Shown here piece by piece: positions 1 through 64,000 of a stretch of DNA of 64,000 nt. Origin of the DNA: Chitinophagales bacterium (GTDB lineage: Bacteria > Bacteroidota > Bacteroidia > Chitinophagales > CAIOSU01). The DNA is taken from NCBI GenBank assembly GCA_040877935.1, contig JBBDNB010000043.1, positions 152,109 through 216,108 on the forward strand, read 5' to 3'. Each line of letters begins with the position of its first letter. The first letter of the stretch is position 1. The notes below the pieces were generated by a model. The model saw only the letters and a list, made by a program, of their open reading frames with translations, did not search any database and was not told where the DNA came from. The position numbers and the translations under genes are program-made.

Positions 1-111
1 GTCGTATTTTCCAATTGCTTTTAATGTTGGAGAAATTCTTAAAGTATCGGATTGCGTGAAAGCAATGTTGATTGACAAAAATGATATGATCAGTAGTATT
101 GATACTTTCAT
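1..111 (-). CDS. 5' end of a secreted protein (partial)
   Basis: An ATG on the minus strand at 111 opens a 37-residue frame that runs off the left edge. The product begins MKVSILLIISFLSINIAFTQ, which is a typical Sec signal peptide: one lysine, a hydrophobic core, then a likely cleavage near the T-Q-S stretch. The mature part starts SDTLRISPTLKAIG. The gene points away from the SUI1 gene at 296, so the roughly 180 bp between them should hold two divergent promoters. Only the N-terminus is visible, so the family cannot be named. Confidence 0.6.
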   Translation of the reverse strand, partial: MKVSILLIISFLSINIAFTQSDTLRISPTLKAIGKYD

Positions 112-283
112 TTTTATTGATGGTATTTAAATTTATACAATATCATTTTGACCACATAGCTCATGCAGATTATTGACATATAAAAACTTTTTTGTGATTA
201 TGTATTCAAAAATATACTTTACCAACACAAGTGCCAAGAAAACATTGTTATAATTCACTTTTTTCATCTTCTAAAAAGCGTAC

Positions 284-291
284 TAACTTTG
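284..291 (+). promoter_or_regulatory. Bacteroidota -7 box (TAACTTTG) of the SUI1 gene
   Basis: TAACTTTG matches the Bacteroidota sigma-A consensus TAnnTTTG. It ends only four bases before the ATG at 296. The start of transcription would then fall at or next to the start codon, so the mRNA may be leaderless. No clear -33 TTG is seen. Confidence 0.5.
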
Positions 292-295
292 CAAT

Positions 296-628
296 ATGTC
301 AAACAAAAACAAACAAGGCGGCCTGGTCTATTCCACCAATCCCGATGTGGACACCAGCGCAGAGGAAGAATATATTGAAACACCAGAACCGGGCGATCAA
401 CAACTCAGGGTATTGCTCGATGCCCGCCACCGCAAAGGCAAGATCATGACCGTAGTGGCAGATTTTGTGGGCTCGGAAGATGACCTCAAAGACCTGGGGA
501 AAACCCTTAAAAACAAATGTGGAACAGGTGGTTCTGTTAAAGATGGCGAAATACTCATCCAGGGTAAATTCAAGGAAAAAGTAGCCCAGGAGCTTCGCAA
601 AATGGGCTACAAGGTGAAGGTGCAGTAA
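296..628 (+). CDS. SUI1/eIF1-like translation factor (YciH family)
   Basis: A 110-residue protein with the SUI1/eIF1 fold in its C-terminal 70 residues. The conserved stretch KTLKNKCGTGGSVKDGEI, the ILIQG strand after it and the LRKMGYKVK end are family hallmarks. The first 35 residues are acidic and probably flexible. In eukaryotes and archaea this family checks start-codon choice on the small ribosomal subunit; the bacterial YciH-type proteins are thought to act in translation initiation under stress. The ATG at 296 is chosen because the frame starts there and a TAnnTTTG box lies just upstream. It is a single-gene unit followed by a long non-coding spacer. Confidence 0.88.
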   Translation: MSNKNKQGGLVYSTNPDVDTSAEEEYIETPEPGDQQLRVLLDARHRKGKIMTVVADFVGSEDDLKDLGKTLKNKCGTGGSVKDGEILIQGKFKEKVAQELRKMGYKVKVQ

Positions 629-748
629 ACCTAACAATCAAGTACGTCATTGCAAATTTTTCGTAATGCAATGGAGAAAAATGTGGCAATCTGGTTGGAT
701 GCATTACGTAAGCCTATGCTTTGGGTTGACCAGATTCTTCCTGCCCTG

Positions 749-791
749 CCGCCTGCCCGAACGTACCTCGATACGGGCGGGGGGCAGGCGG
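749..791. repeat. GC-rich hairpin, CCTGCC type
   Basis: CCGCCTGCC (749-757) pairs perfectly with GGCAGGCGG (783-791). The GC content is far above the surrounding AT-rich DNA, and the core resembles the CCTGCCCG modules at 7789, 27847, 42565 and 62283, so it looks like one member of a REP-like family. Confidence 0.65.
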
Positions 792-824
792 GCACTTCGC
801 TCTGAATGAACCTTGTAATTTTTG

Positions 825-857
825 CTTTGGTTTTTTACTTTAAATGCAAAACCAAAG
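825..857. terminator. Hairpin CTTTGGTTTT/AAAACCAAAG, possible terminator
   Basis: A perfect 10-bp inverted repeat (825-834 and 848-857) with a 13-base loop. Its A/T-rich arms could end transcription on either strand. It lies about 200 bp after the SUI1 stop codon, so it may equally be a dispersed repeat. Confidence 0.35.
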
Positions 858-1013
858 AAAAGTGCATTAATTGTCAGTAAGTTTCTTTTCGCTTTTTTCA
901 GATCAAGTTTTTGCTGACTTATATTTACTGTTCTTCCATTAATTGACCGGATTTATTACCGCTTTCTATAAGCATACCTGTCAATTTTGATCATTCATTT
1001 AAAGCAGTATTCT

Positions 1014-4000
1014 ATGTTTCTCATTTTTGACACTGAAACCACCGGCCTTGCGCTCGATTTTAAAGCACCTGTAAGCGATACCGATTCCTGGCCGCGAATG
1101 GTGCAGCTCGCATGGCAATTGCATGATGTAAACGGTAAGTTGCTCAATCAGAAAAGCTACATTGTCAAACCCGATGGTTTTAATATTCCTTTTAATGCAG
1201 CAAATATCCATGGCATCACTACTGAACGTGCTGAAGCGGAAGGCCATGACTTAAGTTTTGTGCTTGAAGAATTTGGAAAAGATGTAGGCCTCTCGCAGTA
1301 CCTTGTTGGGCACAATGTGCAATTTGATGTAAATGTGGTCGGCTGTGAATATTTTCGCCAGCAAAAGGAAAGCAACTTATTGGATATCCCTTCCTTAGAC
1401 ACACAGCGGTTAAGTACAGCCTATTGTGCCTTGCCGGGAGGAAGGGGCAAGCAATTCAAATTTCCCAAATTAGAAGAATTGCACGAAAAGCTCTTTGGGC
1501 ATAAATTTGAAGCTGCCCACGATGCCGCCTATGATGTAGATGCTACTACACGCTGCTTTTTTGAGCTGCTCAAGCGCAGAATTATTAAAACCGATGAAGT
1601 CGAAGATGTGGCTTTAATTGCCTATGAAGCTCCTGATCTCGATGCGGATAATTTTGAAAAGGCAAGTCAATATGAACATGAAAAGAAAAGTGGCCCTTCA
1701 AAATCTGAAACAGAAGCCGCAAAATCTTCCCTTGAAGATGTTCCATTTGTGCATCTGCATTGCCATTCACAGTTTTCAGTTTTACAGGCAACCACCAATA
1801 TAAAATCCCTTGTAGCGCGGGCCAAAGAATTGGAAATGCCAGCTATAACTATGTGCGATCACGGAAATATGATGGGGGCTTTTCAGTTTGTCACTGAAGC
1901 GGCAAATCACGACATAAAAGCCATTATCGGATGTGAGCTCAATCTTTGTAAAGACCGGAATGATAAAAGCAATAAAGACGATGGCTATCAAACTGTTCTT
2001 ATTGCTAAAAACAAAAATGGCTACCACAATTTGGCAAAATTATCCTCTTACGCCTATACCGAGGGCTTTTATTATTTGCCCAGAATTGACAGGGAGTTAT
2101 TACTGGAATACAAAGATGATCTAATTGCCACTACAGGAGGAATGTGGGGCGAGATTCCGCATTTGATTTTAAATGTGGGAGAGCCCCAGGCCGAGGAGGC
2201 TTTTCTTTGGTGGAAAGAAAATTTTGGGGCTGATTTTTATGCAGAACTCAACCGGCATGGCCTGGAAGAGGAAGATGTAGTGAATCAAACGCTCTTGAAA
2301 TTTTGCAAGAAACACAATGTCAAATATTTTGCAGCCAACAATACCTACTATACGAATAGAGAAGATGCCTCTGCGCATGATATCCTGCTTTGTGTGAAAG
2401 ATGCAGAAAATGTAAGTACTCCGAAAAAATACATTGGCAAGCGGGGGCGCGAATTCCGCTTTGGCTTTCCAAATGATGAATTTTATATCAAATCGAAAGT
2501 GGAGATGATCGAACGCTTTGCCGATTTGCCCGAAGCCATAACAACTACTGCTGAGATTGATGGGAAAATAGAAGCCTATGAACTGAAAAGAAAAGTGCTG
2601 CTTCCGAATTTTGAAATTCCAGATCAATTTAAAGATCCAAAAGACACAAAAGATCCCGATGCTAAAATTGGAGAAAACAGTTATTTGCGCCACCTGACCT
2701 ACGAAGGTGCAGCAAAACGCTATTCTGAAATTACAGATGAAATCAGGGAGCGCCTCGATTTTGAATTGGAAACCATTAAGAAAACAGGCTATCCTGGTTA
2801 TTTTTTAATTGTAGCAGATTTTATCAGCAAAGCCAGGGAATTAGGTGTTTCGGTAGGGCCGGGCAGGGGCTCAGCAGCCGGTTCGGCAGTGGCGTACTGC
2901 ATTGGCATTACCAATATCGACCCGATTGAGTACGACCTGCTTTTTGAGCGTTTTTTAAATCCGGACAGAGTTTCATTGCCGGATATTGATATTGATTTTG
3001 ATGATGAAGGGCGGCAGAAAGTTATTGATTATGTGATTGATAAATACGGGGAAAACCAGGTTGCGCAGATTATGACTTATGGTACTATGGCTGCCAAATC
3101 TGCAATTCGCGATACTGCAAGAGTGCTTGATATTCCGCTCAGCGAGGCCGACCGACTTGCAAAGTTGGTACCGGATATGTCAAAACTCAGTAAAATATTT
3201 TCATGGTCACCAAAGGAAATGTTGGACAAACTAAAAACTCCTGAAGATATAAATAACGCTAAGCAACTCATCAGCATCGCTGAAGGCAATGATGAATTTG
3301 CAAGAACGATCAATCAGGCAAGAGTTATTGAGGGTTCAGTGAGGAATACCGGAATTCATGCTTGTGGAGTAATTATCACCCCGGATGATATTACCAATTA
3401 TGTGCCCATTGCCCGCGCAAAAGATACCGGGATGTTTTGTACACAGTTTGACAATGCTGTAGTAGAATCAGCAGGAATGTTGAAAATGGACTTTCTTGGA
3501 TTAAAGACATTGACTTTGATCAAGCACACTGTTCAACTTGTAAAAGAGCGACAGGGTATAGAATTGGATATGGACAATATATCCCTTGAAGATGAAGAAA
3601 CCTATAAACTTTTTCAGAGAGGGGATACAGTAGGAATATTCCAGTACGAGTCGATTGGGATGAGGAAGCATTTAAGGGAATTAAAACCTACTGAATTTGC
3701 AGATTTAATTGCCATGAATGCATTGTATCGTCCCGGACCGATGGAATATATCCCCAGTTTTATCAAACGAAAGCACGGAGTAGAGGAGATAAAGTACGAT
3801 TTGGATGATATGGAAGAATACCTGAAAGAAACTTATGGTATTACAGTATATCAGGAGCAGGTGATGTTGCTTTCCCAAAAACTGGCCGGATTCACAAAAG
3901 GCGAAGCAGATGTTTTGCGTAAAGCTATGGGTAAAAAAATATTCAGTTTGCTGGAAGAACTCAAACCTAAATTCCTTGACCAGGGAGAAGAAAGAGGGCA

Positions 4001-5309
4001 TTCGAGAGATGTGCTTGAAAAGATATGGAAAGATTGGGAAGCCTTTGCGAGTTATGCCTTTAATAAGTCACATTCAACATGCTATGCATGGGTTGCATAT
4101 CAAACAGCTTATTTGAAAGCCAATTATCCGGCAGAATACATGTCGGCAGTACTCACCAACAATATGAGTGATATCAAAAAGGTGACCTTTTTCATGGAAG
4201 AATGCAAACGGATGCAACTCCCTGTTTTGGGACCCGATGTGAATGAAAGTGCTTTTAAATTCATGCCGAATAAAGAAGGACAAATACGCTTTGCCCTTTC
4301 AGGTATTAAAGGAGTTGGTTCGGGCCCTGTTGAAGCAATTGTGAGTGAGCGTAAAATGAATGGTCCTTTTAAAAGTGTTTTTGACCTCACTACCCGCGTG
4401 GATTTAAGACAGATCAATAAACGATGTCTGGAGAGCCTGGCCTATGCCGGTGCACTGGATTCTTTTGAAGGATTTCACAGGGCCAGATATTTTTCTAAAA
4501 TTCAGGATGAGGATATCACTGTTATTGAAAAAGCAGTGAAATATGGGCAAATGTATAAGAACAACAAAGTCACTATGCAAAATTCGCTATTTGGTGATAC
4601 TGTGATGGAAGATATTCAAGAGCCAAAAGTACCGGAATCCAATCCCTGGGATTTAATGGAAAAATTGCGATTTGAACAAGAATATATTGGTATTTATTTG
4701 AGCGGACATCCACTGGACAATTTTAAAACAGAAATGGATTATCTGGTCAATACACGTATTGCTGATTTGAAGAGTGCAGGTTTGCAGGAGTTTTATAAGC
4801 GCAAAATTAAAATTGGTGGAATTGTAACCAATGCAGCGCATCTCGTTAGCAAAAAAGGGAAACCCTATGGTACTTTTAGCATCGAAGATTATTCAGGTAC
4901 AATGGAATTCAGACTTTTTTCAAAGGATTATATGAATTTCAAAGAATTCATGGTGAAAGACTGGTATTTATTTATAGAAGGCACAGTTCAGGAAAGGGGA
5001 TGGGGTGATAATAAAGAGGAGTTGGTTTTTAATATTCAACAAATAGATTTGCTCTCCAATGTAAGAGAGAAGAAAAATTTTAATTTGACAGTATCAATCC
5101 CGTTAGATAAAATAAAACCTATATTTATTGATGAATTAGAAACCCTGGTAAATGAATATACAGGAAAAGACGAACTGACCATTCAGTTGGTAGATATAGA
5201 AGAACAAATAGGCGTGAATTTAGGGTCGAAAAAATACAGGGTAGAAGTTTGTTCCGAGTTGATTGAATCATTTCAAGAACATGAGTTTTTAAATGTGAAG
5301 GTGCATTGA
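1014..5309 (+). CDS. dnaE: DNA polymerase III alpha subunit with N-terminal DEDDh exonuclease domain
   Basis: Replicative polymerase of 1,431 residues from the ATG at 1014. Residues 1-190 are a DnaQ-like proofreading exonuclease: FDTETTG (D6, E8), then HNVQFD and HDAAYDVDAT supply the other DEDDh residues. A PHP domain follows, opening with HLHCHSQFS. The C-family polymerase core shows VGPGRGSAAGSAV and the catalytic PDIDIDFDD motif. The C-terminal third has the helix-hairpin-helix region (SGIKGVGSG) and an OB-fold (KPYGTFSIEDYSG). Fusion of exonuclease and alpha in one chain is, to my knowledge, usual for Bacteroidota DnaE. A TTG at 987 would add nine residues, but the exonuclease domain normally starts right at MFLIFDTE. 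Confidence 0.95.
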   Translation: MFLIFDTETTGLALDFKAPVSDTDSWPRMVQLAWQLHDVNGKLLNQKSYIVKPDGFNIPFNAANIHGITTERAEAEGHDLSFVLEEFGKDVGLSQYLVGHNVQFDVNVVGCEYFRQQKESNLLDIPSLDTQRLSTAYCALPGGRGKQFKFPKLEELHEKLFGHKFEAAHDAAYDVDATTRCFFELLKRRIIKTDEVEDVALIAYEAPDLDADNFEKASQYEHEKKSGPSKSETEAAKSSLEDVPFVHLHCHSQFSVLQATTNIKSLVARAKELEMPAITMCDHGNMMGAFQFVTEAANHDIKAIIGCELNLCKDRNDKSNKDDGYQTVLIAKNKNGYHNLAKLSSYAYTEGFYYLPRIDRELLLEYKDDLIATTGGMWGEIPHLILNVGEPQAEEAFLWWKENFGADFYAELNRHGLEEEDVVNQTLLKFCKKHNVKYFAANNTYYTNREDASAHDILLCVKDAENVSTPKKYIGKRGREFRFGFPNDEFYIKSKVEMIERFADLPEAITTTAEIDGKIEAYELKRKVLLPNFEIPDQFKDPKDTKDPDAKIGENSYLRHLTYEGAAKRYSEITDEIRERLDFELETIKKTGYPGYFLIVADFISKARELGVSVGPGRGSAAGSAVAYCIGITNIDPIEYDLLFERFLNPDRVSLPDIDIDFDDEGRQKVIDYVIDKYGENQVAQIMTYGTMAAKSAIRDTARVLDIPLSEADRLAKLVPDMSKLSKIFSWSPKEMLDKLKTPEDINNAKQLISIAEGNDEFARTINQARVIEGSVRNTGIHACGVIITPDDITNYVPIARAKDTGMFCTQFDNAVVESAGMLKMDFLGLKTLTLIKHTVQLVKERQGIELDMDNISLEDEETYKLFQRGDTVGIFQYESIGMRKHLRELKPTEFADLIAMNALYRPGPMEYIPSFIKRKHGVEEIKYDLDDMEEYLKETYGITVYQEQVMLLSQKLAGFTKGEADVLRKAMGKKIFSLLEELKPKFLDQGEERGHSRDVLEKIWKDWEAFASYAFNKSHSTCYAWVAYQTAYLKANYPAEYMSAVLTNNMSDIKKVTFFMEECKRMQLPVLGPDVNESAFKFMPNKEGQIRFALSGIKGVGSGPVEAIVSERKMNGPFKSVFDLTTRVDLRQINKRCLESLAYAGALDSFEGFHRARYFSKIQDEDITVIEKAVKYGQMYKNNKVTMQNSLFGDTVMEDIQEPKVPESNPWDLMEKLRFEQEYIGIYLSGHPLDNFKTEMDYLVNTRIADLKSAGLQEFYKRKIKIGGIVTNAAHLVSKKGKPYGTFSIEDYSGTMEFRLFSKDYMNFKEFMVKDWYLFIEGTVQERGWGDNKEELVFNIQQIDLLSNVREKKNFNLTVSIPLDKIKPIFIDELETLVNEYTGKDELTIQLVDIEEQIGVNLGSKKYRVEVCSELIESFQEHEFLNVKVH

Positions 5310-5458
5310 TGAGGCTTTAATAAAATTTAGTTAGAGTTGATTTTTATATGAATAAACTTGGCAAGTAAGCTTTGATGGATTTCTTATATTGAAAATTACA
5401 GGCTATGAATAGGTTTTGTAAAAGCAAATTATCAAAAACTAATTCGGGTATTAATTGT

Positions 5459-5466
5459 TACATTTG
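5459..5466 (+). promoter_or_regulatory. -7 box TACATTTG of the thioredoxin gene
   Basis: TACATTTG fits TAnnTTTG and lies 33 bases before the trxA ATG, leaving a short leader. No TTG is seen at the right distance upstream, so the match rests on the -7 element. Confidence 0.5.
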
Positions 5467-5499
5467 CAGTAAATTATTGAATCATAAAAATCAACTGAA

Positions 5500-5817
5500 A
5501 TGGCATTAGAAATCACAGATGCAAACTTTGAAAATGAAGTACTAAAATCTGATAAAGTAACAATGGTAGATTTTTGGGCAGAATGGTGCGGCCCATGTCG
5601 TGCAATTGCTCCTGTTGTGGAAGAACTGGCTGGTGAATATGAAGGAAGAGCGCAAATTGGCAAAGTGAATGTCGATGAAAATCCTGGTGTGGCCAGCAAA
5701 TTTGGCATAAGAAATATCCCTACTATTTTGTTTATTAAAAATGGAGAAGTAGTAGACAAACAAGTTGGAGCAGTTCCTAAAAATGTACTTGCAGAAAAAA
5801 TCGATGCCCATTTATAA
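5500..5817 (+). CDS. trxA: Thioredoxin
   Basis: A cytoplasmic thiol-disulfide oxidoreductase of 105 residues, the normal length for thioredoxin 1. The active site WCGPC has its cysteines at residues 30 and 33. The cis-proline loop reads IRNIPT, and FKIG/VDENPG-type strands lie where expected. There is no signal peptide. It passes electrons from thioredoxin reductase to ribonucleotide reductase, peroxiredoxins and similar targets. The gene stands alone between its own promoter box (5459) and a strong terminator (5841-5876). Confidence 0.95.
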   Translation: MALEITDANFENEVLKSDKVTMVDFWAEWCGPCRAIAPVVEELAGEYEGRAQIGKVNVDENPGVASKFGIRNIPTILFIKNGEVVDKQVGAVPKNVLAEKIDAHL

Positions 5818-5840
5818 GAATTGTGGGTATTAAATGTTTT

Positions 5841-5876
5841 AGAAAGGGAGGTGTTTAGCTTCCCTTTCTTATTTTT
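5841..5876 (+). terminator. Rho-independent terminator after trxA
   Basis: AGAAAGGGA (5841-5849) pairs perfectly with TCCCTTTCT (5861-5869), followed by a T-rich run (TATTTTT). It begins 23 bases after the trxA stop codon. Confidence 0.8.
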
Positions 5877-5900
5877 AGGAAAAATAAAAAGTGTTTAGAA

Positions 5901-6818
5901 TTGGCAAAGCATTTAGAATCTTTAGATGACATTCACGAGATAGATAAGCTTGAATTCCTTGCAAAGCAGGTAGTCGAAGGCTTTATTATCGGCTTACATA
6001 AAAGTCCTTATCACGGGTTTTCTGTAGAATTTGCTGAACACAGGCTCTACAACAAGGGTGAGTCTGTCCGCAATATCGACTGGAAAGTATATGCCCGTAC
6101 CAACAGGTTATATGTTAAGCGCTATGAAGAAGAAACCAACCTGCGCTGTCAGATTGTACTCGATGCGTCTCCTTCCATGTATTTTCCCAGGGATCAGCAG
6201 AAAAACAAGATTAATTTTTCTATAGTATGTGCTGCTGCAATGTTTCGCCTTATGAAAAAGCAGCGCGATGCAGTTGGGCTTTCCGTGTTCAGGGATAAAG
6301 TAGAAGTGCATACAAAAGCTAAGTCAACACAGGTACATCAAAGCTTGCTTACATCTTATCTCGAGCAATACCTCAATCTCGAAGAGGAAAAAGGAAGTAC
6401 CTCAGCAGCAGATGCTTTGCATCAAATAGCAGACAGTATCCATCAGCGTTCTTTGGTGGTAATCTTTAGCGATATGTTTGACAGCAATGCTGACAATGAT
6501 GCGCTTTTCTCGGCTCTGCAGCATTTGAAATACAATAAACACGAGGTCATCCTTTTTCATGTAGTTGATAAGCGCCATGAGTTGGATTTTGAATTTGAAA
6601 ACCGGCCTTACGAGTTTGTGGATATTGAAAGTGGTGAAAAACTGAAGTTGCAGGCCAATGAAGTACGTAGCCATTACAAAGAACAGATCAAAGCATTTGA
6701 GGAGGCACTGAAATTAAAATGTGCACAATACCGTATTGAATTTGTAGAAGCAGATATCAATAAAGGGTTTAGGCAAGTGCTTTTGCCTTATTTAATGAAA
6801 CGAAAAAAGATGTATTAG
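5901..6818 (+). CDS. DUF58 domain protein (VWA-like)
   Basis: A 305-residue soluble protein. The N-terminal third carries the DUF58 signature RNIDWKVYART, followed by a von Willebrand A-like domain with a MIDAS-type motif DASPS near residue 90 and VVIFSDMFD further on. DUF58 genes usually sit with a MoxR-type AAA ATPase and batA-like VWA genes; that partner set is not next to it here. Start: the frame opens with TTG at 5901 (TTG GCA AAG CAT), and no in-frame ATG lies nearby. A possible 48-codon gene begins on the last base of its stop codon. The role is probably in chaperoning metal-cofactor or envelope complexes, but this is family-level inference. Confidence 0.85.
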   Translation: MAKHLESLDDIHEIDKLEFLAKQVVEGFIIGLHKSPYHGFSVEFAEHRLYNKGESVRNIDWKVYARTNRLYVKRYEEETNLRCQIVLDASPSMYFPRDQQKNKINFSIVCAAAMFRLMKKQRDAVGLSVFRDKVEVHTKAKSTQVHQSLLTSYLEQYLNLEEEKGSTSAADALHQIADSIHQRSLVVIFSDMFDSNADNDALFSALQHLKYNKHEVILFHVVDKRHELDFEFENRPYEFVDIESGEKLKLQANEVRSHYKEQIKAFEEALKLKCAQYRIEFVEADINKGFRQVLLPYLMKRKKMY

Positions 6819-6964
6819 TGAGTTTTTTAAAGAAATATAGAATCTTTTTTAAGAGGCATCAATTATTGCTGAGATACTATAAAGTGTTGATTAACTACTA
6901 TTTAGGAAATGTAAAGCGTGGTGGTTTTAGAGATATTTATGATGATTTAGAAAACGGTAAATAG
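6818..6964 (+). CDS. Possible small basic protein, 48 residues
   Basis: A GTG at 6818 overlaps the DUF58 stop by one base (TAGTG) and opens a 48-residue frame ending at TAG 6962-6964. The product starts VSFLKKYRIFFKRHQ and ends DDLENGK; it is rich in Lys, Arg and Tyr with a modest hydrophobic stretch (LLLRYYKVLINYYLG). The one-base overlap suggests translational coupling. It has no recognised family, so it could be chance, but it fills most of the gap before the next gene. Confidence 0.4.
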   Translation: MSFLKKYRIFFKRHQLLLRYYKVLINYYLGNVKRGGFRDIYDDLENGK

Positions 6965-6998
6965 TATTTTTTGTAGATAAAAAATTCATAAAACCATT

Positions 6999-7763
6999 AT
7001 GCGGCTCAACTATAAATCTTTTGGAAAAGGCGAACCACTTATTATTCTGCATGGTCTTCTTGGCTCATTAGACAATTGGCAAAGTATAGCGCGAAAACTG
7101 AGTGATGACTACAAGGTGTATATTGTGGATCAGCGAAACCACGGAAAATCACCGCATTCAGAGGAACATACTTTTGAGTCGATGCAACAGGATTTACTTG
7201 AATTGATGGACAGTGAAGAAATTGAAAAGGCAAATATCCTGGGACATTCTATGGGCGGTAAAACAGCGATGTTGTTTGCCATTAAAAATCCCGACAGAGT
7301 GAATAAACTTATTGTAGTAGATATTGCAAACAAAGCCTATGGCCGTGGTCACGATGATATTTTCAAAGCTTTAATGGCCGTGCCTATTGATGAAATTGAA
7401 TCAAGAAATGAGGCGGAGGAAGTACTGGCCAAATACATACCACAAAAAGCCATCAGGCTGTTTTTAATAAAAAACCTCGACAGGCTTGGGAGTTCGGATA
7501 ATTTCACCTGGAAAATGAATCTTGATGCACTTTGGGAAAATTATGATAGAATCAGTGAAGTACTTCCAAATGGTGTTTTTGAAGGAAATGTATTGTTTTT
7601 AAAAGGAGAGCATTCACCCTATATTCAAAAAGCAGATGAAGCTTTGATTAAAAAGCAATTTCCAAAAGCTGTAATAAAAACAGTACCCAATGCCGGACAT
7701 TGGGTACATGCTGAATCTCCTAAGGAGTTTTTAAAAATCCTGAAAGCTTTTCTTGAGAGTTGA
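6999..7763 (+). CDS. Alpha/beta-fold hydrolase (YbfF-like esterase)
   Basis: A 254-residue cytoplasmic alpha/beta hydrolase. The oxyanion-hole motif HGLLGS is near residue 18, the nucleophile elbow GHSMGG places the serine at residue 84, and the catalytic histidine is H234 in NAGHW. The DQRNHGKSPH segment is typical of the YbfF/esterase branch that cleaves short acyl esters or thioesters. The true substrate cannot be read from sequence. Its TGA stop (7761-7763) touches the first base of a dispersed repeat element, and the next gene is convergent. Confidence 0.85.
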   Translation: MRLNYKSFGKGEPLIILHGLLGSLDNWQSIARKLSDDYKVYIVDQRNHGKSPHSEEHTFESMQQDLLELMDSEEIEKANILGHSMGGKTAMLFAIKNPDRVNKLIVVDIANKAYGRGHDDIFKALMAVPIDEIESRNEAEEVLAKYIPQKAIRLFLIKNLDRLGSSDNFTWKMNLDALWENYDRISEVLPNGVFEGNVLFLKGEHSPYIQKADEALIKKQFPKAVIKTVPNAGHWVHAESPKEFLKILKAFLES

Positions 7764-7881
7764 TTTTACTCGATAATCGAGATTTAAACCTGCCCGACTA
7801 TGCAGGCGGGTGCACCGAGGCTTGCCTCGTAATCAAAAGTATTTTTTCAATGCCTCGTGGGCTTGCCCCGAGGTTGTTTAC
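7764..7881 (+). repeat. Dispersed hairpin element, copy A (118 bp)
   Basis: The element starts TTTTACTCGATAATCGAG (7764-7781), carries a GC module CCTGCCCGACTATGCAGGCG (from 7789), then a CGAGG-CTTG-CCTCG hairpin, a spacer with a T run, and a CCTCGTGGGC-TT-GCCCCGAGG hairpin, and ends GTTTAC. It starts one base after the hydrolase stop and its end overlaps the stop codon of the T9SS cargo gene (7878-7880), so it fills the whole gap between two convergent genes and could end transcription from both sides. Confidence 0.85.
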
Positions 7882-9899
7882 TGCACTACTAATTTCTGGT
7901 TGTGCTCCCAATTATCTGTACTGATTCTTACGAAATACAAACCGCTGCTCAGATTTGCAGGCACATCAACTTTTGCGTTCTCATTGTTGATTTGCTGGTT
8001 GAAAACCATTTTTCCACTACCTGCACTGTAAATTTGAACATTTGGATTTCCAGTAATGGGGTTGCTGAAGTTAATTTTAACAGCAGTTCCAGAGTTTACG
8101 GGGTTCGGGTAAATATTTGCTGTAAGGATATTGTTTTCAGGGTTTGAAAATTCAACAGAAATCACACTTGAATAAGTATAAGTACCGTCAAAATCTGTTT
8201 GCTTCAGCCTGTAATAATTAATGCCATCAGCAGGATCGCTATCGAAATGCTGATAGTTTAATTGTTCCAAACTGTTCCCTGCACCATTGATTGTTGCTAT
8301 GCTAGTGAAATTAATGCCATCGAGGCTCCGTTCCAGGCTGTAGTAATCATTGTTGATCTCAGTGGCTGTAACCCATTGCAGCGCCACAGAACTCCCTGAT
8401 TTTTTACCCGCAAACTCTAAAAGCTCTATGGGCAAACCAAGTCCCGTTGGCTCACCTGTTCCAACACCAATTTCTGAAAAGCTGCTTAGTTCAAAACGAA
8501 CAGTATAATCTTCAGAAGCCATACGGCCTTCACCACCATCTCCACTTAATCTTCCATCGGCAGTCCATGCTGTTCCTGTACTGCCATTTGGTCTTTTAAT
8601 TGGCGCAAAAGAATTATCAGATAGGCCGGAAATATTGGCAATGTACAAACGCACATCATATTCGCCTGCTGAGGGCTGGCTGCTTGGCTCTATGGTCCAC
8701 ATGCCTGAAGTATGTACTGCATCGTAATATATCCAGGAATCTTCTACATTCATATCAGCATCATTATGATTGACTAATGAACCAAAGCTTGCGTCTATAT
8801 AGGATACACTCTCCATGTTGTTGTTGACAATATCTGCCCTAAAATAATTGGTAGTACTACCACCATTTCCAACCGGAAATGCGTAAGCATCTGTATTCGA
8901 AGCTATGTATCTTCTTAAATTTCCATTTACAAAAGAGGTATCTGAGAAGCCACTCATACTTGCAGCAGAAGTTGATTCCAGAGTAAGTGTATTTGAACCG
9001 GTATGAACCACTCCATCAGTCATGGTGCAGTTGTTAATAACATTCATATTGTCATTCAAGGTAATTCCTGAAGCAGTATTGTTGAAAGTAACGTTGTAGA
9101 AATCTTCATTATTGGAAGTGACTGCTTGAGCAGTTGTTCCATTAAATGTCACCATTCCATTTCTCGCATTAAAAGTACCACCGTTATTGACCCAGTTGCC
9201 GCCAATGGAAATGTTGTAATTGCTGGCGCTCGCGTCAAACGCAGTAGAGCTATTGATTGATAAATTGTTGTTTATGACAATGTTATCGCTTAATGATTTT
9301 GTTGAAATACCACTGAGTATAAGATCATAATAATCGTGATATAAACTTGGGATATCTTGTGCAGAGGAACTGCTAAATTCAATTGTTCCAATTGTTCCAT
9401 CAGAAAAAATTTCACCCTTACTTCCATTACCATCAATTTCACCTGCGATTTTTATATAACTTGAAGCATCTCTAATCTCTATTCTAGCAAGACCGGAAGC
9501 AAATACGCCATTAAATGCAATAACTCCTTGTGCTTCTAATTCTCCAAAAACCAATATTCTGGAAGCATTAAAATCTGTGGCCTCTATAAAAATTCTATCA
9601 GTTACTGTAAGTTTTACGCCTGATTTTACTTCCAAGGTTGAAGGATCAGTATCATTGGCATTGACGGTTACTTGTGAAATAGTAGCATTTGCAGTTACAT
9701 TAACAGTATGTCCGGCCATAATATTTGCTGTATCTCCTGCTCCAGGAGCATTGCCATCCCAAGTTGCATCATCATTCCAGTTTCCGCTAGTAATAGAACT
9801 TACTGTTGCTCCATAAACCATGGAATTCGGTACGAGAAAGGTAAATCCTGCAAAGAGCAGGCCTAACCATAAATTTTGCTTTTTAATGAGCGTTTTCAT
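7878..9899 (-). CDS. Secreted protein with T9SS type A sorting domain
   Basis: A 673-residue cell-surface or extracellular protein. It has an N-terminal signal peptide (hydrophobic core LWLGLLFAGFTFLV), then a long region rich in Asn, Thr, Ser and Gly that looks like parallel beta-helix repeats, opening with a GNWNDDATWDG motif common in such Bacteroidota proteins. A fibronectin-like module follows around residues 490-590 (VALQWVTATEINNDYYSLER). The last 80 residues are the Por-secretion tail: IYPNPV, then SSGLYFVRI and a KLVVQ end. The tail directs export by the type IX system. The binding or enzymatic role is unknown. The stop codon lies inside repeat element A. Confidence 0.88.
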   Translation of the reverse strand: MKTLIKKQNLWLGLLFAGFTFLVPNSMVYGATVSSITSGNWNDDATWDGNAPGAGDTANIMAGHTVNVTANATISQVTVNANDTDPSTLEVKSGVKLTVTDRIFIEATDFNASRILVFGELEAQGVIAFNGVFASGLARIEIRDASSYIKIAGEIDGNGSKGEIFSDGTIGTIEFSSSSAQDIPSLYHDYYDLILSGISTKSLSDNIVINNNLSINSSTAFDASASNYNISIGGNWVNNGGTFNARNGMVTFNGTTAQAVTSNNEDFYNVTFNNTASGITLNDNMNVINNCTMTDGVVHTGSNTLTLESTSAASMSGFSDTSFVNGNLRRYIASNTDAYAFPVGNGGSTTNYFRADIVNNNMESVSYIDASFGSLVNHNDADMNVEDSWIYYDAVHTSGMWTIEPSSQPSAGEYDVRLYIANISGLSDNSFAPIKRPNGSTGTAWTADGRLSGDGGEGRMASEDYTVRFELSSFSEIGVGTGEPTGLGLPIELLEFAGKKSGSSVALQWVTATEINNDYYSLERSLDGINFTSIATINGAGNSLEQLNYQHFDSDPADGINYYRLKQTDFDGTYTYSSVISVEFSNPENNILTANIYPNPVNSGTAVKINFSNPITGNPNVQIYSAGSGKMVFNQQINNENAKVDVPANLSSGLYFVRISTDNWEHNQKLVVQ

Positions 9900-10082
9900 A
9901 ATAATTGGTTTAATGTCTAAATGAGTTTTTAGTTTGTCTCATCCAACTTGTACGAAAAACAATGTAATAGGTTACACTTTTATCCAGGTGTTGAAAGCGA
10001 TGAATATACTCTGCCAGATAGCAGAACAATTGGAGACTTGGGTTTTCTTTAGCAAGTAGAAATGCTGAGTTTATCAGTGGTA

Positions 10083-11858
10083 TTATTGGCTGATCTGAAG
10101 CTGGGTAAGATTGGCATACAATCCATTCTTGTCTTTTAAGAGCATATCGTGATTGCCTTGTTGCACTATGTTTCCGTTTTCAATCACTGCTATTTGATCA
10201 GCATTGCGGATGGTTGAAAGGCGATGTGCAATTATAATACTGGTTCGATTTTCCATCAACCGATTGAGTGCACTTTGAACCAGGGATTCCGATTCTGCAT
10301 CCAATGAGCTTGTAGCTTCATCAAGAATTAATATTACGGGATCTTTGAGTATGGCTCTTGCAATAGCAATGCGTTGTTTTTGGCCCCCACTGAGTTTTAC
10401 ACCTCTTTCGCCTACAAGGGTTTCAAGGCCTTCGGGAAAGGATTCGATAAACTCCAGTGCATTGGCTTTTTCAGCAGCCTCCATTATCTCTGCTTCTGTA
10501 GCATCTGGGTTTCCGTAGGCAATATTTTCTTTTATACTTCCCCCAAACAGAATGATTTCCTGCGGAACAAGTGCAATTTCTTTTCTTAAAGCGTCAACTT
10601 GAAAGCTTTTTAAGTCTCTGCCGTCAAACAGTATTTCCCCTATGTAATCTTTATAGTAACCTAAAATCAATTGAATAATGGTTGATTTACCTGCTCCACT
10701 TGGACCGACCAAGGCAAGTTTTTTACCGGGGTCTATTCTTAGATCAATGTCCTTTATTACTGTAATGTCTTTTCTGCTCGGGTAAAAGAAGGAAAGCGAT
10801 TTTAATTCAATTTTTCCTTTCAAACCTACTTTAGCTATTTTTCTATCGCTGTTTACTTCAATTTCAGATTCTTCTTCAAGGATTTCTTTAATCCGTTCTG
10901 AAGAACCAATGGTCTTTTGAATTTTGGCATATACATCCCCCATGCCACCAACAGAGGCACCAATAAATGTAGTGTAGATAATAAATGCGGTCAGATCGCC
11001 AATTGTCATTTCCCCTTTTTCAACCAGCCCGGCTCCATACCAAAGTACGAGTACAATACCTCCAAAAAGCCCAAAAATTATAAAGGAAATAAAGGCTGCC
11101 CGGTATTTTGCTGCTTTTAATGCAAATCCTACAACTTGTTTTATTTCTCCTGAAAACCTCAAGCTTTCATAAACTTCATTTGCAAATGATTTTACAGTTT
11201 GTATAGACTGAAAGGATTCTTCAGCTACTGTATTGGCATCAGCCAGTGCATCCTGGGTTTGTTTGGAAAGCTTGCGAATGTATTTGCCAAATATAAAGGC
11301 TACAATAACAATGGGTGGGTAAGTAGCCAACATCAAGAGTGTAAGCTTGGTAGAGGTAATAAAAATTATGGCTATTCCAATAACAAGGGTTGCGATTTGC
11401 CGAAAAAACTCTGCAAGAGTTACCGATAAGGTGTCTTGTATTTGTGTGACATCGGCAGTTATCCTGCTCACAAGTTCTCCAATTCTTCTTTCCTCGAAAA
11501 AAGGAAAAGGCAGGCCGATGATTTTTTTGAAAAGATCATTTCTGATATCGCCCATTGCTTTCTCGCTAACATTAGCAAAGAGAATAACGCGCATATATGA
11601 AAAGATAGCCTGCAAAAGCAAAACACCCACAAGCCCCAAAGCAATAAGGTTGATATTTTCAAAATATTGAAATTCACCTGTTGCAGCATCTACAAGCTTC
11701 CCTGTAATATAAGGGAAAATCAGGCCCGTGAGGCTCGAAAAAACCAAAAATATACTCCCAATTATAAAAGAAAATTTATAGGGCAATACATATTTGAAAA
11801 TACCTGAAGCTTTCTTTATATCTTCAAATCGAACTCTTTTTTTGTTACTCTCTTCCAA
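10083..11858 (-). CDS. ABC exporter, fused permease and ATPase (MsbA-like)
   Basis: A 591-residue half-transporter of the type I exporter fold, acting as a dimer in the inner membrane. Six transmembrane helices lie in residues 25-310; the ATPase domain starts near 345 with Walker A GPSGAGKST (385-393), the signature LSGGQKQR, Walker B ILILDEATSSLD and the H-loop IIAHRLST. MsbA-like members move lipids, lipid A or drugs, and the exact cargo cannot be told. The start is TTG at 11858; there is no ATG in the first 85 residues that would leave the first helix intact. The gene stands alone on the minus strand. Confidence 0.92.
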   Translation of the reverse strand: MEESNKKRVRFEDIKKASGIFKYVLPYKFSFIIGSIFLVFSSLTGLIFPYITGKLVDAATGEFQYFENINLIALGLVGVLLLQAIFSYMRVILFANVSEKAMGDIRNDLFKKIIGLPFPFFEERRIGELVSRITADVTQIQDTLSVTLAEFFRQIATLVIGIAIIFITSTKLTLLMLATYPPIVIVAFIFGKYIRKLSKQTQDALADANTVAEESFQSIQTVKSFANEVYESLRFSGEIKQVVGFALKAAKYRAAFISFIIFGLFGGIVLVLWYGAGLVEKGEMTIGDLTAFIIYTTFIGASVGGMGDVYAKIQKTIGSSERIKEILEEESEIEVNSDRKIAKVGLKGKIELKSLSFFYPSRKDITVIKDIDLRIDPGKKLALVGPSGAGKSTIIQLILGYYKDYIGEILFDGRDLKSFQVDALRKEIALVPQEIILFGGSIKENIAYGNPDATEAEIMEAAEKANALEFIESFPEGLETLVGERGVKLSGGQKQRIAIARAILKDPVILILDEATSSLDAESESLVQSALNRLMENRTSIIIAHRLSTIRNADQIAVIENGNIVQQGNHDMLLKDKNGLYANLTQLQISQ

Positions 11859-11919
11859 AGCGATTATTTTGCGCTGCGAATTTAGTCATAAATACACTAT
11901 ATAAAGAGTCTAAAACACT

Positions 11920-12330
11920 ATGGTTTGTCATTATAAGGTCTTATTATCTCCCAAAAGCAGGGGATTTCATTTGATTACTGATGAAATTTTGAGTGCTCTG
12001 CCCAAACTTCCTGAAAACGGAATACTCAATGTTTTTATTCAGCATACTTCTGCTTCATTGAGCATTAATGAAAATGCAGACCCTTCTGTGCGTGATGATT
12101 TTGATACGGTATTTGACAAATTGGTTCCCGAGAACCAACCCTATTATACCCACACTGCCGAGGGACCGGATGATATGCCGGCACATATTAAAAGTGCCTT
12201 GTTGGGTTTCTCAGTTTCAGTTCCTATTGAAAAAGGAAAATTGGCATTGGGAACCTGGCAGGGAATCTATTTGTGCGAGTTCAGAAATTCTGGCGGAAGC
12301 AGAAAGTTGATAATCAGTGTTTATGAATAA
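11920..12330 (+). CDS. YjbQ/UPF0047 family protein
   Basis: A 136-residue cytoplasmic protein, full length for the family. The conserved core HTSASLSINENADPSVRDD near residues 47-65 and GTWQGIYLCEFR near the C-terminus are diagnostic. YjbQ-type proteins have been reported to have a weak thiamine-phosphate synthase activity and are often labelled that way, but their physiological role is unsettled. The histidines of HTSAS and YTHT are probably metal ligands. The gene is divergent from the ABC exporter and convergent with the DUF1254-like gene, eight bases away. Confidence 0.88.
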   Translation: MVCHYKVLLSPKSRGFHLITDEILSALPKLPENGILNVFIQHTSASLSINENADPSVRDDFDTVFDKLVPENQPYYTHTAEGPDDMPAHIKSALLGFSVSVPIEKGKLALGTWQGIYLCEFRNSGGSRKLIISVYE

Positions 12331-12337
12331 CTGGTTG

Positions 12338-12865
12338 CTACTCTTCTACTACCTCAGCCTTAAAGCTTTGTTGTATTTCCCTAAAATAAGAAAGATTGTC
12401 TTTGTCTTTTACAAGAATACGCATTAAAACCACTCCTAAGCCTGAAGGTGAGGAAATGAGCTGTGAACTTTCATCCTTATTAGGATTGGTGTTTTCTTCT
12501 CGGGACAATAGCAGGGTGAAAGATTTATTCGGTGTTTCTCTGTCATTGAGAACAAAATAATTTTGTGTATTTGAATTGTAAAGGGCAACGGATGCATAGC
12601 TGTCCTCGGGCATTTTTCCGCTGATTCGTACCGGACCATTGTAGAGATTGTAACCCATTGCCACATATATAAAATCAGGATTGGGCATCACAACTCTTCT
12701 TTCCTTGTCTGTAATTGCCTCAGTATATACAGGTTCATTCAGGACTCCATTTCCTATTAATTTCACGACAAACAAAACTGCATAGGGAGTGGCATGGATA
12801 GTGAGTTTATATGCTCCTATTGATACCAAAAGAAAAAGTAGTATGTAAAGAATATAGTTCTTCAT
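12338..12865 (-). CDS. DUF1254-like membrane-anchored protein
   Basis: A 175-residue protein with one N-terminal membrane segment (YILYILLFLLVSIGAY), the rest probably periplasmic. The MPNPDFIYVAMGYNLYNGPV stretch matches the TPNPDTIY...DLSDGPV signature of DUF1254. Its ATG overlaps the stop codon of the DUF1214-like gene by four bases (ATGA), so the two are almost certainly co-translated. In many proteins DUF1254 and DUF1214 are fused; here they are two small anchored proteins that may pair in the envelope. The function is unknown. Confidence 0.7.
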   Translation of the reverse strand: MKNYILYILLFLLVSIGAYKLTIHATPYAVLFVVKLIGNGVLNEPVYTEAITDKERRVVMPNPDFIYVAMGYNLYNGPVRISGKMPEDSYASVALYNSNTQNYFVLNDRETPNKSFTLLLSREENTNPNKDESSQLISSPSGLGVVLMRILVKDKDNLSYFREIQQSFKAEVVEE

Positions 12866-13443
12866 TTAATCTTTTTTATCACCGGTAATTCTACCTGCTC
12901 AATATTTTTGATCAGTTTTGGAGAAGCGTGATAAAGTCGCAAAGCAAGATAAAACTGTTCTTCTTTTCCGGAAGGCAACCAGTTTCCTTCTGCTTTATCG
13001 CTTGAAATATTTATCGTAAAACTACTGTCTGCTTCAAGTTTAGTAGTGTATTTATTGTAAGAAAAAACATCCGCTTCATTGGGGACAAGAAAATAATCAG
13101 AACCATAAAGTACAATGCTCCAGTAACGGGCATCAAGATTAGTTGCATCTCCCGTGATTTGATAATTGTGGGCACTGCTGAGCGGATCGCCATTTTCATC
13201 AGTATCAGCAACAAGATAAACCGCTTCTGAAGGATCCAATGCAAATAAAGCAGCTACGGCAATTCTTGCAGCAAGTAGCTTATCATCACCTGCATTGATT
13301 TTTTTATTTCCCATCCAGTTGCCATTGATAAAAGTGGCAGCTTTTTTATCCCAAAATGCGATTTGATAGGCTGCAATTGCTGCACCACTAACAAAAGCCA
13401 AAAGGATGATTAAAAAAATTGGAAGGAGTTTAATTTTCATCAT
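12862..13443 (-). CDS. DUF1214-like membrane-anchored protein
   Basis: A 193-residue protein with an N-terminal membrane segment (IFLIILLAFVSGAAIAAY). The DUF1214 features are ARYWSIVLYGSDYFLVPNEADVFSYN, then ISSDKAEGNWLPSGKEEQFYLALRLYHASP. I start it at ATG 13443; ATG 13440 is equally possible, and a TTG at 13458 would add five residues. It is the first gene of a two-gene unit with the DUF1254-like partner. The biochemical role is not known for either family. Confidence 0.72.
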   Translation of the reverse strand: MMKIKLLPIFLIILLAFVSGAAIAAYQIAFWDKKAATFINGNWMGNKKINAGDDKLLAARIAVAALFALDPSEAVYLVADTDENGDPLSSAHNYQITGDATNLDARYWSIVLYGSDYFLVPNEADVFSYNKYTTKLEADSSFTINISSDKAEGNWLPSGKEEQFYLALRLYHASPKLIKNIEQVELPVIKKIK

Positions 13444-13530
13444 TACAATTTTATACAATTTTTATTGCTTTACACAACAATTTGTATAACAATTTATTAG
13501 TAAGGATTTTTGACCAGTTTACATACACAA

Positions 13531-13562
13531 AAAAACGCCACTCTTAAAAGAGCAGCGTTTTT
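13531..13562 (-). terminator. Terminator after rplT
   Basis: AAAAACGC and CTCTT on the left pair with AAGAG and GCGTTTTT on the right, with a two-base internal mismatch. On the minus strand the stem ends in a T run about 27 bases after the rplT stop. Symmetry makes it potentially bidirectional. Confidence 0.7.
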
Positions 13563-13588
13563 ATATTTCTTGCAGCTAAGTTTTATAG

Positions 13589-13933
13589 CTATTTCACATT
13601 GTTCACCACTTCTTTAAAAGTAGCAGGATCGTTAACTGCGAGATCGGCTAGTACCTTTCTGTTTAGATTTACGTTTTTATCTTTCAGCATGTGAATGAAT
13701 TTGCTGTATGAAAGTCCTTCTTCTCTAACCGCAGCATTAATACGCGCTATCCACAATCTGCGGAAATTTCTTTTCTTGAGTTTACGCCCGGTGTAGGAGT
13801 AGAGCCATGCTTTTTCCACTGCATTTTTAGCAACGGTATAAACATTTTTTCTGCGTCCCCAAAAACCTTTGGCGCGCTTCAGGATTTTTTTCCTCCTATT
13901 TCTCGATGCTACTGCATTTACTGATCTTGGCAT
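13589..13933 (-). CDS. rplT: 50S ribosomal protein L20
   Basis: A 114-residue, strongly basic protein. It begins [23 protein letters not shown] and contains the family core LWIARINAA and YSKFIHML, with NRKVLADLA near the C-terminus. It binds 23S rRNA early in large-subunit assembly and in many bacteria represses its own operon. It follows rpmI with a 37-bp gap. The usual infC upstream of rpmI is absent here. Confidence 0.97.
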
Positions 13934-13970
13934 TTTATTGTTTTTTTTAAGTTGTTCTTATGGATTTGAA

Positions 13971-14168
13971 TTAAGCTTTTACCAACATTCTTTTAACGCG
14001 TTTTTCATCCACACTGTGGACCAAACCCGCTTGTGACAAACGCTTTTTCTGAACTTTAGACTTTTTAGTCAATATGTGACGCATGAATGCGTGCTTTCTT
14101 TTTACTTTACCTGAACCGGTTAGTTTAAACCTTTTTTTGGCACTGGCATTGGTCTTCATCTTTGGCAT
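13971..14168 (-). CDS. rpmI: 50S ribosomal protein L35
   Basis: A 65-residue basic protein starting [20 protein letters not shown], with the conserved [14 protein letters not shown] segment. It is part of the large ribosomal subunit and is co-transcribed with rplT. The upstream side is a spacer of about 200 bp shared with a divergent gene at 14369; infC, which commonly precedes rpmI, is not in this window. Confidence 0.97.
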
Positions 14169-14304
14169 AACGAACGAAAAATTTTTTGCAAAGTTACTAA
14201 AAAAATAGTGAGATTCAACTTTAGCTTAGATAAAAATACAACAACAGATTCCCAGCCCTTTTCATGTGAAAACATTTGGTGTTTGTAATATTTTTTTCAT
14301 ATTT

Positions 14305-14347
14305 ATAATATTATTGATAATAAGCGCATTGTCAATAATATTATTGA
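14305..14347. promoter_or_regulatory. Operator-like double palindrome ATAATATTATTGA / TCAATAATATTATTGA
   Basis: A perfect 16-bp palindrome TCAATAATATTATTGA (14332-14347) lies 21 bases before the ATG of the small secreted protein. A half-copy ATAATATTATTGA sits at 14305-14317, giving a 13-bp inverted repeat with a 14-base loop. Two related sites about 28 bp apart, nearly three helical turns, suggest cooperative binding of a dimeric regulator. No regulator gene is adjacent. Confidence 0.5.
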
Positions 14348-14368
14348 TTAAACCAAAATTATCAGCTC

Positions 14369-14662
14369 ATGAAAAAAGCAAGCACATTAGTCCTGACTTT
14401 TGTTGTATTTTCTCTTATTGCTTTTGCCCAGGACAAACCTAAAACAAGCTATAAGGCAGGCAAAGCTAAGGTAACAGTTTGGGAAAATGAAAAGGAGGGT
14501 CAATACGGAAAGTATATTGACAAGAATTTTAAAATCGAAAAGCTCTACAAAAAAGAAGGTAAGTGGGAATCTACCCAGTACTTCAATTTAGAAGAGTTGT
14601 TGCAATTGCGTTCAGCAATTGATCGGGCTATACATGATGAGGTGGTTGAGAAGGAAGATTGA
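14369..14662 (+). CDS. Small secreted protein, function unknown
   Basis: A 97-residue protein with a clear signal peptide (KKASTLVLTFVVFSLIAFAQ, cleavage probably after FAQ). The mature part is about 77 residues and charged, with a beta-rich stretch KVTVWENE, GKYIDKNFKIEKLYKKEGKW and a closing amphipathic helix LEELLQLRSAIDRAI. I do not recognise the family. An operator-like palindrome lies immediately upstream, and a P450 gene follows 60 bp downstream in the same direction, so they may be co-transcribed. Confidence 0.72.
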   Translation: MKKASTLVLTFVVFSLIAFAQDKPKTSYKAGKAKVTVWENEKEGQYGKYIDKNFKIEKLYKKEGKWESTQYFNLEELLQLRSAIDRAIHDEVVEKED

Positions 14663-14722
14663 ATTATAATTCAATTTTTTATAATTCTTAAACATCACAG
14701 GATTTTCTATATTTAGTGTCAT

Positions 14723-16081
14723 ATGGAAGCACTAACAAAACAATCTTTGTCTGCACCGGAAGCAGACAAGCAACCTTTAATCGGAAGTCTTTATTACTTT
14801 TTTAAAAATCCATATGAATTTCTTTTGTCTAATAGCAGAAAGTATGAGAGTGTCTATAAAGTCAGCAATCCACTTAGGAAAGTATATGTAGCGCATCACC
14901 CGGATGCAATCAAGCATGTACTTCAGGACAACAACAAAAACTACCACAAAAGCTTTGCTTATCGAATTTTGAAAATTTTATTGGGCAATGGACTGCTTAC
15001 CAGCGAAGGCGATTTTTGGCGCAAACAAAGGCGGCTTGCTCAACCGGCTTTTCACCGGCAGCGGCTGGCAAATCTCTTTGACCTAATGCTTGATTTTTCC
15101 ACCGAACTAGCGGATGATTTAGAGAGGCAAATCGACAGCAAAGCGGTTAATATTGCTCCCCAAATGATGGAAGTTACTTTAAAAGTGGTGTCAAAATCCC
15201 TTTTTAGTTCAGATGTAGATGTTCATGTATCTAAAGTTAGTGGCAGCCTGGATGTAGTTTTAGAATCTGCTATGAATCGCATAAGAAATCCACTGCACCC
15301 ACCAAGATGGATTCCTATTCCTGCAAATATTAAAGAAAACAAAGCAGTGGATGCCTTGAATGAAGTGGTAAGAGGTATAATCAGTAGCAGAAGAAAATCA
15401 GGAGAGCAAAAAGACGACTTGCTTGGAATGCTCATGGAAGCCAAAGATGAAGAAACCGGTGAGCAAATGAACGATCAGCAATTGGTAGATGAATGTATGA
15501 CTATATTTCTTGCCGGTCATGAAACAAGTGCAGTAGCTATGAGCTGGCTTTTGTATTGCCTGGCACAAAACCCGGATAAATGCGACAAACTCTATTTGGA
15601 GATTGATCGTGTGCTGGAAGGAAGAAAGCCAGGTATTGCAGACCTGCCTCAATTGAGTTATACAAAAATGGTCGTTGACGAAGCGCTTCGCCTATATCCA
15701 CCAGCCTGGGTAATTGGTAGAAGATCTTTGGGTACAGACAATATCATGGGTTACGATTTGCCGGATGATGCCAATGTTTTGCTTCCAGTTTTTGCAGTGC
15801 ATCGCGACCCGCGTTGGTGGGATGAACCGGATAAATTTATTCCCGAAAGGTTTAACAAAGAAGCAATAGCAGCCCGGCATAAATATGCTTATTTTCCTTT
15901 TGGAGGTGGCCCCAGGCTTTGCATTGGAAATAATTTTGCTTTGATGGAAATGCAGATTCTCACGGCAGTATTGTTACAGCGTTTTAGGTTTAAGCTAAAA
16001 GAGGGTTTTAAACCTGTAATGGATCCTTTAATAACACTTCGCCCCAGGACCGGAATGTGGATGCATATTGAGAAACGTTGA
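14723..16081 (+). CDS. Cytochrome P450
   Basis: A haem-thiolate monooxygenase of 452 residues, the normal length, with no N-terminal membrane anchor. The I-helix oxygen-activation motif is AGHETSA, the K-helix ExxR motif is EALR, and the haem-binding loop FGGGPRLCIG puts the axial cysteine at residue 400. It looks closer to the soluble CYP102/CYP4-like bacterial group that uses fatty acids or long hydrophobic substrates than to camphor-type P450s, but the substrate is not readable. No ferredoxin or reductase gene is next to it, so electrons must come from elsewhere. A TATATTTA sequence at 14708-14715 resembles a -7 box. Confidence 0.93.
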   Translation: MEALTKQSLSAPEADKQPLIGSLYYFFKNPYEFLLSNSRKYESVYKVSNPLRKVYVAHHPDAIKHVLQDNNKNYHKSFAYRILKILLGNGLLTSEGDFWRKQRRLAQPAFHRQRLANLFDLMLDFSTELADDLERQIDSKAVNIAPQMMEVTLKVVSKSLFSSDVDVHVSKVSGSLDVVLESAMNRIRNPLHPPRWIPIPANIKENKAVDALNEVVRGIISSRRKSGEQKDDLLGMLMEAKDEETGEQMNDQQLVDECMTIFLAGHETSAVAMSWLLYCLAQNPDKCDKLYLEIDRVLEGRKPGIADLPQLSYTKMVVDEALRLYPPAWVIGRRSLGTDNIMGYDLPDDANVLLPVFAVHRDPRWWDEPDKFIPERFNKEAIAARHKYAYFPFGGGPRLCIGNNFALMEMQILTAVLLQRFRFKLKEGFKPVMDPLITLRPRTGMWMHIEKR

Positions 16082-16111
16082 ATTTAATCAGCGGGTTTAA
16101 ACTTCTATTCC

Positions 16112-16119
16112 TATCTTTC
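16112..16119 (+). promoter_or_regulatory. -7-like box TATCTTTC before the metallo-hydrolase gene
   Basis: TATCTTTC differs by one base from TAnnTTTG and ends four bases before the ATG at 16124, the same spacing as at the SUI1 gene. If used, the mRNA would be nearly leaderless. Confidence 0.35.
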
Positions 16120-16123
16120 GGGC

Positions 16124-17494
16124 ATGGACAACAAAGAAATTGACATTGTATTTTACGGGGCTGCAGGTACGGTTACCGGATCAAAAATCCTGCTCAGCTT
16201 CAGGGGAAAGAAAATATTAATCGATTGTGGCCTTTTCCAGGGCTTAAAGCATTTGCGCGATAAAAATTGGCAAGATCTTCCAATTAATGCTTTTGAGATT
16301 GATGAAGTAATTCTAACTCATGCCCATCTTGATCATTCCGGTTATTTGCCCCGATTGGTAAAGCAAGGTTTTAAAGGCCCTATTCACGCCACGCCACCAA
16401 CTATAGAGCTGGCTCAAATTATTTTGCTCGACAGTGCTAAAATACAGGAAGAAGAAGCTGCTGATGCCAATGAAAGAGGCTATTCGAAACACACAAAAGC
16501 TTTGCCATTATACGATATTGAAGATGCAGAGGAAGTAGCCCCGCTTTTTGTTGCGCATGAATATTCAGAAATGGTAATTATAAATGAGGATTTTAAATTT
16601 CAATTTCATCATTCAGGCCATATATTAGGAGGAGCAATAGTTGAAATCTTTGCAGGGTCTAAAACAATTGTGATTACAGGAGATGTTGGGCAGGAAAAAC
16701 CATTGTTGCTCGAACCCCCAAAAGTGCTGCAAAAGGGAAATATCGTTTTGATGGAATCTACCTATGGAGACCGGCTTCATTTTGATGAAAATCCAAAGGA
16801 ACTGATTCGGGATGCTATTTATAAAACCTATGAAAAGGGCGGAAATCTGTTTATTCCAACCTTCGCAGTTGAGCGTGCCCAGGAAATTTTGTATTTGCTT
16901 GCTCAGTTAATGCGCGAAAAAAATATGCCTAATATGCCAATATACCTCGACAGTCCTATGGCTGTGAAAGCCACACATGTGTTTTTTGATTTCCCTGATT
17001 GGCATATACTCAGCAAAAATGAGGTAGATCAAATGCGAAAAGAAGTAATTCTGGTGAGTGATTATAAAGAATCGCAAAGACTTGTGGCTGATGATACACC
17101 AAAAATAGTACTGGCAGGAAGTGGAATGATTACAGGTGGTCGTATTTTGCATTATTTGGAAAGGCATATCAGAGATTCAAAAAACACGATTTTACTTGCC
17201 GGTTTTCAGGCTGTTGGAACTAGGGGGCATTCACTGGCAACGGGGGCACAGGAGGTTAAATTTTTTGGTGAATGGCATACCATTAAAGCAGAAGTTGTAC
17301 AAATGCACAGCCTTTCTGCTCATGGGGATCAAAATGACCTGCTCAACTGGCTGTCGAATTTTAAAGAAGGGCCTGAAAAAGTATTGCTCTATCATGGCGA
17401 ACTCAATGCTGCACATCAACTTGAACTTAAAATTTGGGACACCTTAAATCTTGATGTTGAAACAGCTTTGCCTGTTGTTCATTATAAGTTTTAG
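16124..17494 (+). CDS. Beta-CASP metallo-beta-lactamase-fold RNase-like hydrolase
   Basis: A 456-residue cytoplasmic protein. The metallo-beta-lactamase motif HAHLDHSG supplies zinc ligands around residue 67; HSGHILGG and TGDVG follow. The beta-CASP insert shows FAVERAQEIL and LDSPMA, and SGMITGGR plus SAHGDQNDLL are typical of the CPSF-type RNA-processing group. The C-terminus reads LYHGE, the last metal-binding histidine region. Enzymes of this group cut RNA endo- or exonucleolytically. The gene stands alone; a one-mismatch promoter box ends four bases before the ATG. Confidence 0.9.
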   Translation: MDNKEIDIVFYGAAGTVTGSKILLSFRGKKILIDCGLFQGLKHLRDKNWQDLPINAFEIDEVILTHAHLDHSGYLPRLVKQGFKGPIHATPPTIELAQIILLDSAKIQEEEAADANERGYSKHTKALPLYDIEDAEEVAPLFVAHEYSEMVIINEDFKFQFHHSGHILGGAIVEIFAGSKTIVITGDVGQEKPLLLEPPKVLQKGNIVLMESTYGDRLHFDENPKELIRDAIYKTYEKGGNLFIPTFAVERAQEILYLLAQLMREKNMPNMPIYLDSPMAVKATHVFFDFPDWHILSKNEVDQMRKEVILVSDYKESQRLVADDTPKIVLAGSGMITGGRILHYLERHIRDSKNTILLAGFQAVGTRGHSLATGAQEVKFFGEWHTIKAEVVQMHSLSAHGDQNDLLNWLSNFKEGPEKVLLYHGELNAAHQLELKIWDTLNLDVETALPVVHYKF

Positions 17495-17539
17495 CTACAT
17501 ACTATTCATTAACAGCTCCATTGATTCCTTAAGATAAAC

Positions 17540-17547
17540 TATCTTTG
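17540..17547 (+). promoter_or_regulatory. -7 box TATCTTTG of the thiolase gene
   Basis: TATCTTTG fits TAnnTTTG, with a TTG at 17521-17523 as a possible, slightly close -33 element. The expected RNA start is near 17553, giving a leader of about 28 bases before the ATG at 17582. Confidence 0.6.
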
Positions 17548-17581
17548 CACTAGATCGTTTTGTAACAAAAAAGGAATAGTA

Positions 17582-18760
17582 ATGAAAGAAGTTTATATCG
17601 TATCGGTAGCCAGAACACCTTTAGGTGCTTTTGGAGGAAAATTATCAACTATGACAGCCATTGACCTTGGTGCATTGGCTATAAAAGAAGCTGTGAACCG
17701 GGCAGGCATTAAACCGGAAGCGGTGCAGGAAGCATTTATCGGTAATGTGATCAGCGCAAATCTCGGACAGGCTCCGGCCAAGCAAGCCGCATTAAAGGCA
17801 GGGTTGGCAAAAGAAACTCCAACCACCACAGTCAACAAAGTTTGTGCATCAGGAATGAAAGCCATTATGCTGGCAACACAAAGTATTTTGCTGGGCGACA
17901 ATGATATCATTGTTGCGGGTGGAATGGAGTGTATGTCGAAAGCGCCATTTATGCTTGATAGGGCTCGTTTTGGATATGGCTATGGCGATAATAAGATTTA
18001 CGATGCCATTTCCCGCGATGCATTGCAAGACCCATACAAAGGCTATATGATGGGCAATGCCGGAGAAGTTTGTGCCAAAAAATACAATTTCAGTCGTGAA
18101 GAACAGGACGATTATGCCATTGAATCCTACAATCGCGCTACGAAAGCATACGAAAGTGGAAAGTTTAAAAATGAGATTGTCCCAGTGCCTGTACCCCAAA
18201 GAAAAGGTGATCCGGTAATGGTAGAAAAAGATGAAGAACTGGACCGTGTGCGATTTGACAAAATAAAAAGCCTGCGACCGGCCTTTGATAAAGAAGGAAC
18301 CATCACGGCTGCCAATGCTTCCAAGATTAATGATGGTGCTGCCGCAGTGGTATTGATGAGCAAGGAGAAAGCTGAAGAATTAGGCGTGAAACCATTGGCC
18401 AGAATTTTGAGCTATGCAGATGCATCACAAGATCCTGAATGGTTTACCACTACTCCTTCCAAAGCAATGCCCAAGGCTATTGCCAAGGCCGGTTTGAGTA
18501 TTGATAAAATTGATTTCTTTGAGATCAATGAAGCATTTTCAGTAGTTGCACTGGCGAATATTAAGGAACTGGGAATAGAACACGCCAAAACCAATGTTTA
18601 TGGTGGTGCTGTTTCGCTTGGCCACCCGGTAGGTGTTTCTGGTGCAAGGATATTGATTGCATTGTTATCTGTATTGCAAAATGAAGGGGGTACAATTGGT
18701 TGTGCCGGCATATGCAATGGCGGGGGCGGAGCTTCTGCTATGGTGATTGAGAAGCTTTGA
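17582..18760 (+). CDS. Acetyl-CoA C-acetyltransferase (thiolase)
   Basis: A 392-residue thiolase of the biosynthetic/degradative superfamily. The nucleophile is C88 (VNKVCASG), and H348 in GGAVSLGHPVG and C378 in GICNGGGG complete the active site. It joins two acetyl-CoA to acetoacetyl-CoA or runs the reverse cleavage in the cytoplasm. The length and spacing are normal. It has its own promoter box and a strong hairpin 70 bases after the stop. No other beta-oxidation gene is adjacent, so direction and pathway stay open. Confidence 0.94.
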   Translation: MKEVYIVSVARTPLGAFGGKLSTMTAIDLGALAIKEAVNRAGIKPEAVQEAFIGNVISANLGQAPAKQAALKAGLAKETPTTTVNKVCASGMKAIMLATQSILLGDNDIIVAGGMECMSKAPFMLDRARFGYGYGDNKIYDAISRDALQDPYKGYMMGNAGEVCAKKYNFSREEQDDYAIESYNRATKAYESGKFKNEIVPVPVPQRKGDPVMVEKDEELDRVRFDKIKSLRPAFDKEGTITAANASKINDGAAAVVLMSKEKAEELGVKPLARILSYADASQDPEWFTTTPSKAMPKAIAKAGLSIDKIDFFEINEAFSVVALANIKELGIEHAKTNVYGGAVSLGHPVGVSGARILIALLSVLQNEGGTIGCAGICNGGGGASAMVIEKL

Positions 18761-18831
18761 TGTTAGTAGCTATTAATCATTGTTAATTTTTGGAACGTTT
18801 TCGCAATACAATTAACTTGAAACAGTTATAC

Positions 18832-18871
18832 AGCCTGCCTGGTTTGATTTTTACCGGCAGGCTTAATTTTT
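18832..18871 (+). terminator. Strong hairpin with T run, directly before the next start codon
   Basis: AGCCTGCC (18832-18839) pairs with GGCAGGCT (18856-18863), extended by GGT/ACC inside, and is followed by TTAATTTTT. It has the form of an intrinsic terminator for the thiolase mRNA, yet it ends four bases before the ATG of the next gene. Confidence 0.7.
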
Positions 18872-18875
18872 CACA

Positions 18876-19796
18876 ATGAAACAACTCGCATTTGTCATTT
18901 TGTTTATGCTCGTTTTCACAGGTCTGTTTGCACAGGAAGGAGATATACAGCATGATCCTCAATTGAAAGTGCGGGAGGACAGCCTTGCTGTAATTGCAAA
19001 ACAAATCATTGAAGGAGAAACAGAATACGACCGGGCTAAAGCCTGTTTTGAATTTATTCCAAAATTGGTAAAAGCCCTCAAAATACCGGGGTCATTTCAC
19101 TATCCTTTTGAAAAATTACAAACTATTTCTATTCTAAAACCCGAGGACAATAGTTTTCGCATTTTCTCTTGGGTATTGCAAAAAAACAATAAAACTTTTC
19201 GGTTTTATGGCGCCATTCAAATGAATACTGAAGACAATGCGCTGCAACTCTATCCGCTCTATGATTATTCCGATTCTATTCAAAATCCAATGGATACTGT
19301 TTTGAACAATGAATCCTGGTATGGAGCACTGTATTATAAAATACTTGAAGTTAGACACAGAAAAAATACTTACTACACTTTGCTGGGTTGGGATGGGAAT
19401 GATGCTATGAGTACAAAGAAAGTAGCTGATGTGCTTTATTTTGAAGATGAAAAACCTGTTTTTGGGGCACCTGTTTTTGAAATAATGGAAGAAGATGCTG
19501 AAGAAACAACAATCAAAAACCGGATAATTGTAGAATACAAAGTCAACTCAAATGTTTCCTTCAATTACTATCCACCCGAGGATATGATTATTCACGATCA
19601 CGTAATAGCGCCCGATGATAAATCCAAGGGCTTACAGTTTACCTATGTGCCTGACGGAACATATGTGGGTTATAAATGGAAAAAGGGACAATGGAATTAT
19701 GTTGAAAGGGTTTTCAATAAAAATATTGATAAACCCGATGATCCTCCGGTTCCCCATCCTTCAAAAGAAAAGGGACTCAGCGCTCCTGATAAATAG
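18876..19796 (+). CDS. Secreted protein, function unknown
   Basis: A 306-residue protein with a signal peptide (LAFVILFMLVFTGLFAQ). The mature part is acidic and looks beta-rich, with TYYTLLGWDGNDAMSTKK, RIIVEYKVNSNVSFNYYP and a polar C-terminus PDDPPVPHPSKEKG. I do not recognise a named family; it resembles uncharacterised Bacteroidota secreted proteins. The start is the only ATG that keeps the signal peptide, and it lies just behind a terminator-like hairpin. Its last 20 bases overlap the convergent OstA-like gene. Confidence 0.7.
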   Translation: MKQLAFVILFMLVFTGLFAQEGDIQHDPQLKVREDSLAVIAKQIIEGETEYDRAKACFEFIPKLVKALKIPGSFHYPFEKLQTISILKPEDNSFRIFSWVLQKNNKTFRFYGAIQMNTEDNALQLYPLYDYSDSIQNPMDTVLNNESWYGALYYKILEVRHRKNTYYTLLGWDGNDAMSTKKVADVLYFEDEKPVFGAPVFEIMEEDAEETTIKNRIIVEYKVNSNVSFNYYPPEDMIIHDHVIAPDDKSKGLQFTYVPDGTYVGYKWKKGQWNYVERVFNKNIDKPDDPPVPHPSKEKGLSAPDK

Positions 19797-21318
19797 CTTC
19801 TTTTGAAGCCGGTCTTTCATCAGGTCGCCAGATAAAATCTTTAAGCAAAAAATCATCGGGATGGATTTTCTGTATGGGCGTAAAAGCGGCATCCGGTTTT
19901 TGCAAAAAACTAATGCGCGATACTTCTTGGTTTTCTAAGTAAATCCACATATTGCTGCACAGCGCTTTGTTGATGCCGATATAGGCTTCCTGCTCGTCTT
20001 TGCCATAATAGACACTTTCTCCATTGCCCTTTACCAGCATCTTATGCAATTCATTATTTCTAAAATAGCCATAAATATTGCGGCCCTTTATCTGGTTGTA
20101 AAAACCGTGCTCTTCATCAGCTTCACTAATGATAAAACCATTTTTTAAAAGATCCACCTCATCCACTTTGTTGTTCTTTAGCCTAATTGCAATAGTGTCG
20201 CCAGTGAGTTGATTGACACTACTCCATAAAACCGGATCATAGAACATGCGAATGGTAGAGTCGCCAAAGGAAAAAAACAAAGAATCGCATCGTCCCTGCA
20301 AATCGCTTTTGAAAAACACGACATCGTGAAAAGCATTCATTTCCTGTTTTCCGCTGATTGAATCCCTGCCTGTTTCTAATGAATCGGAAGTGAGAAAAAG
20401 CGAGTCCATATCCATAATATAGATCAGTAGAATACTGTCTGTAGCATGTATTTCATCCTTTTTGCGATAAAATTCCGCATAATAGGCGTTCAGGATAATT
20501 CCCAAAGAATCATCTTTCCACAGAAATCGATCATATGAAATGCCATAATCTGTTTCTTGTTCATAGTATAGGCTGTCGGATTCCAGGTATTGTCCTTCGG
20601 AACGGAGTACTGTGTTTTTACCAAAGGTGGATTTACCGGTGGGGGTATCGTACCAGCCAGATTCGCAATAGATGTGGTTTTGCTCGCTTATAATATTTGA
20701 AGGCCCGTGAAAAACCAGGCGCTCAATGGCATATTGATATTCAAGCGTGTCGGAATAAATGGTATAATCGTCTGAAATAAGCACAACACTGTCTTTGAAA
20801 AATGCTTTTTTACTGCTTGTATAGTAATAGCCTCTTTTACTGTTGAGATCAATGTCATCATTATAGACATGCCCACCTTCATAATACCTGGCAATTTCAT
20901 TTTTTATATCGTAGTAGAGCAGGCGGGTATCAAGGTTCAGGCGGCTTTCGCGCAAATGTACATTTTCAAAAAAGCGCACTTCCCTGCTTTCTCCATCGTA
21001 TTTCAGCGAATCAGAATAAATGTCAAGGCTGTCACCACGTTGAATATGCACATTGCCAAAAGCATCTACTGCATTTATATTGGTATAGAAATAAGCGCTG
21101 TCGCAATTCAGTGTAAGGTCACCCTGTCGTAACTTAACATCCCCGGTGAGCTTCCTGGCAGTTTGCCCGTTACGTTCTGCACTGTTTAATCTTTTAGCAT
21201 TGAGAATCTCAATTTTTTGCTTTTGTCCATAGCTCTTTTCAGCTATAAAAAACAGTAATAGAAAACAGCAATAAAAAGCAGGAGGGTAATAAAATTTTAA
21301 GCGTTTAGTCTGGAACAT
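19777..21318 (-). CDS. OstA/LptA-like protein
   Basis: A 513-residue envelope protein from the ATG at 21318; a TTG at 21324 would add two residues. It has a signal peptide (AFYCCFLLLFFIAEKSYGQ). The mature part is made of repeated OstA-type beta-jellyroll strands: TGDVKLRQGDLTLNCDSAYFY, DAFGNVHIQRGD, YEGGHVYNDD and many DSL/Y repeats. LptA-like proteins form the periplasmic bridge that carries lipopolysaccharide to LptD. It lies downstream of mlaD-like and amidase genes on the same strand, with a divergent LptD-like gene beyond, which supports the envelope role. Its 3' end overlaps the convergent gene by 20 bp. Confidence 0.8.
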   Translation of the reverse strand: MFQTKRLKFYYPPAFYCCFLLLFFIAEKSYGQKQKIEILNAKRLNSAERNGQTARKLTGDVKLRQGDLTLNCDSAYFYTNINAVDAFGNVHIQRGDSLDIYSDSLKYDGESREVRFFENVHLRESRLNLDTRLLYYDIKNEIARYYEGGHVYNDDIDLNSKRGYYYTSSKKAFFKDSVVLISDDYTIYSDTLEYQYAIERLVFHGPSNIISEQNHIYCESGWYDTPTGKSTFGKNTVLRSEGQYLESDSLYYEQETDYGISYDRFLWKDDSLGIILNAYYAEFYRKKDEIHATDSILLIYIMDMDSLFLTSDSLETGRDSISGKQEMNAFHDVVFFKSDLQGRCDSLFFSFGDSTIRMFYDPVLWSSVNQLTGDTIAIRLKNNKVDEVDLLKNGFIISEADEEHGFYNQIKGRNIYGYFRNNELHKMLVKGNGESVYYGKDEQEAYIGINKALCSNMWIYLENQEVSRISFLQKPDAAFTPIQKIHPDDFLLKDFIWRPDERPASKEAIYQER

Positions 21319-21349
21319 TGGCAAGTCTTGAGTTATCTAATAACTCTAA

Positions 21350-22321
21350 CTATTTTTTTGACCTTTTCTTTTTCCCGCCACCACCAAAAAGTGATAAATG
21401 TACATAGTTGCCGGGATTTTCCTTTACATCCACCAGTAAACTATCCAGATCAGTTACAGTACGATTGAGATTGTCGTAAAATTCACGCTCGTTGATCAAT
21501 GCGGATACACTACCTTGTCCCTGGTTTACTGAATCAAGAACTTGAGCCATATGACCCAGGCTTTTAGATAAATTGTTGACCATTTGTCCCAGATTGGCTT
21601 TGCTAAGTGAATCTGTAACTGCCGATAAATTATAGATCAGTGCAGTAATTTCTTCATCACTACTGTCAAGGTTCGCAGTTATATTTTCGATATTAGATAA
21701 AATATTACTAATGGTTTTGGTTTGAGAAACCACCAATGTGTCAATATTTATGGCCACTTGTTCAAATTGGCTGGTAGCTTTTTCAATAGATTGAAAACTC
21801 TTCTGAATATTCGATTCCTGGAGTACAAACCCGACAATGGTTACCAGTGAATCTATGGAGCTGAACAATTCCTCTGCCTTTAATTTTACGGGGAGCATTT
21901 GATCACTGACTTCCTGAGTGAGTGATTTTGCTGTAGAAGTCATGAGTGTGTCACCGCTTTTGGCAAGCACTTCAGAATTCCCCATGTTGATTTGAATGGC
22001 CTTTTCTCCAAGTAAATCGGAAGAAATAATATCAGCAGTAGAATTTTCAGGAATATCTACATCTTCATTAATTCTTATAGAAACAAGTATCTGAGCACTT
22101 TTTAAGTCTTTTAGTTGAATGCTTTGGACTTTTCCCACTTTATATCCATTGATTAAAATTGGATCGGAGGGATTTAAGCCATCTACTTTTTGATAAACGC
22201 CATAAAAATAGCGGGGTTCTGAGAAAAAACTGTAGCCTTTAACATAGCTGTAGCCAAAAATTGCTACTACCAGACCAAAGGTAGCTAACACTCCTACTTT
22301 AAATTCATCGGATAATTTCAA
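21350..22321 (-). CDS. MlaD/MCE-domain protein
   Basis: A 323-residue protein with one N-terminal membrane helix and a single MCE domain at about residues 35-115 (VDGLNPSDPILINGYKVG, STADIISSDLLGEKAIQI). The rest is a long helical region typical of substrate-binding subunits of Mla-type lipid transporters, ending in basic KKKRSKK. The MCE ring takes phospholipids between the membranes. The start is TTG at 22321 (product start MKLSDEFKVG, the usual opening of the family). The ATPase and permease partners are not in this window. The gene lies between the amidase and OstA-like genes on one strand. Confidence 0.87.
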   Translation of the reverse strand: MKLSDEFKVGVLATFGLVVAIFGYSYVKGYSFFSEPRYFYGVYQKVDGLNPSDPILINGYKVGKVQSIQLKDLKSAQILVSIRINEDVDIPENSTADIISSDLLGEKAIQINMGNSEVLAKSGDTLMTSTAKSLTQEVSDQMLPVKLKAEELFSSIDSLVTIVGFVLQESNIQKSFQSIEKATSQFEQVAINIDTLVVSQTKTISNILSNIENITANLDSSDEEITALIYNLSAVTDSLSKANLGQMVNNLSKSLGHMAQVLDSVNQGQGSVSALINEREFYDNLNRTVTDLDSLLVDVKENPGNYVHLSLFGGGGKKKRSKK

Positions 22322-22375
22322 ATTGAACGATTTTGAACAGCGCCAAAAATAATCATTTAAGTAAAGCTAAAAAAG

Positions 22376-23533
22376 TTATTTTTTTTGAGCATTTAAAACT
22401 TGATTAACAGATACACGCTTACCTTCTTTATATGCCGTAACATATGCATCTCTCAGCCCATTGGCCCTTAATTTATCACGGTGTGCAATTGCATCTTTAT
22501 AATTCGTAAAAGCACCGGTCAAATAACGGTTATATCCACTTTCTATTTTTTCTATTTCAAAAGAGTCTACTATTTCTAAACGCTTGTCATTTTTTTCAAG
22601 GACTTTTTTTGTGGCACAAAACTGTATTTTAAAAAGTACTTCAGGTGTGGCGGACTTCACTTTTTCTTCAGAAGTTTCTAATTCTGCCAATACTGGTTCT
22701 TTGCTTTCAGGTTGCCCCTCAGGGTCTATTGTAATTCCTTCTAAAGTACTTTTTTCTATTCTTTCTTTGTAATCTCTAAAGGAGCGATACATTGCTGAAG
22801 CCATGTATGATTGGCCGTTTTCAGAAAGCAAATAGCGCTCTTCTTCCTGGTTGGTCAAAAATCCCAGTTCAACAAGTACGCTGGGCATTGTGGTTTGATT
22901 GAGCACAACAAAGCCTGCTTGTTTCACACCGCGAGTGGGGCGTTTTGCACGGGTTTTGAATTCAGCCTCCAGCATTTGAGCATATTTAATACTTTGCTCC
23001 ATATAGGCATTCTGGAACATGGATAGCAAAATATGCGATTCGGGTTTATTGGGGTCAAAACCACCGTAATTTTCTTCGTAATCTTCCTCCATTAAGATTA
23101 CAGCATTTTCCCGTTTGGCCACATTGAGGTTTTCTTCAGTTTTATGCAGTCCTAAAACATAAACTTCAGATCCTTTTACAGTAGGCTTTGGAAAAGAATT
23201 GATATGCACAGAAATAAAAAAATCAGCCTTGTGCTTGTTGGCAAAATTTCCACGTTCTACAAGCGGAACAAAAACATCTTTGTCGCGTGTGTATAATACT
23301 TCAACATCCGGAAGGTATTCCTTGATATACTCTCCCAGTTTCAGGCTAACAGCCAGGGTAATGTCTTTTTCCCTGGAATGTCCGCCCAGCGCACCTGGAT
23401 CTTTTCCTCCATGCCCTGCATCAATTACAATTTTATCAATTTTATATTCCGCTGCAATAAAGCTTGCAACAAAATTAAAGCGAGGTAAAAGCAAAAGGCT
23501 TAGAGTAAGAAAGAATACTATTGCCTTGTTCAC
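22376..23533 (-). CDS. N-acetylmuramoyl-L-alanine amidase with C-terminal SPOR-like region
   Basis: A 385-residue periplasmic peptidoglycan hydrolase. A signal peptide is followed by an Amidase_3 domain: IVIDAGHGGKDPG (H41), E55, ISVHINSFP and the catalytic LVELGFLTNQEE. It cuts the bond between N-acetylmuramic acid and L-alanine. After a linker rich in Glu and Pro, the last 80 residues (FKIQFCATKK, YLTGAFTNYKDAIAHRDKLR) look like a SPOR-type peptidoglycan-binding repeat. The start is GTG at 23533, chosen for the signal peptide. It is divergent from the LptD-like gene with only 57 bp between. Confidence 0.9.
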   Translation of the reverse strand: MNKAIVFFLTLSLLLLPRFNFVASFIAAEYKIDKIVIDAGHGGKDPGALGGHSREKDITLAVSLKLGEYIKEYLPDVEVLYTRDKDVFVPLVERGNFANKHKADFFISVHINSFPKPTVKGSEVYVLGLHKTEENLNVAKRENAVILMEEDYEENYGGFDPNKPESHILLSMFQNAYMEQSIKYAQMLEAEFKTRAKRPTRGVKQAGFVVLNQTTMPSVLVELGFLTNQEEERYLLSENGQSYMASAMYRSFRDYKERIEKSTLEGITIDPEGQPESKEPVLAELETSEEKVKSATPEVLFKIQFCATKKVLEKNDKRLEIVDSFEIEKIESGYNRYLTGAFTNYKDAIAHRDKLRANGLRDAYVTAYKEGKRVSVNQVLNAQKK

Positions 23534-23545
23534 GTTTTTAAATTT

Positions 23546-23553
23546 TATTTTTG
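23546..23553 (+). promoter_or_regulatory. -7 box TATTTTTG before the LptD-like gene
   Basis: TATTTTTG fits TAnnTTTG and lies 37 bases before the TTG start at 23591, within the short divergent spacer. The AT-rich context lowers the weight of the match. Confidence 0.4.
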
Positions 23554-23590
23554 TCCGTAATATTATTCATTAAAACTAAGTCAATTTTTC

Positions 23591-26293
23591 TTGAAGCCTA
23601 AATCACAAAGCATTATTGCCCTTCTTTTAGGTTTCATTTGCCCCTTATTCGGTCAAAATGAAGCAGATTCCGTATCCATAAGAGTACAAAACGATTTTGA
23701 AAATGTGGATAGTATAAAAGTTTTCAATAAAGCAGATACTTTAACGCTTCCAATTGATAATAAATTCACTCATTTATCAGCAATAAGTTTACAAGAAGCA
23801 GAGGCTGATAGTGCTATTCCTGAAAGCAAATATCAAAAATCCAGTGTAATAGTTTCAAGAGATTCAATTGAAGCCCAGGTAGATTATGAAGCACGGGACT
23901 CTATTATTTACGATATGGTCAATCAGAAAGTGTTTTTATACGGTGATGCAAAAGTAAATTATGAAGATATTGAACTCCGAGCTTATTTTATTGAGCTTGA
24001 TTGGAGCAATAATCAAATAACTGCAGATACCGACACAGATTCGCTGGGAAATCAAATTGACTATACTTATTTCAGTGATAAAGGCCAGGAATATCGCGCA
24101 AAAAAAATCATCTACAATTACCAAACCCAAAAAGGAAAAGTTTATAAGGCACGCACTCAAGAAGGGGAGGGGTATATTCATGGAGAGACAGTGAAAAAAA
24201 TGGAAGATGGTGTATGGTATGGCCGGAAAGGAAAGTATACTACCTGTAATCTGGATGAACCCCACTTTCATATCCAGGCCAATAAAATAAAAATGGTGCC
24301 CGGAAAAGTGATGGTTACCGGTCCTGCTAATTTGGTGATAGAACAAATACCTACGCCACTTTATCTGCCATTTGGCATTTTTCCGATTGATGCGCAAAAA
24401 AAATCGGGAGTGCTACTGCCCGAATATGGTGAGGAAGGTAGTCGTGGCTTTTTCCTGCGGAATGGCGGCTTTTTCTTTGCCTTTTCAGATTATTACAATT
24501 TAGAATTGAGAGGGGATATTTATTCATCGGGAAGTTATGCCATTCGGGCAAATAACCGCTACAACAAGCGCTACAAATACAATGGTGCTGTAAGATTGGA
24601 TTATGGTAGAAACCGCCTGGGGGAACCGCTTTCTCCTGATTTTACTGTTAGCAACGATTTCAGGGTTGTCTGGCAACATCAGCAGGATGCCAAGGCAAGG
24701 CCAGGACATCGTTTCACGGCTGATGTGAATTTCGGTACAAGTAGCTATGATCGCAATTTCTCCAATACTGCACAGCGCATCCAAAATAACAACTTGCGCT
24801 CTAATGTTTCTTACAACCGTTCCTGGCGGGGCACCCCCTTTAGTTTTAGTTTGGATGCAAGCCATTATCAAAACCTCAATACAGGAAATATTGAAGTGAC
24901 ACTGCCCTCTATGAATTTTTCCGTGGCAAGGATTAATCCTTTTAAATCAAAATCTGCTACCGGAAAGAAAAAATGGTATGAAAACATTGGCTTTGCTTAT
25001 AACTTAAGGGCTAAAAACCAGGCCACTGGTGTGGATTCTACATTTTTTGACATGCGCACCTTCGACAATATGCAGTACGGGGTACAGCACAATATTCCCA
25101 TCAATACTTCTTTTACGGTAGCCAAATTCCTGAATATAGAACCGCGCTTTGACTATACCGAGCGCTGGTATTTCAAATCCATCGACAAAGAATGGGATCC
25201 CACCGTTCGCTATGTGTATGAAGGCGACAGCATAGTGGATACCCTTCAGGGGCAAATTGTTACCGATACTTTGCAAGGCTTTAAGGCGGCCCGTGATTTC
25301 AATTTTTCATTAAATATGAGCACTAGGCTTTATGGTATTGTGAATTTTAAAAGCAAAAAGATAAAAGCCATTCGTCATGTTTTTACTCCGAGAATTTCAT
25401 TGAATTACCGGCCTGATTTCGGCACTCCATTTTGGGGCAATTATAAAGAAGTGCAACAGAATGAAGCCGGTGATATTCAGAGATACTCCATTTACCAAGG
25501 GCATGCCCTTTATGGACAGCCTCCCGATGGTATGCGGGCGGGTATTGGGCTAAACCTGGACAACAATCTGGAAATGAAAGTGGCCTCTAAAAAGGATACT
25601 GTCAAAGGTGAGCAGAACATTAAATTGTTGGAAAACTTTAGCGTAAGCACTTTTTATGATTTTGCCAAAGACTCGCTCAACCTGGATCCCATACAGATAA
25701 GAGCATTCACAACCATTGCCAATAAAGTTCGGATTAATTTCAGCACCACTTTAGATCCTTACGGACGCGATGCGGAAAACCGCAGGATCAATACCAGTCG
25801 CTGGGCACAAGACAAAAGATTTGTGCGGATGACGACCACCAGTCTGGCACTTAATACTTCTTTTCGCTCTAAGCAGGGAAATAGAGATGAAGATTTAGAC
25901 CGCTTGCTGATGTGGACACATCCCACGGATTATTATGATTTTACGGTGCCCTGGTCTTTTACTTTGGGCTATAATGTTTCAGTCACCAAAGGAGTGCCCG
26001 AAGACCCTGATCAATTGGATTTTCCCCGTAATTCTGTAGATATGAATATGGACTTGAGCCTTACGCCCAAGTGGAAAATAGCAGTCAACTCAGGCTTTGA
26101 TTTTAATAGGATGGAAGTAACCACGACCAATATCAATATTGTGCGCGACCTGCACTGCTGGGTGCTGAATATTTCCTATACCCCCTTCCCTGTCGAAAGA
26201 CAATTCTACAGCATACAGCTCAATGTGAAATCTTCGGTACTTCAGGACTTGAAACTCAGCAGGAAAAGGGAACGGTTTGATAGTGTATTTTAA
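23591..26293 (+). CDS. LptD-like outer-membrane LPS-assembly protein
   Basis: A 900-residue outer-membrane protein. A signal peptide (SIIALLLGFICPLFGQ) precedes an acidic linker, then an OstA-type N-terminal domain (MVNQKVFLYGDAKVNYEDIE) and a large beta-barrel starting with PLYLPFGIFPI, rich in alternating aromatic strands. LptD inserts lipopolysaccharide into the outer leaflet with LptE. The start is TTG (TTG AAG CCT AAA), which gives a proper positive n-region; no upstream ATG exists. It is divergent from the amidase, MlaD and OstA-like genes. Confidence 0.87.
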   Translation: MKPKSQSIIALLLGFICPLFGQNEADSVSIRVQNDFENVDSIKVFNKADTLTLPIDNKFTHLSAISLQEAEADSAIPESKYQKSSVIVSRDSIEAQVDYEARDSIIYDMVNQKVFLYGDAKVNYEDIELRAYFIELDWSNNQITADTDTDSLGNQIDYTYFSDKGQEYRAKKIIYNYQTQKGKVYKARTQEGEGYIHGETVKKMEDGVWYGRKGKYTTCNLDEPHFHIQANKIKMVPGKVMVTGPANLVIEQIPTPLYLPFGIFPIDAQKKSGVLLPEYGEEGSRGFFLRNGGFFFAFSDYYNLELRGDIYSSGSYAIRANNRYNKRYKYNGAVRLDYGRNRLGEPLSPDFTVSNDFRVVWQHQQDAKARPGHRFTADVNFGTSSYDRNFSNTAQRIQNNNLRSNVSYNRSWRGTPFSFSLDASHYQNLNTGNIEVTLPSMNFSVARINPFKSKSATGKKKWYENIGFAYNLRAKNQATGVDSTFFDMRTFDNMQYGVQHNIPINTSFTVAKFLNIEPRFDYTERWYFKSIDKEWDPTVRYVYEGDSIVDTLQGQIVTDTLQGFKAARDFNFSLNMSTRLYGIVNFKSKKIKAIRHVFTPRISLNYRPDFGTPFWGNYKEVQQNEAGDIQRYSIYQGHALYGQPPDGMRAGIGLNLDNNLEMKVASKKDTVKGEQNIKLLENFSVSTFYDFAKDSLNLDPIQIRAFTTIANKVRINFSTTLDPYGRDAENRRINTSRWAQDKRFVRMTTTSLALNTSFRSKQGNRDEDLDRLLMWTHPTDYYDFTVPWSFTLGYNVSVTKGVPEDPDQLDFPRNSVDMNMDLSLTPKWKIAVNSGFDFNRMEVTTTNINIVRDLHCWVLNISYTPFPVERQFYSIQLNVKSSVLQDLKLSRKRERFDSVF

Positions 26294-26397
26294 GGATTAA
26301 ATTTTAATACTATTTTAACTATTTAGAGTCTGCCTATAAAGTCGAGGGTCTGCTTCAGAATGTTCGAGTTCGAGCTTGCCTGTCCGCCCGGACAAAT

Positions 26398-26426
26398 CCT
26401 GCCCGAATGACTTCGTTCAGACGGGC
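26398..26426. repeat. GC-rich hairpin, CCTGCCCG type
   Basis: TGCCCG (26400-26405) pairs with CGGGCA (26421-26426) in a GC-rich patch, opening with the CCTGCCCG core shared by the modules at 7789, 27847, 42565 and 62283. Confidence 0.5.
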
Positions 26427-26603
26427 ATTCGGACCGGCACGAAGCCATTTCTGCAAAGGCGGGAAATCTCTATCTATGAAAATGAACTGTTGTTGAAGAT
26501 GCTAAAATCCAATTCATCGTATTTACATTTGCCAAATACTTCTGTTCGCCACCTGTCCCGACCTTTCAGTTATGGAGCGGGTATTCAGCACTGAACTGGT
26601 TTA

Positions 26604-26705
26604 TTTTACTCGATAATCGAGATTTGAATGCTCAGAGGCTTGCCTCGTAATCAAAAGTATTTTTTCCAAATAAATGCCTCGTGGGCTTGCCCCGAGGTTG
26701 TTTAC
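26604..26705 (+). repeat. Dispersed hairpin element, copy B (102 bp)
   Basis: It opens TTTTACTCGATAATCGAG and ends GAGGTTGTTTAC, like copy A, but lacks the CCTGCCCG module: ATTTGAATGCTCAGAGGCTT follows the palindrome directly. It contains the same CCTCGTGGGC-TT-GCCCCGAGG hairpin and lies 88 bp upstream of the isomerase start. Confidence 0.85.
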
Positions 26706-26793
26706 CGTAGCAGTTTTCCGCTTTCCATAAATATTAATGGGAATATCCTTTTCTTTGCGTAGAATTTAAAACAAAGTATAAAAGCGGAATACT

Positions 26794-27786
26794 ATGAAAT
26801 CGATGGACCAACTGATTAGTGATTTTACACTACAAGTAAAAGAAGCCCTGGAAATTGCTTCAAAAATAAAGACCACTCCTGCCGAAAATGAAATCAGGAA
26901 TGTGGTTGTAAGCGGATTGGGGGGCAGCGGAATTGGAGGCAATATGGCCGCAGACCTGAATGCCGATCAGTTGAAAGTCCCTTTTGTAGTTAATAAAGAT
27001 TACTTTCTTCCAAGTTTTGTAGATCAACACACGCTTTTTATCGCATCATCCTATTCCGGAAATACGGAAGAAACCCTCAATGCTTTTAAATTGGCACTTG
27101 AAAAAGGAGCTAAAATAGTTTGTATCAGTTCTGGAGGGAAATTGGTAGAACTGGCGAAAAAGCACAATTTAGATCACGTAGTTGTGCCAGGTGGGCAACC
27201 GCCAAGAGCGAGCTTGGGTTATTCATTGGTTCAGCAATTGGCTGTTTTACATGCATTTGGATTAACCAGCAATAAAGTTATAAAAGAGCTGAATGCAGCG
27301 GTTGAATTGCTGGACAATAAAGAAGAAAGCATAAAGGAAGACGCCAAGGCATTGGCCGCTCGATTGGTGGGCAAAATCCCCATGATTTACAGTACTACGC
27401 CCATCGCTTCTGTTGGGGTGCGCTTTAAGCAGCAAATCAATGAGAATGCCAAGATGCTTTGCTGGGAACATGCAGTGCCTGAAATGAACCACAATGAACT
27501 GGTGGGCTGGCGCAAAAAAAGTGCCGATTGGGCACCGGTGTTCCTACGCACCAAAGACGATTATGAGCGCAACAAACAGCGCATTGAATTGAACAAGGAA
27601 ATTATTTCAAAATATGCTTCCGATATTATTGAAATTTGGTCGGAAGGAAAAAACCTCACGGAACATTTTATGTACCTCATCCATTTAACCGATTGGGTTT
27701 CTTATTACATTGCCGAACTGACCAATACAGATGCTGTAGAGGTAAATGTGATCGATTACCTAAAAGGTTCGCTTGCTAAATCATAG
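26794..27786 (+). CDS. Bifunctional phosphoglucose/phosphomannose isomerase
   Basis: A 330-residue cytoplasmic sugar isomerase built of two SIS domains. The first shows VVVSGLGGSGIGGNMAAD (residues about 37-54) and the substrate loop SSYSGNTEET. The GGQPPRASLGYSL segment, EHAVPEMNHNELVGW and the PGI/PMI-type C-terminus place it in the small bifunctional family that interconverts glucose-6-P, fructose-6-P and mannose-6-P. It may feed sugar nucleotide synthesis. Repeat element C begins on the last base of its TAG stop and fills the gap to lipB. Confidence 0.9.
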   Translation: MKSMDQLISDFTLQVKEALEIASKIKTTPAENEIRNVVVSGLGGSGIGGNMAADLNADQLKVPFVVNKDYFLPSFVDQHTLFIASSYSGNTEETLNAFKLALEKGAKIVCISSGGKLVELAKKHNLDHVVVPGGQPPRASLGYSLVQQLAVLHAFGLTSNKVIKELNAAVELLDNKEESIKEDAKALAARLVGKIPMIYSTTPIASVGVRFKQQINENAKMLCWEHAVPEMNHNELVGWRKKSADWAPVFLRTKDDYERNKQRIELNKEIISKYASDIIEIWSEGKNLTEHFMYLIHLTDWVSYYIAELTNTDAVEVNVIDYLKGSLAKS

Positions 27787-27907
27787 TAAACTACCTTGGG
27801 GTAAGCCCACTATGCATTTATTAGGAAATTATTTTTGAATTCGAGGCCTGCCCAACTAAGCAGGCGGGCAAACCTCGGTGTATTAAAATCTCGATTATCG
27901 AGTAAAA
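27786..27907 (-). repeat. Dispersed hairpin element, copy C (122 bp)
   Basis: The reverse orientation of copy A: it begins GTAAACTACC, overlapping the isomerase stop codon by one base, and ends ATCTCGATTATCGAGTAAAA one base before the lipB ATG at 27909. The CCTGCCCAACTAAGCAGGCG module (from 27847) sits inside the CGAGG hairpin, not beside the palindrome as in A and E. The CCTCG-GGGC hairpin is more diverged than in other copies. Confidence 0.8.
27847..27868. repeat. GC module inside element C
   Basis: CCTGCCCAACTAAGCAGGCG forms a CCTGC/GCAGG hairpin and differs by a few bases from the modules in elements A and E. Confidence 0.6.
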
Positions 27908-27908
27908 T

Positions 27909-28631
27909 ATGGTGCCAATACAATTGATTGATATCGGAATTACGCCCTACAAAGATGCCTGGGAATTGCAAGAGGAATATTTCAATCAGATTGTAAGCGA
28001 AAAGAAAAACAAAGGGCATATGCCCGGCAAAGCGCAAAAGGATTTTACCAATAATTATTTAATATTTTGCGAGCATCCGCACGTGATTACACTTGGCAAA
28101 TCAGGAAAGAAAGAACACCTTTTACTGAATGATGCACTTTTGGAAAAACACAAAGTGGATTTTTTTTCTATCAATAGGGGCGGGGATATCACCTATCACG
28201 GACCGGAGCAAATCGTAGCTTATCCGGTGATTAATTTGGATAATTTCTTTAGCGATATCCACAAGTATATGCGCAATTTGGAGGAAGTAATTATTCGAGT
28301 ATTGGATGAATATGGAATCGAAGGAGAGCGCATTGAGGGCGCAACGGGCGTGTGGCTGGACAAGGACAATCCTGCAAAGTGTCGTAAAATATGTGCTATG
28401 GGCGTGCGCACCAGCCGGTGGGTGGCCATGCATGGTTTGGCATTGAATGTAAATAATGATCTTTCATTTTTCGACTTTATTATTCCCTGCGGAATTTCCG
28501 ATAAAAAAGTGAGCTCACTTAAGCAGGAACTGGGCAGAACAATTGATAAAGCAGAAGTGAAAGCAAAGATTCTGAAACATTTCGGCACTATTTTCAATGC
28601 GGAGTTTGTAAGAATTTCCATAAATGCATAG
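27909..28631 (+). CDS. lipB: Lipoyl(octanoyl) transferase
   Basis: A 240-residue enzyme that moves octanoyl from acyl carrier protein to lipoyl domains, the first step of lipoate assembly. Family motifs are RGGDITYHGPEQIVAYPVI, KICAMGVRTSRWVAMHGLALNV (with the active-site lysine) and the catalytic cysteine in IIPCGISDK. The N-terminal extension of about 40 residues relative to short LipB forms is common in Bacteroidota. Repeat element C ends one base before the ATG, so element C must carry or transmit the transcription signal for this gene. Confidence 0.94.
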   Translation: MVPIQLIDIGITPYKDAWELQEEYFNQIVSEKKNKGHMPGKAQKDFTNNYLIFCEHPHVITLGKSGKKEHLLLNDALLEKHKVDFFSINRGGDITYHGPEQIVAYPVINLDNFFSDIHKYMRNLEEVIIRVLDEYGIEGERIEGATGVWLDKDNPAKCRKICAMGVRTSRWVAMHGLALNVNNDLSFFDFIIPCGISDKKVSSLKQELGRTIDKAEVKAKILKHFGTIFNAEFVRISINA

Positions 28632-28639
28632 GTTAGAAT

Positions 28640-28681
28640 GCCACTAATGCACGAATGGTTTTTTAATAGCCACAAATGCAC
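28640..28681. repeat. Left flanking repeat of the GxxExxY gene
   Basis: GCCACTAATGCACGAAT (28640-28656) and GCCACAAATGCACGAAT (28669-28685) are tandem near-copies 29 bp apart. The second pairs with GTGCATTTGTGGC at 29150-29162 on the other side of the gene as a perfect 13-bp inverted repeat. Confidence 0.75.
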
Positions 28682-28722
28682 GAATATCTCTTGTTTTTAA
28701 AACAATGATTTTAGTAGATGTT

Positions 28723-29097
28723 TTAGAATACTATTCTTTTATGATTTAGTCTTAGTTCTCCAAAGTTTACAATCAAAGCCAATCTGTTATCTGATACCTT
28801 TAGGTAATTTATGGCTTGTGCAATAAATTCATCAGAAATTCCCTGTACTGCTTTTACCTCAAGGATAATCTTATCCATAACTACAAAATCTGCATAGAAA
28901 TAATGGGGTAGGGTAATTTCCTTGTAATTCACCTTGTACTCTTTTTCCCGTTCATATGGGATTTTGTTTTTTCTGAATTCATACTCCAACGCATCTTTAT
29001 AGACAATTTCCAAAAAACCTGCTCCAAGATTGTTATGGACTTCCATACAGACTCCTATTATTTGATAGCTCTCCTCTTTGTAGATGATATTATTCAT
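28723..29097 (-). CDS. GxxExxY family protein
   Basis: A 124-residue protein with the name-giving motif GAGFLEIVY near residue 25, and a PD-(D/E)xK-nuclease-like core ADFVVMDKIILEVKAV with the usual following QAINYLK. It is full length for the family, which is of unknown function and found scattered across bacteria, often between short repeats. Perfect 13-bp inverted repeats flank it here, which suggests it moved or moves as a small unit. No partner gene is obvious. Confidence 0.9.
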   Translation of the reverse strand: MNNIIYKEESYQIIGVCMEVHNNLGAGFLEIVYKDALEYEFRKNKIPYEREKEYKVNYKEITLPHYFYADFVVMDKIILEVKAVQGISDEFIAQAINYLKVSDNRLALIVNFGELRLNHKRIVF

Positions 29098-29149
29098 ATA
29101 AGACGGTTTTCTTCAGTAGTACATAAATATAAATTATTTTCTTTTATTA

Positions 29150-29162
29150 GTGCATTTGTGGC
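29150..29162. repeat. Right flanking repeat of the GxxExxY gene
   Basis: GTGCATTTGTGGC is the exact reverse complement of GCCACAAATGCAC at 28669-28681. The two face each other across the gene. Confidence 0.75.
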
Positions 29163-29219
29163 AATTGATACAACTGACAATTTTTAAAAACAAGGGGCTA
29201 ATCAGGCACTATTTAGGCT

Positions 29220-29227
29220 TATATTTG
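29220..29227 (+). promoter_or_regulatory. -7 box TATATTTG
   Basis: TATATTTG fits TAnnTTTG and lies 37 bases before the ATG at 29265, giving a leader of about 30 bases. Confidence 0.45.
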
Positions 29228-29264
29228 TTAGGATTTTTGAAAATTTTATAAGAAGACTAAGGTC

Positions 29265-29666
29265 ATGATCAAAGACATTGATTTTAGAAAGACAGAGCAT
29301 ATTGTTCTGGCGGCCACGCCCATCCTGGATGAGGATACCGATGATTGGAAAGTTTTTTTAGTCAACCTGGCAGATGAACCGATCAATGATGTAATGGTAA
29401 GTTCTGTCGGCTTTGGTGAAAAAGACGATGAACAGGTGAAAACTTCAGAACTGCGTCAACATTTCGATCTTGTAAAAGGGAAGGCAGCTGTTGCTATTGA
29501 ATTGATTACCGATGAACTCAAGGGCATTAGCAATCAGTTTTGGGTGAGTTACTGGTACAATGGAAAATTACACGATAAAAAATATGTGTTCCTCAGTGAG
29601 AGCATTGTTGAGGAAAATATGATCAATGTGCCGCTGATTGATAAAAAAGGGGTGGTTTTGAAGTAG
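29265..29666 (+). CDS. Conserved-looking cytoplasmic protein, function unknown
   Basis: A 133-residue soluble acidic protein without signal peptide or membrane segment. It looks like one beta-rich domain: DDWKVFLVNLADEPINDVMVSSVGFG, then FWVSYWYNGKLHDKKYVF and NVPLIDKKGVVLK. I do not recognise a named family. It has its own promoter box and is followed by an unusual C-depleted spacer. The codon use and the clean start at ATG 29265 support a real gene. Confidence 0.72.
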   Translation: MIKDIDFRKTEHIVLAATPILDEDTDDWKVFLVNLADEPINDVMVSSVGFGEKDDEQVKTSELRQHFDLVKGKAAVAIELITDELKGISNQFWVSYWYNGKLHDKKYVFLSESIVEENMINVPLIDKKGVVLK

Positions 29667-30022
29667 GAATGTAGAAGAAGATAGAAATATAATGGAAATA
29701 AGGTTGAAATAGGTTGATGAAAGAAGCTGAAAGTTAGAGGATAGAAGTTGGAAGTTAGAATGTAGAAGTTGAGTTTTGGTGATGTGAAATTGAAATAAAT
29801 GGATGTACGGTTGGGATAAAATGGAAATATAGTTGAGATAAATTGAAATAGATAAATAGAAGCTGGAAGTTAGAGGATAGAGGTTAGAATTTGGTGATAT
29901 GAAATTGAAATATAGTTGAGATAGATGGAAGTATAGTTGAAATAAATTGAAATAAATAGTAGGAAAAAAGTGGAAATAGGTGGATATTGAAAGTTTGTGA
30001 TTGGAAGTTATAATGTAAATGT
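29667..30022 (+). repeat. C-depleted, purine-rich degenerate repeat tract
   Basis: About 355 bp in which the plus strand contains only three C residues. It is built of degenerate units such as GTTGAAATA, GAAGTTAGAGGATAGAAG and GGTGATATGAAATTGAAATA. A block starting GAAGCTGAAAGTTAGAGGAT (29723) recurs as GAAGCTGGAAGTTAGAGGAT (29859), and GGTGATGTGAAATTGAAATA (29778) recurs at 29893. Stop codons occur in all frames, so it is not coding. It separates the core part from the accessory region. Confidence 0.8.
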
Positions 30023-30817
30023 ATGAAATATAAAATTAATTCAAAAGTATTCGATTTAAATATTAATCAGGAGACTATTAATGATTCAAGCATTGATTTT
30101 TCCCATACTGATTTATACAGCAAAGAGGTTCCATGGTTTGAAAAAGGATATACTCCCTTAGAGATTTCCGTTGAGTTTATTGAAAATATTAGAAACGCTG
30201 CAACCGACTTTATATCTAGTAGAGTAAAAGATATCACTTCAAAGCCACTAACTAACTTGGAAGACTATCACAAGCTTATTAGCACTAACGAAACGCATCT
30301 TGAAATTATCAAAAAAATCGGTAAGCTTTTGGATACTGAGCTTTTAGGAATAAACACGGCTTATTTAACCCAGGAAGTGAAGCGGGTATGTAAAATTGAT
30401 GCTGATATTAGTTGTAAAAATGTATGTGATATAAGGATATTTAGGCCTTACCGAGGTGATATGATGGATAATAATCCATTGCATAGAGATACCTGGCTAA
30501 AGCCCTTGAATAATTGTTTAAATGTTTATATACCACTGGCCGGAAGTAATGAATTGAGTTCTTTGAGTTTAATTCCAGGAAGTCATCTATGGAAAGGGAG
30601 GGAGGTAGAAAGAACCAAAACCAACGCATATTATAACAATATTCAGTATGGACTTCCCTCTGTATCTAATATTTCGAGAGACTATGAGATTGTTAGACCT
30701 GAGTTAAAACAAAATGAAATCCTTATATTCTCCTCAAATATAATTCATGGTGGGGCTGTTAATTTAAATGAAGATTTAACCAGGGTTTCAATAGAAATAA
30801 GATTTTGGGAAAATTAA
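30023..30817 (+). CDS. Phytanoyl-CoA dioxygenase-like (PhyH/2OG-Fe(II)) oxygenase
   Basis: A 264-residue protein. The iron ligands of a 2-oxoglutarate oxygenase are readable: HRD with H154 and D156, H242 in NIIHGGAV, and an arginine at R254 for 2-oxoglutarate. The double-stranded beta-helix shows VYIPLAGSNELSSLSLIPGSHLW. Such enzymes hydroxylate small molecules or carrier-bound substrates. It is diverged from the two other PhyH proteins here (35878, 48899). It starts at ATG 30023 at the end of the C-depleted tract and precedes a radical SAM gene by 110 bp. Confidence 0.82.
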   Translation: MKYKINSKVFDLNINQETINDSSIDFSHTDLYSKEVPWFEKGYTPLEISVEFIENIRNAATDFISSRVKDITSKPLTNLEDYHKLISTNETHLEIIKKIGKLLDTELLGINTAYLTQEVKRVCKIDADISCKNVCDIRIFRPYRGDMMDNNPLHRDTWLKPLNNCLNVYIPLAGSNELSSLSLIPGSHLWKGREVERTKTNAYYNNIQYGLPSVSNISRDYEIVRPELKQNEILIFSSNIIHGGAVNLNEDLTRVSIEIRFWEN

Positions 30818-30927
30818 TTTTGCATTGTTTGCTAAACATATTTTCATTCGACATTCCTCAATTAATTTATTATCTTAATCATTCGATTCACACAAATAGG
30901 CGTTGGGTTATTTTAATTACATGATTT

Positions 30928-32433
30928 ATGGCTAAAATAGTATTTATTCAAGATATTGTATACGAATACTTTGGGGTAATGTATATCAGTTCGTACATTA
31001 AACAATACGGACATGAATGTGAAGTTATAATTGAATATGAAGATAAAGATTGGTTGTCTAAATTAGTTGAATTAAACCCTGATATAGTTGCTTTTTCAGT
31101 ACTTTCAGGCAGCTATAAATGGGCTATTGAAAAAGCTGGAATTATTAAAAGCCAGTTAAATAAGCCTATTGTTTTTGGAGGTGTCCATGTTTTTTTAAAT
31201 CCGGAAAAGACAATTAAAGAGGGGCCTGTAGATATAATTTGTACCGGTGAAGGAGAGGTTCCGGTTAAAGAATTGTGTGATTCAATAGATAAAGGTGAAA
31301 TAGATACTACATTGCCGGGCTTTTGGTTTAAAAAGCAAAATGGAGAGCTTATTAAAAACAAAGGTGCTCAACTTATTAATGAACTGGATACAATCCCATT
31401 TGCTGACAGATCAATTTATTGGAAATACTCCAAAATTGCCAATAGGGATACTATTCCCATGTTGGGAAGTCGCGGTTGTCCTTATACTTGTGCCTATTGT
31501 TTTATCCCTTCCGCTAAAAAAGTATTTGATGGACTCGGTAAATTTGTAAGACAAAGAAGTGCTGAGAATATTCTTGATGAAATTGAACAATGCATTGAAT
31601 TATCTCCGCATAAGGAGAGTATTCATTTTGTTGAAGATCATTTTGGCAATAACCGAAGCTTGGCTCTAAAAGTATTGAAAGGTTTGTCCAATATTAAAAA
31701 TGGCCAATTAAAATGGCTTGGGGCAATCCGTGTAGAGCGTTTTAATAAAGAAGAATACGTAGCTGAATTAGCCCAAACCAATCACGGTGTATTAGGTATT
31801 GCAGTTGAATGTGGTGACGAAAAACTTAGAAATGAAGTCTTGAAAAGAGAAGTCACTAATAAAGAAATACTAGAGGCTGCAAGATTAGCTAAAAAATACG
31901 GTATAAAGTTTACCACTTTAAATATGCTTGGTTTACCGGGTGAAACATTTGAGCAAGCAGTTAAAACCTTAGATTTTAATATTGAAATTGCTCCCCTATA
32001 TGCCAATTGTTATGTTTACCATCCTTATCCGGGAACGGAATTGCAAAAATATTCTGTTGAACACAATTTGCTTGATGAAACGGTAGTGGATAATTTAGGG
32101 CTTTCTTTCTACGATCGCTATTGGAAAAATAATAAAGAATTAAATAAAATAATTAACCTACAGAGGGTATTTGGCTTAGTTGTAAAATTTCCTGTGTTAA
32201 AAAAACCATTGGTACACTTAGCTCGTAATAATTGGCGTATAAGTGTAGATCTTATTTTCGGTATCTATTACATGTGGTATTTAATGTACTACTATAGATT
32301 AACACCTTCTCAAGTAAGCCAGATTGCAATGATATGGATTAGAAGCCGTTTTTCTTCTAGTAAGTATCATCCTTCGCATGAGAGTATAAAACAAGGAGAG
32401 GGACAATTATACCCAAGTTTGAAGAAAGATTAA
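30928..32433 (+). CDS. B12-binding-domain radical SAM enzyme
   Basis: A 501-residue protein. Residues 1-120 form a cobalamin-binding-type Rossmann domain (PDIVAFSVLSGSY, PIVFGGVHVFL, CTGEGE) without the DxHxxG histidine. The radical SAM core has CPYTCAYC with cysteines at 184, 188 and 191, and GLPGET and YPGTELQ further on. The C-terminal 120 residues are basic and partly hydrophobic and could touch the membrane. Family members do methylation, ring or C-C bond chemistry; the substrate is unknown. It likely works with the PhyH gene upstream. Confidence 0.88.
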   Translation: MAKIVFIQDIVYEYFGVMYISSYIKQYGHECEVIIEYEDKDWLSKLVELNPDIVAFSVLSGSYKWAIEKAGIIKSQLNKPIVFGGVHVFLNPEKTIKEGPVDIICTGEGEVPVKELCDSIDKGEIDTTLPGFWFKKQNGELIKNKGAQLINELDTIPFADRSIYWKYSKIANRDTIPMLGSRGCPYTCAYCFIPSAKKVFDGLGKFVRQRSAENILDEIEQCIELSPHKESIHFVEDHFGNNRSLALKVLKGLSNIKNGQLKWLGAIRVERFNKEEYVAELAQTNHGVLGIAVECGDEKLRNEVLKREVTNKEILEAARLAKKYGIKFTTLNMLGLPGETFEQAVKTLDFNIEIAPLYANCYVYHPYPGTELQKYSVEHNLLDETVVDNLGLSFYDRYWKNNKELNKIINLQRVFGLVVKFPVLKKPLVHLARNNWRISVDLIFGIYYMWYLMYYYRLTPSQVSQIAMIWIRSRFSSSKYHPSHESIKQGEGQLYPSLKKD

Positions 32434-32477
32434 CTCAATTGGAGAAGGGATGAAGATAGGATGCCTAACTAATCTAG

Positions 32478-33656
32478 TTATTTTAGAATCGCTTTGATTT
32501 TCCTGGCTATCATTTTTGATTTAATTGAGTGACCTTGAGTGTTTAAATGGCAATCATCAAACCAATATTCGCCTGGAATTGAATCGTATTGATAATTGAG
32601 AAAGTGTGCATTATTAAATTTGGCAGTGCTGTTTTCTATAATGTTATTAAACTCATTCACTCTTTCAACATAGTCTGAATGGGTTTTAACAAATTCATCT
32701 TCCGGATTTAGTGCAAATGAAAGGTTAATTACTGATGCACTGTCTGAGAGTATTGCCTGGATTAATTTGTGATGGTTCTGATAAAATGGATGATAATAAA
32801 AAGAAGTATCGCTGTATATTAGTTCGTGATCAAACCAATGTGCAAATTGTTGTTTTTCAGGTCTTGAAAAATGCAAATCGGATGAATTGAAATCAGAATA
32901 AAAAAAGTAAATGATCACAAAGCTCAGGAAATTGGATTTCATCATCCATTTGCTTTGCGAAGGCAGTGGGTCTATGTTAAAGTCTAATCTTTTGGAGTGT
33001 GTGTAATCGGCTTGAAATTCTTTATCTGTATAATCAATCATAGCATCGTTACCGGCAGAATGCAGTACCACCATATCCGGCTTGAAGTAGCGATATTTGA
33101 ACAGGTATTGCATCAGCTCTTCTGCTGAATTTCCTGCTTCCAGTCCAGCATTTATTACTTCCACACCACTAGTGGATAAAATTAATTCACCTGAATTATG
33201 CCATTTATTCAGTAGTTTTTCCAGTTGTGCAGAAAATGTATTTTCCGGATTTAAAACACCTGTTCCATATGTCGTAGAACCTCCAATACAAAGTATTCTG
33301 AATTTTTCGCTTTTTTCTACTGGAATGCGATTTCCCCTGTATCCATCAATATTATGTTGTTGTATTTTTTTTTCCTCAGAGACATAGCCATTTCTAAGTA
33401 CTTCCATATAGTAATTCCCTTTATAGCCCGGGTTTGGAATATAATTTAGGTAAGGCTGAGTGAGATACCTGGATATATTTTGGTTATTAGCATCTGCTTT
33501 CAGCATTTTTTTTATATTGTAATAATTTAAGTTTGAAGGAAATAATGAGTTGTTGGAATTAAAATAAATTCCAAAATATCCGATCAATTCCAGTAATATA
33601 ATTATAAGAATCACGAATAATATTCTTCCTGTAGTAAGTAAGTATTTCTTATTCAT
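32478..33656 (-). CDS. SGNH-hydrolase-like membrane-anchored protein
   Basis: A 392-residue protein with an N-terminal membrane helix (ILFVILIIILLELIGYFGIYF) and an outside domain. The SGNH blocks are readable: IGGSTTYGTG with the nucleophile S127, GNDAMIDY, and DDCHLNTQGHS holding the Asp-His pair. Anchored SGNH proteins often add or remove acetyl groups on glycans. It is only distantly like the tandem triplet at 39827-44146. It lies 96 bp after the stop of a polytopic membrane protein on the same strand. Confidence 0.8.
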   Translation of the reverse strand: MNKKYLLTTGRILFVILIIILLELIGYFGIYFNSNNSLFPSNLNYYNIKKMLKADANNQNISRYLTQPYLNYIPNPGYKGNYYMEVLRNGYVSEEKKIQQHNIDGYRGNRIPVEKSEKFRILCIGGSTTYGTGVLNPENTFSAQLEKLLNKWHNSGELILSTSGVEVINAGLEAGNSAEELMQYLFKYRYFKPDMVVLHSAGNDAMIDYTDKEFQADYTHSKRLDFNIDPLPSQSKWMMKSNFLSFVIIYFFYSDFNSSDLHFSRPEKQQFAHWFDHELIYSDTSFYYHPFYQNHHKLIQAILSDSASVINLSFALNPEDEFVKTHSDYVERVNEFNNIIENSTAKFNNAHFLNYQYDSIPGEYWFDDCHLNTQGHSIKSKMIARKIKAILK

Positions 33657-33752
33657 AGCTAATATTATTCGCTAAAAATGTCTGATAATTATTTTTGTTA
33701 AAAACCATAAAATTCACAAATAAACTGGAGTGTAATTTATTATTGTTAAAGA

Positions 33753-35432
33753 TTAATCGTGAAATTTAACATTTTGCATAATGTAATTACCAAATATGGA
33801 ATTGCTTATGCAGTCTGGATGTTTTATTTGCTTAGATTTAGCAGCATCGGTAAATTCAATTTTTGTGTTGTGTACCAAGTACATATATCTTTCAATTAGT
33901 TCACTTCTCTTAATATCTGAAAGAAAAATCGCTTTCTTTTCTTCAGCCCACTTGAGAAACTCTTCTGGTTTGCTCGCATTGCAATTACAAATTTTACTCA
34001 GATAAGCCAAATAACGGGGCACAATAGAGTAATTTGATAAATCCCAAATTAAATAATCGTTTTCCTTGTAATTTTTATTTAAAAAGGAATATTTCAAATC
34101 CAATAGGTGAAATGTTGATAAATTAATTATTAATATTTCATTTTGATATACATTTTCAGTTTGAACCATGTTAGATTTGAGGCATTCTACTTCTTCAGCT
34201 ACTTGAATTTGGTTGCCAAGCGCATTGTTTAGTGTTATTGCAGTAGAACCTATAATTATTAACAAAGAAGTTGCAACAAAAACTTTATTTAGTTTTATTG
34301 AACTCAACGAATTGTTTGAAAAGACAAAATAGGCTATAAGCAGCAGTGTAATAATTTCAATACTTATAAAATGTCGTTCAGCTAAAGGTGCATTGTAAGC
34401 TAAATACACTAGGAGTGAAAATATAAATGCTTTAAATAAAATTATCTTAAAGGCAATGATTTTGTTGTTAAATAAGATGATGGAAATTAAAATAATAATT
34501 ATAAACAATACTGGAATTATTAGGTAATAATACTGCAATGATAAAATGTTTATTACAGATTCCTGAATTTGATTTTGGTTTAGCTCAAATTGATTTGAGA
34601 CTATTCTGTTTAGAAAATTAACGTTCACGAAAGCAGTATCGATAAACATACCGTACATGGCCATTTCATATCTTAAAGAATCTTTTGCATTGGTCATTTG
34701 AGAGATTGGTACCAATCTGTTTGTTGAAAGTGCATACTCTATATCAGGTTCGATTTTTATTTCAAATCTATTTGTAAATTCTTTGTGTATCTGTAGTGCT
34801 AAAAAAAATATTAATACAGCTGATAATGGAATAATTGTTTTTTTAACTAATGCAAGTGGTCTGAAATGAAGTATTAAGTATGCTGCAGAAACTATAATTA
34901 TCATACCAATTCCACTTTCAGGTCTGGTTAAAAAACCGAACAGAAATAAAATATGATGTATAACTATTCCTTTCCACTTTAGATTTCTAAACAATAGATT
35001 AATTAAAGCTACTCCTGAAAATATTAAAGCAAAGCGAGTATGGGTAATGGAAATAATATTCTCAAGAAATAATGCAGTCAATATACTGAGAAGAACAAAT
35101 CGCACAAGAAAACTTGTTTTTCTTAGTATTAAAACTCTTAAAGTATAAAGGGTATAGTACAAGCTACATATATTGGACAGTATGTAGGCTGTTGAAAAAA
35201 CATTTATTTGAGGAAGTAAGTCTTGAATTATTTTGTAAAAATCTCTAAATAAAATTACCAAAAGGTAATGTTGATCCATTAATGAAAAATCAGAGTACTG
35301 CTGGGAACTCATTTGTGATATAAAAGCATCATAAGAATCATCAAAAACAATTTCGAAAAAACTAAAGCAAATTAAAACGGCAGCAATTGTATATAAAAAT
35401 GATTCTAAAAAAAAACTAGTCTTGCTACTCAT
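33753..35432 (-). CDS. Polytopic membrane protein, possibly GT-C-like
   Basis: A 559-residue protein with about ten membrane helices in residues 10-410 and a soluble C-terminal part of about 150 residues. It has an early acidic periplasmic-type loop (FEIVFDDSYDAF) and a TRPESG motif near residue 170, both seen in GT-C membrane glycosyltransferases that use lipid-linked sugars. No clear family signature is visible, so this is inference from topology. In a glycan cluster, a transferase or polymerase of this shape would fit. A 445-bp spacer lies upstream. Confidence 0.6.
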   Translation of the reverse strand: MSSKTSFFLESFLYTIAAVLICFSFFEIVFDDSYDAFISQMSSQQYSDFSLMDQHYLLVILFRDFYKIIQDLLPQINVFSTAYILSNICSLYYTLYTLRVLILRKTSFLVRFVLLSILTALFLENIISITHTRFALIFSGVALINLLFRNLKWKGIVIHHILFLFGFLTRPESGIGMIIIVSAAYLILHFRPLALVKKTIIPLSAVLIFFLALQIHKEFTNRFEIKIEPDIEYALSTNRLVPISQMTNAKDSLRYEMAMYGMFIDTAFVNVNFLNRIVSNQFELNQNQIQESVINILSLQYYYLIIPVLFIIIILISIILFNNKIIAFKIILFKAFIFSLLVYLAYNAPLAERHFISIEIITLLLIAYFVFSNNSLSSIKLNKVFVATSLLIIIGSTAITLNNALGNQIQVAEEVECLKSNMVQTENVYQNEILIINLSTFHLLDLKYSFLNKNYKENDYLIWDLSNYSIVPRYLAYLSKICNCNASKPEEFLKWAEEKKAIFLSDIKRSELIERYMYLVHNTKIEFTDAAKSKQIKHPDCISNSIFGNYIMQNVKFHD

Positions 35433-35877
35433 AAAATAATTATAAATTGATAATTTAAATTCATTTACCCTATTAAATAGATATTATTGTATAAAAATGA
35501 AAGGAACTGACAATATATTCGCTCGATAAACAATTAGTGTAGCTACACGACTTTTAAAGTAAACAAATAATTGTAAAGTGGCAATTGCAATTACTAAAAA
35601 TTTTTCTACCATCAAAAAGCAAGTAAGTTCTCCAAAGGAATGTGAATAGTTATTGATAGTCATTCATTTTTTCCGGCAAATTCATATAAGGACAAATTGT
35701 TTAGGTAAAAGATGTCACCCTCTCGTTTTTTCTTTGACTTTTAAATTCCCCCATCTATAGAGGATGCTTAGCTAATTTGTTTCGACACCTTATTCAAATA
35801 GAGTTAAAATCATTACATTCGAAAAAAAATAATGTATTAAACAAGATCAAAAAATAGGTCAAGTCAGTTGTATTTAA
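35433..35877. other. Non-coding spacer, possible mobile-element scar
   Basis: AT-rich and without an intact gene. On the minus strand, two short stop-interrupted stretches (reading EGDIFYLNNLSLYEFAGKNE and, in the same frame after a stop, LSITIHIPLENLLAF at about 35590-35720) look peptide-like, so a decayed gene or insertion-sequence end is possible. There is no terminal inverted repeat I can define. It would also hold the promoter of the membrane protein at 35432. Confidence 0.3.
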
Positions 35878-36738
35878 TTAAGTTTGAAAAAATCTTTTAA
35901 TTTTTTCAGCTATATTTTTGCGGTGATATTTGCTTAAAAAATTGTTTAGATCATTGTTTAAAAGATTAACAATATTCTTATCAAGGTTTTCTAAAAGCTC
36001 CCCTTTTTCAGGAACTTTGAAATTGTCATAGTCTAAATAAAAATCTTGATTTTCAACTTTGTACTTCAGGATTTGGTCAAAGCCTTCTGGAATAGTGTAA
36101 TGTATTAATTCAATATTATTTGGCACTATAGATAAGTTCAACGCAGGTCTTACTTTATTACTTTTATTAGGTGGAGAGAAGTGCAAAAGTCTATGATTGT
36201 ATATTATTGCCTGACCAGCTTTCATATTGATTAATTTTCCGGCAGCCTCTATGATTTTATCATTAAAAGGGTGTTCCCATTGTAATATTCTTGGTCCTCT
36301 TATGTTTTTGGAAAGATGTTGTGAAAAAGGAATTACTCCTAATGTTCCATTGTTTTCATTCGTATCACAAAGAGGAATCCAGGCTGCAATGCTTAGGTGC
36401 TTTGACTCGTCCACATAAGTCCAATCAGCATGCAATGGCATTATACTTTCATGATGTGCTTCCTTTATCATGAAATTGGCAAATACGGGTGTAAAATCCT
36501 GCAATTGCCTATCGAGTAGTGGCCAAACCTGCTCAATTATATAATGATGGATAGATTTTTTTAACTTTCTATCGGTACTGAAATGGGTGGTGTGAAATCC
36601 TGAAGCTGCATTTATTTTGTGATTATTATAAAAGGTATTGAGCGCCTTGATTTCAGTATCAGTTAATAGGTCAATACATACATAACCATATTTCAGAAAT
36701 GCATTATTTAATTTTTCATTTTTGAAAATATTGTGCAT
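35878..36738 (-). CDS. PhyH-family dioxygenase, paralogue of 48899-49744
   Basis: A 286-residue 2-oxoglutarate/Fe(II) oxygenase. Metal ligands are H103 and D105 in PLHADWTYVD, and the distal histidine lies in YNHRLLHFSPPN, followed by an arginine in VRPALNLSIVP. It is clearly related to the protein at 48899: both open with an FK.E...NA...GY pattern, share DW..VDE after the HxD motif and the NGTL...NIRG block. It ends with a basic RKNIAEKIKRFF tail. It lies 25 bp after two radical SAM genes on the same strand, so the three may act in one pathway. Confidence 0.86.
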   Translation of the reverse strand: MHNIFKNEKLNNAFLKYGYVCIDLLTDTEIKALNTFYNNHKINAASGFHTTHFSTDRKLKKSIHHYIIEQVWPLLDRQLQDFTPVFANFMIKEAHHESIMPLHADWTYVDESKHLSIAAWIPLCDTNENNGTLGVIPFSQHLSKNIRGPRILQWEHPFNDKIIEAAGKLINMKAGQAIIYNHRLLHFSPPNKSNKVRPALNLSIVPNNIELIHYTIPEGFDQILKYKVENQDFYLDYDNFKVPEKGELLENLDKNIVNLLNNDLNNFLSKYHRKNIAEKIKRFFQT

Positions 36739-36763
36739 TTAATGATCTTAAATGAGCATTTTC

Positions 36764-38197
36764 TTATTTGTCGTGAGCCCCTTTGAGTCCGGAAATAACA
36801 AATTTCTTATCCCAAAGAATATAGCGAATTAAACCAAACCCCATTCCAGCTATTTCCTTCATGTTTTTTAAAAGAGCGGATGCATTTAGATAGAAATAGC
36901 TCGGTCTGAAGTAGAAGGCTTTATAAAATATTTTTTTTCTACGGGCAAATTCTTTATACACAGATTCATCTTTCCAGTTATTTTTATAGGGATAAATTGA
37001 GAAATCAAGCTGATTGCTCATTTCATTAAACATTGATGTGCCAGGATAAGGAGTCAATGGATTGAACGATGCAAAGTTTAGATCTGAATTGACTGCAAAA
37101 TCAACGGTTGCTTTAAAATCTGCCTCTGTTTCTTCAGGGTGACCAGACATGAAAAATGCTGCGGATTCAATTTTATATTTTCTGCATAGTGAAAACGCTT
37201 CTTTTGATTGTTCAAGAGTAAAGTTCTTTTTGTAAAGCTCCAGCATTCTTTTACTACCGCTTTCCATGCCAAAATAAATTCTTTTACATCCTGCTTTTTT
37301 CATCCAACTCAAAATTTCAGCATCTACATTATCTGTTCGACTTAGGCAGGCCCATTCAATGTCAAGTTTTTTATTTACCATTAATTTGCATAATTCTATA
37401 ACCCTTTTTCTGTTAATTGTAAATGTATCGTCTATAAAGCGTATTGATTTTACATTAAAAAGTTGTTGCCACACTTTTATTTCTTCTACAATTCTTTCTG
37501 GATTGAGTGTTGTCAATTGGGTTCCAAAAGATTTCACGCAGAAATTACATTGATAAGGACAACCTCTTGCACTTTGAATCATACCAAAGGGCGAACTGAG
37601 CAATGGCTCATAATACTTGTCCTTTGGCAGTATATCATAACAGGGCATGGGTAAATCATTTGGATTAGGAATTCTGTTTCCATTACCCTGCTTTATGAAT
37701 TTGTTGTTTTTAGTATAAGCTATACCTTCAACTGTTTCAATATTAAGATTTCCAATTATTGCATCATAAAGGTCTGAGAAAATTAAATCCGGTTCACCTA
37801 ATATTATATAATCTGCATTTGAATGTTTTAGTGTTTCTTGAGAAAAATTTGTTGCATAATGGCCAAATAATATCATTTTCGATTCCGGGAAATTGCTTTT
37901 TATACTTCTGAGTTCGTCCATGTCTTCTTCAAAACACTCAAAACCGGTAATGGAAACTATTATATCGGGTTGGTACTTGTAGATTTCTACAGCAACCCTA
38001 TCTGTTTCCCATCCTTCAGCAATGGCATCAATTAATTTGACATCCGCATTTTTCCATTCACGGGCAATAGCTGCCACTGAAATCAATTCATGCGGAGGTA
38101 GCAGACTCTCTGGAGAGACGTAAGAACACATGTATCTTCGGGTAATCTGCTCTTTATTAGGCAGATTTAAGACCAGAACTTTCTTTTTGTTTATCAT
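36764..38197 (-). CDS. B12-binding-domain radical SAM enzyme
   Basis: A 477-residue protein with an N-terminal cobalamin-binding-like domain (residues 1-150; ISITGFECFEEDMDEL, IILGEPDLIF) and a radical SAM core with CPYQCNFC, cysteines 213, 217 and 220. Further family marks are FIDDTFTINR, GMESGSKRMLE and YPGTSMFN. The ATG at 38197 lies inside the coding end of the upstream radical SAM gene (41-bp overlap), so the two are translationally coupled. Overall form is like bacteriochlorophyll BchE or hopanoid/lipid-modifying members, but the substrate is unknown. Confidence 0.88.
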   Translation of the reverse strand: MINKKKVLVLNLPNKEQITRRYMCSYVSPESLLPPHELISVAAIAREWKNADVKLIDAIAEGWETDRVAVEIYKYQPDIIVSITGFECFEEDMDELRSIKSNFPESKMILFGHYATNFSQETLKHSNADYIILGEPDLIFSDLYDAIIGNLNIETVEGIAYTKNNKFIKQGNGNRIPNPNDLPMPCYDILPKDKYYEPLLSSPFGMIQSARGCPYQCNFCVKSFGTQLTTLNPERIVEEIKVWQQLFNVKSIRFIDDTFTINRKRVIELCKLMVNKKLDIEWACLSRTDNVDAEILSWMKKAGCKRIYFGMESGSKRMLELYKKNFTLEQSKEAFSLCRKYKIESAAFFMSGHPEETEADFKATVDFAVNSDLNFASFNPLTPYPGTSMFNEMSNQLDFSIYPYKNNWKDESVYKEFARRKKIFYKAFYFRPSYFYLNASALLKNMKEIAGMGFGLIRYILWDKKFVISGLKGAHDK

Positions 38198-39788
38198 CTT
38201 TTTTCTTTCTAATGCTTTTATGCAATTCGGGAGAAGCTTTTTTGGCTCTTTTCATTTCTCTTTGCTGGGTTTTGTTCCAGTTTTCACGTGAAGTAACAAA
38301 ATCATTAATGTTAGCTTTTCTGGAATTTTCAACATTCAAAACAGAGTCATAGTCACTTGGTTTTTTGTGGTGTTTTACAATTGATTTTCTCCTCAGCAAC
38401 ATTTTTTTCAAAACTTCCCATGCGGCTTCTTTGTAATCCCATACAAATTTCACAAAATCAGTAAAGCGCTTATTGTAAAGATAGACTTTTGTATAAGCTT
38501 TAATCTGGAACCATTCGATTTGTGCCCTTGATAAATTGGCAAATTCCATAGCGCCACCAATCTGTTTGTTGTATTCATCCCAATCGGTAGAAAGTAATTT
38601 GTAGCCATTTTCTTGTTTGGCAGCCATTCGCGCAACTTCAGTGCCAGGATATGGTGTCATCAATCCAAACATAGGCAAATCAGGATTGATCTTAACTGCA
38701 AGATTCACTGTTTTTTCCAGACTCTCCTTATTTTCATTTGGTTGGCCAAATAGGAAAAAGGAGCCTATTTTAACTCCTGCTTCTTTTCCTGCTTTACATG
38801 CTGATTCTATGAGCTTCAAATTGGTGCCTTTGCCCATTTTTCGCAACATTTCTTCGTCACCGGTTTCTATTCCAACTTCTACTATTTCAACATTGGCTTT
38901 TTTAAAATCTTCAAATAATTCTTTGTTGACATAATGAACATGTGTTTGAACATCCCAGCTCACTTTTTTGCCAATACCTTCTTTGGCCATTGCCTGTAAA
39001 AGTTGATGGGTACGGGGGATATCTACACTAAAGAGTTCGTCTCCAAAACTGATTCTTTTAGGTTTGAATTCATCTACAATCCAGCGCAGCTCTTCCATAA
39101 CATTTTCTACAGACCTTTTTCTTGCTATTCGTCCATTGGGATTCATGCAGAAAAGACAATTAAATGGACAACCTCTCATTGATTGCACAAAGTATGCGTC
39201 AGCTTTGGGCAATAGATCCCATGCAGGAAAGGGAATGCTGTCCTGGTCTAAAATCCTTTCCCTGGGCTTGTTTTGAATAATGTCTCCATTTTCCCTAAAA
39301 AGTAGCCCGTTTATTGAATGAAAGTCTATTTCATCATTATAATCCTTTCTGGATTTTAAAGCAGTGCATAACTCCATAAAGGTTTCTTCTCCTTCACCTT
39401 CTACCCCATAATCAATCATAGGAAATTCCTGCATCGTTTCTTTAGGAATAGCAGTAATGTGTGCTCCGCCAACAACTGTGCAACAATTCTTTATGTTTTC
39501 TTTTACAATATGCGCCATGTAGGCAGCAGGTTTTATTTCATTTGTAAAGGCTGTAAGACCTACTATATCTGGCTGAAAAGTTTTTATTTCCTCTAAAGTT
39601 TGCTCAAAATTGAGTCGTTCAAATTTTGCATCTATAATCTTAATTTCAAAACCTTCAAATTGTCTTAGATACCCAGCAAGATAAGCCAAAGCCGTTCTTC
39701 CAAAGTCAGGGATGTCGTACCAGGGTTCCAGTACTGCAATGACAGGTGGGTTTACCAGACAAACTTTAAAATTTCGAGTAGAGATCAT
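38157..39788 (-). CDS. B12-binding-domain radical SAM enzyme
   Basis: A 543-residue protein. The first 145 residues are a cobalamin-binding-type domain (PDIVGLTAFTNEI, CCTVVGGAHIT, GVEGEGEETF). The cluster motif CPFNCLFC has cysteines 207, 211 and 214, followed by ISFGDELFSVD, GIETGDEEMLRK and FGQPNENKESLEK. A highly charged tail of about 90 residues, rich in Lys, is unusual and extends into the 41-bp overlap with the next gene. Together with the downstream enzyme it forms a coupled pair, a hint of two radical steps on the same substrate. Confidence 0.88.
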   Translation of the reverse strand: MISTRNFKVCLVNPPVIAVLEPWYDIPDFGRTALAYLAGYLRQFEGFEIKIIDAKFERLNFEQTLEEIKTFQPDIVGLTAFTNEIKPAAYMAHIVKENIKNCCTVVGGAHITAIPKETMQEFPMIDYGVEGEGEETFMELCTALKSRKDYNDEIDFHSINGLLFRENGDIIQNKPRERILDQDSIPFPAWDLLPKADAYFVQSMRGCPFNCLFCMNPNGRIARKRSVENVMEELRWIVDEFKPKRISFGDELFSVDIPRTHQLLQAMAKEGIGKKVSWDVQTHVHYVNKELFEDFKKANVEIVEVGIETGDEEMLRKMGKGTNLKLIESACKAGKEAGVKIGSFFLFGQPNENKESLEKTVNLAVKINPDLPMFGLMTPYPGTEVARMAAKQENGYKLLSTDWDEYNKQIGGAMEFANLSRAQIEWFQIKAYTKVYLYNKRFTDFVKFVWDYKEAAWEVLKKMLLRRKSIVKHHKKPSDYDSVLNVENSRKANINDFVTSRENWNKTQQREMKRAKKASPELHKSIRKKKDDKQKESSGLKSA

Positions 39789-39826
39789 AAATGATTTTGT
39801 TCTTGGAAAGTCTAAACAACAAGAAA

Positions 39827-41158
39827 TTACTTTTCAGATTGAATATACTGCATTTGGATCAGACTGTCCAAAAAATCAGCATATTTCAGGGCACCTGGGT
39901 TAGAAAAATGGAAATCATCCCCGGCTATATAGTCGGATGGATTTAAATTTTCCGGGTAATAATATTTGTTGTTAGAGAAAACTATTTGAAGAATAGAATC
40001 TTCAACAATTGTATTTTTGTTAATTAGCACCTCTTTTGAAGGGACTACAGTATTCAATAAATCTGTTTTATTGGTTTTGCAAACATTCATTATGTCGCTG
40101 ATGTACTTTGATGTAAGCTGGGCTTTTTGTGATTTGGATACATTGTAGTGCAATTGATTGTAGTTGTTTAGTACAGGATGCTCGACCCAATTATTTTTGT
40201 GTAAAATGCCCCATATAATTGTGAGGATACTGGATTTAGAAGAGATATAGTTGAAGGTATTCGTTTCAGGTATACTTACAAGCGAAAGGTAATAGGAATA
40301 AGCTTCTTGAGGATTCAGGTACTTTCCTTCAGGGCTGCTTTGAAAAAAACCGGCATTGGTCATGTGTTCATGCGGCTCATCTTTGTTTGCCTCTCTTGGG
40401 AATGGCATCAGATCATTTCCGGGGTAGAAGTTTAAAATTACAAGGTCAGGTTTTAGGAGGGGGACATATTTTTTAGCTACCGCAGCATATTGCGCAGGGT
40501 CGACACCGGAAATCCCTGTATTGTAGATAATATACCCACGCGATAGCAGAATGTCTGCATAGCTGTTGAAAAATGGATAAGCCGACATGCCATAGGCAAA
40601 TGAATCGCCCAGGAGTAAAATTCTAATGGCTTTTTCAGCCGTGGTATCAAAGGCTATACTTCTAAAACCTTCTCTGTTAAAGGGCTTGTACACATATTGG
40701 CCGATCAGTCTTTCCCAATTGTTATCGCCCTGCTTCTTTTTTAGTAATTTTTCGGCCAATTGCGGGAAAGGGGTTTTCCATTCATCACTATTTAATTGCT
40801 CTTTGTGATATTTACTGGAAATCTCTTTTCCTTCTATCTTTAATTGCAATAATTTGAACTCACTGTAAATATTATTTATACCATCCATAGGGTCAATACC
40901 CATGTCGATCATTTCCCGCTTTGTAAATTGAGGGTTATTGTCAAATTCAATTCTGAGAGAATCCGTTACATAAGATGAAAATTTATAAATACCGTATTCG
41001 TCAGTTTGATAATTTTTAAAAGTATAAAGCGAATCTACAGTGTTGAAATTATCGTAATTTGTAAAAATCCCGGGCTTATGTCCAATTACACGCAAAATAA
41101 CCTCTGAAAAGATTAATACAATTAGTATAATAAAAATAAAAAACAATATGTTTTTCAT
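39827..41158 (-). CDS. SGNH-hydrolase-like membrane-anchored protein, tandem copy 1
   Basis: A 443-residue protein: one N-terminal membrane helix (ILFFIFIILIVLIFSEVIL), a variable region, then the SGNH domain with LLLGDSFAYG (nucleophile S186), PGNDLMPF and a DDFHFSNPGALKYADFL end holding the Asp-His pair. It shares the GYKPG/HKPGIF opening, NREGFRSIAFDT and NTGISGVDPAQYAAVAKKYV with the next two genes upstream, so the three arose by tandem duplication. Its ATG overlaps the stop of the neighbour by four bases. A likely role is acyl transfer or removal on an external glycan. Confidence 0.83.
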   Translation of the reverse strand: MKNILFFIFIILIVLIFSEVILRVIGHKPGIFTNYDNFNTVDSLYTFKNYQTDEYGIYKFSSYVTDSLRIEFDNNPQFTKREMIDMGIDPMDGINNIYSEFKLLQLKIEGKEISSKYHKEQLNSDEWKTPFPQLAEKLLKKKQGDNNWERLIGQYVYKPFNREGFRSIAFDTTAEKAIRILLLGDSFAYGMSAYPFFNSYADILLSRGYIIYNTGISGVDPAQYAAVAKKYVPLLKPDLVILNFYPGNDLMPFPREANKDEPHEHMTNAGFFQSSPEGKYLNPQEAYSYYLSLVSIPETNTFNYISSKSSILTIIWGILHKNNWVEHPVLNNYNQLHYNVSKSQKAQLTSKYISDIMNVCKTNKTDLLNTVVPSKEVLINKNTIVEDSILQIVFSNNKYYYPENLNPSDYIAGDDFHFSNPGALKYADFLDSLIQMQYIQSEK

Positions 41159-42510
41159 TGTTTAACTGTATTATTTGGTTTAATGTAAGTTCGCTGTTTC
41201 GCTGAAATGTGTTCTTTTATCAGAGAATCAAGGTAATTGGCATATTTTAAAGAGCCCTTGTTGTTGAAATGACCGCCTTCATAATCAGTTGTATTGATCA
41301 GGTCATTGGGATAATAAAAAGGCAGATCCCCAAATAAAGCTGATAAAACATCTTTTTTCAAAGGTTTGTAGTTGATATGGTGACCAAAAATTCTGGGGTA
41401 GAACTTTTTGGGTATAATAACATTGAGCAATGTGCTTGAATTTGACTCACAAACTTTGTGAATTTCTGAAATATATTTGTTGGTGATTTTTGCCTTTTCG
41501 ATGTCTGATTTACCAAAATTGACTTCATTGTATGCCGTAAGCTCTTTGTGCTCAACTAAATTAAAAAAATGCAAAACTCCCCAAACAGTACTTAATAATG
41601 CGGATTTTGAGCAGATATGGTTGAATAGGTTTCCTTCGGTATTTGGGATTTTAATCATATTCACATAAAATTGATAAGCTTCCTCCGCTGACAGATATTT
41701 ACCTGTAGGCATGCTTTCCAAAAAACCTACATTGGTATAATGTTCATGAGGTTTGTTTTTTGCAGTTTCTCTTTCAAAGGCCATAAAATCGTTGTCCCTA
41801 AAAAAATTTAAAATTACAATATCGGGTTTGAGCAAAGGCACGTATTTTTTGGATACTGCTGCATATTGTGCTGGATCGGTTCCGGGAATACCGGTATTAT
41901 ATACAATATATCTTCTTGAAAGTAAAATATCTGAAAAACAGTTGAATATAGGGTTGGCAGACATTCCGTATACATAAGAATCTCCGAGTAGAAGGATTTT
42001 TGGCCTCTCTGTTTGTGATGTGTCAAAAGGTATACTTCGAAAGCCTTCTAGATTATATGGATAATTTAAATATTCTGAAAATAATTTTGACCATATTTTA
42101 TGCGGATAAATATTATCAAATTCACTTTTTGCAGATTTTGGAAATTCCGTGTTCCAATTCGATGTGTCATCTTCATTGGAAATACCGTAAAAGACACTAT
42201 TTCCCAGGAGTACTTGTTTTTTAATATGCCTGAAAACTTTATATGTATTACTAAAACCTTCAGTCATATATTGACTATCATACTCTGTATTTGTTGAGTT
42301 GTTATAACTACTTATTATTTGTGGGTTGAACTTGTATATTCCTTGATCATCAGTTATATAAAGATCATAAAGTATGAGTGAATCGACTAGCTCAAAGTCT
42401 TTGTATGATTTTACAAATCCAGGTTTATACCCTGAATATCGCAAAAGCAATTCACTCAGAACTACTACTATGACAAACAAATACAGAAAGACAAGTAGAT
42501 TTTTTTTCAT
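41155..42510 (-). CDS. SGNH-hydrolase-like membrane-anchored protein, tandem copy 2
   Basis: A 451-residue protein from the ATG at 42510. A longer frame from 42585 adds 25 residues, but those are encoded by a GC-rich hairpin repeat and would bury the membrane anchor, so I reject them. It has the anchor NLLVFLYLFVIVVVLSELLL, nucleophile S178 in LLLGDSYVYG, RDNDFMAF, and GGHFNNKGSLKYANYL at the end. It is closely related to the neighbours on both sides, and its stop overlaps the next start by four bases (ATGA). Confidence 0.83.
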   Translation of the reverse strand: MKKNLLVFLYLFVIVVVLSELLLRYSGYKPGFVKSYKDFELVDSLILYDLYITDDQGIYKFNPQIISSYNNSTNTEYDSQYMTEGFSNTYKVFRHIKKQVLLGNSVFYGISNEDDTSNWNTEFPKSAKSEFDNIYPHKIWSKLFSEYLNYPYNLEGFRSIPFDTSQTERPKILLLGDSYVYGMSANPIFNCFSDILLSRRYIVYNTGIPGTDPAQYAAVSKKYVPLLKPDIVILNFFRDNDFMAFERETAKNKPHEHYTNVGFLESMPTGKYLSAEEAYQFYVNMIKIPNTEGNLFNHICSKSALLSTVWGVLHFFNLVEHKELTAYNEVNFGKSDIEKAKITNKYISEIHKVCESNSSTLLNVIIPKKFYPRIFGHHINYKPLKKDVLSALFGDLPFYYPNDLINTTDYEGGHFNNKGSLKYANYLDSLIKEHISAKQRTYIKPNNTVKQ

Positions 42511-42564
42511 CTGTTTAAATTTTTCCGCAAGCTCTAAAAATGCAGAAAAATTTCTGCACACATG

Positions 42565-42594
42565 CCTGCCCGACCAAATGGCCATGCAGGCGGG
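42565..42594. repeat. GC-rich hairpin, CCTGCCCG type
   Basis: GCCTGC (42564-42569) pairs with GCAGGC (42586-42591) around a 16-base loop. The CCTGCCCGAC...GCAGGCGGG core equals the module inside elements A, C and E but here stands alone upstream of an SGNH gene. Confidence 0.65.
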
Positions 42595-42610
42595 GAATCG
42601 CTACACTCTC

Positions 42611-42666
42611 ACATGAATTTTTTTAGTCATTCTCAAGTGTGAAGTTTTGATTAAAAAAATTCATGT
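42611..42666. promoter_or_regulatory. Perfect 15-bp inverted repeat upstream of SGNH copy 2
   Basis: ACATGAATTTTTTTA (42611-42625) and its exact reverse complement (42652-42666) flank a 26-base loop. It lies in the 262-bp gap between two tandem SGNH genes. The A/T runs could end transcription of the upstream gene, or the arms could bind a regulator. Confidence 0.5.
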
Positions 42667-42772
42667 TCGTTTCATTAATTAATATAGCTTGATTATTTTT
42701 CCATGGAGACAAATGGTAAAAAATAAATTAGTTTAAATCCGTTGGAAATTCAAAAAGAAAACTTTTATATAG

Positions 42773-44146
42773 CTAATTTAAGTTTTCAGTTGCTGTATTT
42801 AATGATAGATGTTGTTTAATCAATGAGTCTAAATAATTCGCATATCTTAAGGAACCTTTATTGTTGAAATGGCTGCCTGAATAATCGCTGTTTGTAAACA
42901 AAGCCTCAGGATAATAGTATTTTTTTTTACTGAATAGTTTGTCTAAAACTTTTTCACTTAAAGAAGTATATCCCAAATAATACCCGAAAATATTGATGTA
43001 GTTCTTTTCAGGTATTACAATATTGATTAAAGGTGTGTTCGTTTCATTGCAAACTTTTTGAATCCCAGAAACATATGGTGCTGTAATTATTGATTTTTCA
43101 TATTTAGTACTATTTAAATTAAGCTCCGTGTACCTTGTGTGTTCATTATGGTCAACAATATCAAGCTCATATAAAAGCCCCCATAAAAGACTGAGTATAA
43201 CCGATTTGGAGCATATTTTATTAAAGGTATTCTTTTCAGTATCAGGAATTGATACAATGGAGCGGTAATAGTTATAGGCTTCCTCAGGGTTTAAGTATTC
43301 CCCTTTCGGATAGCTAAAAATAAACCCTGCATTTGTGTGATGTTCATGGGTTCTTCCTGAAGCAACTTTTCTGCTAAATGGCATCAGGTCATTCCCCTGG
43401 TAAAAGTTTAAAATTACAATATCCGGATTTAGCAACGGAATGTATTTTTTAGCCACAGCAGCATATTGTGCAGGATCAGTTCCTGAAATCCCGGTATTAT
43501 ATACAATATAACCCCTTGCCAAAAGGATGTCAGAAAAACTATTGAAATAAGGTTCGGCAGACATGCCATATACGAAGGAATCCCCTAATAACAATACCTT
43601 TGGCCTGTTACTTTTGACAGTGTCAAATGGAATACTTCTGAAACCATCCCTATTGAAAGGTTTTTCAAGGTATGTAAGTATTAGTTCTGACCAATTGCTT
43701 CTTGATTCAGCAGGAGAATGATACAAATGTTTAACTGTGATTGGAAATTCCGTATCCCAATTATGAGTATCCTTTGTTTTGGTGTTATTAAGTCGATCCT
43801 TGTTTTTGCTTTGAAATACTTGCATTCTCAACTGACCAAATTGCTGATAAATTTCTTTAATGTCTTCATGGCCCCATTTCAGGGTTTCACCTAATTCAGA
43901 GTGTTCCATTTCATTTGCCGAGATGTTGAAATATTTGCTTAGGGAATCGCTTATAAGTCGGTTGAATTTATATATGCCACTCTCATCTGTGACGTATGTG
44001 TTGTAGGTGATAAGTGTATCGACTTTTTCAAATCCTTTGTAAACTTTAAATATGCCTGGTTCGTAATTATTTGAACGCAATATAATTTCCGATAAAATTA
44101 TTATAATAAACAATATAATAAAAGGAAATAAAAACTTTCTATTCAT
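42773..44146 (-). CDS. SGNH-hydrolase-like membrane-anchored protein, tandem copy 3
   Basis: A 457-residue protein with an N-terminal membrane helix (FPFIILFIIIILSEIIL) and an SGNH domain: nucleophile S190 in LLLGDSFVYG, QGNDLMPF and SGSHFNNKGSLRYANYL. It shares NRDGFRSIPFDT and NTGISGTDPAQYAAVAKKYI with copies 1 and 2. It starts five bases after the stop of the beta-hydroxylase-like gene, so it is probably co-transcribed with it, whereas the 262 bp after its stop separate it from copies 2 and 1. Confidence 0.83.
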   Translation of the reverse strand: MNRKFLFPFIILFIIIILSEIILRSNNYEPGIFKVYKGFEKVDTLITYNTYVTDESGIYKFNRLISDSLSKYFNISANEMEHSELGETLKWGHEDIKEIYQQFGQLRMQVFQSKNKDRLNNTKTKDTHNWDTEFPITVKHLYHSPAESRSNWSELILTYLEKPFNRDGFRSIPFDTVKSNRPKVLLLGDSFVYGMSAEPYFNSFSDILLARGYIVYNTGISGTDPAQYAAVAKKYIPLLNPDIVILNFYQGNDLMPFSRKVASGRTHEHHTNAGFIFSYPKGEYLNPEEAYNYYRSIVSIPDTEKNTFNKICSKSVILSLLWGLLYELDIVDHNEHTRYTELNLNSTKYEKSIITAPYVSGIQKVCNETNTPLINIVIPEKNYINIFGYYLGYTSLSEKVLDKLFSKKKYYYPEALFTNSDYSGSHFNNKGSLRYANYLDSLIKQHLSLNTATENLN

Positions 44147-44150
44147 TGAT

Positions 44151-44897
44151 TCAGGGAAGCTTCAATTTTCGCTGTAAGGGCAAATATATAAACCAAAGCA
44201 CCGCTATGATTTTATGAAATGCGTGCATTAGAAAAGAAGGTAGCTTTTTGAAAAAAGAGACTTGTTCATCAACCCACTTAATACTAAGTGCCGAAAGGCA
44301 TTGAGCACAAACCCATAGTTTGTTATCTGCAAATTCGTCTCGCACTACATCAAAGACCAAAACAAAACGCCTTTTATCTGAATTGTTCCAAACATAATGC
44401 CTGTGCGCATCACTGAAAAGAACTACTTTACCGTTTTCCCAAGCTCTTTCCTGTTCCCCTACATGAATTCCCATTTCGGGAAGTTTTCCCGGAATTTCTA
44501 TACCAAGATGTCCTCTTATAGTTGTATTTGTTTCTCCAATATGAGGCAAGATTTTTGACCCGGGTTCCAAAACAGTAAACTCAGCAAATGTAAGGTTGGG
44601 TATTGATTTTAACAGTTTGTAGGTTTCGGGAAACCTTTCGCAGTTTTTGTGATATTTCCACATGAAGTTGTAGAAATAAATATTTTTCCAGGCATCGGGG
44701 CTGGAAAGATAAGGCGGATTAGTGCTACTTAGTGAAATAGATTCTTTACCATCAATAATCCCCAACATTTCTTTGCGAATAATTTGCCAGTTATCCTCTA
44801 ATGTTTTTGCCCAGGGAAATTTTTCTTTATCAAAAAAATAAGGTTCTGAGCCCTTGTATTGATCCTCTTCGGTTAAAAAATATACTGCTTTTGTCAT
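44151..44897 (-). CDS. Aspartyl/asparaginyl beta-hydroxylase-like oxygenase
   Basis: A 248-residue 2-oxoglutarate/Fe(II) oxygenase. Readable ligands are H119 (ILPHIGETN), the R128/H130 pair in IRGHLGIEIP, H167 in HYVWNNS, and R177 in RRFVLVFDV. The pattern is that of the Asp/Asn beta-hydroxylase/LpxO group; LpxO-like members hydroxylate acyl chains of lipid A, so a lipid substrate is possible. The C-terminal 45 residues include a hydrophobic stretch (FHKIIAVLWFIYLPL) that may bind the membrane. It is the first gene of the minus-strand run with SGNH copy 3. Confidence 0.85.
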   Translation of the reverse strand: MTKAVYFLTEEDQYKGSEPYFFDKEKFPWAKTLEDNWQIIRKEMLGIIDGKESISLSSTNPPYLSSPDAWKNIYFYNFMWKYHKNCERFPETYKLLKSIPNLTFAEFTVLEPGSKILPHIGETNTTIRGHLGIEIPGKLPEMGIHVGEQERAWENGKVVLFSDAHRHYVWNNSDKRRFVLVFDVVRDEFADNKLWVCAQCLSALSIKWVDEQVSFFKKLPSFLMHAFHKIIAVLWFIYLPLQRKLKLP

Positions 44898-45228
44898 TTG
44901 TGGAGATTACTTAAGTTATATGCTCAAATGGATAAGCATTGTATAAATTTAAAAGGTGCACAGCTAAGGTACAAAAAAACAGAATTAATTTCACCTTAAA
45001 AATAGAACTGAAAAAGGATTTGAAACTGCATATATTGTTATGTGGTTAATATTTAATTTTATATTGGTGCTTTTAAGCTTTGATCAAAAAAAATCATCTA
45101 AGAACAACCTATACTTATTTATGTGAATTTGATAAAAAATCTATTCGAATTGATGAAATAATGTTTTATAAACAACAAGTTCCTTGTTATCTTGCAGAAT
45201 AAATTTCAGGTATTATTTGTAAAATAAA
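44898..45228. other. Divergent AT-rich intergenic region
   Basis: It separates the minus-strand beta-hydroxylase-like gene from the plus-strand nitrilase operon and should hold both promoters. I see an AACAAG-TTC-CTTGTT palindrome (45174-45188) followed by TATCTTG, a near match to a -7 box, about 35 bases before the nitrilase start. No gene is seen. Confidence 0.45.
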
Positions 45229-46071
45229 ATGAAGCACATTAAAATAGGTATGGCGCAGCTACTGATAGAAGGTTGTGAGCCGGAACGCAATTTTGAAAGA
45301 GCAGAAAAATTAATTAAAAGAGCCAAAGAATCCAACTGCAACTTAGTACTATTGCCCGAAACCATAGATTTTGCATGGACACATCCTGCTGGCTTAAATG
45401 AAGCTCAAACAATCCCTGGAACTTATAGCACTATTTTTTGTGAATTTGCCGCCAACTATAAAATCTGGATATGTGTAGGTTTGACAGAAAAAACAGATAA
45501 GGGTAATTACAACTCCGCTTTATTAATAGACGATTCTGGAAAAATCATAGGGAAGCACAGGAAGATTAATCTACTGACAGTTGAATTTCCTTATTATGAA
45601 GTAGGGCAGAAACTGGAAGTTTTTGACACCCCTTTTGGAAAAATCGGCCTCAATATTTGTGCTGATAATTATTTTGATGCAATTGATATTGGACATACAC
45701 TTGCCAGAATGGGGGCGCAATTAATTTTAGCTCCTTCTTCCTGGACAGTTGAACATTCTATCACTGAAGAGAAAGATCCATACAAAGACAAATGGATACG
45801 CCCATTAAGTATTCTGGCTCAAACACATAATCTCGTAATGGTAAGCGCTACAAGTGTGGGGTATATTGTTGGAGGGCCTTATGAAGGTAAAAAAATGGTG
45901 GGATGCTCGCTTTGCATTGCTAAAGAAGGTATTATTGCACAAGGTATGTTTAATGAGTTTGCTGGAGATTTGGTTTTGGCAGAATTTGAAATGCCTAAAA
46001 GAACAAGAAAGGGTGTCGAAATAGGAAAGATGCTTAAAAATGAAGGCTTGAAATTTGATAGTAATTTATGA
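45229..46071 (+). CDS. Carbon-nitrogen hydrolase (nitrilase superfamily amidase)
   Basis: A 280-residue cytoplasmic amidase with the complete Glu-Lys-Cys triad: E44 in LLPETIDF, K112 in KHRKINLL and C144 in LNICADNYF. Such enzymes hydrolyse amides and release ammonia; the same fold is the glutaminase part of glutamine-dependent NAD synthetase. Its stop overlaps the ATG of a PP-loop amidotransferase-like gene by four bases, so it may supply ammonia to that partner. It is the first gene of a four-gene operon reaching 49744. Confidence 0.9.
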   Translation: MKHIKIGMAQLLIEGCEPERNFERAEKLIKRAKESNCNLVLLPETIDFAWTHPAGLNEAQTIPGTYSTIFCEFAANYKIWICVGLTEKTDKGNYNSALLIDDSGKIIGKHRKINLLTVEFPYYEVGQKLEVFDTPFGKIGLNICADNYFDAIDIGHTLARMGAQLILAPSSWTVEHSITEEKDPYKDKWIRPLSILAQTHNLVMVSATSVGYIVGGPYEGKKMVGCSLCIAKEGIIAQGMFNEFAGDLVLAEFEMPKRTRKGVEIGKMLKNEGLKFDSNL

Positions 46072-47264
46072 GTAATAAAGTAATTGTCAATGGAATTGAA
46101 AAAGACATTCCATATCAGCGTTGTACAAAGTGTATCAGTGATAGCACTTGTCCGGGAATAAGTTTTGATAGTGAGGGCGTATGTAGTTATTGCCATCTGC
46201 ACTATAAATGGGAGAAAATGTATCCCAATGATGAAAGCGGACAGGCCATTTGGGAAAAGACACTGAAAAAAATCAAAGCGGACGGCAAGGGGAAAAAATA
46301 TGATTGTGTAGTAGGAATCAGTGGAGGCAGAGACAGTACCTATGTGTTGCACCTGGTAGTAAAAAAATATGGCCTACGTCCATTGGCCGTTCATTTTAAT
46401 GATGGCTTTGACAATCCGGTGGGAGGGGAGAACATGATCAACATTACCCGCAAGCTGGGTGTGGAATTGCGTACCATAACCAGTGACTGGAGAGAGGCTA
46501 AAGATTTAAAAAAATCTTTTCTTAAAGCCTCGGTTCCTGAAATGAATGAAGGAACTGATGTGGGCATTGCCGGATCATGTTATGGCGTGGCTTATAAGGA
46601 AGGCATAAAACACATGATTTATGGGCAATCTTTTCGTACCGAAGGGATCAAACCTATGAGTTGGGCATATATGGTTGGTGATTATGTTAGAGATGTTCAA
46701 AATAAATTTGGCACTGTTAAACTGCGCGAATGGAAACCCGAAGACCCAAATTATCACCTGGGCTGGAAAGAGCTTTTTTATTACAGTATTATAAAAGGCA
46801 TAAAAGCGTATTCTCCGCTTTACTATGAAAATTATGTACGCAAAGAAGCTGAGAAAATTATTATAAGTGAATATGATTGGGTGTATCCCGGTGCACATTA
46901 TTATGATGATCTGTATTGGTCGCTAATCACTTATGTGCATCGCGTAAAATTCAACATTGATTTTCGACTGAATGCCTACAGTGCATTGATACGCGATGGA
47001 CAGATGGATAGGGAAAAGGCTTTGGAAGCAGTGAAAAAACCTTATGTAATGGAGGATCCACGTATTATTGACCTCTGCTTGAAAAGGTTGGCGATCTCAC
47101 GTGAAGAATTTGAAGAGTGGCTGGCTCTTCCTCCAAAAACTTTTAAGGATTATAACACCGGCTACAAATGGATGCAACTGATGCGTCCTGCGCTTAAAAT
47201 GGTGACGAAAATGGGCTTTATGCCTGAGATCGTTTACGACAAATATTTTTTGTGTGGCGAATAG
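46068..47264 (+). CDS. N-acetyl sugar amidotransferase-like PP-loop ATPase (WbpG/PseA family)
   Basis: A 398-residue protein. The N-terminal zinc-type motif has cysteines 19, 22, 28, 39 and 42 (RCTKCISDSTCPG and EGVCSYC), then a PP-loop SGGRDS at 85-90 that binds ATP and adenylates the substrate. In surface-glycan pathways such enzymes turn a sugar N-acetyl or carboxyl group into an amidine or amide, with ammonia from HisH/HisF-like partners. Those partners are absent; a nitrilase overlapping by four bases stands in their place. The next gene overlaps by 11 bases. Confidence 0.87.
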   Translation: MSNKVIVNGIEKDIPYQRCTKCISDSTCPGISFDSEGVCSYCHLHYKWEKMYPNDESGQAIWEKTLKKIKADGKGKKYDCVVGISGGRDSTYVLHLVVKKYGLRPLAVHFNDGFDNPVGGENMINITRKLGVELRTITSDWREAKDLKKSFLKASVPEMNEGTDVGIAGSCYGVAYKEGIKHMIYGQSFRTEGIKPMSWAYMVGDYVRDVQNKFGTVKLREWKPEDPNYHLGWKELFYYSIIKGIKAYSPLYYENYVRKEAEKIIISEYDWVYPGAHYYDDLYWSLITYVHRVKFNIDFRLNAYSALIRDGQMDREKALEAVKKPYVMEDPRIIDLCLKRLAISREEFEEWLALPPKTFKDYNTGYKWMQLMRPALKMVTKMGFMPEIVYDKYFLCGE

Positions 47265-48894
47265 TAATAAATATATTTTAGGAATCAATGGCGGAGTGCG
47301 TCCGGGCTATCAGGATATTTCAGCCGTGTTGATGCAAAATGGAAAGGTGATAGCTGCTGTAGAGGAAGAACGGCTTACAAGAATTAAGCATTTAGCAGGG
47401 CAGCTGCCTATTCAGTCTGTAAAAGAAGTGTTCCGAATTGCGGGTATAAGCATAGAAGACATATCGGTAGTAGCTTTTCACGGCAGCACCTGGGGGAAAC
47501 AAATTGATCAGGTACTGGAAAAGCATTTTCAAACCTATTTTGGACATGTACCTGAAATCAGGCGATACCACCACCACGATTGTCATGTAGCAAGCACTTT
47601 TTACCCCTCAGGATATGATAAGGCCCTGGTGATTTCCGTAGATGGTTCTGGTGATGGCGTGAGTACCCAAATTTCCATAGGAGAGGGCAGAGAGCTAAAA
47701 CTGCTCAAACGCTATGAAAGGCCACAAAGCCTGGGTATGTATTATTCAATGATCACACAGCTTTGTGGTTTTACCCGCGATGCTGATGAATACAAACTCA
47801 TGGGTCTGGCAGCTTATGGGGATCCTTCAAAATATCAATTGAATGAAATTCTTCAAATTACCGATAATGGATATCATTTCAATGAAGAATTTATGGTGCA
47901 AATTGAAGCTGGGCAGGCTTCTCCAAGCCGATATGAAATGCTTTTTGGCAAAAAATTGATTCAATTTACGGGGCTGGAAAGAAGGCATAAAAAATACATT
48001 GCACAGGAATACAAAGACCTGGCAGCTGCGGCACAATTGCAATTGGAAAAAGCACTTGTTTCCCTTGTGAAAAATGCTGTGCAGGAAACAGGGATAAAAA
48101 AAGTATGTATGGCTGGCGGTGTAGCGCTCAATTGCCTGGCCAACCAAAAAATCGAAGCTTTGGATGAGGTCGAGGAGCTTTTTATTCAACCGGCTTCCAA
48201 TGATGCCGGTATTTCTTTGGGTGCTGCCATGTTGGCTTCAAAAAACATTGGCGATGATGATTTTGAAAAGCAAAGCCATACTTTTTACGGTACAGCAATT
48301 GATCAGGAAGAAATTGATGAAGTGCTGAACCGCTGCAATCTGAATTTTGAAAAAAGTGATGATTTTATAGAAATGGCAGCGGAAGCACTTGCCAATCAAA
48401 AGGTTTTAGGTTGGTTCCAGGGTAAAATGGAATTTGGCCCCCGGGCTTTGGGCAACAGAAGCATATTGGCAGATCCCGCAGTAGAGGACATTCAGAAAAC
48501 CGTAAATCAAAAAGTAAAATTCAGGGAAGGGTTCAGGCCTTTTGGTGCCAGTGTGCTGGAAGAAGATTTTCAAAAGTATTTTGAAGCACCATGTACTGAT
48601 GCGCCCTATATGACCAAGGTTTTTGGCGTAAAAAAAGAATACCAAAAGCTGTTGAAAGGGGTTACACATGTGGATGGCACATGTAGAGTTCAAACAGTCA
48701 GGCAAGATCAAAACCCGGTTTATTATAATTTGTTAAATTTGTTTAAGGCAAAAAGCGGACATGGGGTGTTGCTCAATACAAGTTTTAATCTGAGTCATGA
48801 ACCGATAGTTTTTAGCCCCAGGGATGCTTTAGCTAGTTTTTATGCCAGTGGTCTGGATGAATTGTATATTGGCAGTTGTATCGTTAAAAAATAG
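47254..48894 (+). CDS. Carbamoyltransferase (NodU/TobZ family)
   Basis: A 546-residue enzyme that transfers the carbamoyl group of carbamoyl phosphate to a hydroxyl of a sugar or similar substrate. The N-terminal Kae1-like domain shows SAVLMQNGKVIAAVEEERLTR, YHHHDCHVAS and VISVDGSGDG; the C-terminal domain has MEFGPRALGNRSILADP, FREGFRPFGASV and GVLLNTSFNLSHEPIV. It starts with GTG at 47254, eleven bases inside the previous gene, and the next gene starts four bases after its stop. That tight packing argues for one pathway. Confidence 0.92.
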   Translation: MANSNKYILGINGGVRPGYQDISAVLMQNGKVIAAVEEERLTRIKHLAGQLPIQSVKEVFRIAGISIEDISVVAFHGSTWGKQIDQVLEKHFQTYFGHVPEIRRYHHHDCHVASTFYPSGYDKALVISVDGSGDGVSTQISIGEGRELKLLKRYERPQSLGMYYSMITQLCGFTRDADEYKLMGLAAYGDPSKYQLNEILQITDNGYHFNEEFMVQIEAGQASPSRYEMLFGKKLIQFTGLERRHKKYIAQEYKDLAAAAQLQLEKALVSLVKNAVQETGIKKVCMAGGVALNCLANQKIEALDEVEELFIQPASNDAGISLGAAMLASKNIGDDDFEKQSHTFYGTAIDQEEIDEVLNRCNLNFEKSDDFIEMAAEALANQKVLGWFQGKMEFGPRALGNRSILADPAVEDIQKTVNQKVKFREGFRPFGASVLEEDFQKYFEAPCTDAPYMTKVFGVKKEYQKLLKGVTHVDGTCRVQTVRQDQNPVYYNLLNLFKAKSGHGVLLNTSFNLSHEPIVFSPRDALASFYASGLDELYIGSCIVKK

Positions 48895-48898
48895 GCTT

Positions 48899-49744
48899 AT
48901 GCCATTTACACCAATCTTTAAATCAGAAATAAGTAACAATGCATTGAAAGAAAAGGGCTATGCTGTTGTTCCTTATTTAAAGGAAGTTGAAATCAAAGAA
49001 CTAAGTGATTTTTTCTATCAGAATCATCCGAATTTACCAGAAGGCATGTATGCTTCCTCACATGCCAAAGATTTTGCTTTTCGTCAAAAAATGAATGATA
49101 AAATTCAATCTGTTTGTAAACGAGCAGCAGCAGAAAATTTTCAGGAAGCGAAAGTACTTGGTGCCACTTTTATGGTGAAAAGCAAAGGAGAAAACGGAGC
49201 CTTACAGCCACATCAGGATTGGAATATTGTGGATGAAAAGCAATTTAATTCCTACAATATATGGTTGCCGCTGGTAGATGTAGATGAGGACAATGGTACA
49301 CTTTTGATATTGCCAGATAGCCATCAATGGTTCAAAAATATTCGAGGGCAAAATATTCCATCTTCTTATGAGAATGTAACAGATGAAGTGTGGAAATATT
49401 TACGACCAATAAAAATGAAAGCCGGTGAAGCTTTGATTTATGATCATCGCCTTCTACATGCATCGGGCATCAATAGGAATGATCAACCGAGGTTGGTGAT
49501 TGTAAGTGGTTTGATTCCTGAGGCTGCAGAAATGCGCTATTATTATGGCAGGGAAAATAATATTGAGGAATATGCCTGTACTCCGGAGTTTTATTTTAAT
49601 GAAAATATAAATGAAGGCCCTAAGGGCTTGAAATTGATTCAAAGTTTTCCCGATAGAAACCCCACAGTTTCTTTACTGGAATTGCATAATGTTTATGAAC
49701 CTAAAATATCTTTTCTGCAAAGATTGAAAGGTTATTTTAAATGA
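48899..49744 (+). CDS. PhyH-family dioxygenase, paralogue of 35878-36738
   Basis: A 281-residue 2-oxoglutarate/Fe(II) oxygenase. The start at ATG 48899 is preferred: a longer frame from 48842 would run through the end of the carbamoyltransferase gene. Ligands are H105 and D107 in PHQDWNIVDE and the histidine in DHRLLHASG, with the arginine in PRLVIVSG. It shares DW..VDE, DNGTL and NIRG with the protein at 35878, so both probably act on related substrates. It ends the nitrilase operon and is convergent with a GT2 gene 29 bp away. Confidence 0.86.
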   Translation: MPFTPIFKSEISNNALKEKGYAVVPYLKEVEIKELSDFFYQNHPNLPEGMYASSHAKDFAFRQKMNDKIQSVCKRAAAENFQEAKVLGATFMVKSKGENGALQPHQDWNIVDEKQFNSYNIWLPLVDVDEDNGTLLILPDSHQWFKNIRGQNIPSSYENVTDEVWKYLRPIKMKAGEALIYDHRLLHASGINRNDQPRLVIVSGLIPEAAEMRYYYGRENNIEEYACTPEFYFNENINEGPKGLKLIQSFPDRNPTVSLLELHNVYEPKISFLQRLKGYFK

Positions 49745-49773
49745 AAGAAGAGCAGGAATAGAGGCTTTTCAAC

Positions 49774-50457
49774 TTACCTAAAATGAATCGCCCAAAATAA
49801 CTCAATGGTTTCAGGAATGACTTTAATAAGAATGTTAAAACTTCCTCCTTTTGCATCACCGTATTCTCTATCGAGGTACTTTGATGGAATTTCTATTGGT
49901 AATATACCTTTTTTGAATAAACGGGCACAGATTTCACTTTCTACCAATGAGCTTTTTAATTTAGGATCTACTGTATCGATTTGATCTTTACGATATATTT
50001 TAATCCAATTTACATCCCTTAAGTAGATGCCCAATATATGTTGGTTGTACAATCGATTGAGCCAGGTCAAAATTCTCCTGTATAAATTATAATTGGTTTT
50101 TGGTCTGTAAAATGAATAATAAGTATTGTTTGTAAATGGCTTGACTTCTCTTAGTTCTTCTAGATCAAATTGCCCGTCACCCGGAATGGCACAGATATAT
50201 TCCTTTTGTGCTGCTTTATAGCCACTTAATAGGGCCATGCCTATGCCCAGGTTTTTGGAGTGGTGAATGGTCTTTATTGACTCGTGGCTTTCACTTAATC
50301 CATCAATTATATCTGCTGTTCCATCTACACTGCCATCATTTACTACTAATATTTCGTAAGATGATGATATTGAAGGGATTATTTTTAAAGCATTATTTAT
50401 TACATTCCGAATGTTTCCAGATTCATTGTAGCAGAATATGATCAATGAAATATTCAA
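49774..50457 (-). CDS. Glycosyltransferase family 2
   Basis: A 227-residue enzyme of the GT-A fold: SLIIFCYNESGNI opening, NDGSVDGTADI near residue 42 and the metal-binding PGDGQFD. No membrane helix is present; it is short, like the dolichol-phosphate-mannose-synthase type of GT2, so the acceptor may be a lipid phosphate. The start is TTG at 50457, overlapping the stop of the oxidoreductase gene by four bases (TTGA). Confidence 0.87.
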   Translation of the reverse strand: MNISLIIFCYNESGNIRNVINNALKIIPSISSSYEILVVNDGSVDGTADIIDGLSESHESIKTIHHSKNLGIGMALLSGYKAAQKEYICAIPGDGQFDLEELREVKPFTNNTYYSFYRPKTNYNLYRRILTWLNRLYNQHILGIYLRDVNWIKIYRKDQIDTVDPKLKSSLVESEICARLFKKGILPIEIPSKYLDREYGDAKGGSFNILIKVIPETIELFWAIHFR

Positions 50458-51473
50458 TGCAACGGAATTAAATCACTATTCGAATTTAATGAGATTTCTG
50501 CTTTTTCAAGTACATTAATGATCTCAAGTGCATTTTCCCCACTGGATAATGGCGGGTTTCCAGTATGAATAGATTTCACAAAAGCATCCATTACATTTTT
50601 AAGAGGTTCTGTAAGCTCGTATTTAGGAATAGTTGCATTTCCCAATCTGTAATCTATAAGTTTACTTTCTTTACTGTCACTGTGCTTAATTTGATTTTTG
50701 TAATCATAGATCACCAATTTGTGTGTAGGTTCTATATCATCGTAAACGATTAACTTCCTTTCCCCACCAATCAACATTTTTCGGATTTTAACCGGTGAGG
50801 CCCAGGAAGTATTAATTTGTACAAGCATCCCCGATTTGTATTTTAAGAATAAATAAGCCAGATCTTCAAATCCCTGTGCAGGATGAACCCTGCCAATTGC
50901 TCTGACTGCAAGGGGTTTTTCATCAATTAAGTAATTAATTATTGATAGATCATGGCAGGCAAGGTCCCACAGTACATTGGTATCATTTTGGTAAATACCC
51001 AGGTTGATCCTTGTGGAATCAATATAATTCATTTGACCCAATTGTTGCTCTGTGACAAATTCCTTTAGCTTAATTACTACCGGATTGTACATAAAAACAT
51101 GGTCAACCATTATGATTTTTTCTTTGGCCTTTGCAAGCTTACACAGTTCTTGAGCTTCTTTTACAGAAGTCACAAATGGTTTTTCTACCAATACATGCTT
51201 TCCGTGTTCGAGCACTGCCTTAGCTATTTGATAATGGCTTGATGTAGGTGTCGCAATTACAAAGGCATCAATTTTTTCATTGAGCAGAAAGTCTTTGTAA
51301 TCTGCACTAGTAATAAGCGTAGGGTAGGTTTTGAGTGCAAGTTTTATAGCAGACTCATTTTGATCACAAAGATATGTTTGATGAATATCAGGATGTTGAA
51401 CCAGATTCCTGAGGAGGTTTTTTCCCCAATAACCATATCCAATAAGTGCAACATTTAATTTTTTATGCGGCAT
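50454..51473 (-). CDS. Gfo/Idh/MocA family oxidoreductase
   Basis: A 339-residue NAD(P)-dependent dehydrogenase. The dinucleotide motif LIGYGYWGKNL lies at residues 10-20 and the EKP motif in LVEKPFVTS carries the family's catalytic lysine. WDLACHDLSI near residue 180 fits sugar-acting members. They oxidise or reduce sugar hydroxyls, often on UDP-sugars for surface glycans. The next gene on the strand is a GT2 overlapping by four bases, so the two are coupled. Confidence 0.9.
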   Translation of the reverse strand: MPHKKLNVALIGYGYWGKNLLRNLVQHPDIHQTYLCDQNESAIKLALKTYPTLITSADYKDFLLNEKIDAFVIATPTSSHYQIAKAVLEHGKHVLVEKPFVTSVKEAQELCKLAKAKEKIIMVDHVFMYNPVVIKLKEFVTEQQLGQMNYIDSTRINLGIYQNDTNVLWDLACHDLSIINYLIDEKPLAVRAIGRVHPAQGFEDLAYLFLKYKSGMLVQINTSWASPVKIRKMLIGGERKLIVYDDIEPTHKLVIYDYKNQIKHSDSKESKLIDYRLGNATIPKYELTEPLKNVMDAFVKSIHTGNPPLSSGENALEIINVLEKAEISLNSNSDLIPLH

Positions 51474-51753
51474 AATTTTGATGCTAAAATTTTATTGTTT
51501 GGATGACAATGATAAAATTAAATTTCTGTAAAATAAAAGAATTGCCCGGGCACTGGGATAGCTTAATATTATAGAATAAGATTTGCCCTGTCGGTATAAA
51601 TTTAGGGAAAGATAATTTTAACTAAGTTCACAATCAAGTTTTCAAAAGCATAAATTTAGACTGATATTTTTAGTCTGCTAAAACCACAATTAAACAAAGT
51701 CTTTTTTGATGCACATTCCTTTTTAATGTAGTTTAGCGATTATATTCACTGAT

Positions 51754-52674
51754 ATGGAGTTGTACCTACTTTTAGGCATTGTTTTTATTGAGTTTCTGAT
51801 TATTATCTGGCTTTTAATGGTGAAGCGGAAAGCTTTTGTGCACAAGCCAAAATCAAAAAACACACCTGATTCTGTCGGGAAATATTACGACAGTACGACC
51901 GATAAATTTTTAGAGGTTTATGGAGAGATTATCCAGGCATTTCGCACCAAAAATGTGGAAGAATACCTGGATTACACCATAAAGAGTGCTCAAATTGGAA
52001 ATGGCATGAAAGTATTGGATGCCGGCTGTGGTGTGGGAGGGCCGGCAGTTTATTTTGCCCAAAAAATGGATCGCTTGCAAATTGATGCCTGTACTATTTC
52101 GAATGTGCAGGTCGAAAAAGCAAAATCAAAGGTTGAGGAAAAGGGAGTGGGAGGACGAGTGCGTGTGGCTTTGGGCGATTATCACAAAGTGGACCAATTG
52201 TTTGAAACCGGGAAATACGACCGGGTATATTTTCTTGAGTCTTTTGGCCATTCCAACGACAAAACCAAACTGGTAAACGCTGTATGGGAAGTATTAAAAC
52301 CTGGTGGAATGATCTATATCAAAGATCTTTTCAGAAGGGAAACCGAAGATGAGTGGGAACAATTGTACATCAACCGGATATGTGAGCAGATCAATGAAGC
52401 ATATCACTATCAAATAGCAGATTTAAATCCTGTTTTGGATGCTATTCGCAGAAAAGGGTATATCCTACACTTTGTGAAAATACCCGAAGTGGAAAGGGGC
52501 GCATTTGAAAACCTGACGATCTCCAATGATTTCCAGAATTTGTTTGACATTGGTAAGATAGAATCCTGGGAGGATTATGTTTTTCCAATAGACTTTTTTG
52601 AAATATTGGCGGAAAAACCAAAATACACACCTGAAGAAGAAATGCACTTGTATTTCCTGAATCGCAAAAAATGA
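51754..52674 (+). CDS. Membrane-anchored SAM-dependent methyltransferase
   Basis: A 306-residue protein with an N-terminal helix (YLLLGIVFIEFLIIIWLLMV) and a cytoplasmic class I methyltransferase domain. The SAM-binding motif is VLDAGCGVGGPAVYFA; later motifs are GKYDRVYFLESFGHS and LKPGGMIYIKDLF. It resembles the sterol, tocopherol and mycolic acid type methyltransferases that act on lipids or quinone-like substrates. Its stop overlaps the UbiA-like gene by four bases, which points to a membrane-bound lipid or quinone-type substrate shared by both. Confidence 0.86.
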   Translation: MELYLLLGIVFIEFLIIIWLLMVKRKAFVHKPKSKNTPDSVGKYYDSTTDKFLEVYGEIIQAFRTKNVEEYLDYTIKSAQIGNGMKVLDAGCGVGGPAVYFAQKMDRLQIDACTISNVQVEKAKSKVEEKGVGGRVRVALGDYHKVDQLFETGKYDRVYFLESFGHSNDKTKLVNAVWEVLKPGGMIYIKDLFRRETEDEWEQLYINRICEQINEAYHYQIADLNPVLDAIRRKGYILHFVKIPEVERGAFENLTISNDFQNLFDIGKIESWEDYVFPIDFFEILAEKPKYTPEEEMHLYFLNRKK

Positions 52675-53831
52675 GTTTTGCAAGCAAAATAAGGCAATTG
52701 AACAGTATCAGCAGGGCAGGGGACTGGCGACTGAGCTTTATTCCCTTCATTATAGGCTGTGTTTACCTTTGGTTGTATTATTTTGATATTGCGTTCTCGG
52801 GGGACGCCTTGCTGCTTTTTATACTTTCATTGATAACGAGTTTTGGCTTTGCAGCTTTGGGCTATTTTATCAATGAGTTTTTCGATAAGGAATCTGACCG
52901 AAAGGCGGGAAAAATCAACAAACTGGCCTTTCTAAAACCTCAATACCAGTACCTGATTTTTCTGGCGGCACTATCAATGACGCTTTTACCCTGGATCAAA
53001 TTACCGGCAAACCACTTTTCATGGAATTTGATCGCATTGGAGCTTTTGCTGTTTTTAATTTATTCATTGCCTTTTCCCCGGCTAAAGGAAATACCCCTGG
53101 TTTCCAATATTATTGATGCTGCCTATGCTTATGTCATCCCATTGGTTCTTGCCTTCCACACCTATGGACTTTATGCAGGTAAATCATTTGATCCCTTTAT
53201 TTTGGTTTTTGCAGTGCCGGTTTTTTTTATAGGCTTCAGGAATATTTTTATCCACCAGGTCAATGATGTTTTTAAAGACCGCAGATCAGAAATACGGACA
53301 TTGCCCATCGTGCTGGGAGTTGCCCAAAGCAATTATTTTTTGAAAATTCTTTTGCTATTGGAGTTTTCAGGAGTTGTGGTTTTTAGCGTGCTTCTTTCCC
53401 TGATAAATCCACTGTTTTGGTTTTGGCTGGCATTTTATGGGGTTTTCTTTATTTACAGGTTTTTAAGGTTGCTTCCTGCTTTTTTTACAGTGTATTTTCC
53501 CATTGACAAAGCCCGGCACCTGGGTGATGTATTGTATCAAATTTGGTTTCCTTTGTTTATGCTTGCTTTTTTGCTCAATAGTGATTGGCGCTGGTTTTTT
53601 ATTATTCCTGTCCACTTCCTGATACTTACGCCACACTATATTTTTAAACCAATATTACAGTTCTGCAAAAAGGCCTATTATACAGTGGTAGTGTTGGTAT
53701 CGGTACATTTTCGGCATTTAATCAGTATGTGTGTCAATTATCCCATATACTATATGTTCCTGCTCTTTGGTGTAAATTTGATCCGTGAAAAAAAATCTGC
53801 GATGGAGTATTTAAAAGAAAAATGGAGTTAG
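52671..53831 (+). CDS. UbiA-like prenyltransferase
   Basis: A 386-residue polytopic membrane protein with about nine helices. The first Asp-rich motif reads NEFFDKESD (N68, D72, D76), a variant of NDxxDxxxD, and the second is NDVFKDRRSEIRTLPIVLG. UbiA-family enzymes attach isoprenoid chains to aromatic or sugar-phosphate acceptors in the membrane. The C-terminal 90 residues extend beyond the usual core. It is co-translated with the methyltransferase upstream and lies four bases before a glycosyltransferase gene. Confidence 0.8.
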   Translation: MSFASKIRQLNSISRAGDWRLSFIPFIIGCVYLWLYYFDIAFSGDALLLFILSLITSFGFAALGYFINEFFDKESDRKAGKINKLAFLKPQYQYLIFLAALSMTLLPWIKLPANHFSWNLIALELLLFLIYSLPFPRLKEIPLVSNIIDAAYAYVIPLVLAFHTYGLYAGKSFDPFILVFAVPVFFIGFRNIFIHQVNDVFKDRRSEIRTLPIVLGVAQSNYFLKILLLLEFSGVVVFSVLLSLINPLFWFWLAFYGVFFIYRFLRLLPAFFTVYFPIDKARHLGDVLYQIWFPLFMLAFLLNSDWRWFFIIPVHFLILTPHYIFKPILQFCKKAYYTVVVLVSVHFRHLISMCVNYPIYYMFLLFGVNLIREKKSAMEYLKEKWS

Positions 53832-53835
53832 GTGA

Positions 53836-55821
53836 ATGAATAAGTTTGTATTTGTAGTATGTGGGGCAAGAGAGCATATTGATACGCTCAATTATTCTTT
53901 GGAGGCATTGCGGAAGTATGCGCAATCAGAAATTATTGTACTGACTGATTCCAGGCGAAACGATATTGCCATTGAGCATGAAAATATTGTGGATGTTCCT
54001 ACACCCGATTATTTAGACCATCACCAGGCAAGTATTTATTTGAAAACATCCATTCACCGGCATTTATCCAAAGGCCATAAATATTGCTATCTCGATACAG
54101 ATGTGGTGGCTTTAAGCAGTGATATTGAGCAAATTTTTGAGCAATATATTCCCCCCATTATTTTCGCCAAAGACCATTGCAGTATTGATAAGTTTAGTCC
54201 TGCGGCTGTGCACTGCGGTTGCATTGAGCAGTTTGCTGCCTGGGAAAAAGAACTCAAGGGACTGTTCAAAAAATACAAACACCTGGAAAGGCAAGTGGAA
54301 GATCCTGAGAAAAAACAAAGGCTGGAGCAAAAGTTGGAAGACATCAAGAAAGATAAATTGATGTACAAATGGATTACTTTTCGCTTTTGGCTTTCCCCGA
54401 ATAAATTCAATTTAGACAATGAGTTTTTTCTCGATAAAAAAGGAGAAGTCTGGGTAGATAAAAACGACAATGCAGTGCTTTATGAAAATGAAGACAGCGC
54501 AATAACACGCATTGAAGCAGAAACAGAATACCGCTGCAATATCGAAAAAGGCCATTTGTGGACCATTCACGGCAAGGAGGTATTTGATTGTAAATGCGAT
54601 CACCTCAGGCAGCAAATCAATCAAACATTTGGGATTGAAATCAAAGAAAATACCTGGCATCACTGGAATGGGGGCGTTTTTCTGTTTGATGAAAAGAGCC
54701 ATGATTTTTTAGAGGCCTGGCACAAGAAAACCATGCAGATCTTTGAACTGGATGAATGGAAAACCAGGGATCAGGGGACTTTGATTGCTACTGTGCATGA
54801 ATTTGCTTTAGACAAGCACCCCAACTTAAGCCCGGAATTCAATCTTATTGCAGATTATGAACACGATCAAATTGAATACCTTGGAAATTTGACCTTCAGA
54901 TTGCTTGATCAGGAAAAAACGGTAAAGCCCAATTTTATTCATGTGTATCACCATTGGGGCGATGACAAATGGGAGGTTTGGCAGGATATTGAAAAACATA
55001 CCGGGATTTATTTAAATCCTGAGCGCAATTATTTCAATGCCCTGTGGATTGGAGAGTCACTAAGTAAATTAGAGCTACTTACCATTTACTCTTTTCTGGA
55101 GAAAGGACATACTTTCAGGCTTTGGGTTTATGACCAATTAAAAACCCCTCTTCCCGATGGAGTGATTTTGGAAGACGCCCGGCAGATTATCCCCGAATCA
55201 CAAGTTTTTTCCTATAAAAATGCCAATAAGTACGGTCATGGAAAAGGCAGTTATGCAGGATTCTCCGATATTTTCCGCTACAAATTGCTCTATGAAAGAG
55301 GTGGCTGGTGGGTGGATATGGACTTGACCTGCCTGAAAGAAATTTATACCGAAAAAGCTTATTTTTTCAGACCCCATCACGAATTGCTGATGGTGGGCAA
55401 TATTATGAAATGTCCCAAAGGCAGTGAGTTGATGAAGCAATGTTATGATGAAGCCATTGAGCAGGTAGATGAAAACAATACCGATTGGCACAAACCCATT
55501 CAGATATTGAATGACAATATCGAAAAGCTTCATCTGCAAAAATACATTTCAAAGAAAGTAAGCAACCACGATAAATGGGAAGAAACCAGCAAATACATCT
55601 GGACAGATGCCAAATTGCCAGAAGATTGCTTGTTTATCCATTGGCAAAATGAAGAATGGCGCTTTAAGAATGTGAGCAAAACGGATTTTTATTATCGCTC
55701 AGCTTTGGCTAAATTATTGGAAAGTTATGCTTTGCTTGAAATTCCTAATGACAAGTGGCGTTTGTTCAAAAATGATTTCAAATATCACCGATGGATCAGA
55801 AAGCTGAATGGAAAAGTTTAG
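53836..55821 (+). CDS. Two-domain glycosyltransferase (GT8-like plus GT32-like)
   Basis: A 661-residue cytoplasmic protein with two sugar-nucleotide-binding folds. The first (residues 1-390) has YCYLDTDVVALS with the DxD motif at 87-89, interrupted by a charged helical insert (LERQVEDPEKKQRLEQKLED). The second (about 400-660) has SDIFRYKLLYERGGWWVDMDL, the standard GT32/capsular-type DxD region. Each half looks complete, so the protein could add two sugars in sequence. No signal peptide. It sits between the UbiA-like gene and the first of four twitch-type radical SAM genes. Confidence 0.82.
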   Translation: MNKFVFVVCGAREHIDTLNYSLEALRKYAQSEIIVLTDSRRNDIAIEHENIVDVPTPDYLDHHQASIYLKTSIHRHLSKGHKYCYLDTDVVALSSDIEQIFEQYIPPIIFAKDHCSIDKFSPAAVHCGCIEQFAAWEKELKGLFKKYKHLERQVEDPEKKQRLEQKLEDIKKDKLMYKWITFRFWLSPNKFNLDNEFFLDKKGEVWVDKNDNAVLYENEDSAITRIEAETEYRCNIEKGHLWTIHGKEVFDCKCDHLRQQINQTFGIEIKENTWHHWNGGVFLFDEKSHDFLEAWHKKTMQIFELDEWKTRDQGTLIATVHEFALDKHPNLSPEFNLIADYEHDQIEYLGNLTFRLLDQEKTVKPNFIHVYHHWGDDKWEVWQDIEKHTGIYLNPERNYFNALWIGESLSKLELLTIYSFLEKGHTFRLWVYDQLKTPLPDGVILEDARQIIPESQVFSYKNANKYGHGKGSYAGFSDIFRYKLLYERGGWWVDMDLTCLKEIYTEKAYFFRPHHELLMVGNIMKCPKGSELMKQCYDEAIEQVDENNTDWHKPIQILNDNIEKLHLQKYISKKVSNHDKWEETSKYIWTDAKLPEDCLFIHWQNEEWRFKNVSKTDFYYRSALAKLLESYALLEIPNDKWRLFKNDFKYHRWIRKLNGKV

Positions 55822-55838
55822 CTTAGTGTTGGAATACC

Positions 55839-57422
55839 ATGAAAACTATGCAATTGTCCCAAAAAGTACTGAAAGATTATGCAGCTTCCCGAAGTGGAAC
55901 ACATAAGTCTATTGTGTGTCATGCTCCTTTTGTGAGCCTTAATTTTGAGCAAAATGGCAATGTTCGTGCCTGTTGCTACAATTTCAAACACATACTGGGT
56001 ACTTGGCCGCAAGATAGTATTAAGGACATATGGAGAGGAGAGAAGGCTGAAGAACTGCGGGATTACATCAAAAACAATGAACTGGGAGGTGGATGTAGTG
56101 AGTGCGGGAACATGATCCAATCTGGAAATCATGCGGGTGTTCGCGCAAAATTTTATGATGAATATGCACCAGCGGGTATTTCTTCTGCGGTGAAATATTT
56201 GCGGCACAATTTGACAGGTGGCATTGGCTATCCAAAAGTGATGGAGTTTGAGTTGAGTAATAAGTGTAACCTGGAATGTGTGATGTGCAACGGTTACTTT
56301 TCCTCATCGATAAGGAAAAATCGCGAGAAGCTTCCTCCACTCGAATCACCTTATAATGACGCCTTTGTGGATGAGCTCAATGAATTTATTCCCCACCTGA
56401 CTGATGCCAAATTCTTGGGCGGAGAACCCTTTATGATTGATATTTACCTAAAAATATGGGAAAGAATTCGAGAATTGAATCCCAATATGCGCATACATAT
56501 TACCACCAACGGCACTTTTTTAACGGAAAGGGTGAAGAAATTGCTTGATGGCTTACGTGCCGGAATTATTATTTCAACAGATTCAGTCAGCAGGGAAACC
56601 TATAATAAAATCCGCATCAATGGTCAATTTGACAAAGTGATGCAGAATATTGAATACTTCAGGGAATATGCAAAGCGGAAAAATACCTTTATTTCAATGG
56701 CGATTTGTCCGATTACACACAATTGGCATGAGCTGCCCGAAATGCTGGATTTTTGCCTGGATAAAAATATTTCCTTGTATTTCAATGCTGTTTTCACCCC
56801 GGTTGAATTGTCCCTGCGCGAACAACCGCTTGAAAAACAGGAAGAGATCATCGCTTTCTTGAAAAAACATCCTGCCCCACCTTTGAAAGGGAGTTCTCGA
56901 TTGCCGAGAAACTTGAGCATAAGGGCCTACAATGATTTTATCAAGCAGCTTGAAGGATGGATTGCAGAAAGAAAGACATTGTTGAAAGACAAAGAAGAAA
57001 AATTGTCGAATATTAAAGCAAAACCAGCAAATACTGAAAATATTGAAATTCCTGAGTGGTCGGTTGAGGCTGTTTACAAAACCATTTTAGCACTGGTGGA
57101 AATGGAAAAAACCGGTTACTTTGAAAAGGAACACGAGCGGCAGGTACAATTGGCCAATCTCCTGAAAAGCAGTCCTGAAAACCAATTGTCAAATACGCTT
57201 TTGCAATTTGTAAAAGCTTATCGCGATTATGAAAATATTGAGCGTGACCCTGCTATTGAAGCCAAGATCGAAAACATTGCAGAAGCTTTGAATAAAGCAG
57301 CTGAGCACAAAGAAAAGGTATTGCAGCAAATGGCTTACGCACCGCCATTTACCATTGCTGAAGTATTTATGAACAAGAGCCTGTCAGAATTGCAAATGGA
57401 TCTGCAGAAATTCGATCATTGA
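55839..57422 (+). CDS. Radical SAM enzyme with N-terminal SPASM/twitch-like domain, copy 1
   Basis: A 527-residue protein. An N-terminal domain carries C27, C45-C46 and C86xxC89 (CHAPF, ACCYN, GCSEC), the pattern of an auxiliary Fe-S cluster domain placed before the core instead of after it. The radical SAM motif CNLECVMC has cysteines 143, 147 and 150, followed by FLGGEPFM and ITTNGTF. The C-terminal 160 residues are a charged helical region with no cysteines of that kind. The last seven bases overlap the convergent copy 2. Related domains are known as twitch radical SAM proteins; the substrate is unknown. Confidence 0.88.
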   Translation: MKTMQLSQKVLKDYAASRSGTHKSIVCHAPFVSLNFEQNGNVRACCYNFKHILGTWPQDSIKDIWRGEKAEELRDYIKNNELGGGCSECGNMIQSGNHAGVRAKFYDEYAPAGISSAVKYLRHNLTGGIGYPKVMEFELSNKCNLECVMCNGYFSSSIRKNREKLPPLESPYNDAFVDELNEFIPHLTDAKFLGGEPFMIDIYLKIWERIRELNPNMRIHITTNGTFLTERVKKLLDGLRAGIIISTDSVSRETYNKIRINGQFDKVMQNIEYFREYAKRKNTFISMAICPITHNWHELPEMLDFCLDKNISLYFNAVFTPVELSLREQPLEKQEEIIAFLKKHPAPPLKGSSRLPRNLSIRAYNDFIKQLEGWIAERKTLLKDKEEKLSNIKAKPANTENIEIPEWSVEAVYKTILALVEMEKTGYFEKEHERQVQLANLLKSSPENQLSNTLLQFVKAYRDYENIERDPAIEAKIENIAEALNKAAEHKEKVLQQMAYAPPFTIAEVFMNKSLSELQMDLQKFDH

Positions 57423-58879
57423 CCGGCTGCATTTTTTTGCAAAAACCAATTTTCGAAATCCTCTACCAGGCTGTTGACACTTTTACTTTCGAGTTTTGTG
57501 TATAAATCACCCGTTGGGGATTCAAGGATTAGGGTATAAAAATCAACCTCACCATTGCGATCTTTCAATACTTCATTGATGTGGTTTAATTTTTCATCAA
57601 TCAGCGTTAATTTCTGTTTCTTTTGTTCTTCGCCTTCGTTGAAATGGGTATAAATAAAATTATTAAGTTTCTTCATTACCGCTGATTTTGCATCAACAGG
57701 AGCGGGATTGCTTTCTTTTATTTTTTCAATTTTCTCCCTTTCTTCCGCCTCTTTCCACCAGTTTTTAATTTGCACATTTACCAGGTTGTCATATAGGCCA
57801 ATATTGTAAGTTGTTATAGAAGAATAATTGTATTCCGATTCGAATTCTACTTTGCTCAGCGTCTCATATACTTCCTTGAGCTCATTTGCCGGCAATGCCC
57901 ATATGGACCAGTCAGCGGGGCGGTGAATGGTATTGAACCAAAGATTGAGATTGTGTTTGTTTACAAATCTTACAAATTCGGGCATTTCATGCCAATTGTT
58001 GCGCATAGGATTCACCATGATGCACATGGTGCGGTTGTTGGTTTTGGTATATTCCCTAAAATGCTCAAAATTTTCCATCACCCGCTTAAATTGTGCATTT
58101 ACACGAACTTCCTCGTATATATCGGCAGTAAGTGAATCCAGCGAAAGGTTGATATGGATATTCAAGCGATTGAGCCAGGATTTTACTTTGTTGTTGTAGA
58201 TGGTACCATTGGTGGCAATCACAATTTTCAAACCCGGATTTAACTTTTCGATTTTCTCAAAAAGCGTATAAACCAGGGGAATCAAAAAAGGCTCCCCTCC
58301 ATTGAATCTGATTTCTTCAAGATGCGGAATGAACTCTTCCAGTTGATCGGCAAATTTATCATCATAGGGACTTTCTAATGGCGGAAGGTTTTCCCGATTC
58401 TTGCGAATGGAAGAAGAGAGTTCGCCAATACACATCACACATTCCAGGTTGCAGGTATTGGCCACTTCCAGCTCCATCATAGTTGGGTATTCCTTAATTT
58501 TATTGATGTCGTATGCACGCGCTAAAACAGAAGTGTGGTTGCCTGTTTGAAGGTTTTTCAGGCATACATTGCATTTGTGAGTAAGGTCGTAGTTTTTGAG
58601 TTTATTTCGAAGGGTCTGAAATTTCTCGCCAAACCATATTTCACGAACTGATTTTTCAGGATAGGAGTCAGGATCTAAAAAAGTCAACCAACAGGGCGCG
58701 CAATCGCCATGCACATTGAAGTACATGTTTGAAAAAGGAGCATGACAGATATGTGTGGAATTAGGCTTCTTACGTGCAGCATTGTATTCAGCCACAGTTT
58801 TTGCCGGCAATCCCGGTCCTGACTGTTTTCGTGCAGTACTGTTTATTTTGCTTAAAAGGTTTACAATTTGTTCTTTCAT
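57416..58879 (-). CDS. Radical SAM enzyme with N-terminal SPASM/twitch-like domain, copy 2
   Basis: A 487-residue protein. N-terminal cysteines are C45, C60, C63 and C103xxC106 (CHAPFSNMYF, HKCNVC); the core motif CNLECVMC has C143, C147 and C150, followed by RFNGGEPFLIPL. It shares SSIRKNRE.LPPLESPYDD with copies 1 and 3, so the three arose by duplication. A helical charged C-terminal part follows. It reads toward copy 1 and overlaps its end by seven bases. Confidence 0.88.
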   Translation of the reverse strand: MKEQIVNLLSKINSTARKQSGPGLPAKTVAEYNAARKKPNSTHICHAPFSNMYFNVHGDCAPCWLTFLDPDSYPEKSVREIWFGEKFQTLRNKLKNYDLTHKCNVCLKNLQTGNHTSVLARAYDINKIKEYPTMMELEVANTCNLECVMCIGELSSSIRKNRENLPPLESPYDDKFADQLEEFIPHLEEIRFNGGEPFLIPLVYTLFEKIEKLNPGLKIVIATNGTIYNNKVKSWLNRLNIHINLSLDSLTADIYEEVRVNAQFKRVMENFEHFREYTKTNNRTMCIMVNPMRNNWHEMPEFVRFVNKHNLNLWFNTIHRPADWSIWALPANELKEVYETLSKVEFESEYNYSSITTYNIGLYDNLVNVQIKNWWKEAEEREKIEKIKESNPAPVDAKSAVMKKLNNFIYTHFNEGEEQKKQKLTLIDEKLNHINEVLKDRNGEVDFYTLILESPTGDLYTKLESKSVNSLVEDFENWFLQKNAAGQ

Positions 58880-58924
58880 ATATTGATATCCTTATCAATC
58901 AATGTGCTAATTATTCAATAGAAT

Positions 58925-60436
58925 TTATTCTTCAAAAACCACTTTTGGTATACTAACTTTGGCAAATTCCCTGAGTTCTTCAATGCTTTTGCTTTTGAGA
59001 GTATCAAGTGTTTCCCTGACATCGGCTTTCAGGGTCATGCCAATGATTTTTCTTTGGCTTTCTTCATCGAATGTTGCTATGGTTTGATCTAATTTTCCAA
59101 TTAATTCGTCCAGGTTATAGTCTGCAGCATCTGACATAGTAACCAATTCAGCCTTGCATTTATCGATCAGCATTTTTCTGTTTACATCTGGATCAACAGA
59201 GATGTTTTCAATTTCCTCTTTTAGTTTTTTATCATCTTCAGCTTGCCAGTCCGGGGCAAATTCATAATCACCATATCGTTTTTCCCCACTGTTTTTAAGG
59301 TAAGCATCCAAATAGGTTTTGTAATCCTGAAAACAGCGGTTGTTGTGTTTTTCTTTGGGTGTACCGGTAGGGAAAGTGAATTTATCCATCCATTCCCTGA
59401 TTTTCGCAATTTCATCATGTGGTAGTTCGAGTATTGAAAACTGAATGGGATTTTCAAGATAGCTGATATAGGCAAAAGCATCGATACTATTGCACAATTC
59501 GATGTGAGCGGGCAATTGGTCCCAGTTGTCTTTTTGAATGGTGAAACTTAGCGAAAGGTGTTTGTTTTTCCTTCGGCAAATTTCATTGAACTTGTTGATG
59601 TTTTCCAGCAGTGTCTCCTTCTCAACATTCTTGCGGATTTTTTCCAGCTTACCTTTGTCAAGTGCATCAATGGAAATGGCTACATCAAAATTGAGCTCGT
59701 TCATAAGGCGCTCTATATTTTTATTCCATAGCGTACCATTGGTAATTACAAAAAGCTCAAGTTCTGGATTCAGTTTCTGGATTTTATCCCAGATTTTATA
59801 GTACAGCGGAATCATAAAGGGTTCACCACCATAGAACTTGGCTTCTTTTAGGGTGGGAATATATTCCTCGAGCTGTTCAACAAAGGCATCGTCATAAGGG
59901 CAGGGGATAGGAGGCAGTTTGTCCCGGTTTTTTCTGATACTGGAAGAAACTTCCCCATTGCACATCTGGCATTCCAGGTTGCATTTATTGTCTATTTCAA
60001 ATTCAAATACGCGTGGATGGTCGCCATTGGTGTGTTTGTAGTATTTATCAAAAACCAGGGGTCTTAGATTTGTGAATTTTCCTTTGTCAAAGAAAAATTT
60101 GCAGTGGCGGCAGCCATACTCCAGGTCGTTGTTGCGCATGTGTCTGCGCAGCTTTTGGGCTTTTTGGCCTTCCCAAATTTCTTTTATGCTATTTTCGGGA
60201 TATTTTCCCAAAACCACATCCCTGTTGTAGGAACAGACATAAACATCGCCACTGAAGGAGAATGTAAGGCTGTTGAAGGGCAGGTAGCAAAATATCTGCT
60301 TGGCACCATCGGGTCTGAATTTGTTGAATTTAGAATATTGCTTTCTATCTAATGGTTGAAACCCAGCATCAATGGCTTTTTGGTGGTTTTTGCCTTCGTT
60401 GATCTTTGTTTTTATATCCTCGATGAGGTTGTACAT
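58925..60436 (-). CDS. Radical SAM enzyme with N-terminal SPASM/twitch-like domain, copy 3
   Basis: A 503-residue protein. The N-terminal domain has C50, C68 and C109xxC112 (IFCYLPFNSL, YGCRHC); the radical SAM motif CNLECQMC has C152, C156 and C159. FYGGEPFMIPL and ITNGTLW are the glycine-rich and strand-4 motifs. SSIRKNRDKLPPIPCPYDDAF aligns with copies 1 and 2. It lies 45 bp upstream of copy 2 on the same strand, so these are probably one operon. Confidence 0.88.
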   Translation of the reverse strand: MYNLIEDIKTKINEGKNHQKAIDAGFQPLDRKQYSKFNKFRPDGAKQIFCYLPFNSLTFSFSGDVYVCSYNRDVVLGKYPENSIKEIWEGQKAQKLRRHMRNNDLEYGCRHCKFFFDKGKFTNLRPLVFDKYYKHTNGDHPRVFEFEIDNKCNLECQMCNGEVSSSIRKNRDKLPPIPCPYDDAFVEQLEEYIPTLKEAKFYGGEPFMIPLYYKIWDKIQKLNPELELFVITNGTLWNKNIERLMNELNFDVAISIDALDKGKLEKIRKNVEKETLLENINKFNEICRRKNKHLSLSFTIQKDNWDQLPAHIELCNSIDAFAYISYLENPIQFSILELPHDEIAKIREWMDKFTFPTGTPKEKHNNRCFQDYKTYLDAYLKNSGEKRYGDYEFAPDWQAEDDKKLKEEIENISVDPDVNRKMLIDKCKAELVTMSDAADYNLDELIGKLDQTIATFDEESQRKIIGMTLKADVRETLDTLKSKSIEELREFAKVSIPKVVFEE

Positions 60437-60920
60437 GAATTTTGCTTTGACTAACTAATTTAATAAAATTTATGCTGTCAGCTTTGCAGAATATTAAATT
60501 GCAAAAACCAATTTCCTGTTCCCCGAAAATACAATCTTAAACCAAAGGAATGAATATTTCCAGCTTATTTTCGATAAGAAACAGCTTCTTTTAGGGTTTG
60601 TTACAAGCCCTTATGTCAAATTTTATATTTTTTGATGGCCCGGTTTTAAAATCTGACAATAAAATTGCAACAGGCTTTTTATTATTTTTACTCGATAATC
60701 GAGATTTAAATGCTCCGAGGTTTACCTCGTAATCAATGTGTTTTTTCCAAATGAATGCCTCGTGGGTTTGCCCCTAGGTGGTTTAATTGTAAAGAATTAA
60801 CAACAAAAAGCCAATTAAATAATTCATAAGCCGGAAATTCCTGCTTTCAATTGTTATTCAGGCAGAATTGAACTATATATGCAAAGGCAAGCACAGTGTT
60901 GCCAAGTTTAATAATTACAA
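60437..60920. other. Divergent spacer with repeat element D
   Basis: AT-rich intergenic region between two divergent radical SAM genes. It holds element D (60686-60785) and should contain both promoters. No gene or clear -7 box is seen. Confidence 0.6.
60686..60785 (+). repeat. Dispersed hairpin element, copy D (100 bp)
   Basis: It opens TTTTACTCGATAATCGAG, runs ATTTAAATGCTCCGAGGTTT with no GC module, and ends in GCCCCTAGGTGGTTTA. The second hairpin has lost a pair or two compared with copies A and B. It lies 135 bp before the radical SAM start at 60921. Confidence 0.8.
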
Positions 60921-62210
60921 ATGAATGTATCAGAATTAGTAAGGAAAATTTATTCCAGGGCTTTTGCCTCAAAGAGCAAATTGCTCAGGGAATCAGATGT
61001 ATTCTGTATGGCTCCCTGGATACAATTGCATGCGCAGACCAATGGTAAGGCCGCCCCCTGTTGTATGTCTGCCGTACACAATGGGAATGAAATCAGTGAT
61101 TTGAGGGAAAACCCCGATCTGGCTGATGCCTGGAATTCTAAAAACATGAAGCAGTTGCGGCTCAACATGCTCAAAGGCAAAAAAAGCACAATCTGCAAGC
61201 ACTGTTATGACTACGAAAAACTTGAAAAATTCAGTGAGCGTAAGCAGTATAATAAAGATTACAAAAGTTATTACTCAAGGGTAATGCATACCAATGAGGA
61301 TGGGAGCGTGGATGATAAAACAGTGCCTTTGATCGATATCAGGTTCAGCAACAAATGCAATTATAAATGCAGGATTTGCGACAGTGCATACAGTAATCTC
61401 TGGTATGAAGAGGAAAAGAAAATCGGAAAACCTACTGCTATTCCTACAGCAAAGGAAATGAAAGTGGCTTTTGATGAAGAAACTTTTTGGAAGTCGTATC
61501 AAAAGTTGCTGCCTGGTGTAAAACGCTTGCACTTTGCAGGAGGTGAGCCACTGATTATGGAGGAACATTACAAGGCACTGGATTACCTGATCTCTATTGA
61601 CAAAACGGATGTCACGCTTAGTTACAATACCAATTTCTCTACCCTTAAATACAAGCAATACGATGTAGTGGAAATGTGGAATGCTTTTGATAAAGTGGAT
61701 GTATGGGCCAGCCTGGATGATATGGGAACAAAAGGGGATTACCAACGAAAGGGACAGCGCTGGAAAAAAATTGAGGATAACATCAGGACCATACAGGAGA
61801 AATGCCCTAATGTGCTTTTTGGGGTGAATGTAACTGTGAGCATGTTGAATGTATTAAGTGTGCCTGATTTTTACAAATACATGGTTGAAAATAATTTTGT
61901 AGCACCTGAAAGAATGAATTTGTATTTGTTGTTCGATCCGGATTATTACAATATTACCAATCTAACGCCTGCCCTAAAGGATAAAGTTAGAACCAAGTAC
62001 AAAGCTTTTGATGAGGAATACCTCAGCACCATTGAGAACAATGCCAATATCCGCAATCATATGAATGCCATATTGAATTTTATGGATTCGGGTGAGGGGG
62101 AGAAACAAGAGGAGTTCAGGCACTGGATAATAGAAGTGGATAAGTTGAGAAATGAAAACTTTGAAGAGGTTTTTCCCGAGCTTAATGAAATGTTAACTTA
62201 TTCTAAGTAA
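60921..62210 (+). CDS. Radical SAM enzyme with N-terminal SPASM/twitch-like domain, copy 4
   Basis: A 429-residue protein. The N-terminal domain has C29 (CMAPWIQLH), C47-C48 (APCCM) and C92xxC95; the radical SAM motif CNYKCRIC has C146, C150 and C153, followed by HFAGGEPL. It lacks the SSIRKNRE block and the long helical tail of copies 1-3, so it is the most diverged of the four. Its stop codon TAA (62208-62210) lies inside the first bases of repeat element E. Confidence 0.87.
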   Translation: MNVSELVRKIYSRAFASKSKLLRESDVFCMAPWIQLHAQTNGKAAPCCMSAVHNGNEISDLRENPDLADAWNSKNMKQLRLNMLKGKKSTICKHCYDYEKLEKFSERKQYNKDYKSYYSRVMHTNEDGSVDDKTVPLIDIRFSNKCNYKCRICDSAYSNLWYEEEKKIGKPTAIPTAKEMKVAFDEETFWKSYQKLLPGVKRLHFAGGEPLIMEEHYKALDYLISIDKTDVTLSYNTNFSTLKYKQYDVVEMWNAFDKVDVWASLDDMGTKGDYQRKGQRWKKIEDNIRTIQEKCPNVLFGVNVTVSMLNVLSVPDFYKYMVENNFVAPERMNLYLLFDPDYYNITNLTPALKDKVRTKYKAFDEEYLSTIENNANIRNHMNAILNFMDSGEGEKQEEFRHWIIEVDKLRNENFEEVFPELNEMLTYSK

Positions 62211-62328
62211 ATAACTTCGGGGCAAGCCTTCGAGGCATTTATTTGGAAAAATACTTTTGATTATGAGGCAAGCCTCGAAGCACCCGTCTGCTTAGTCGGG
62301 CAGGTTTAAATCTCGATTATCGAGTAAA
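62207..62328 (-). repeat. Dispersed hairpin element, copy E (122 bp)
   Basis: It begins GTAAATAACTTCGGGGCAAG, supplying the radical SAM stop codon, and ends TCTCGATTATCGAGTAAA eight bases before the GTG start of the next gene. The CCTGCCCGACTAAGCAGACG module lies beside the palindrome, as in copy A. It fills the intergenic space almost entirely. Confidence 0.85.
62283..62304. repeat. GC module inside element E
   Basis: CCCGTCTGCTTAGTCGGGCA is the reverse of the module in copy A with two changes, in the same place relative to the palindrome. Confidence 0.6.
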
Positions 62329-62336
62329 TAAATAAA

Positions 62337-63581
62337 GTGAATAAGTTTTCAGATATACTCACAAAGCAGTTAAAAGTCAAGGTTCCGGTTTGGGTTTTGA
62401 TTCTAATTCCGCTAATTGCCTATTTGGTATGGGAATATTATTGGTATTCACAGGTAGGATTAAGAGTTATAAAGTGGCATACCCATTTGATGTTGTTTGC
62501 TTATGTATGGGTTTTGGTATCAGTGTTGCTTTATCTGATTTTTGCCAGGAGCTTTCCTGAAATTTTCAAAAAAATAATGCTTGGATTCACTTCTGTTTTA
62601 TTTGTACTGTTTTTGTTCGAGGTATTTCTATTGATAAGTGGTTACAACAAAACTTATTTGGAATTGGCAGGGGGTTATTATTTCAGTCCTTATGAACCGG
62701 AAAATGAGTCGCATTATCACACCTGGCCAACCAATAGCAATGAGCACTGGATTGAGAAGCCGGAATACAGGCATTGGCGCCCCACCAACACATTGGGATA
62801 TCCTGATGAAGAATGGAAATTGGCAAAAGAAAAGGGAGAAATGCGAATTTTGGCGCTTGGCGATTCATTTACCGAAGGTGATGGTGCCCCATTTGATTCG
62901 AGTTATGTGGCAATATTAAGAAATGCTTATTTTACATCTGACGACTCCATAAGCATTATGAATGCCGGTGTATGTGGAAGTGATCCTTTTTTTGATTTTG
63001 AAGCTTTGAAAGACAAATTGATTGTTTATCATCCTGATGTGATTTTGCAAACTTTGAGTGCCCAGGATTTACTTACTGATATAATCATAAGAGGTGGCGA
63101 AGAGCGTTTTGTTGAGGATGGACTGAAATTTAATAAGCCTCCGTGGTGGGAGCCAATATATGCTGTAAGCTTTTTGAGTCGTTTTTATTTCCAAAATCTG
63201 GGATATACAGAATTGTTGAGGCAAAAATATTTGACTGAGTCTGAAATTTCACTACTGAATAAAAAGCTTCTGACTTTGTTTGAGGATTATCTTGGTTTTT
63301 GTGATCAACATGATATAGATCTCGTAATCATCCTTCGGCCCGATAAGGATGAGATCATAAATAAACAGTACAATTTTGATTTTGAGAAGATATTGGCTTA
63401 TTTAAATCAAAATAAAAATGTAAAAGTCATTGACCTTCTTGATGCTTACCTGAAGTATATGGAAACTACAGATACCCATGTTGATCGTTATTTTTGGAAA
63501 TATGATGGACATCACAACTCAAGGGGTTATGAGATGATGGCCAGATGTATTTTTGAAGAGCTAAATCCAATGTTCAATTAA
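62337..63581 (+). CDS. SGNH-hydrolase-like protein with two or three N-terminal helices
   Basis: A 414-residue protein starting with GTG. Residues 15-100 hold three membrane helices (WVLILIPLIAYLVW, LMLFAYVWVLVSVLLYLIF, SVLFVLFLFEVFLLI), then an external SGNH domain with LALGDSFTEG (nucleophile S177), SAQDLL in the third-block position, and YDGHHNSRGYEMMARCI with the Asp-His pair. It differs from the triplet at 39827-44146 by its membrane part. The next gene is a close paralogue 18 bp downstream. Confidence 0.82.
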   Translation: MNKFSDILTKQLKVKVPVWVLILIPLIAYLVWEYYWYSQVGLRVIKWHTHLMLFAYVWVLVSVLLYLIFARSFPEIFKKIMLGFTSVLFVLFLFEVFLLISGYNKTYLELAGGYYFSPYEPENESHYHTWPTNSNEHWIEKPEYRHWRPTNTLGYPDEEWKLAKEKGEMRILALGDSFTEGDGAPFDSSYVAILRNAYFTSDDSISIMNAGVCGSDPFFDFEALKDKLIVYHPDVILQTLSAQDLLTDIIIRGGEERFVEDGLKFNKPPWWEPIYAVSFLSRFYFQNLGYTELLRQKYLTESEISLLNKKLLTLFEDYLGFCDQHDIDLVIILRPDKDEIINKQYNFDFEKILAYLNQNKNVKVIDLLDAYLKYMETTDTHVDRYFWKYDGHHNSRGYEMMARCIFEELNPMFN

Positions 63582-63599
63582 TACAGTCAAAAAAAGTAA

Positions 63600-64000
63600 A
63601 TGAGTATTCTCAGGACATTGCTGAACAAAAAGTTAGTATTCAGAATTCCATATTGGCTCCCTGTTATTCTTGTTTTAATATCCTATTTAACCTGGGAAAT
63701 ATATTGGTATTTTAAGATGGGGCTGGGTTTTATAAAATGGCATACGCATTTGATGCTGTATGTTTATGTTTGGGTGTTTTGTATTGGCCTACTGTATTTG
63801 TTCCGGAAAAAATTAAGTTACTTCCGTGTGGAGAAATTTATATTGGCGCTAAGTGCAGTGCTGATAAGTTTATTTTTTATTGAATTACTCCTGCACTTGA
63901 CCGAAGTAAATAAAATGAGTTCTGAGAAATACAAGGGTGCATATATCAGCCCAAATACCATTCATAGCGAATCAGAGTATCATACACATTCTACTGAAAT
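63600..64000 (+). CDS. SGNH-like membrane protein, 5' part (partial)
   Basis: An ATG at 63600 opens 133 complete codons to the right edge. The visible part is a close paralogue of the gene just upstream: WEIYWYFKMGLGFIKWHTHL aligns with WEYYWYSQVGLRVIKWHTHL, and three membrane helices are followed by SEYHTHSTE, matching SHYHTWPTN. The catalytic SGNH part must lie beyond the window. A tandem duplication is the simple explanation. Confidence 0.78.
   Translation, partial: MSILRTLLNKKLVFRIPYWLPVILVLISYLTWEIYWYFKMGLGFIKWHTHLMLYVYVWVFCIGLLYLFRKKLSYFRVEKFILALSAVLISLFFIELLLHLTEVNKMSSEKYKGAYISPNTIHSESEYHTHSTE

Follow-up and report, generated by a model that had tools for sequence, protein, structure and literature searches.

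Short palindromic elements on stop codons in a Chitinophagales genome: probable IS200/IS605-type miniature elements with a stop-containing target

RESULTS

Element copies in the window and their neighbouring genes

The window (the whole stretch of Chitinophagales DNA that was analysed, 64 000 nt) carries five copies, A to E, of a short element that contains palindromes (Table 1). We took the element bounds from the left GTAAA to the right TAAA of the conserved part, and gene ends from our own ORF and codon-score calls, which are heuristic. A base-by-base check agrees with the original prediction that copies A, C and E fill intergenic gaps and overlap stop codons, with the GTAAA end at a 3′ gene end in all three: this end contains a TAA stop in copies A and E and shares the G of a TAG stop in copy C. 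Next to copy A, a single base separates the element from the TGA of the gene at 6999-7763. In copy C, GTAAA begins with the last base of the isomerase TAG (27784-27786), so the predicted overlap by one base stands, but the gap between the conserved end at 27906 and the lipB ATG at 27909 is two bases and not one. The radical SAM gene at copy E ends with AAG TAA, and eight bases lie between the element and the GTG at 62337. Placement at stop codons holds for these three copies and fails for the other two in the same window, which the original prediction had left aside; copy B, for example, lies 97 bp from a start and 311 bp from a stop.

Table 1. Coordinates of the element copies in the window and of individual parts of copies C and E
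Feature	Position	Strand	Context or basis
Copy A, 117 bp	7765..7881	-	GTAAA end (7877-7881) contains TAA of convergent gene 9899-7878
Copy B, 101 bp	26605..26705	-	Intergenic, away from stop codons
Copy C, 121 bp	27786..27906	+	Between PGI/PMI isomerase TAG and lipB ATG
Copy C, left GTAAA	27786..27790	+	Predicted cleavage sequence of the right end (other strand, TTTAC); conserved boundary and empty sites
Copy C, hairpin H2, CGAGG...CCTCG, with extra palindrome nested in the loop	27842..27877	+	Fold, sequence and family covariation
Copy C, terminal palindrome H4, CTCGATTATCGAG	27890..27902	+	
Copy C, right TAAA	27903..27906	+	Target-derived side in one informative empty site
Copy D, 100 bp	60687..60786	-	Divergent promoter gap, away from stops
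Copy E, 122 bp	62207..62328	+	GTAAA contains TAA of twitch-domain radical SAM gene 60921-62210
Copy E, hairpin H1, CTTCGGGGCAAGCCTTCGAGG	62215..62235	+	Corresponds to the hairpin at the right end of IS200-type insertion sequences
Copy E, terminal palindrome H4, CTCGATTATCGAG	62312..62324	+	

Host genes at element copies are intact where this could be judged from the predicted proteins. At another copy (L015), GuaA aligns to the last residue of Escherichia coli GMP synthetase, ends TIEWE* likewise and covers 512 of 512 model positions. The T9SS tail of the protein at copy A covers 72 of 72 positions, the radical SAM protein at copy E is complete to position 397 of 398 of NF033640, and the isomerase at copy C is complete to within a few positions.

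Elsewhere in the window, at 29720-29958, degenerate short tandem-like repeats, in which GAAGTTGAAATA-type units are abundant, lie between genes.

Structure of the element

The genome of the window (assembled into 63 contigs, 4.0 Mb in all) contains ∼40 copies of 54-147 bp. Conservation over the 40 copies begins at (A)GTAAA and ends with CGAGTAAA; the consensus reads GTAAAC(T/A)ACCTCGGGGCAAGCCCACGAGGCATT...TTTTGATTTCGAGGCAAGCCTCGGAGCATTTAAATCTCGATTATCGAGTAAA. Three hairpins are present, H1 (CCTCGGGG...CGAGG), H2 (CGAGGCAAGCCTCG) and H4 (CTCGATTATCGAG), and some copies have an optional extra palindrome, H3. The pairs of H1 and H2 covary in the 40 aligned copies, with 37 double-sided changed cells vs 14.5 in shuffles and none of 500 shuffles reaching as high a count; these shuffles ignore relatedness, and the score collapses as well when the partners are shifted. 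RNAalifold returned only the H4 hairpin from the element alignment, and the named three-hairpin structure was counted instead. H4 is invariant in this alignment, an observation of little weight as most rows were picked by an exact H4 match.

The element has no transposase gene, and a larger version was not found in the window genome. Terminal inverted repeats are absent: the left end, GTAAACTACC, does not match the reverse complement of the right end, TTTACTCGAT. AGTAAA stands at both ends in 62 of 103 pairs; variation at the left end falls mostly just outside GTAAA and at the right end mostly inside TAAA. Tandem copies have one GTAAA in common (L169).

Several copies have features of their own. 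The H3 palindrome CCCGCCTGCTTAGTCGGGCAGG inside copies A and E resembles free-standing palindromes of the genome (flanks of L036 and L016), and similar palindromes also occur in the H2 loop of some copies; at L028 and L019 a second palindrome nested in this loop lengthens the stem. One copy (L023, contig C28, ∼61692-61792) lies in frame inside a long ORF and is read through, and its right end is TCAA rather than TAAA. Two near-identical copies with the same left flank stand ∼900 bp apart at C32:52397-53397 (L025), which suggests a tandem duplication.

Empty sites and pre-existing stop codons

Filled and empty sites were paired between the genomes of Maribacter sp. 2-618 and M. vaceletii. An FKBP gene of Maribacter sp. 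2-618 ends ATT-GAA-AAG-TAA-A, followed by the element and then by AAACGG. The filled site, GAAAAGTAAA/CTACC...CGAGTAAA/AAACG, corresponds to GAAAAGTAAA/AAACG in M. vaceletii (slashes mark the junctions). Two FKBP relatives (L258 and L259) end ATT-GAA-AAG-TAA-A without the element, and a third (L266/L275, two reads of one locus of genome G703) ends ATT-GAG-AAG-TAA-A, with a synonymous change in the codon before the stop. The same TAA thus ends the gene in relatives that lack the element, and the stop is older than the insertion.

Four more precise pairs came from 400 kb of each of these two Maribacter genomes, and all five empty sites read AGTAA(A/C), that is, TTAC on the other strand; insertion was precise, at a pre-existing AGTAA(A/C). 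The idea of insertion into stop codons is borne out to this extent: the target, (A)GTAAA or TTAC, often overlaps a natural stop (as Lys/Gln/Glu-TAA-A or TAG-TAAA), and the stop is already there in the empty site. Locus pairs from Salegentibacter and from Flaviramulus/Mesonia were too diverged for this comparison.

The repeats at the two ends could be read differently, as a sequence-specific 5-6 bp target-site duplication made by a DDE-type MITE, with AGTAAA at both ends of most copies and a single copy of it in the empty sites. Against this, the ends of the element are not inverted repeats of each other and resemble those of elements moved by Y1 transposases. Target-derived and element-derived repeats can be told apart in only one of the five empty sites; there the empty site reads AGTAAC, and the filled site has AGTAAC on the right and AGTAAA on the left. 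It follows that the target contributed the right repeat and that the left one arrived with the element, which argues against plain target duplication. We regard a DDE-type MITE as rather improbable.

Another reading is that host genes are shortened or lengthened by the elements and take their stop codons from them. At the L128 locus, where the insertion is in another frame, the protein end ...SKK* became ...SKLPQGKTTRH*, and the in-frame copy at L023 points the same way. The earlier proposal that the element supplies the TAA is nevertheless contradicted at the FKBP gene, the case tested directly, where relatives end at the same codon without the element. Similarly, purE of M. stanieri ends at the codon corresponding to that of its relatives, with the element three bases beyond; across Flavobacteriaceae the intergenic DNA next to purE is too diverged for an exact empty site, and the gene ends agree. 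With the GuaA, isomerase, radical SAM and T9SS-tail proteins complete as well, stop supply as a general account is very improbable.

Placement relative to genes

The host stop TAA lies inside the left GTAAA in 9 of the 40 copies in the window genome, as determined with our own gene caller; copy C, sharing only the G of TAG, is a different case. For statistics we used 159 copies (40 from this genome, 59 from Flavobacteriaceae and 60 from six Maribacter-type genomes, with three duplicates removed). The control was AGTAA[AC] in element-free sequence from the same material, at sites that would interrupt no gene. A stop TAA is contained in the left GTAAA of 26 of 159 copies vs 26 of 503 control motifs (binomial p = 2e-7; this and the following p-values are guides, since copies from the same genome are non-independent, an exact right end was the criterion for the set of 59 copies and genes were called heuristically). 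Stop-codon sites are enriched ∼3-fold over tolerated target motifs; the control was roughly 3-6% with all motif definitions tried (TAAA, GTAAA, AGTAAA and AGTAA[AC]). Among sites with a gene 3′ end on the left, stop overlap was found in 26 of 104 vs 26 of 217 (p = 0.005).

Of 155 copies, 104 have their left end toward a gene 3′ end, vs 217 of 477 motif sites (p = 3e-6). Convergent and divergent gaps are represented 36:20 among copies and 52:105 among motifs (p = 7e-5), and the scarcity of copies in divergent promoter gaps is indicative of purifying selection. In tandem gaps the orientation is 67:29 vs 159:141 (p = 0.004), and with stop-overlap sites removed 48:29 vs 136:141, a marginal difference (p = 0.05). 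Lagging-strand insertion bias was considered as the cause of the orientation bias and rejected; with TTTAC as the acting strand it would predict the opposite sign.

The tendency of the left end to face gene 3′ ends is also what would favour a domesticated RNA element, with its placement selected for a function as terminator, processing site or leader, the roles proposed in the original prediction. H1 of copy E followed by CATTTATTT does score terminator-like. The searches gave these roles no further ground: no T-tract terminator was found, matches to an intrinsic terminator (a G+C hairpin and a T run) numbered 0-1 weak ones per copy region vs 0.2-0.3 in shuffles, which is near chance, and Rfam gave no match above gathering score in the window. 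Moreover, numerous copies are found in divergent gaps or well away from gene ends, the tandem orientation bias becomes marginal once stop-overlap sites are set aside, and genomes of close relatives lack a copy at the same gene end. We therefore consider a domesticated RNA element unlikely.

A narrower role for individual copies may be envisaged. The sequence immediately upstream of lipB is the right end of copy C, and from this arrangement an effect of the copy on lipB expression is possible. It is doubtful, however, that the copies at stop codons have been recruited as 3′-end elements with an influence on transcript ends or on the coupling of neighbouring genes (e.g. isomerase and lipB). If true, such co-option would give an orientation bias of left ends toward gene 3′ ends across genera, beyond that given by motif availability and purifying selection.

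Related insertion sequences and candidate enzymes

IS200-type insertion sequences in element-bearing Flavobacteriaceae have ends similar to those of the element. An H1-like hairpin stands directly at the tnpA 3′ end (L330, L335 and L349; nhmmer E-values of 1e-5 to 9e-5 among the loci searched); the opposite end has an H2-like hairpin. In L335, from Aquimarina sp. RZ0, the H1 end has AGTAAA; L335 and L413 diverge just outside a common left end, CGAATAAA, comparable with CGAGTAAA of the element. H1 and H2 are closely similar, not identical, to the ends of L330, L335, L349 and L413, and H4 is absent from those. No intact autonomous copy was found that has both ends of the element together with H4. 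Among 397 Flavobacteriaceae genomes, the element occurs in 10 of the 24 with an L335-like transposase vs 68 of the other 373, a modest association (p = 0.009, with kinship ignored). A separate repeat of ∼162 nt adjoins one IS200-type tnpA of Aquimarina sp. RZ0 and lies inside another (L335 and L349; 97-100% identity).

A canonical IS200 tnpA was not found in the window genome, where the search yielded one RAYT-like gene and two Y1 domains in Eco57I-type proteins; in the genome of Maribacter sp. 2-618, which has many near-identical copies, nothing matched Y1_Tnp. These genomes raise the question of which transposase moves the element where an IS200 tnpA is absent. The two Y1_Tnp (IS200-like HUH) domains lie inside long ORFs on contigs C12 and C55 (L050:1143-3794 and L051:1280-5062, both on the + strand), at residues ∼600-665 and 597-651; these ORFs otherwise match Eco57I/MmeI-type restriction-modification methylases. 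The RAYT-like gene (L049, contig C43, ∼40320-40589) is flanked by palindromes of its own, CCGTAGCGAGGCGCTACGG and TTCGTAGCACCCTTGCTACGAA. We rejected it as the mobilising enzyme, its nearby palindromes being different from the element.

The presence of this gene bears on whether the copies are REP sequences moved by a RAYT (TnpA-REP) transposase. Like REPs, they are palindromic, intergenic and present in dozens, and the termini of GTAG REPs often give flanking ORFs a TAG stop codon (PMC3733652). On the other side, a GTAG, GGAG or CGTC tag is absent, the RAYT-like gene has different palindromes at its flanks, and the unit of ∼100 bp has two defined ends and inserts precisely. REP/RAYT sequences are defined by a GT[AG]G tag on the 5′ side of the hairpin foot (PMC6006769), and the element consensus has no such tag. 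This origin is quite improbable.

Distribution

An exact scan with the right end gave at least 116 stretches, and among the matches listed all titles were of Flavobacteriaceae (e.g. Maribacter, Salegentibacter, Aquimarina and Kordia). In 395 genomes from the class of the window's organism, matches were confined to its own genome and one genome of a family (f75) that is probably Flavobacteriaceae, judging by close purE matches to Maribacter. The element was present in 78 of 397 Flavobacteriaceae genomes, from 58 of 237 genera, with up to 51 copies each; there was one control match. Copy E had no match in 60 relatives of the window genome, and no exact right-end match was found in viral contigs. 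The natural inference is horizontal transfer into the lineage of the window; a family of miniature elements widespread in Flavobacteriaceae would then have reached another order.

A paper naming this family was not found in the open-access literature (insertion-sequence databases being outside the scope of the search), and strings of the element ends occurred in no papers. Insertion polymorphisms of the element could be used to measure its recent activity.

DISCUSSION

Proposed mechanism

The elements are very probably non-autonomous miniature elements of IS200/IS605 type (palindrome-associated transposable elements), whose coincidence with stop codons comes from the target motif and selection. 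The proposed unit would be gene-free, with H1 as the hairpin of its right end, H2 as that of its left end, the terminal palindrome H4 and sometimes an extra palindrome. It would leave its site as single-stranded DNA, cut out in trans by a Y1 HUH transposase, and be inserted by this enzyme 3′ of 5′-TTAC (usually TTTAC, then T), which is (A)GTAAA on the other strand, leaving GTAAA at both ends. The element target GTAA is TTAC on the other strand, as for IS608, and from this we infer the single-strand mechanism. AGTAAA contains TAA, and gene ends of the form ...AG-TAA-A or TAG-TAAA would be targets at which frame and stop stay intact. Insertions in coding DNA and in divergent promoter gaps would be purged, and the survivors would concentrate at gene 3′ ends; selection is the probable cause of the enrichment, as mobilisation in trans is the probable mode of movement. 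A striking pattern, repeats lying exactly on stop codons, would in this way be accounted for by ordinary means, a stop within the transposition target and selection.

Comparison with known systems

PATEs are non-autonomous IS200/IS605 ends (PMC7290912). Our element is like them in having only palindromic ends, no transposase gene and a presumed mobilisation in trans; it differs in its copy number (∼40 here and up to ∼50 per genome in Flavobacteriaceae), in the extra terminal palindrome H4 and in that the partner insertion sequence is a candidate.

IS608 of the IS200/IS605 family, from Helicobacter pylori, inserts precisely 3′ to TTAC, which is retained in the left flank, and recognition involves pairing with a guide beside the hairpin (PMC5934647). 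Insertion 3′ of a TTAC retained in one flank and subterminal hairpins are common to both; unlike IS608, our element has neither tnpA nor tnpB, its other end is TTTAC and not TCAA, and its cleavage is predicted from sequence.

TIR-bearing MITEs (RUP, NEMIS, ERIC and Nezha) are likewise short, non-coding, multi-copy and found beside genes, whereas the element has no terminal inverted repeats. With REPs and REPINs mobilised by RAYT it shares intergenic palindromes at gene ends, and is set apart by the missing GTAG/GGAG/CGTC tag and by its composite structure of ∼100 bp with precise insertion. The coincidence with stop codons is a variant of something already noted for that other repeat class.
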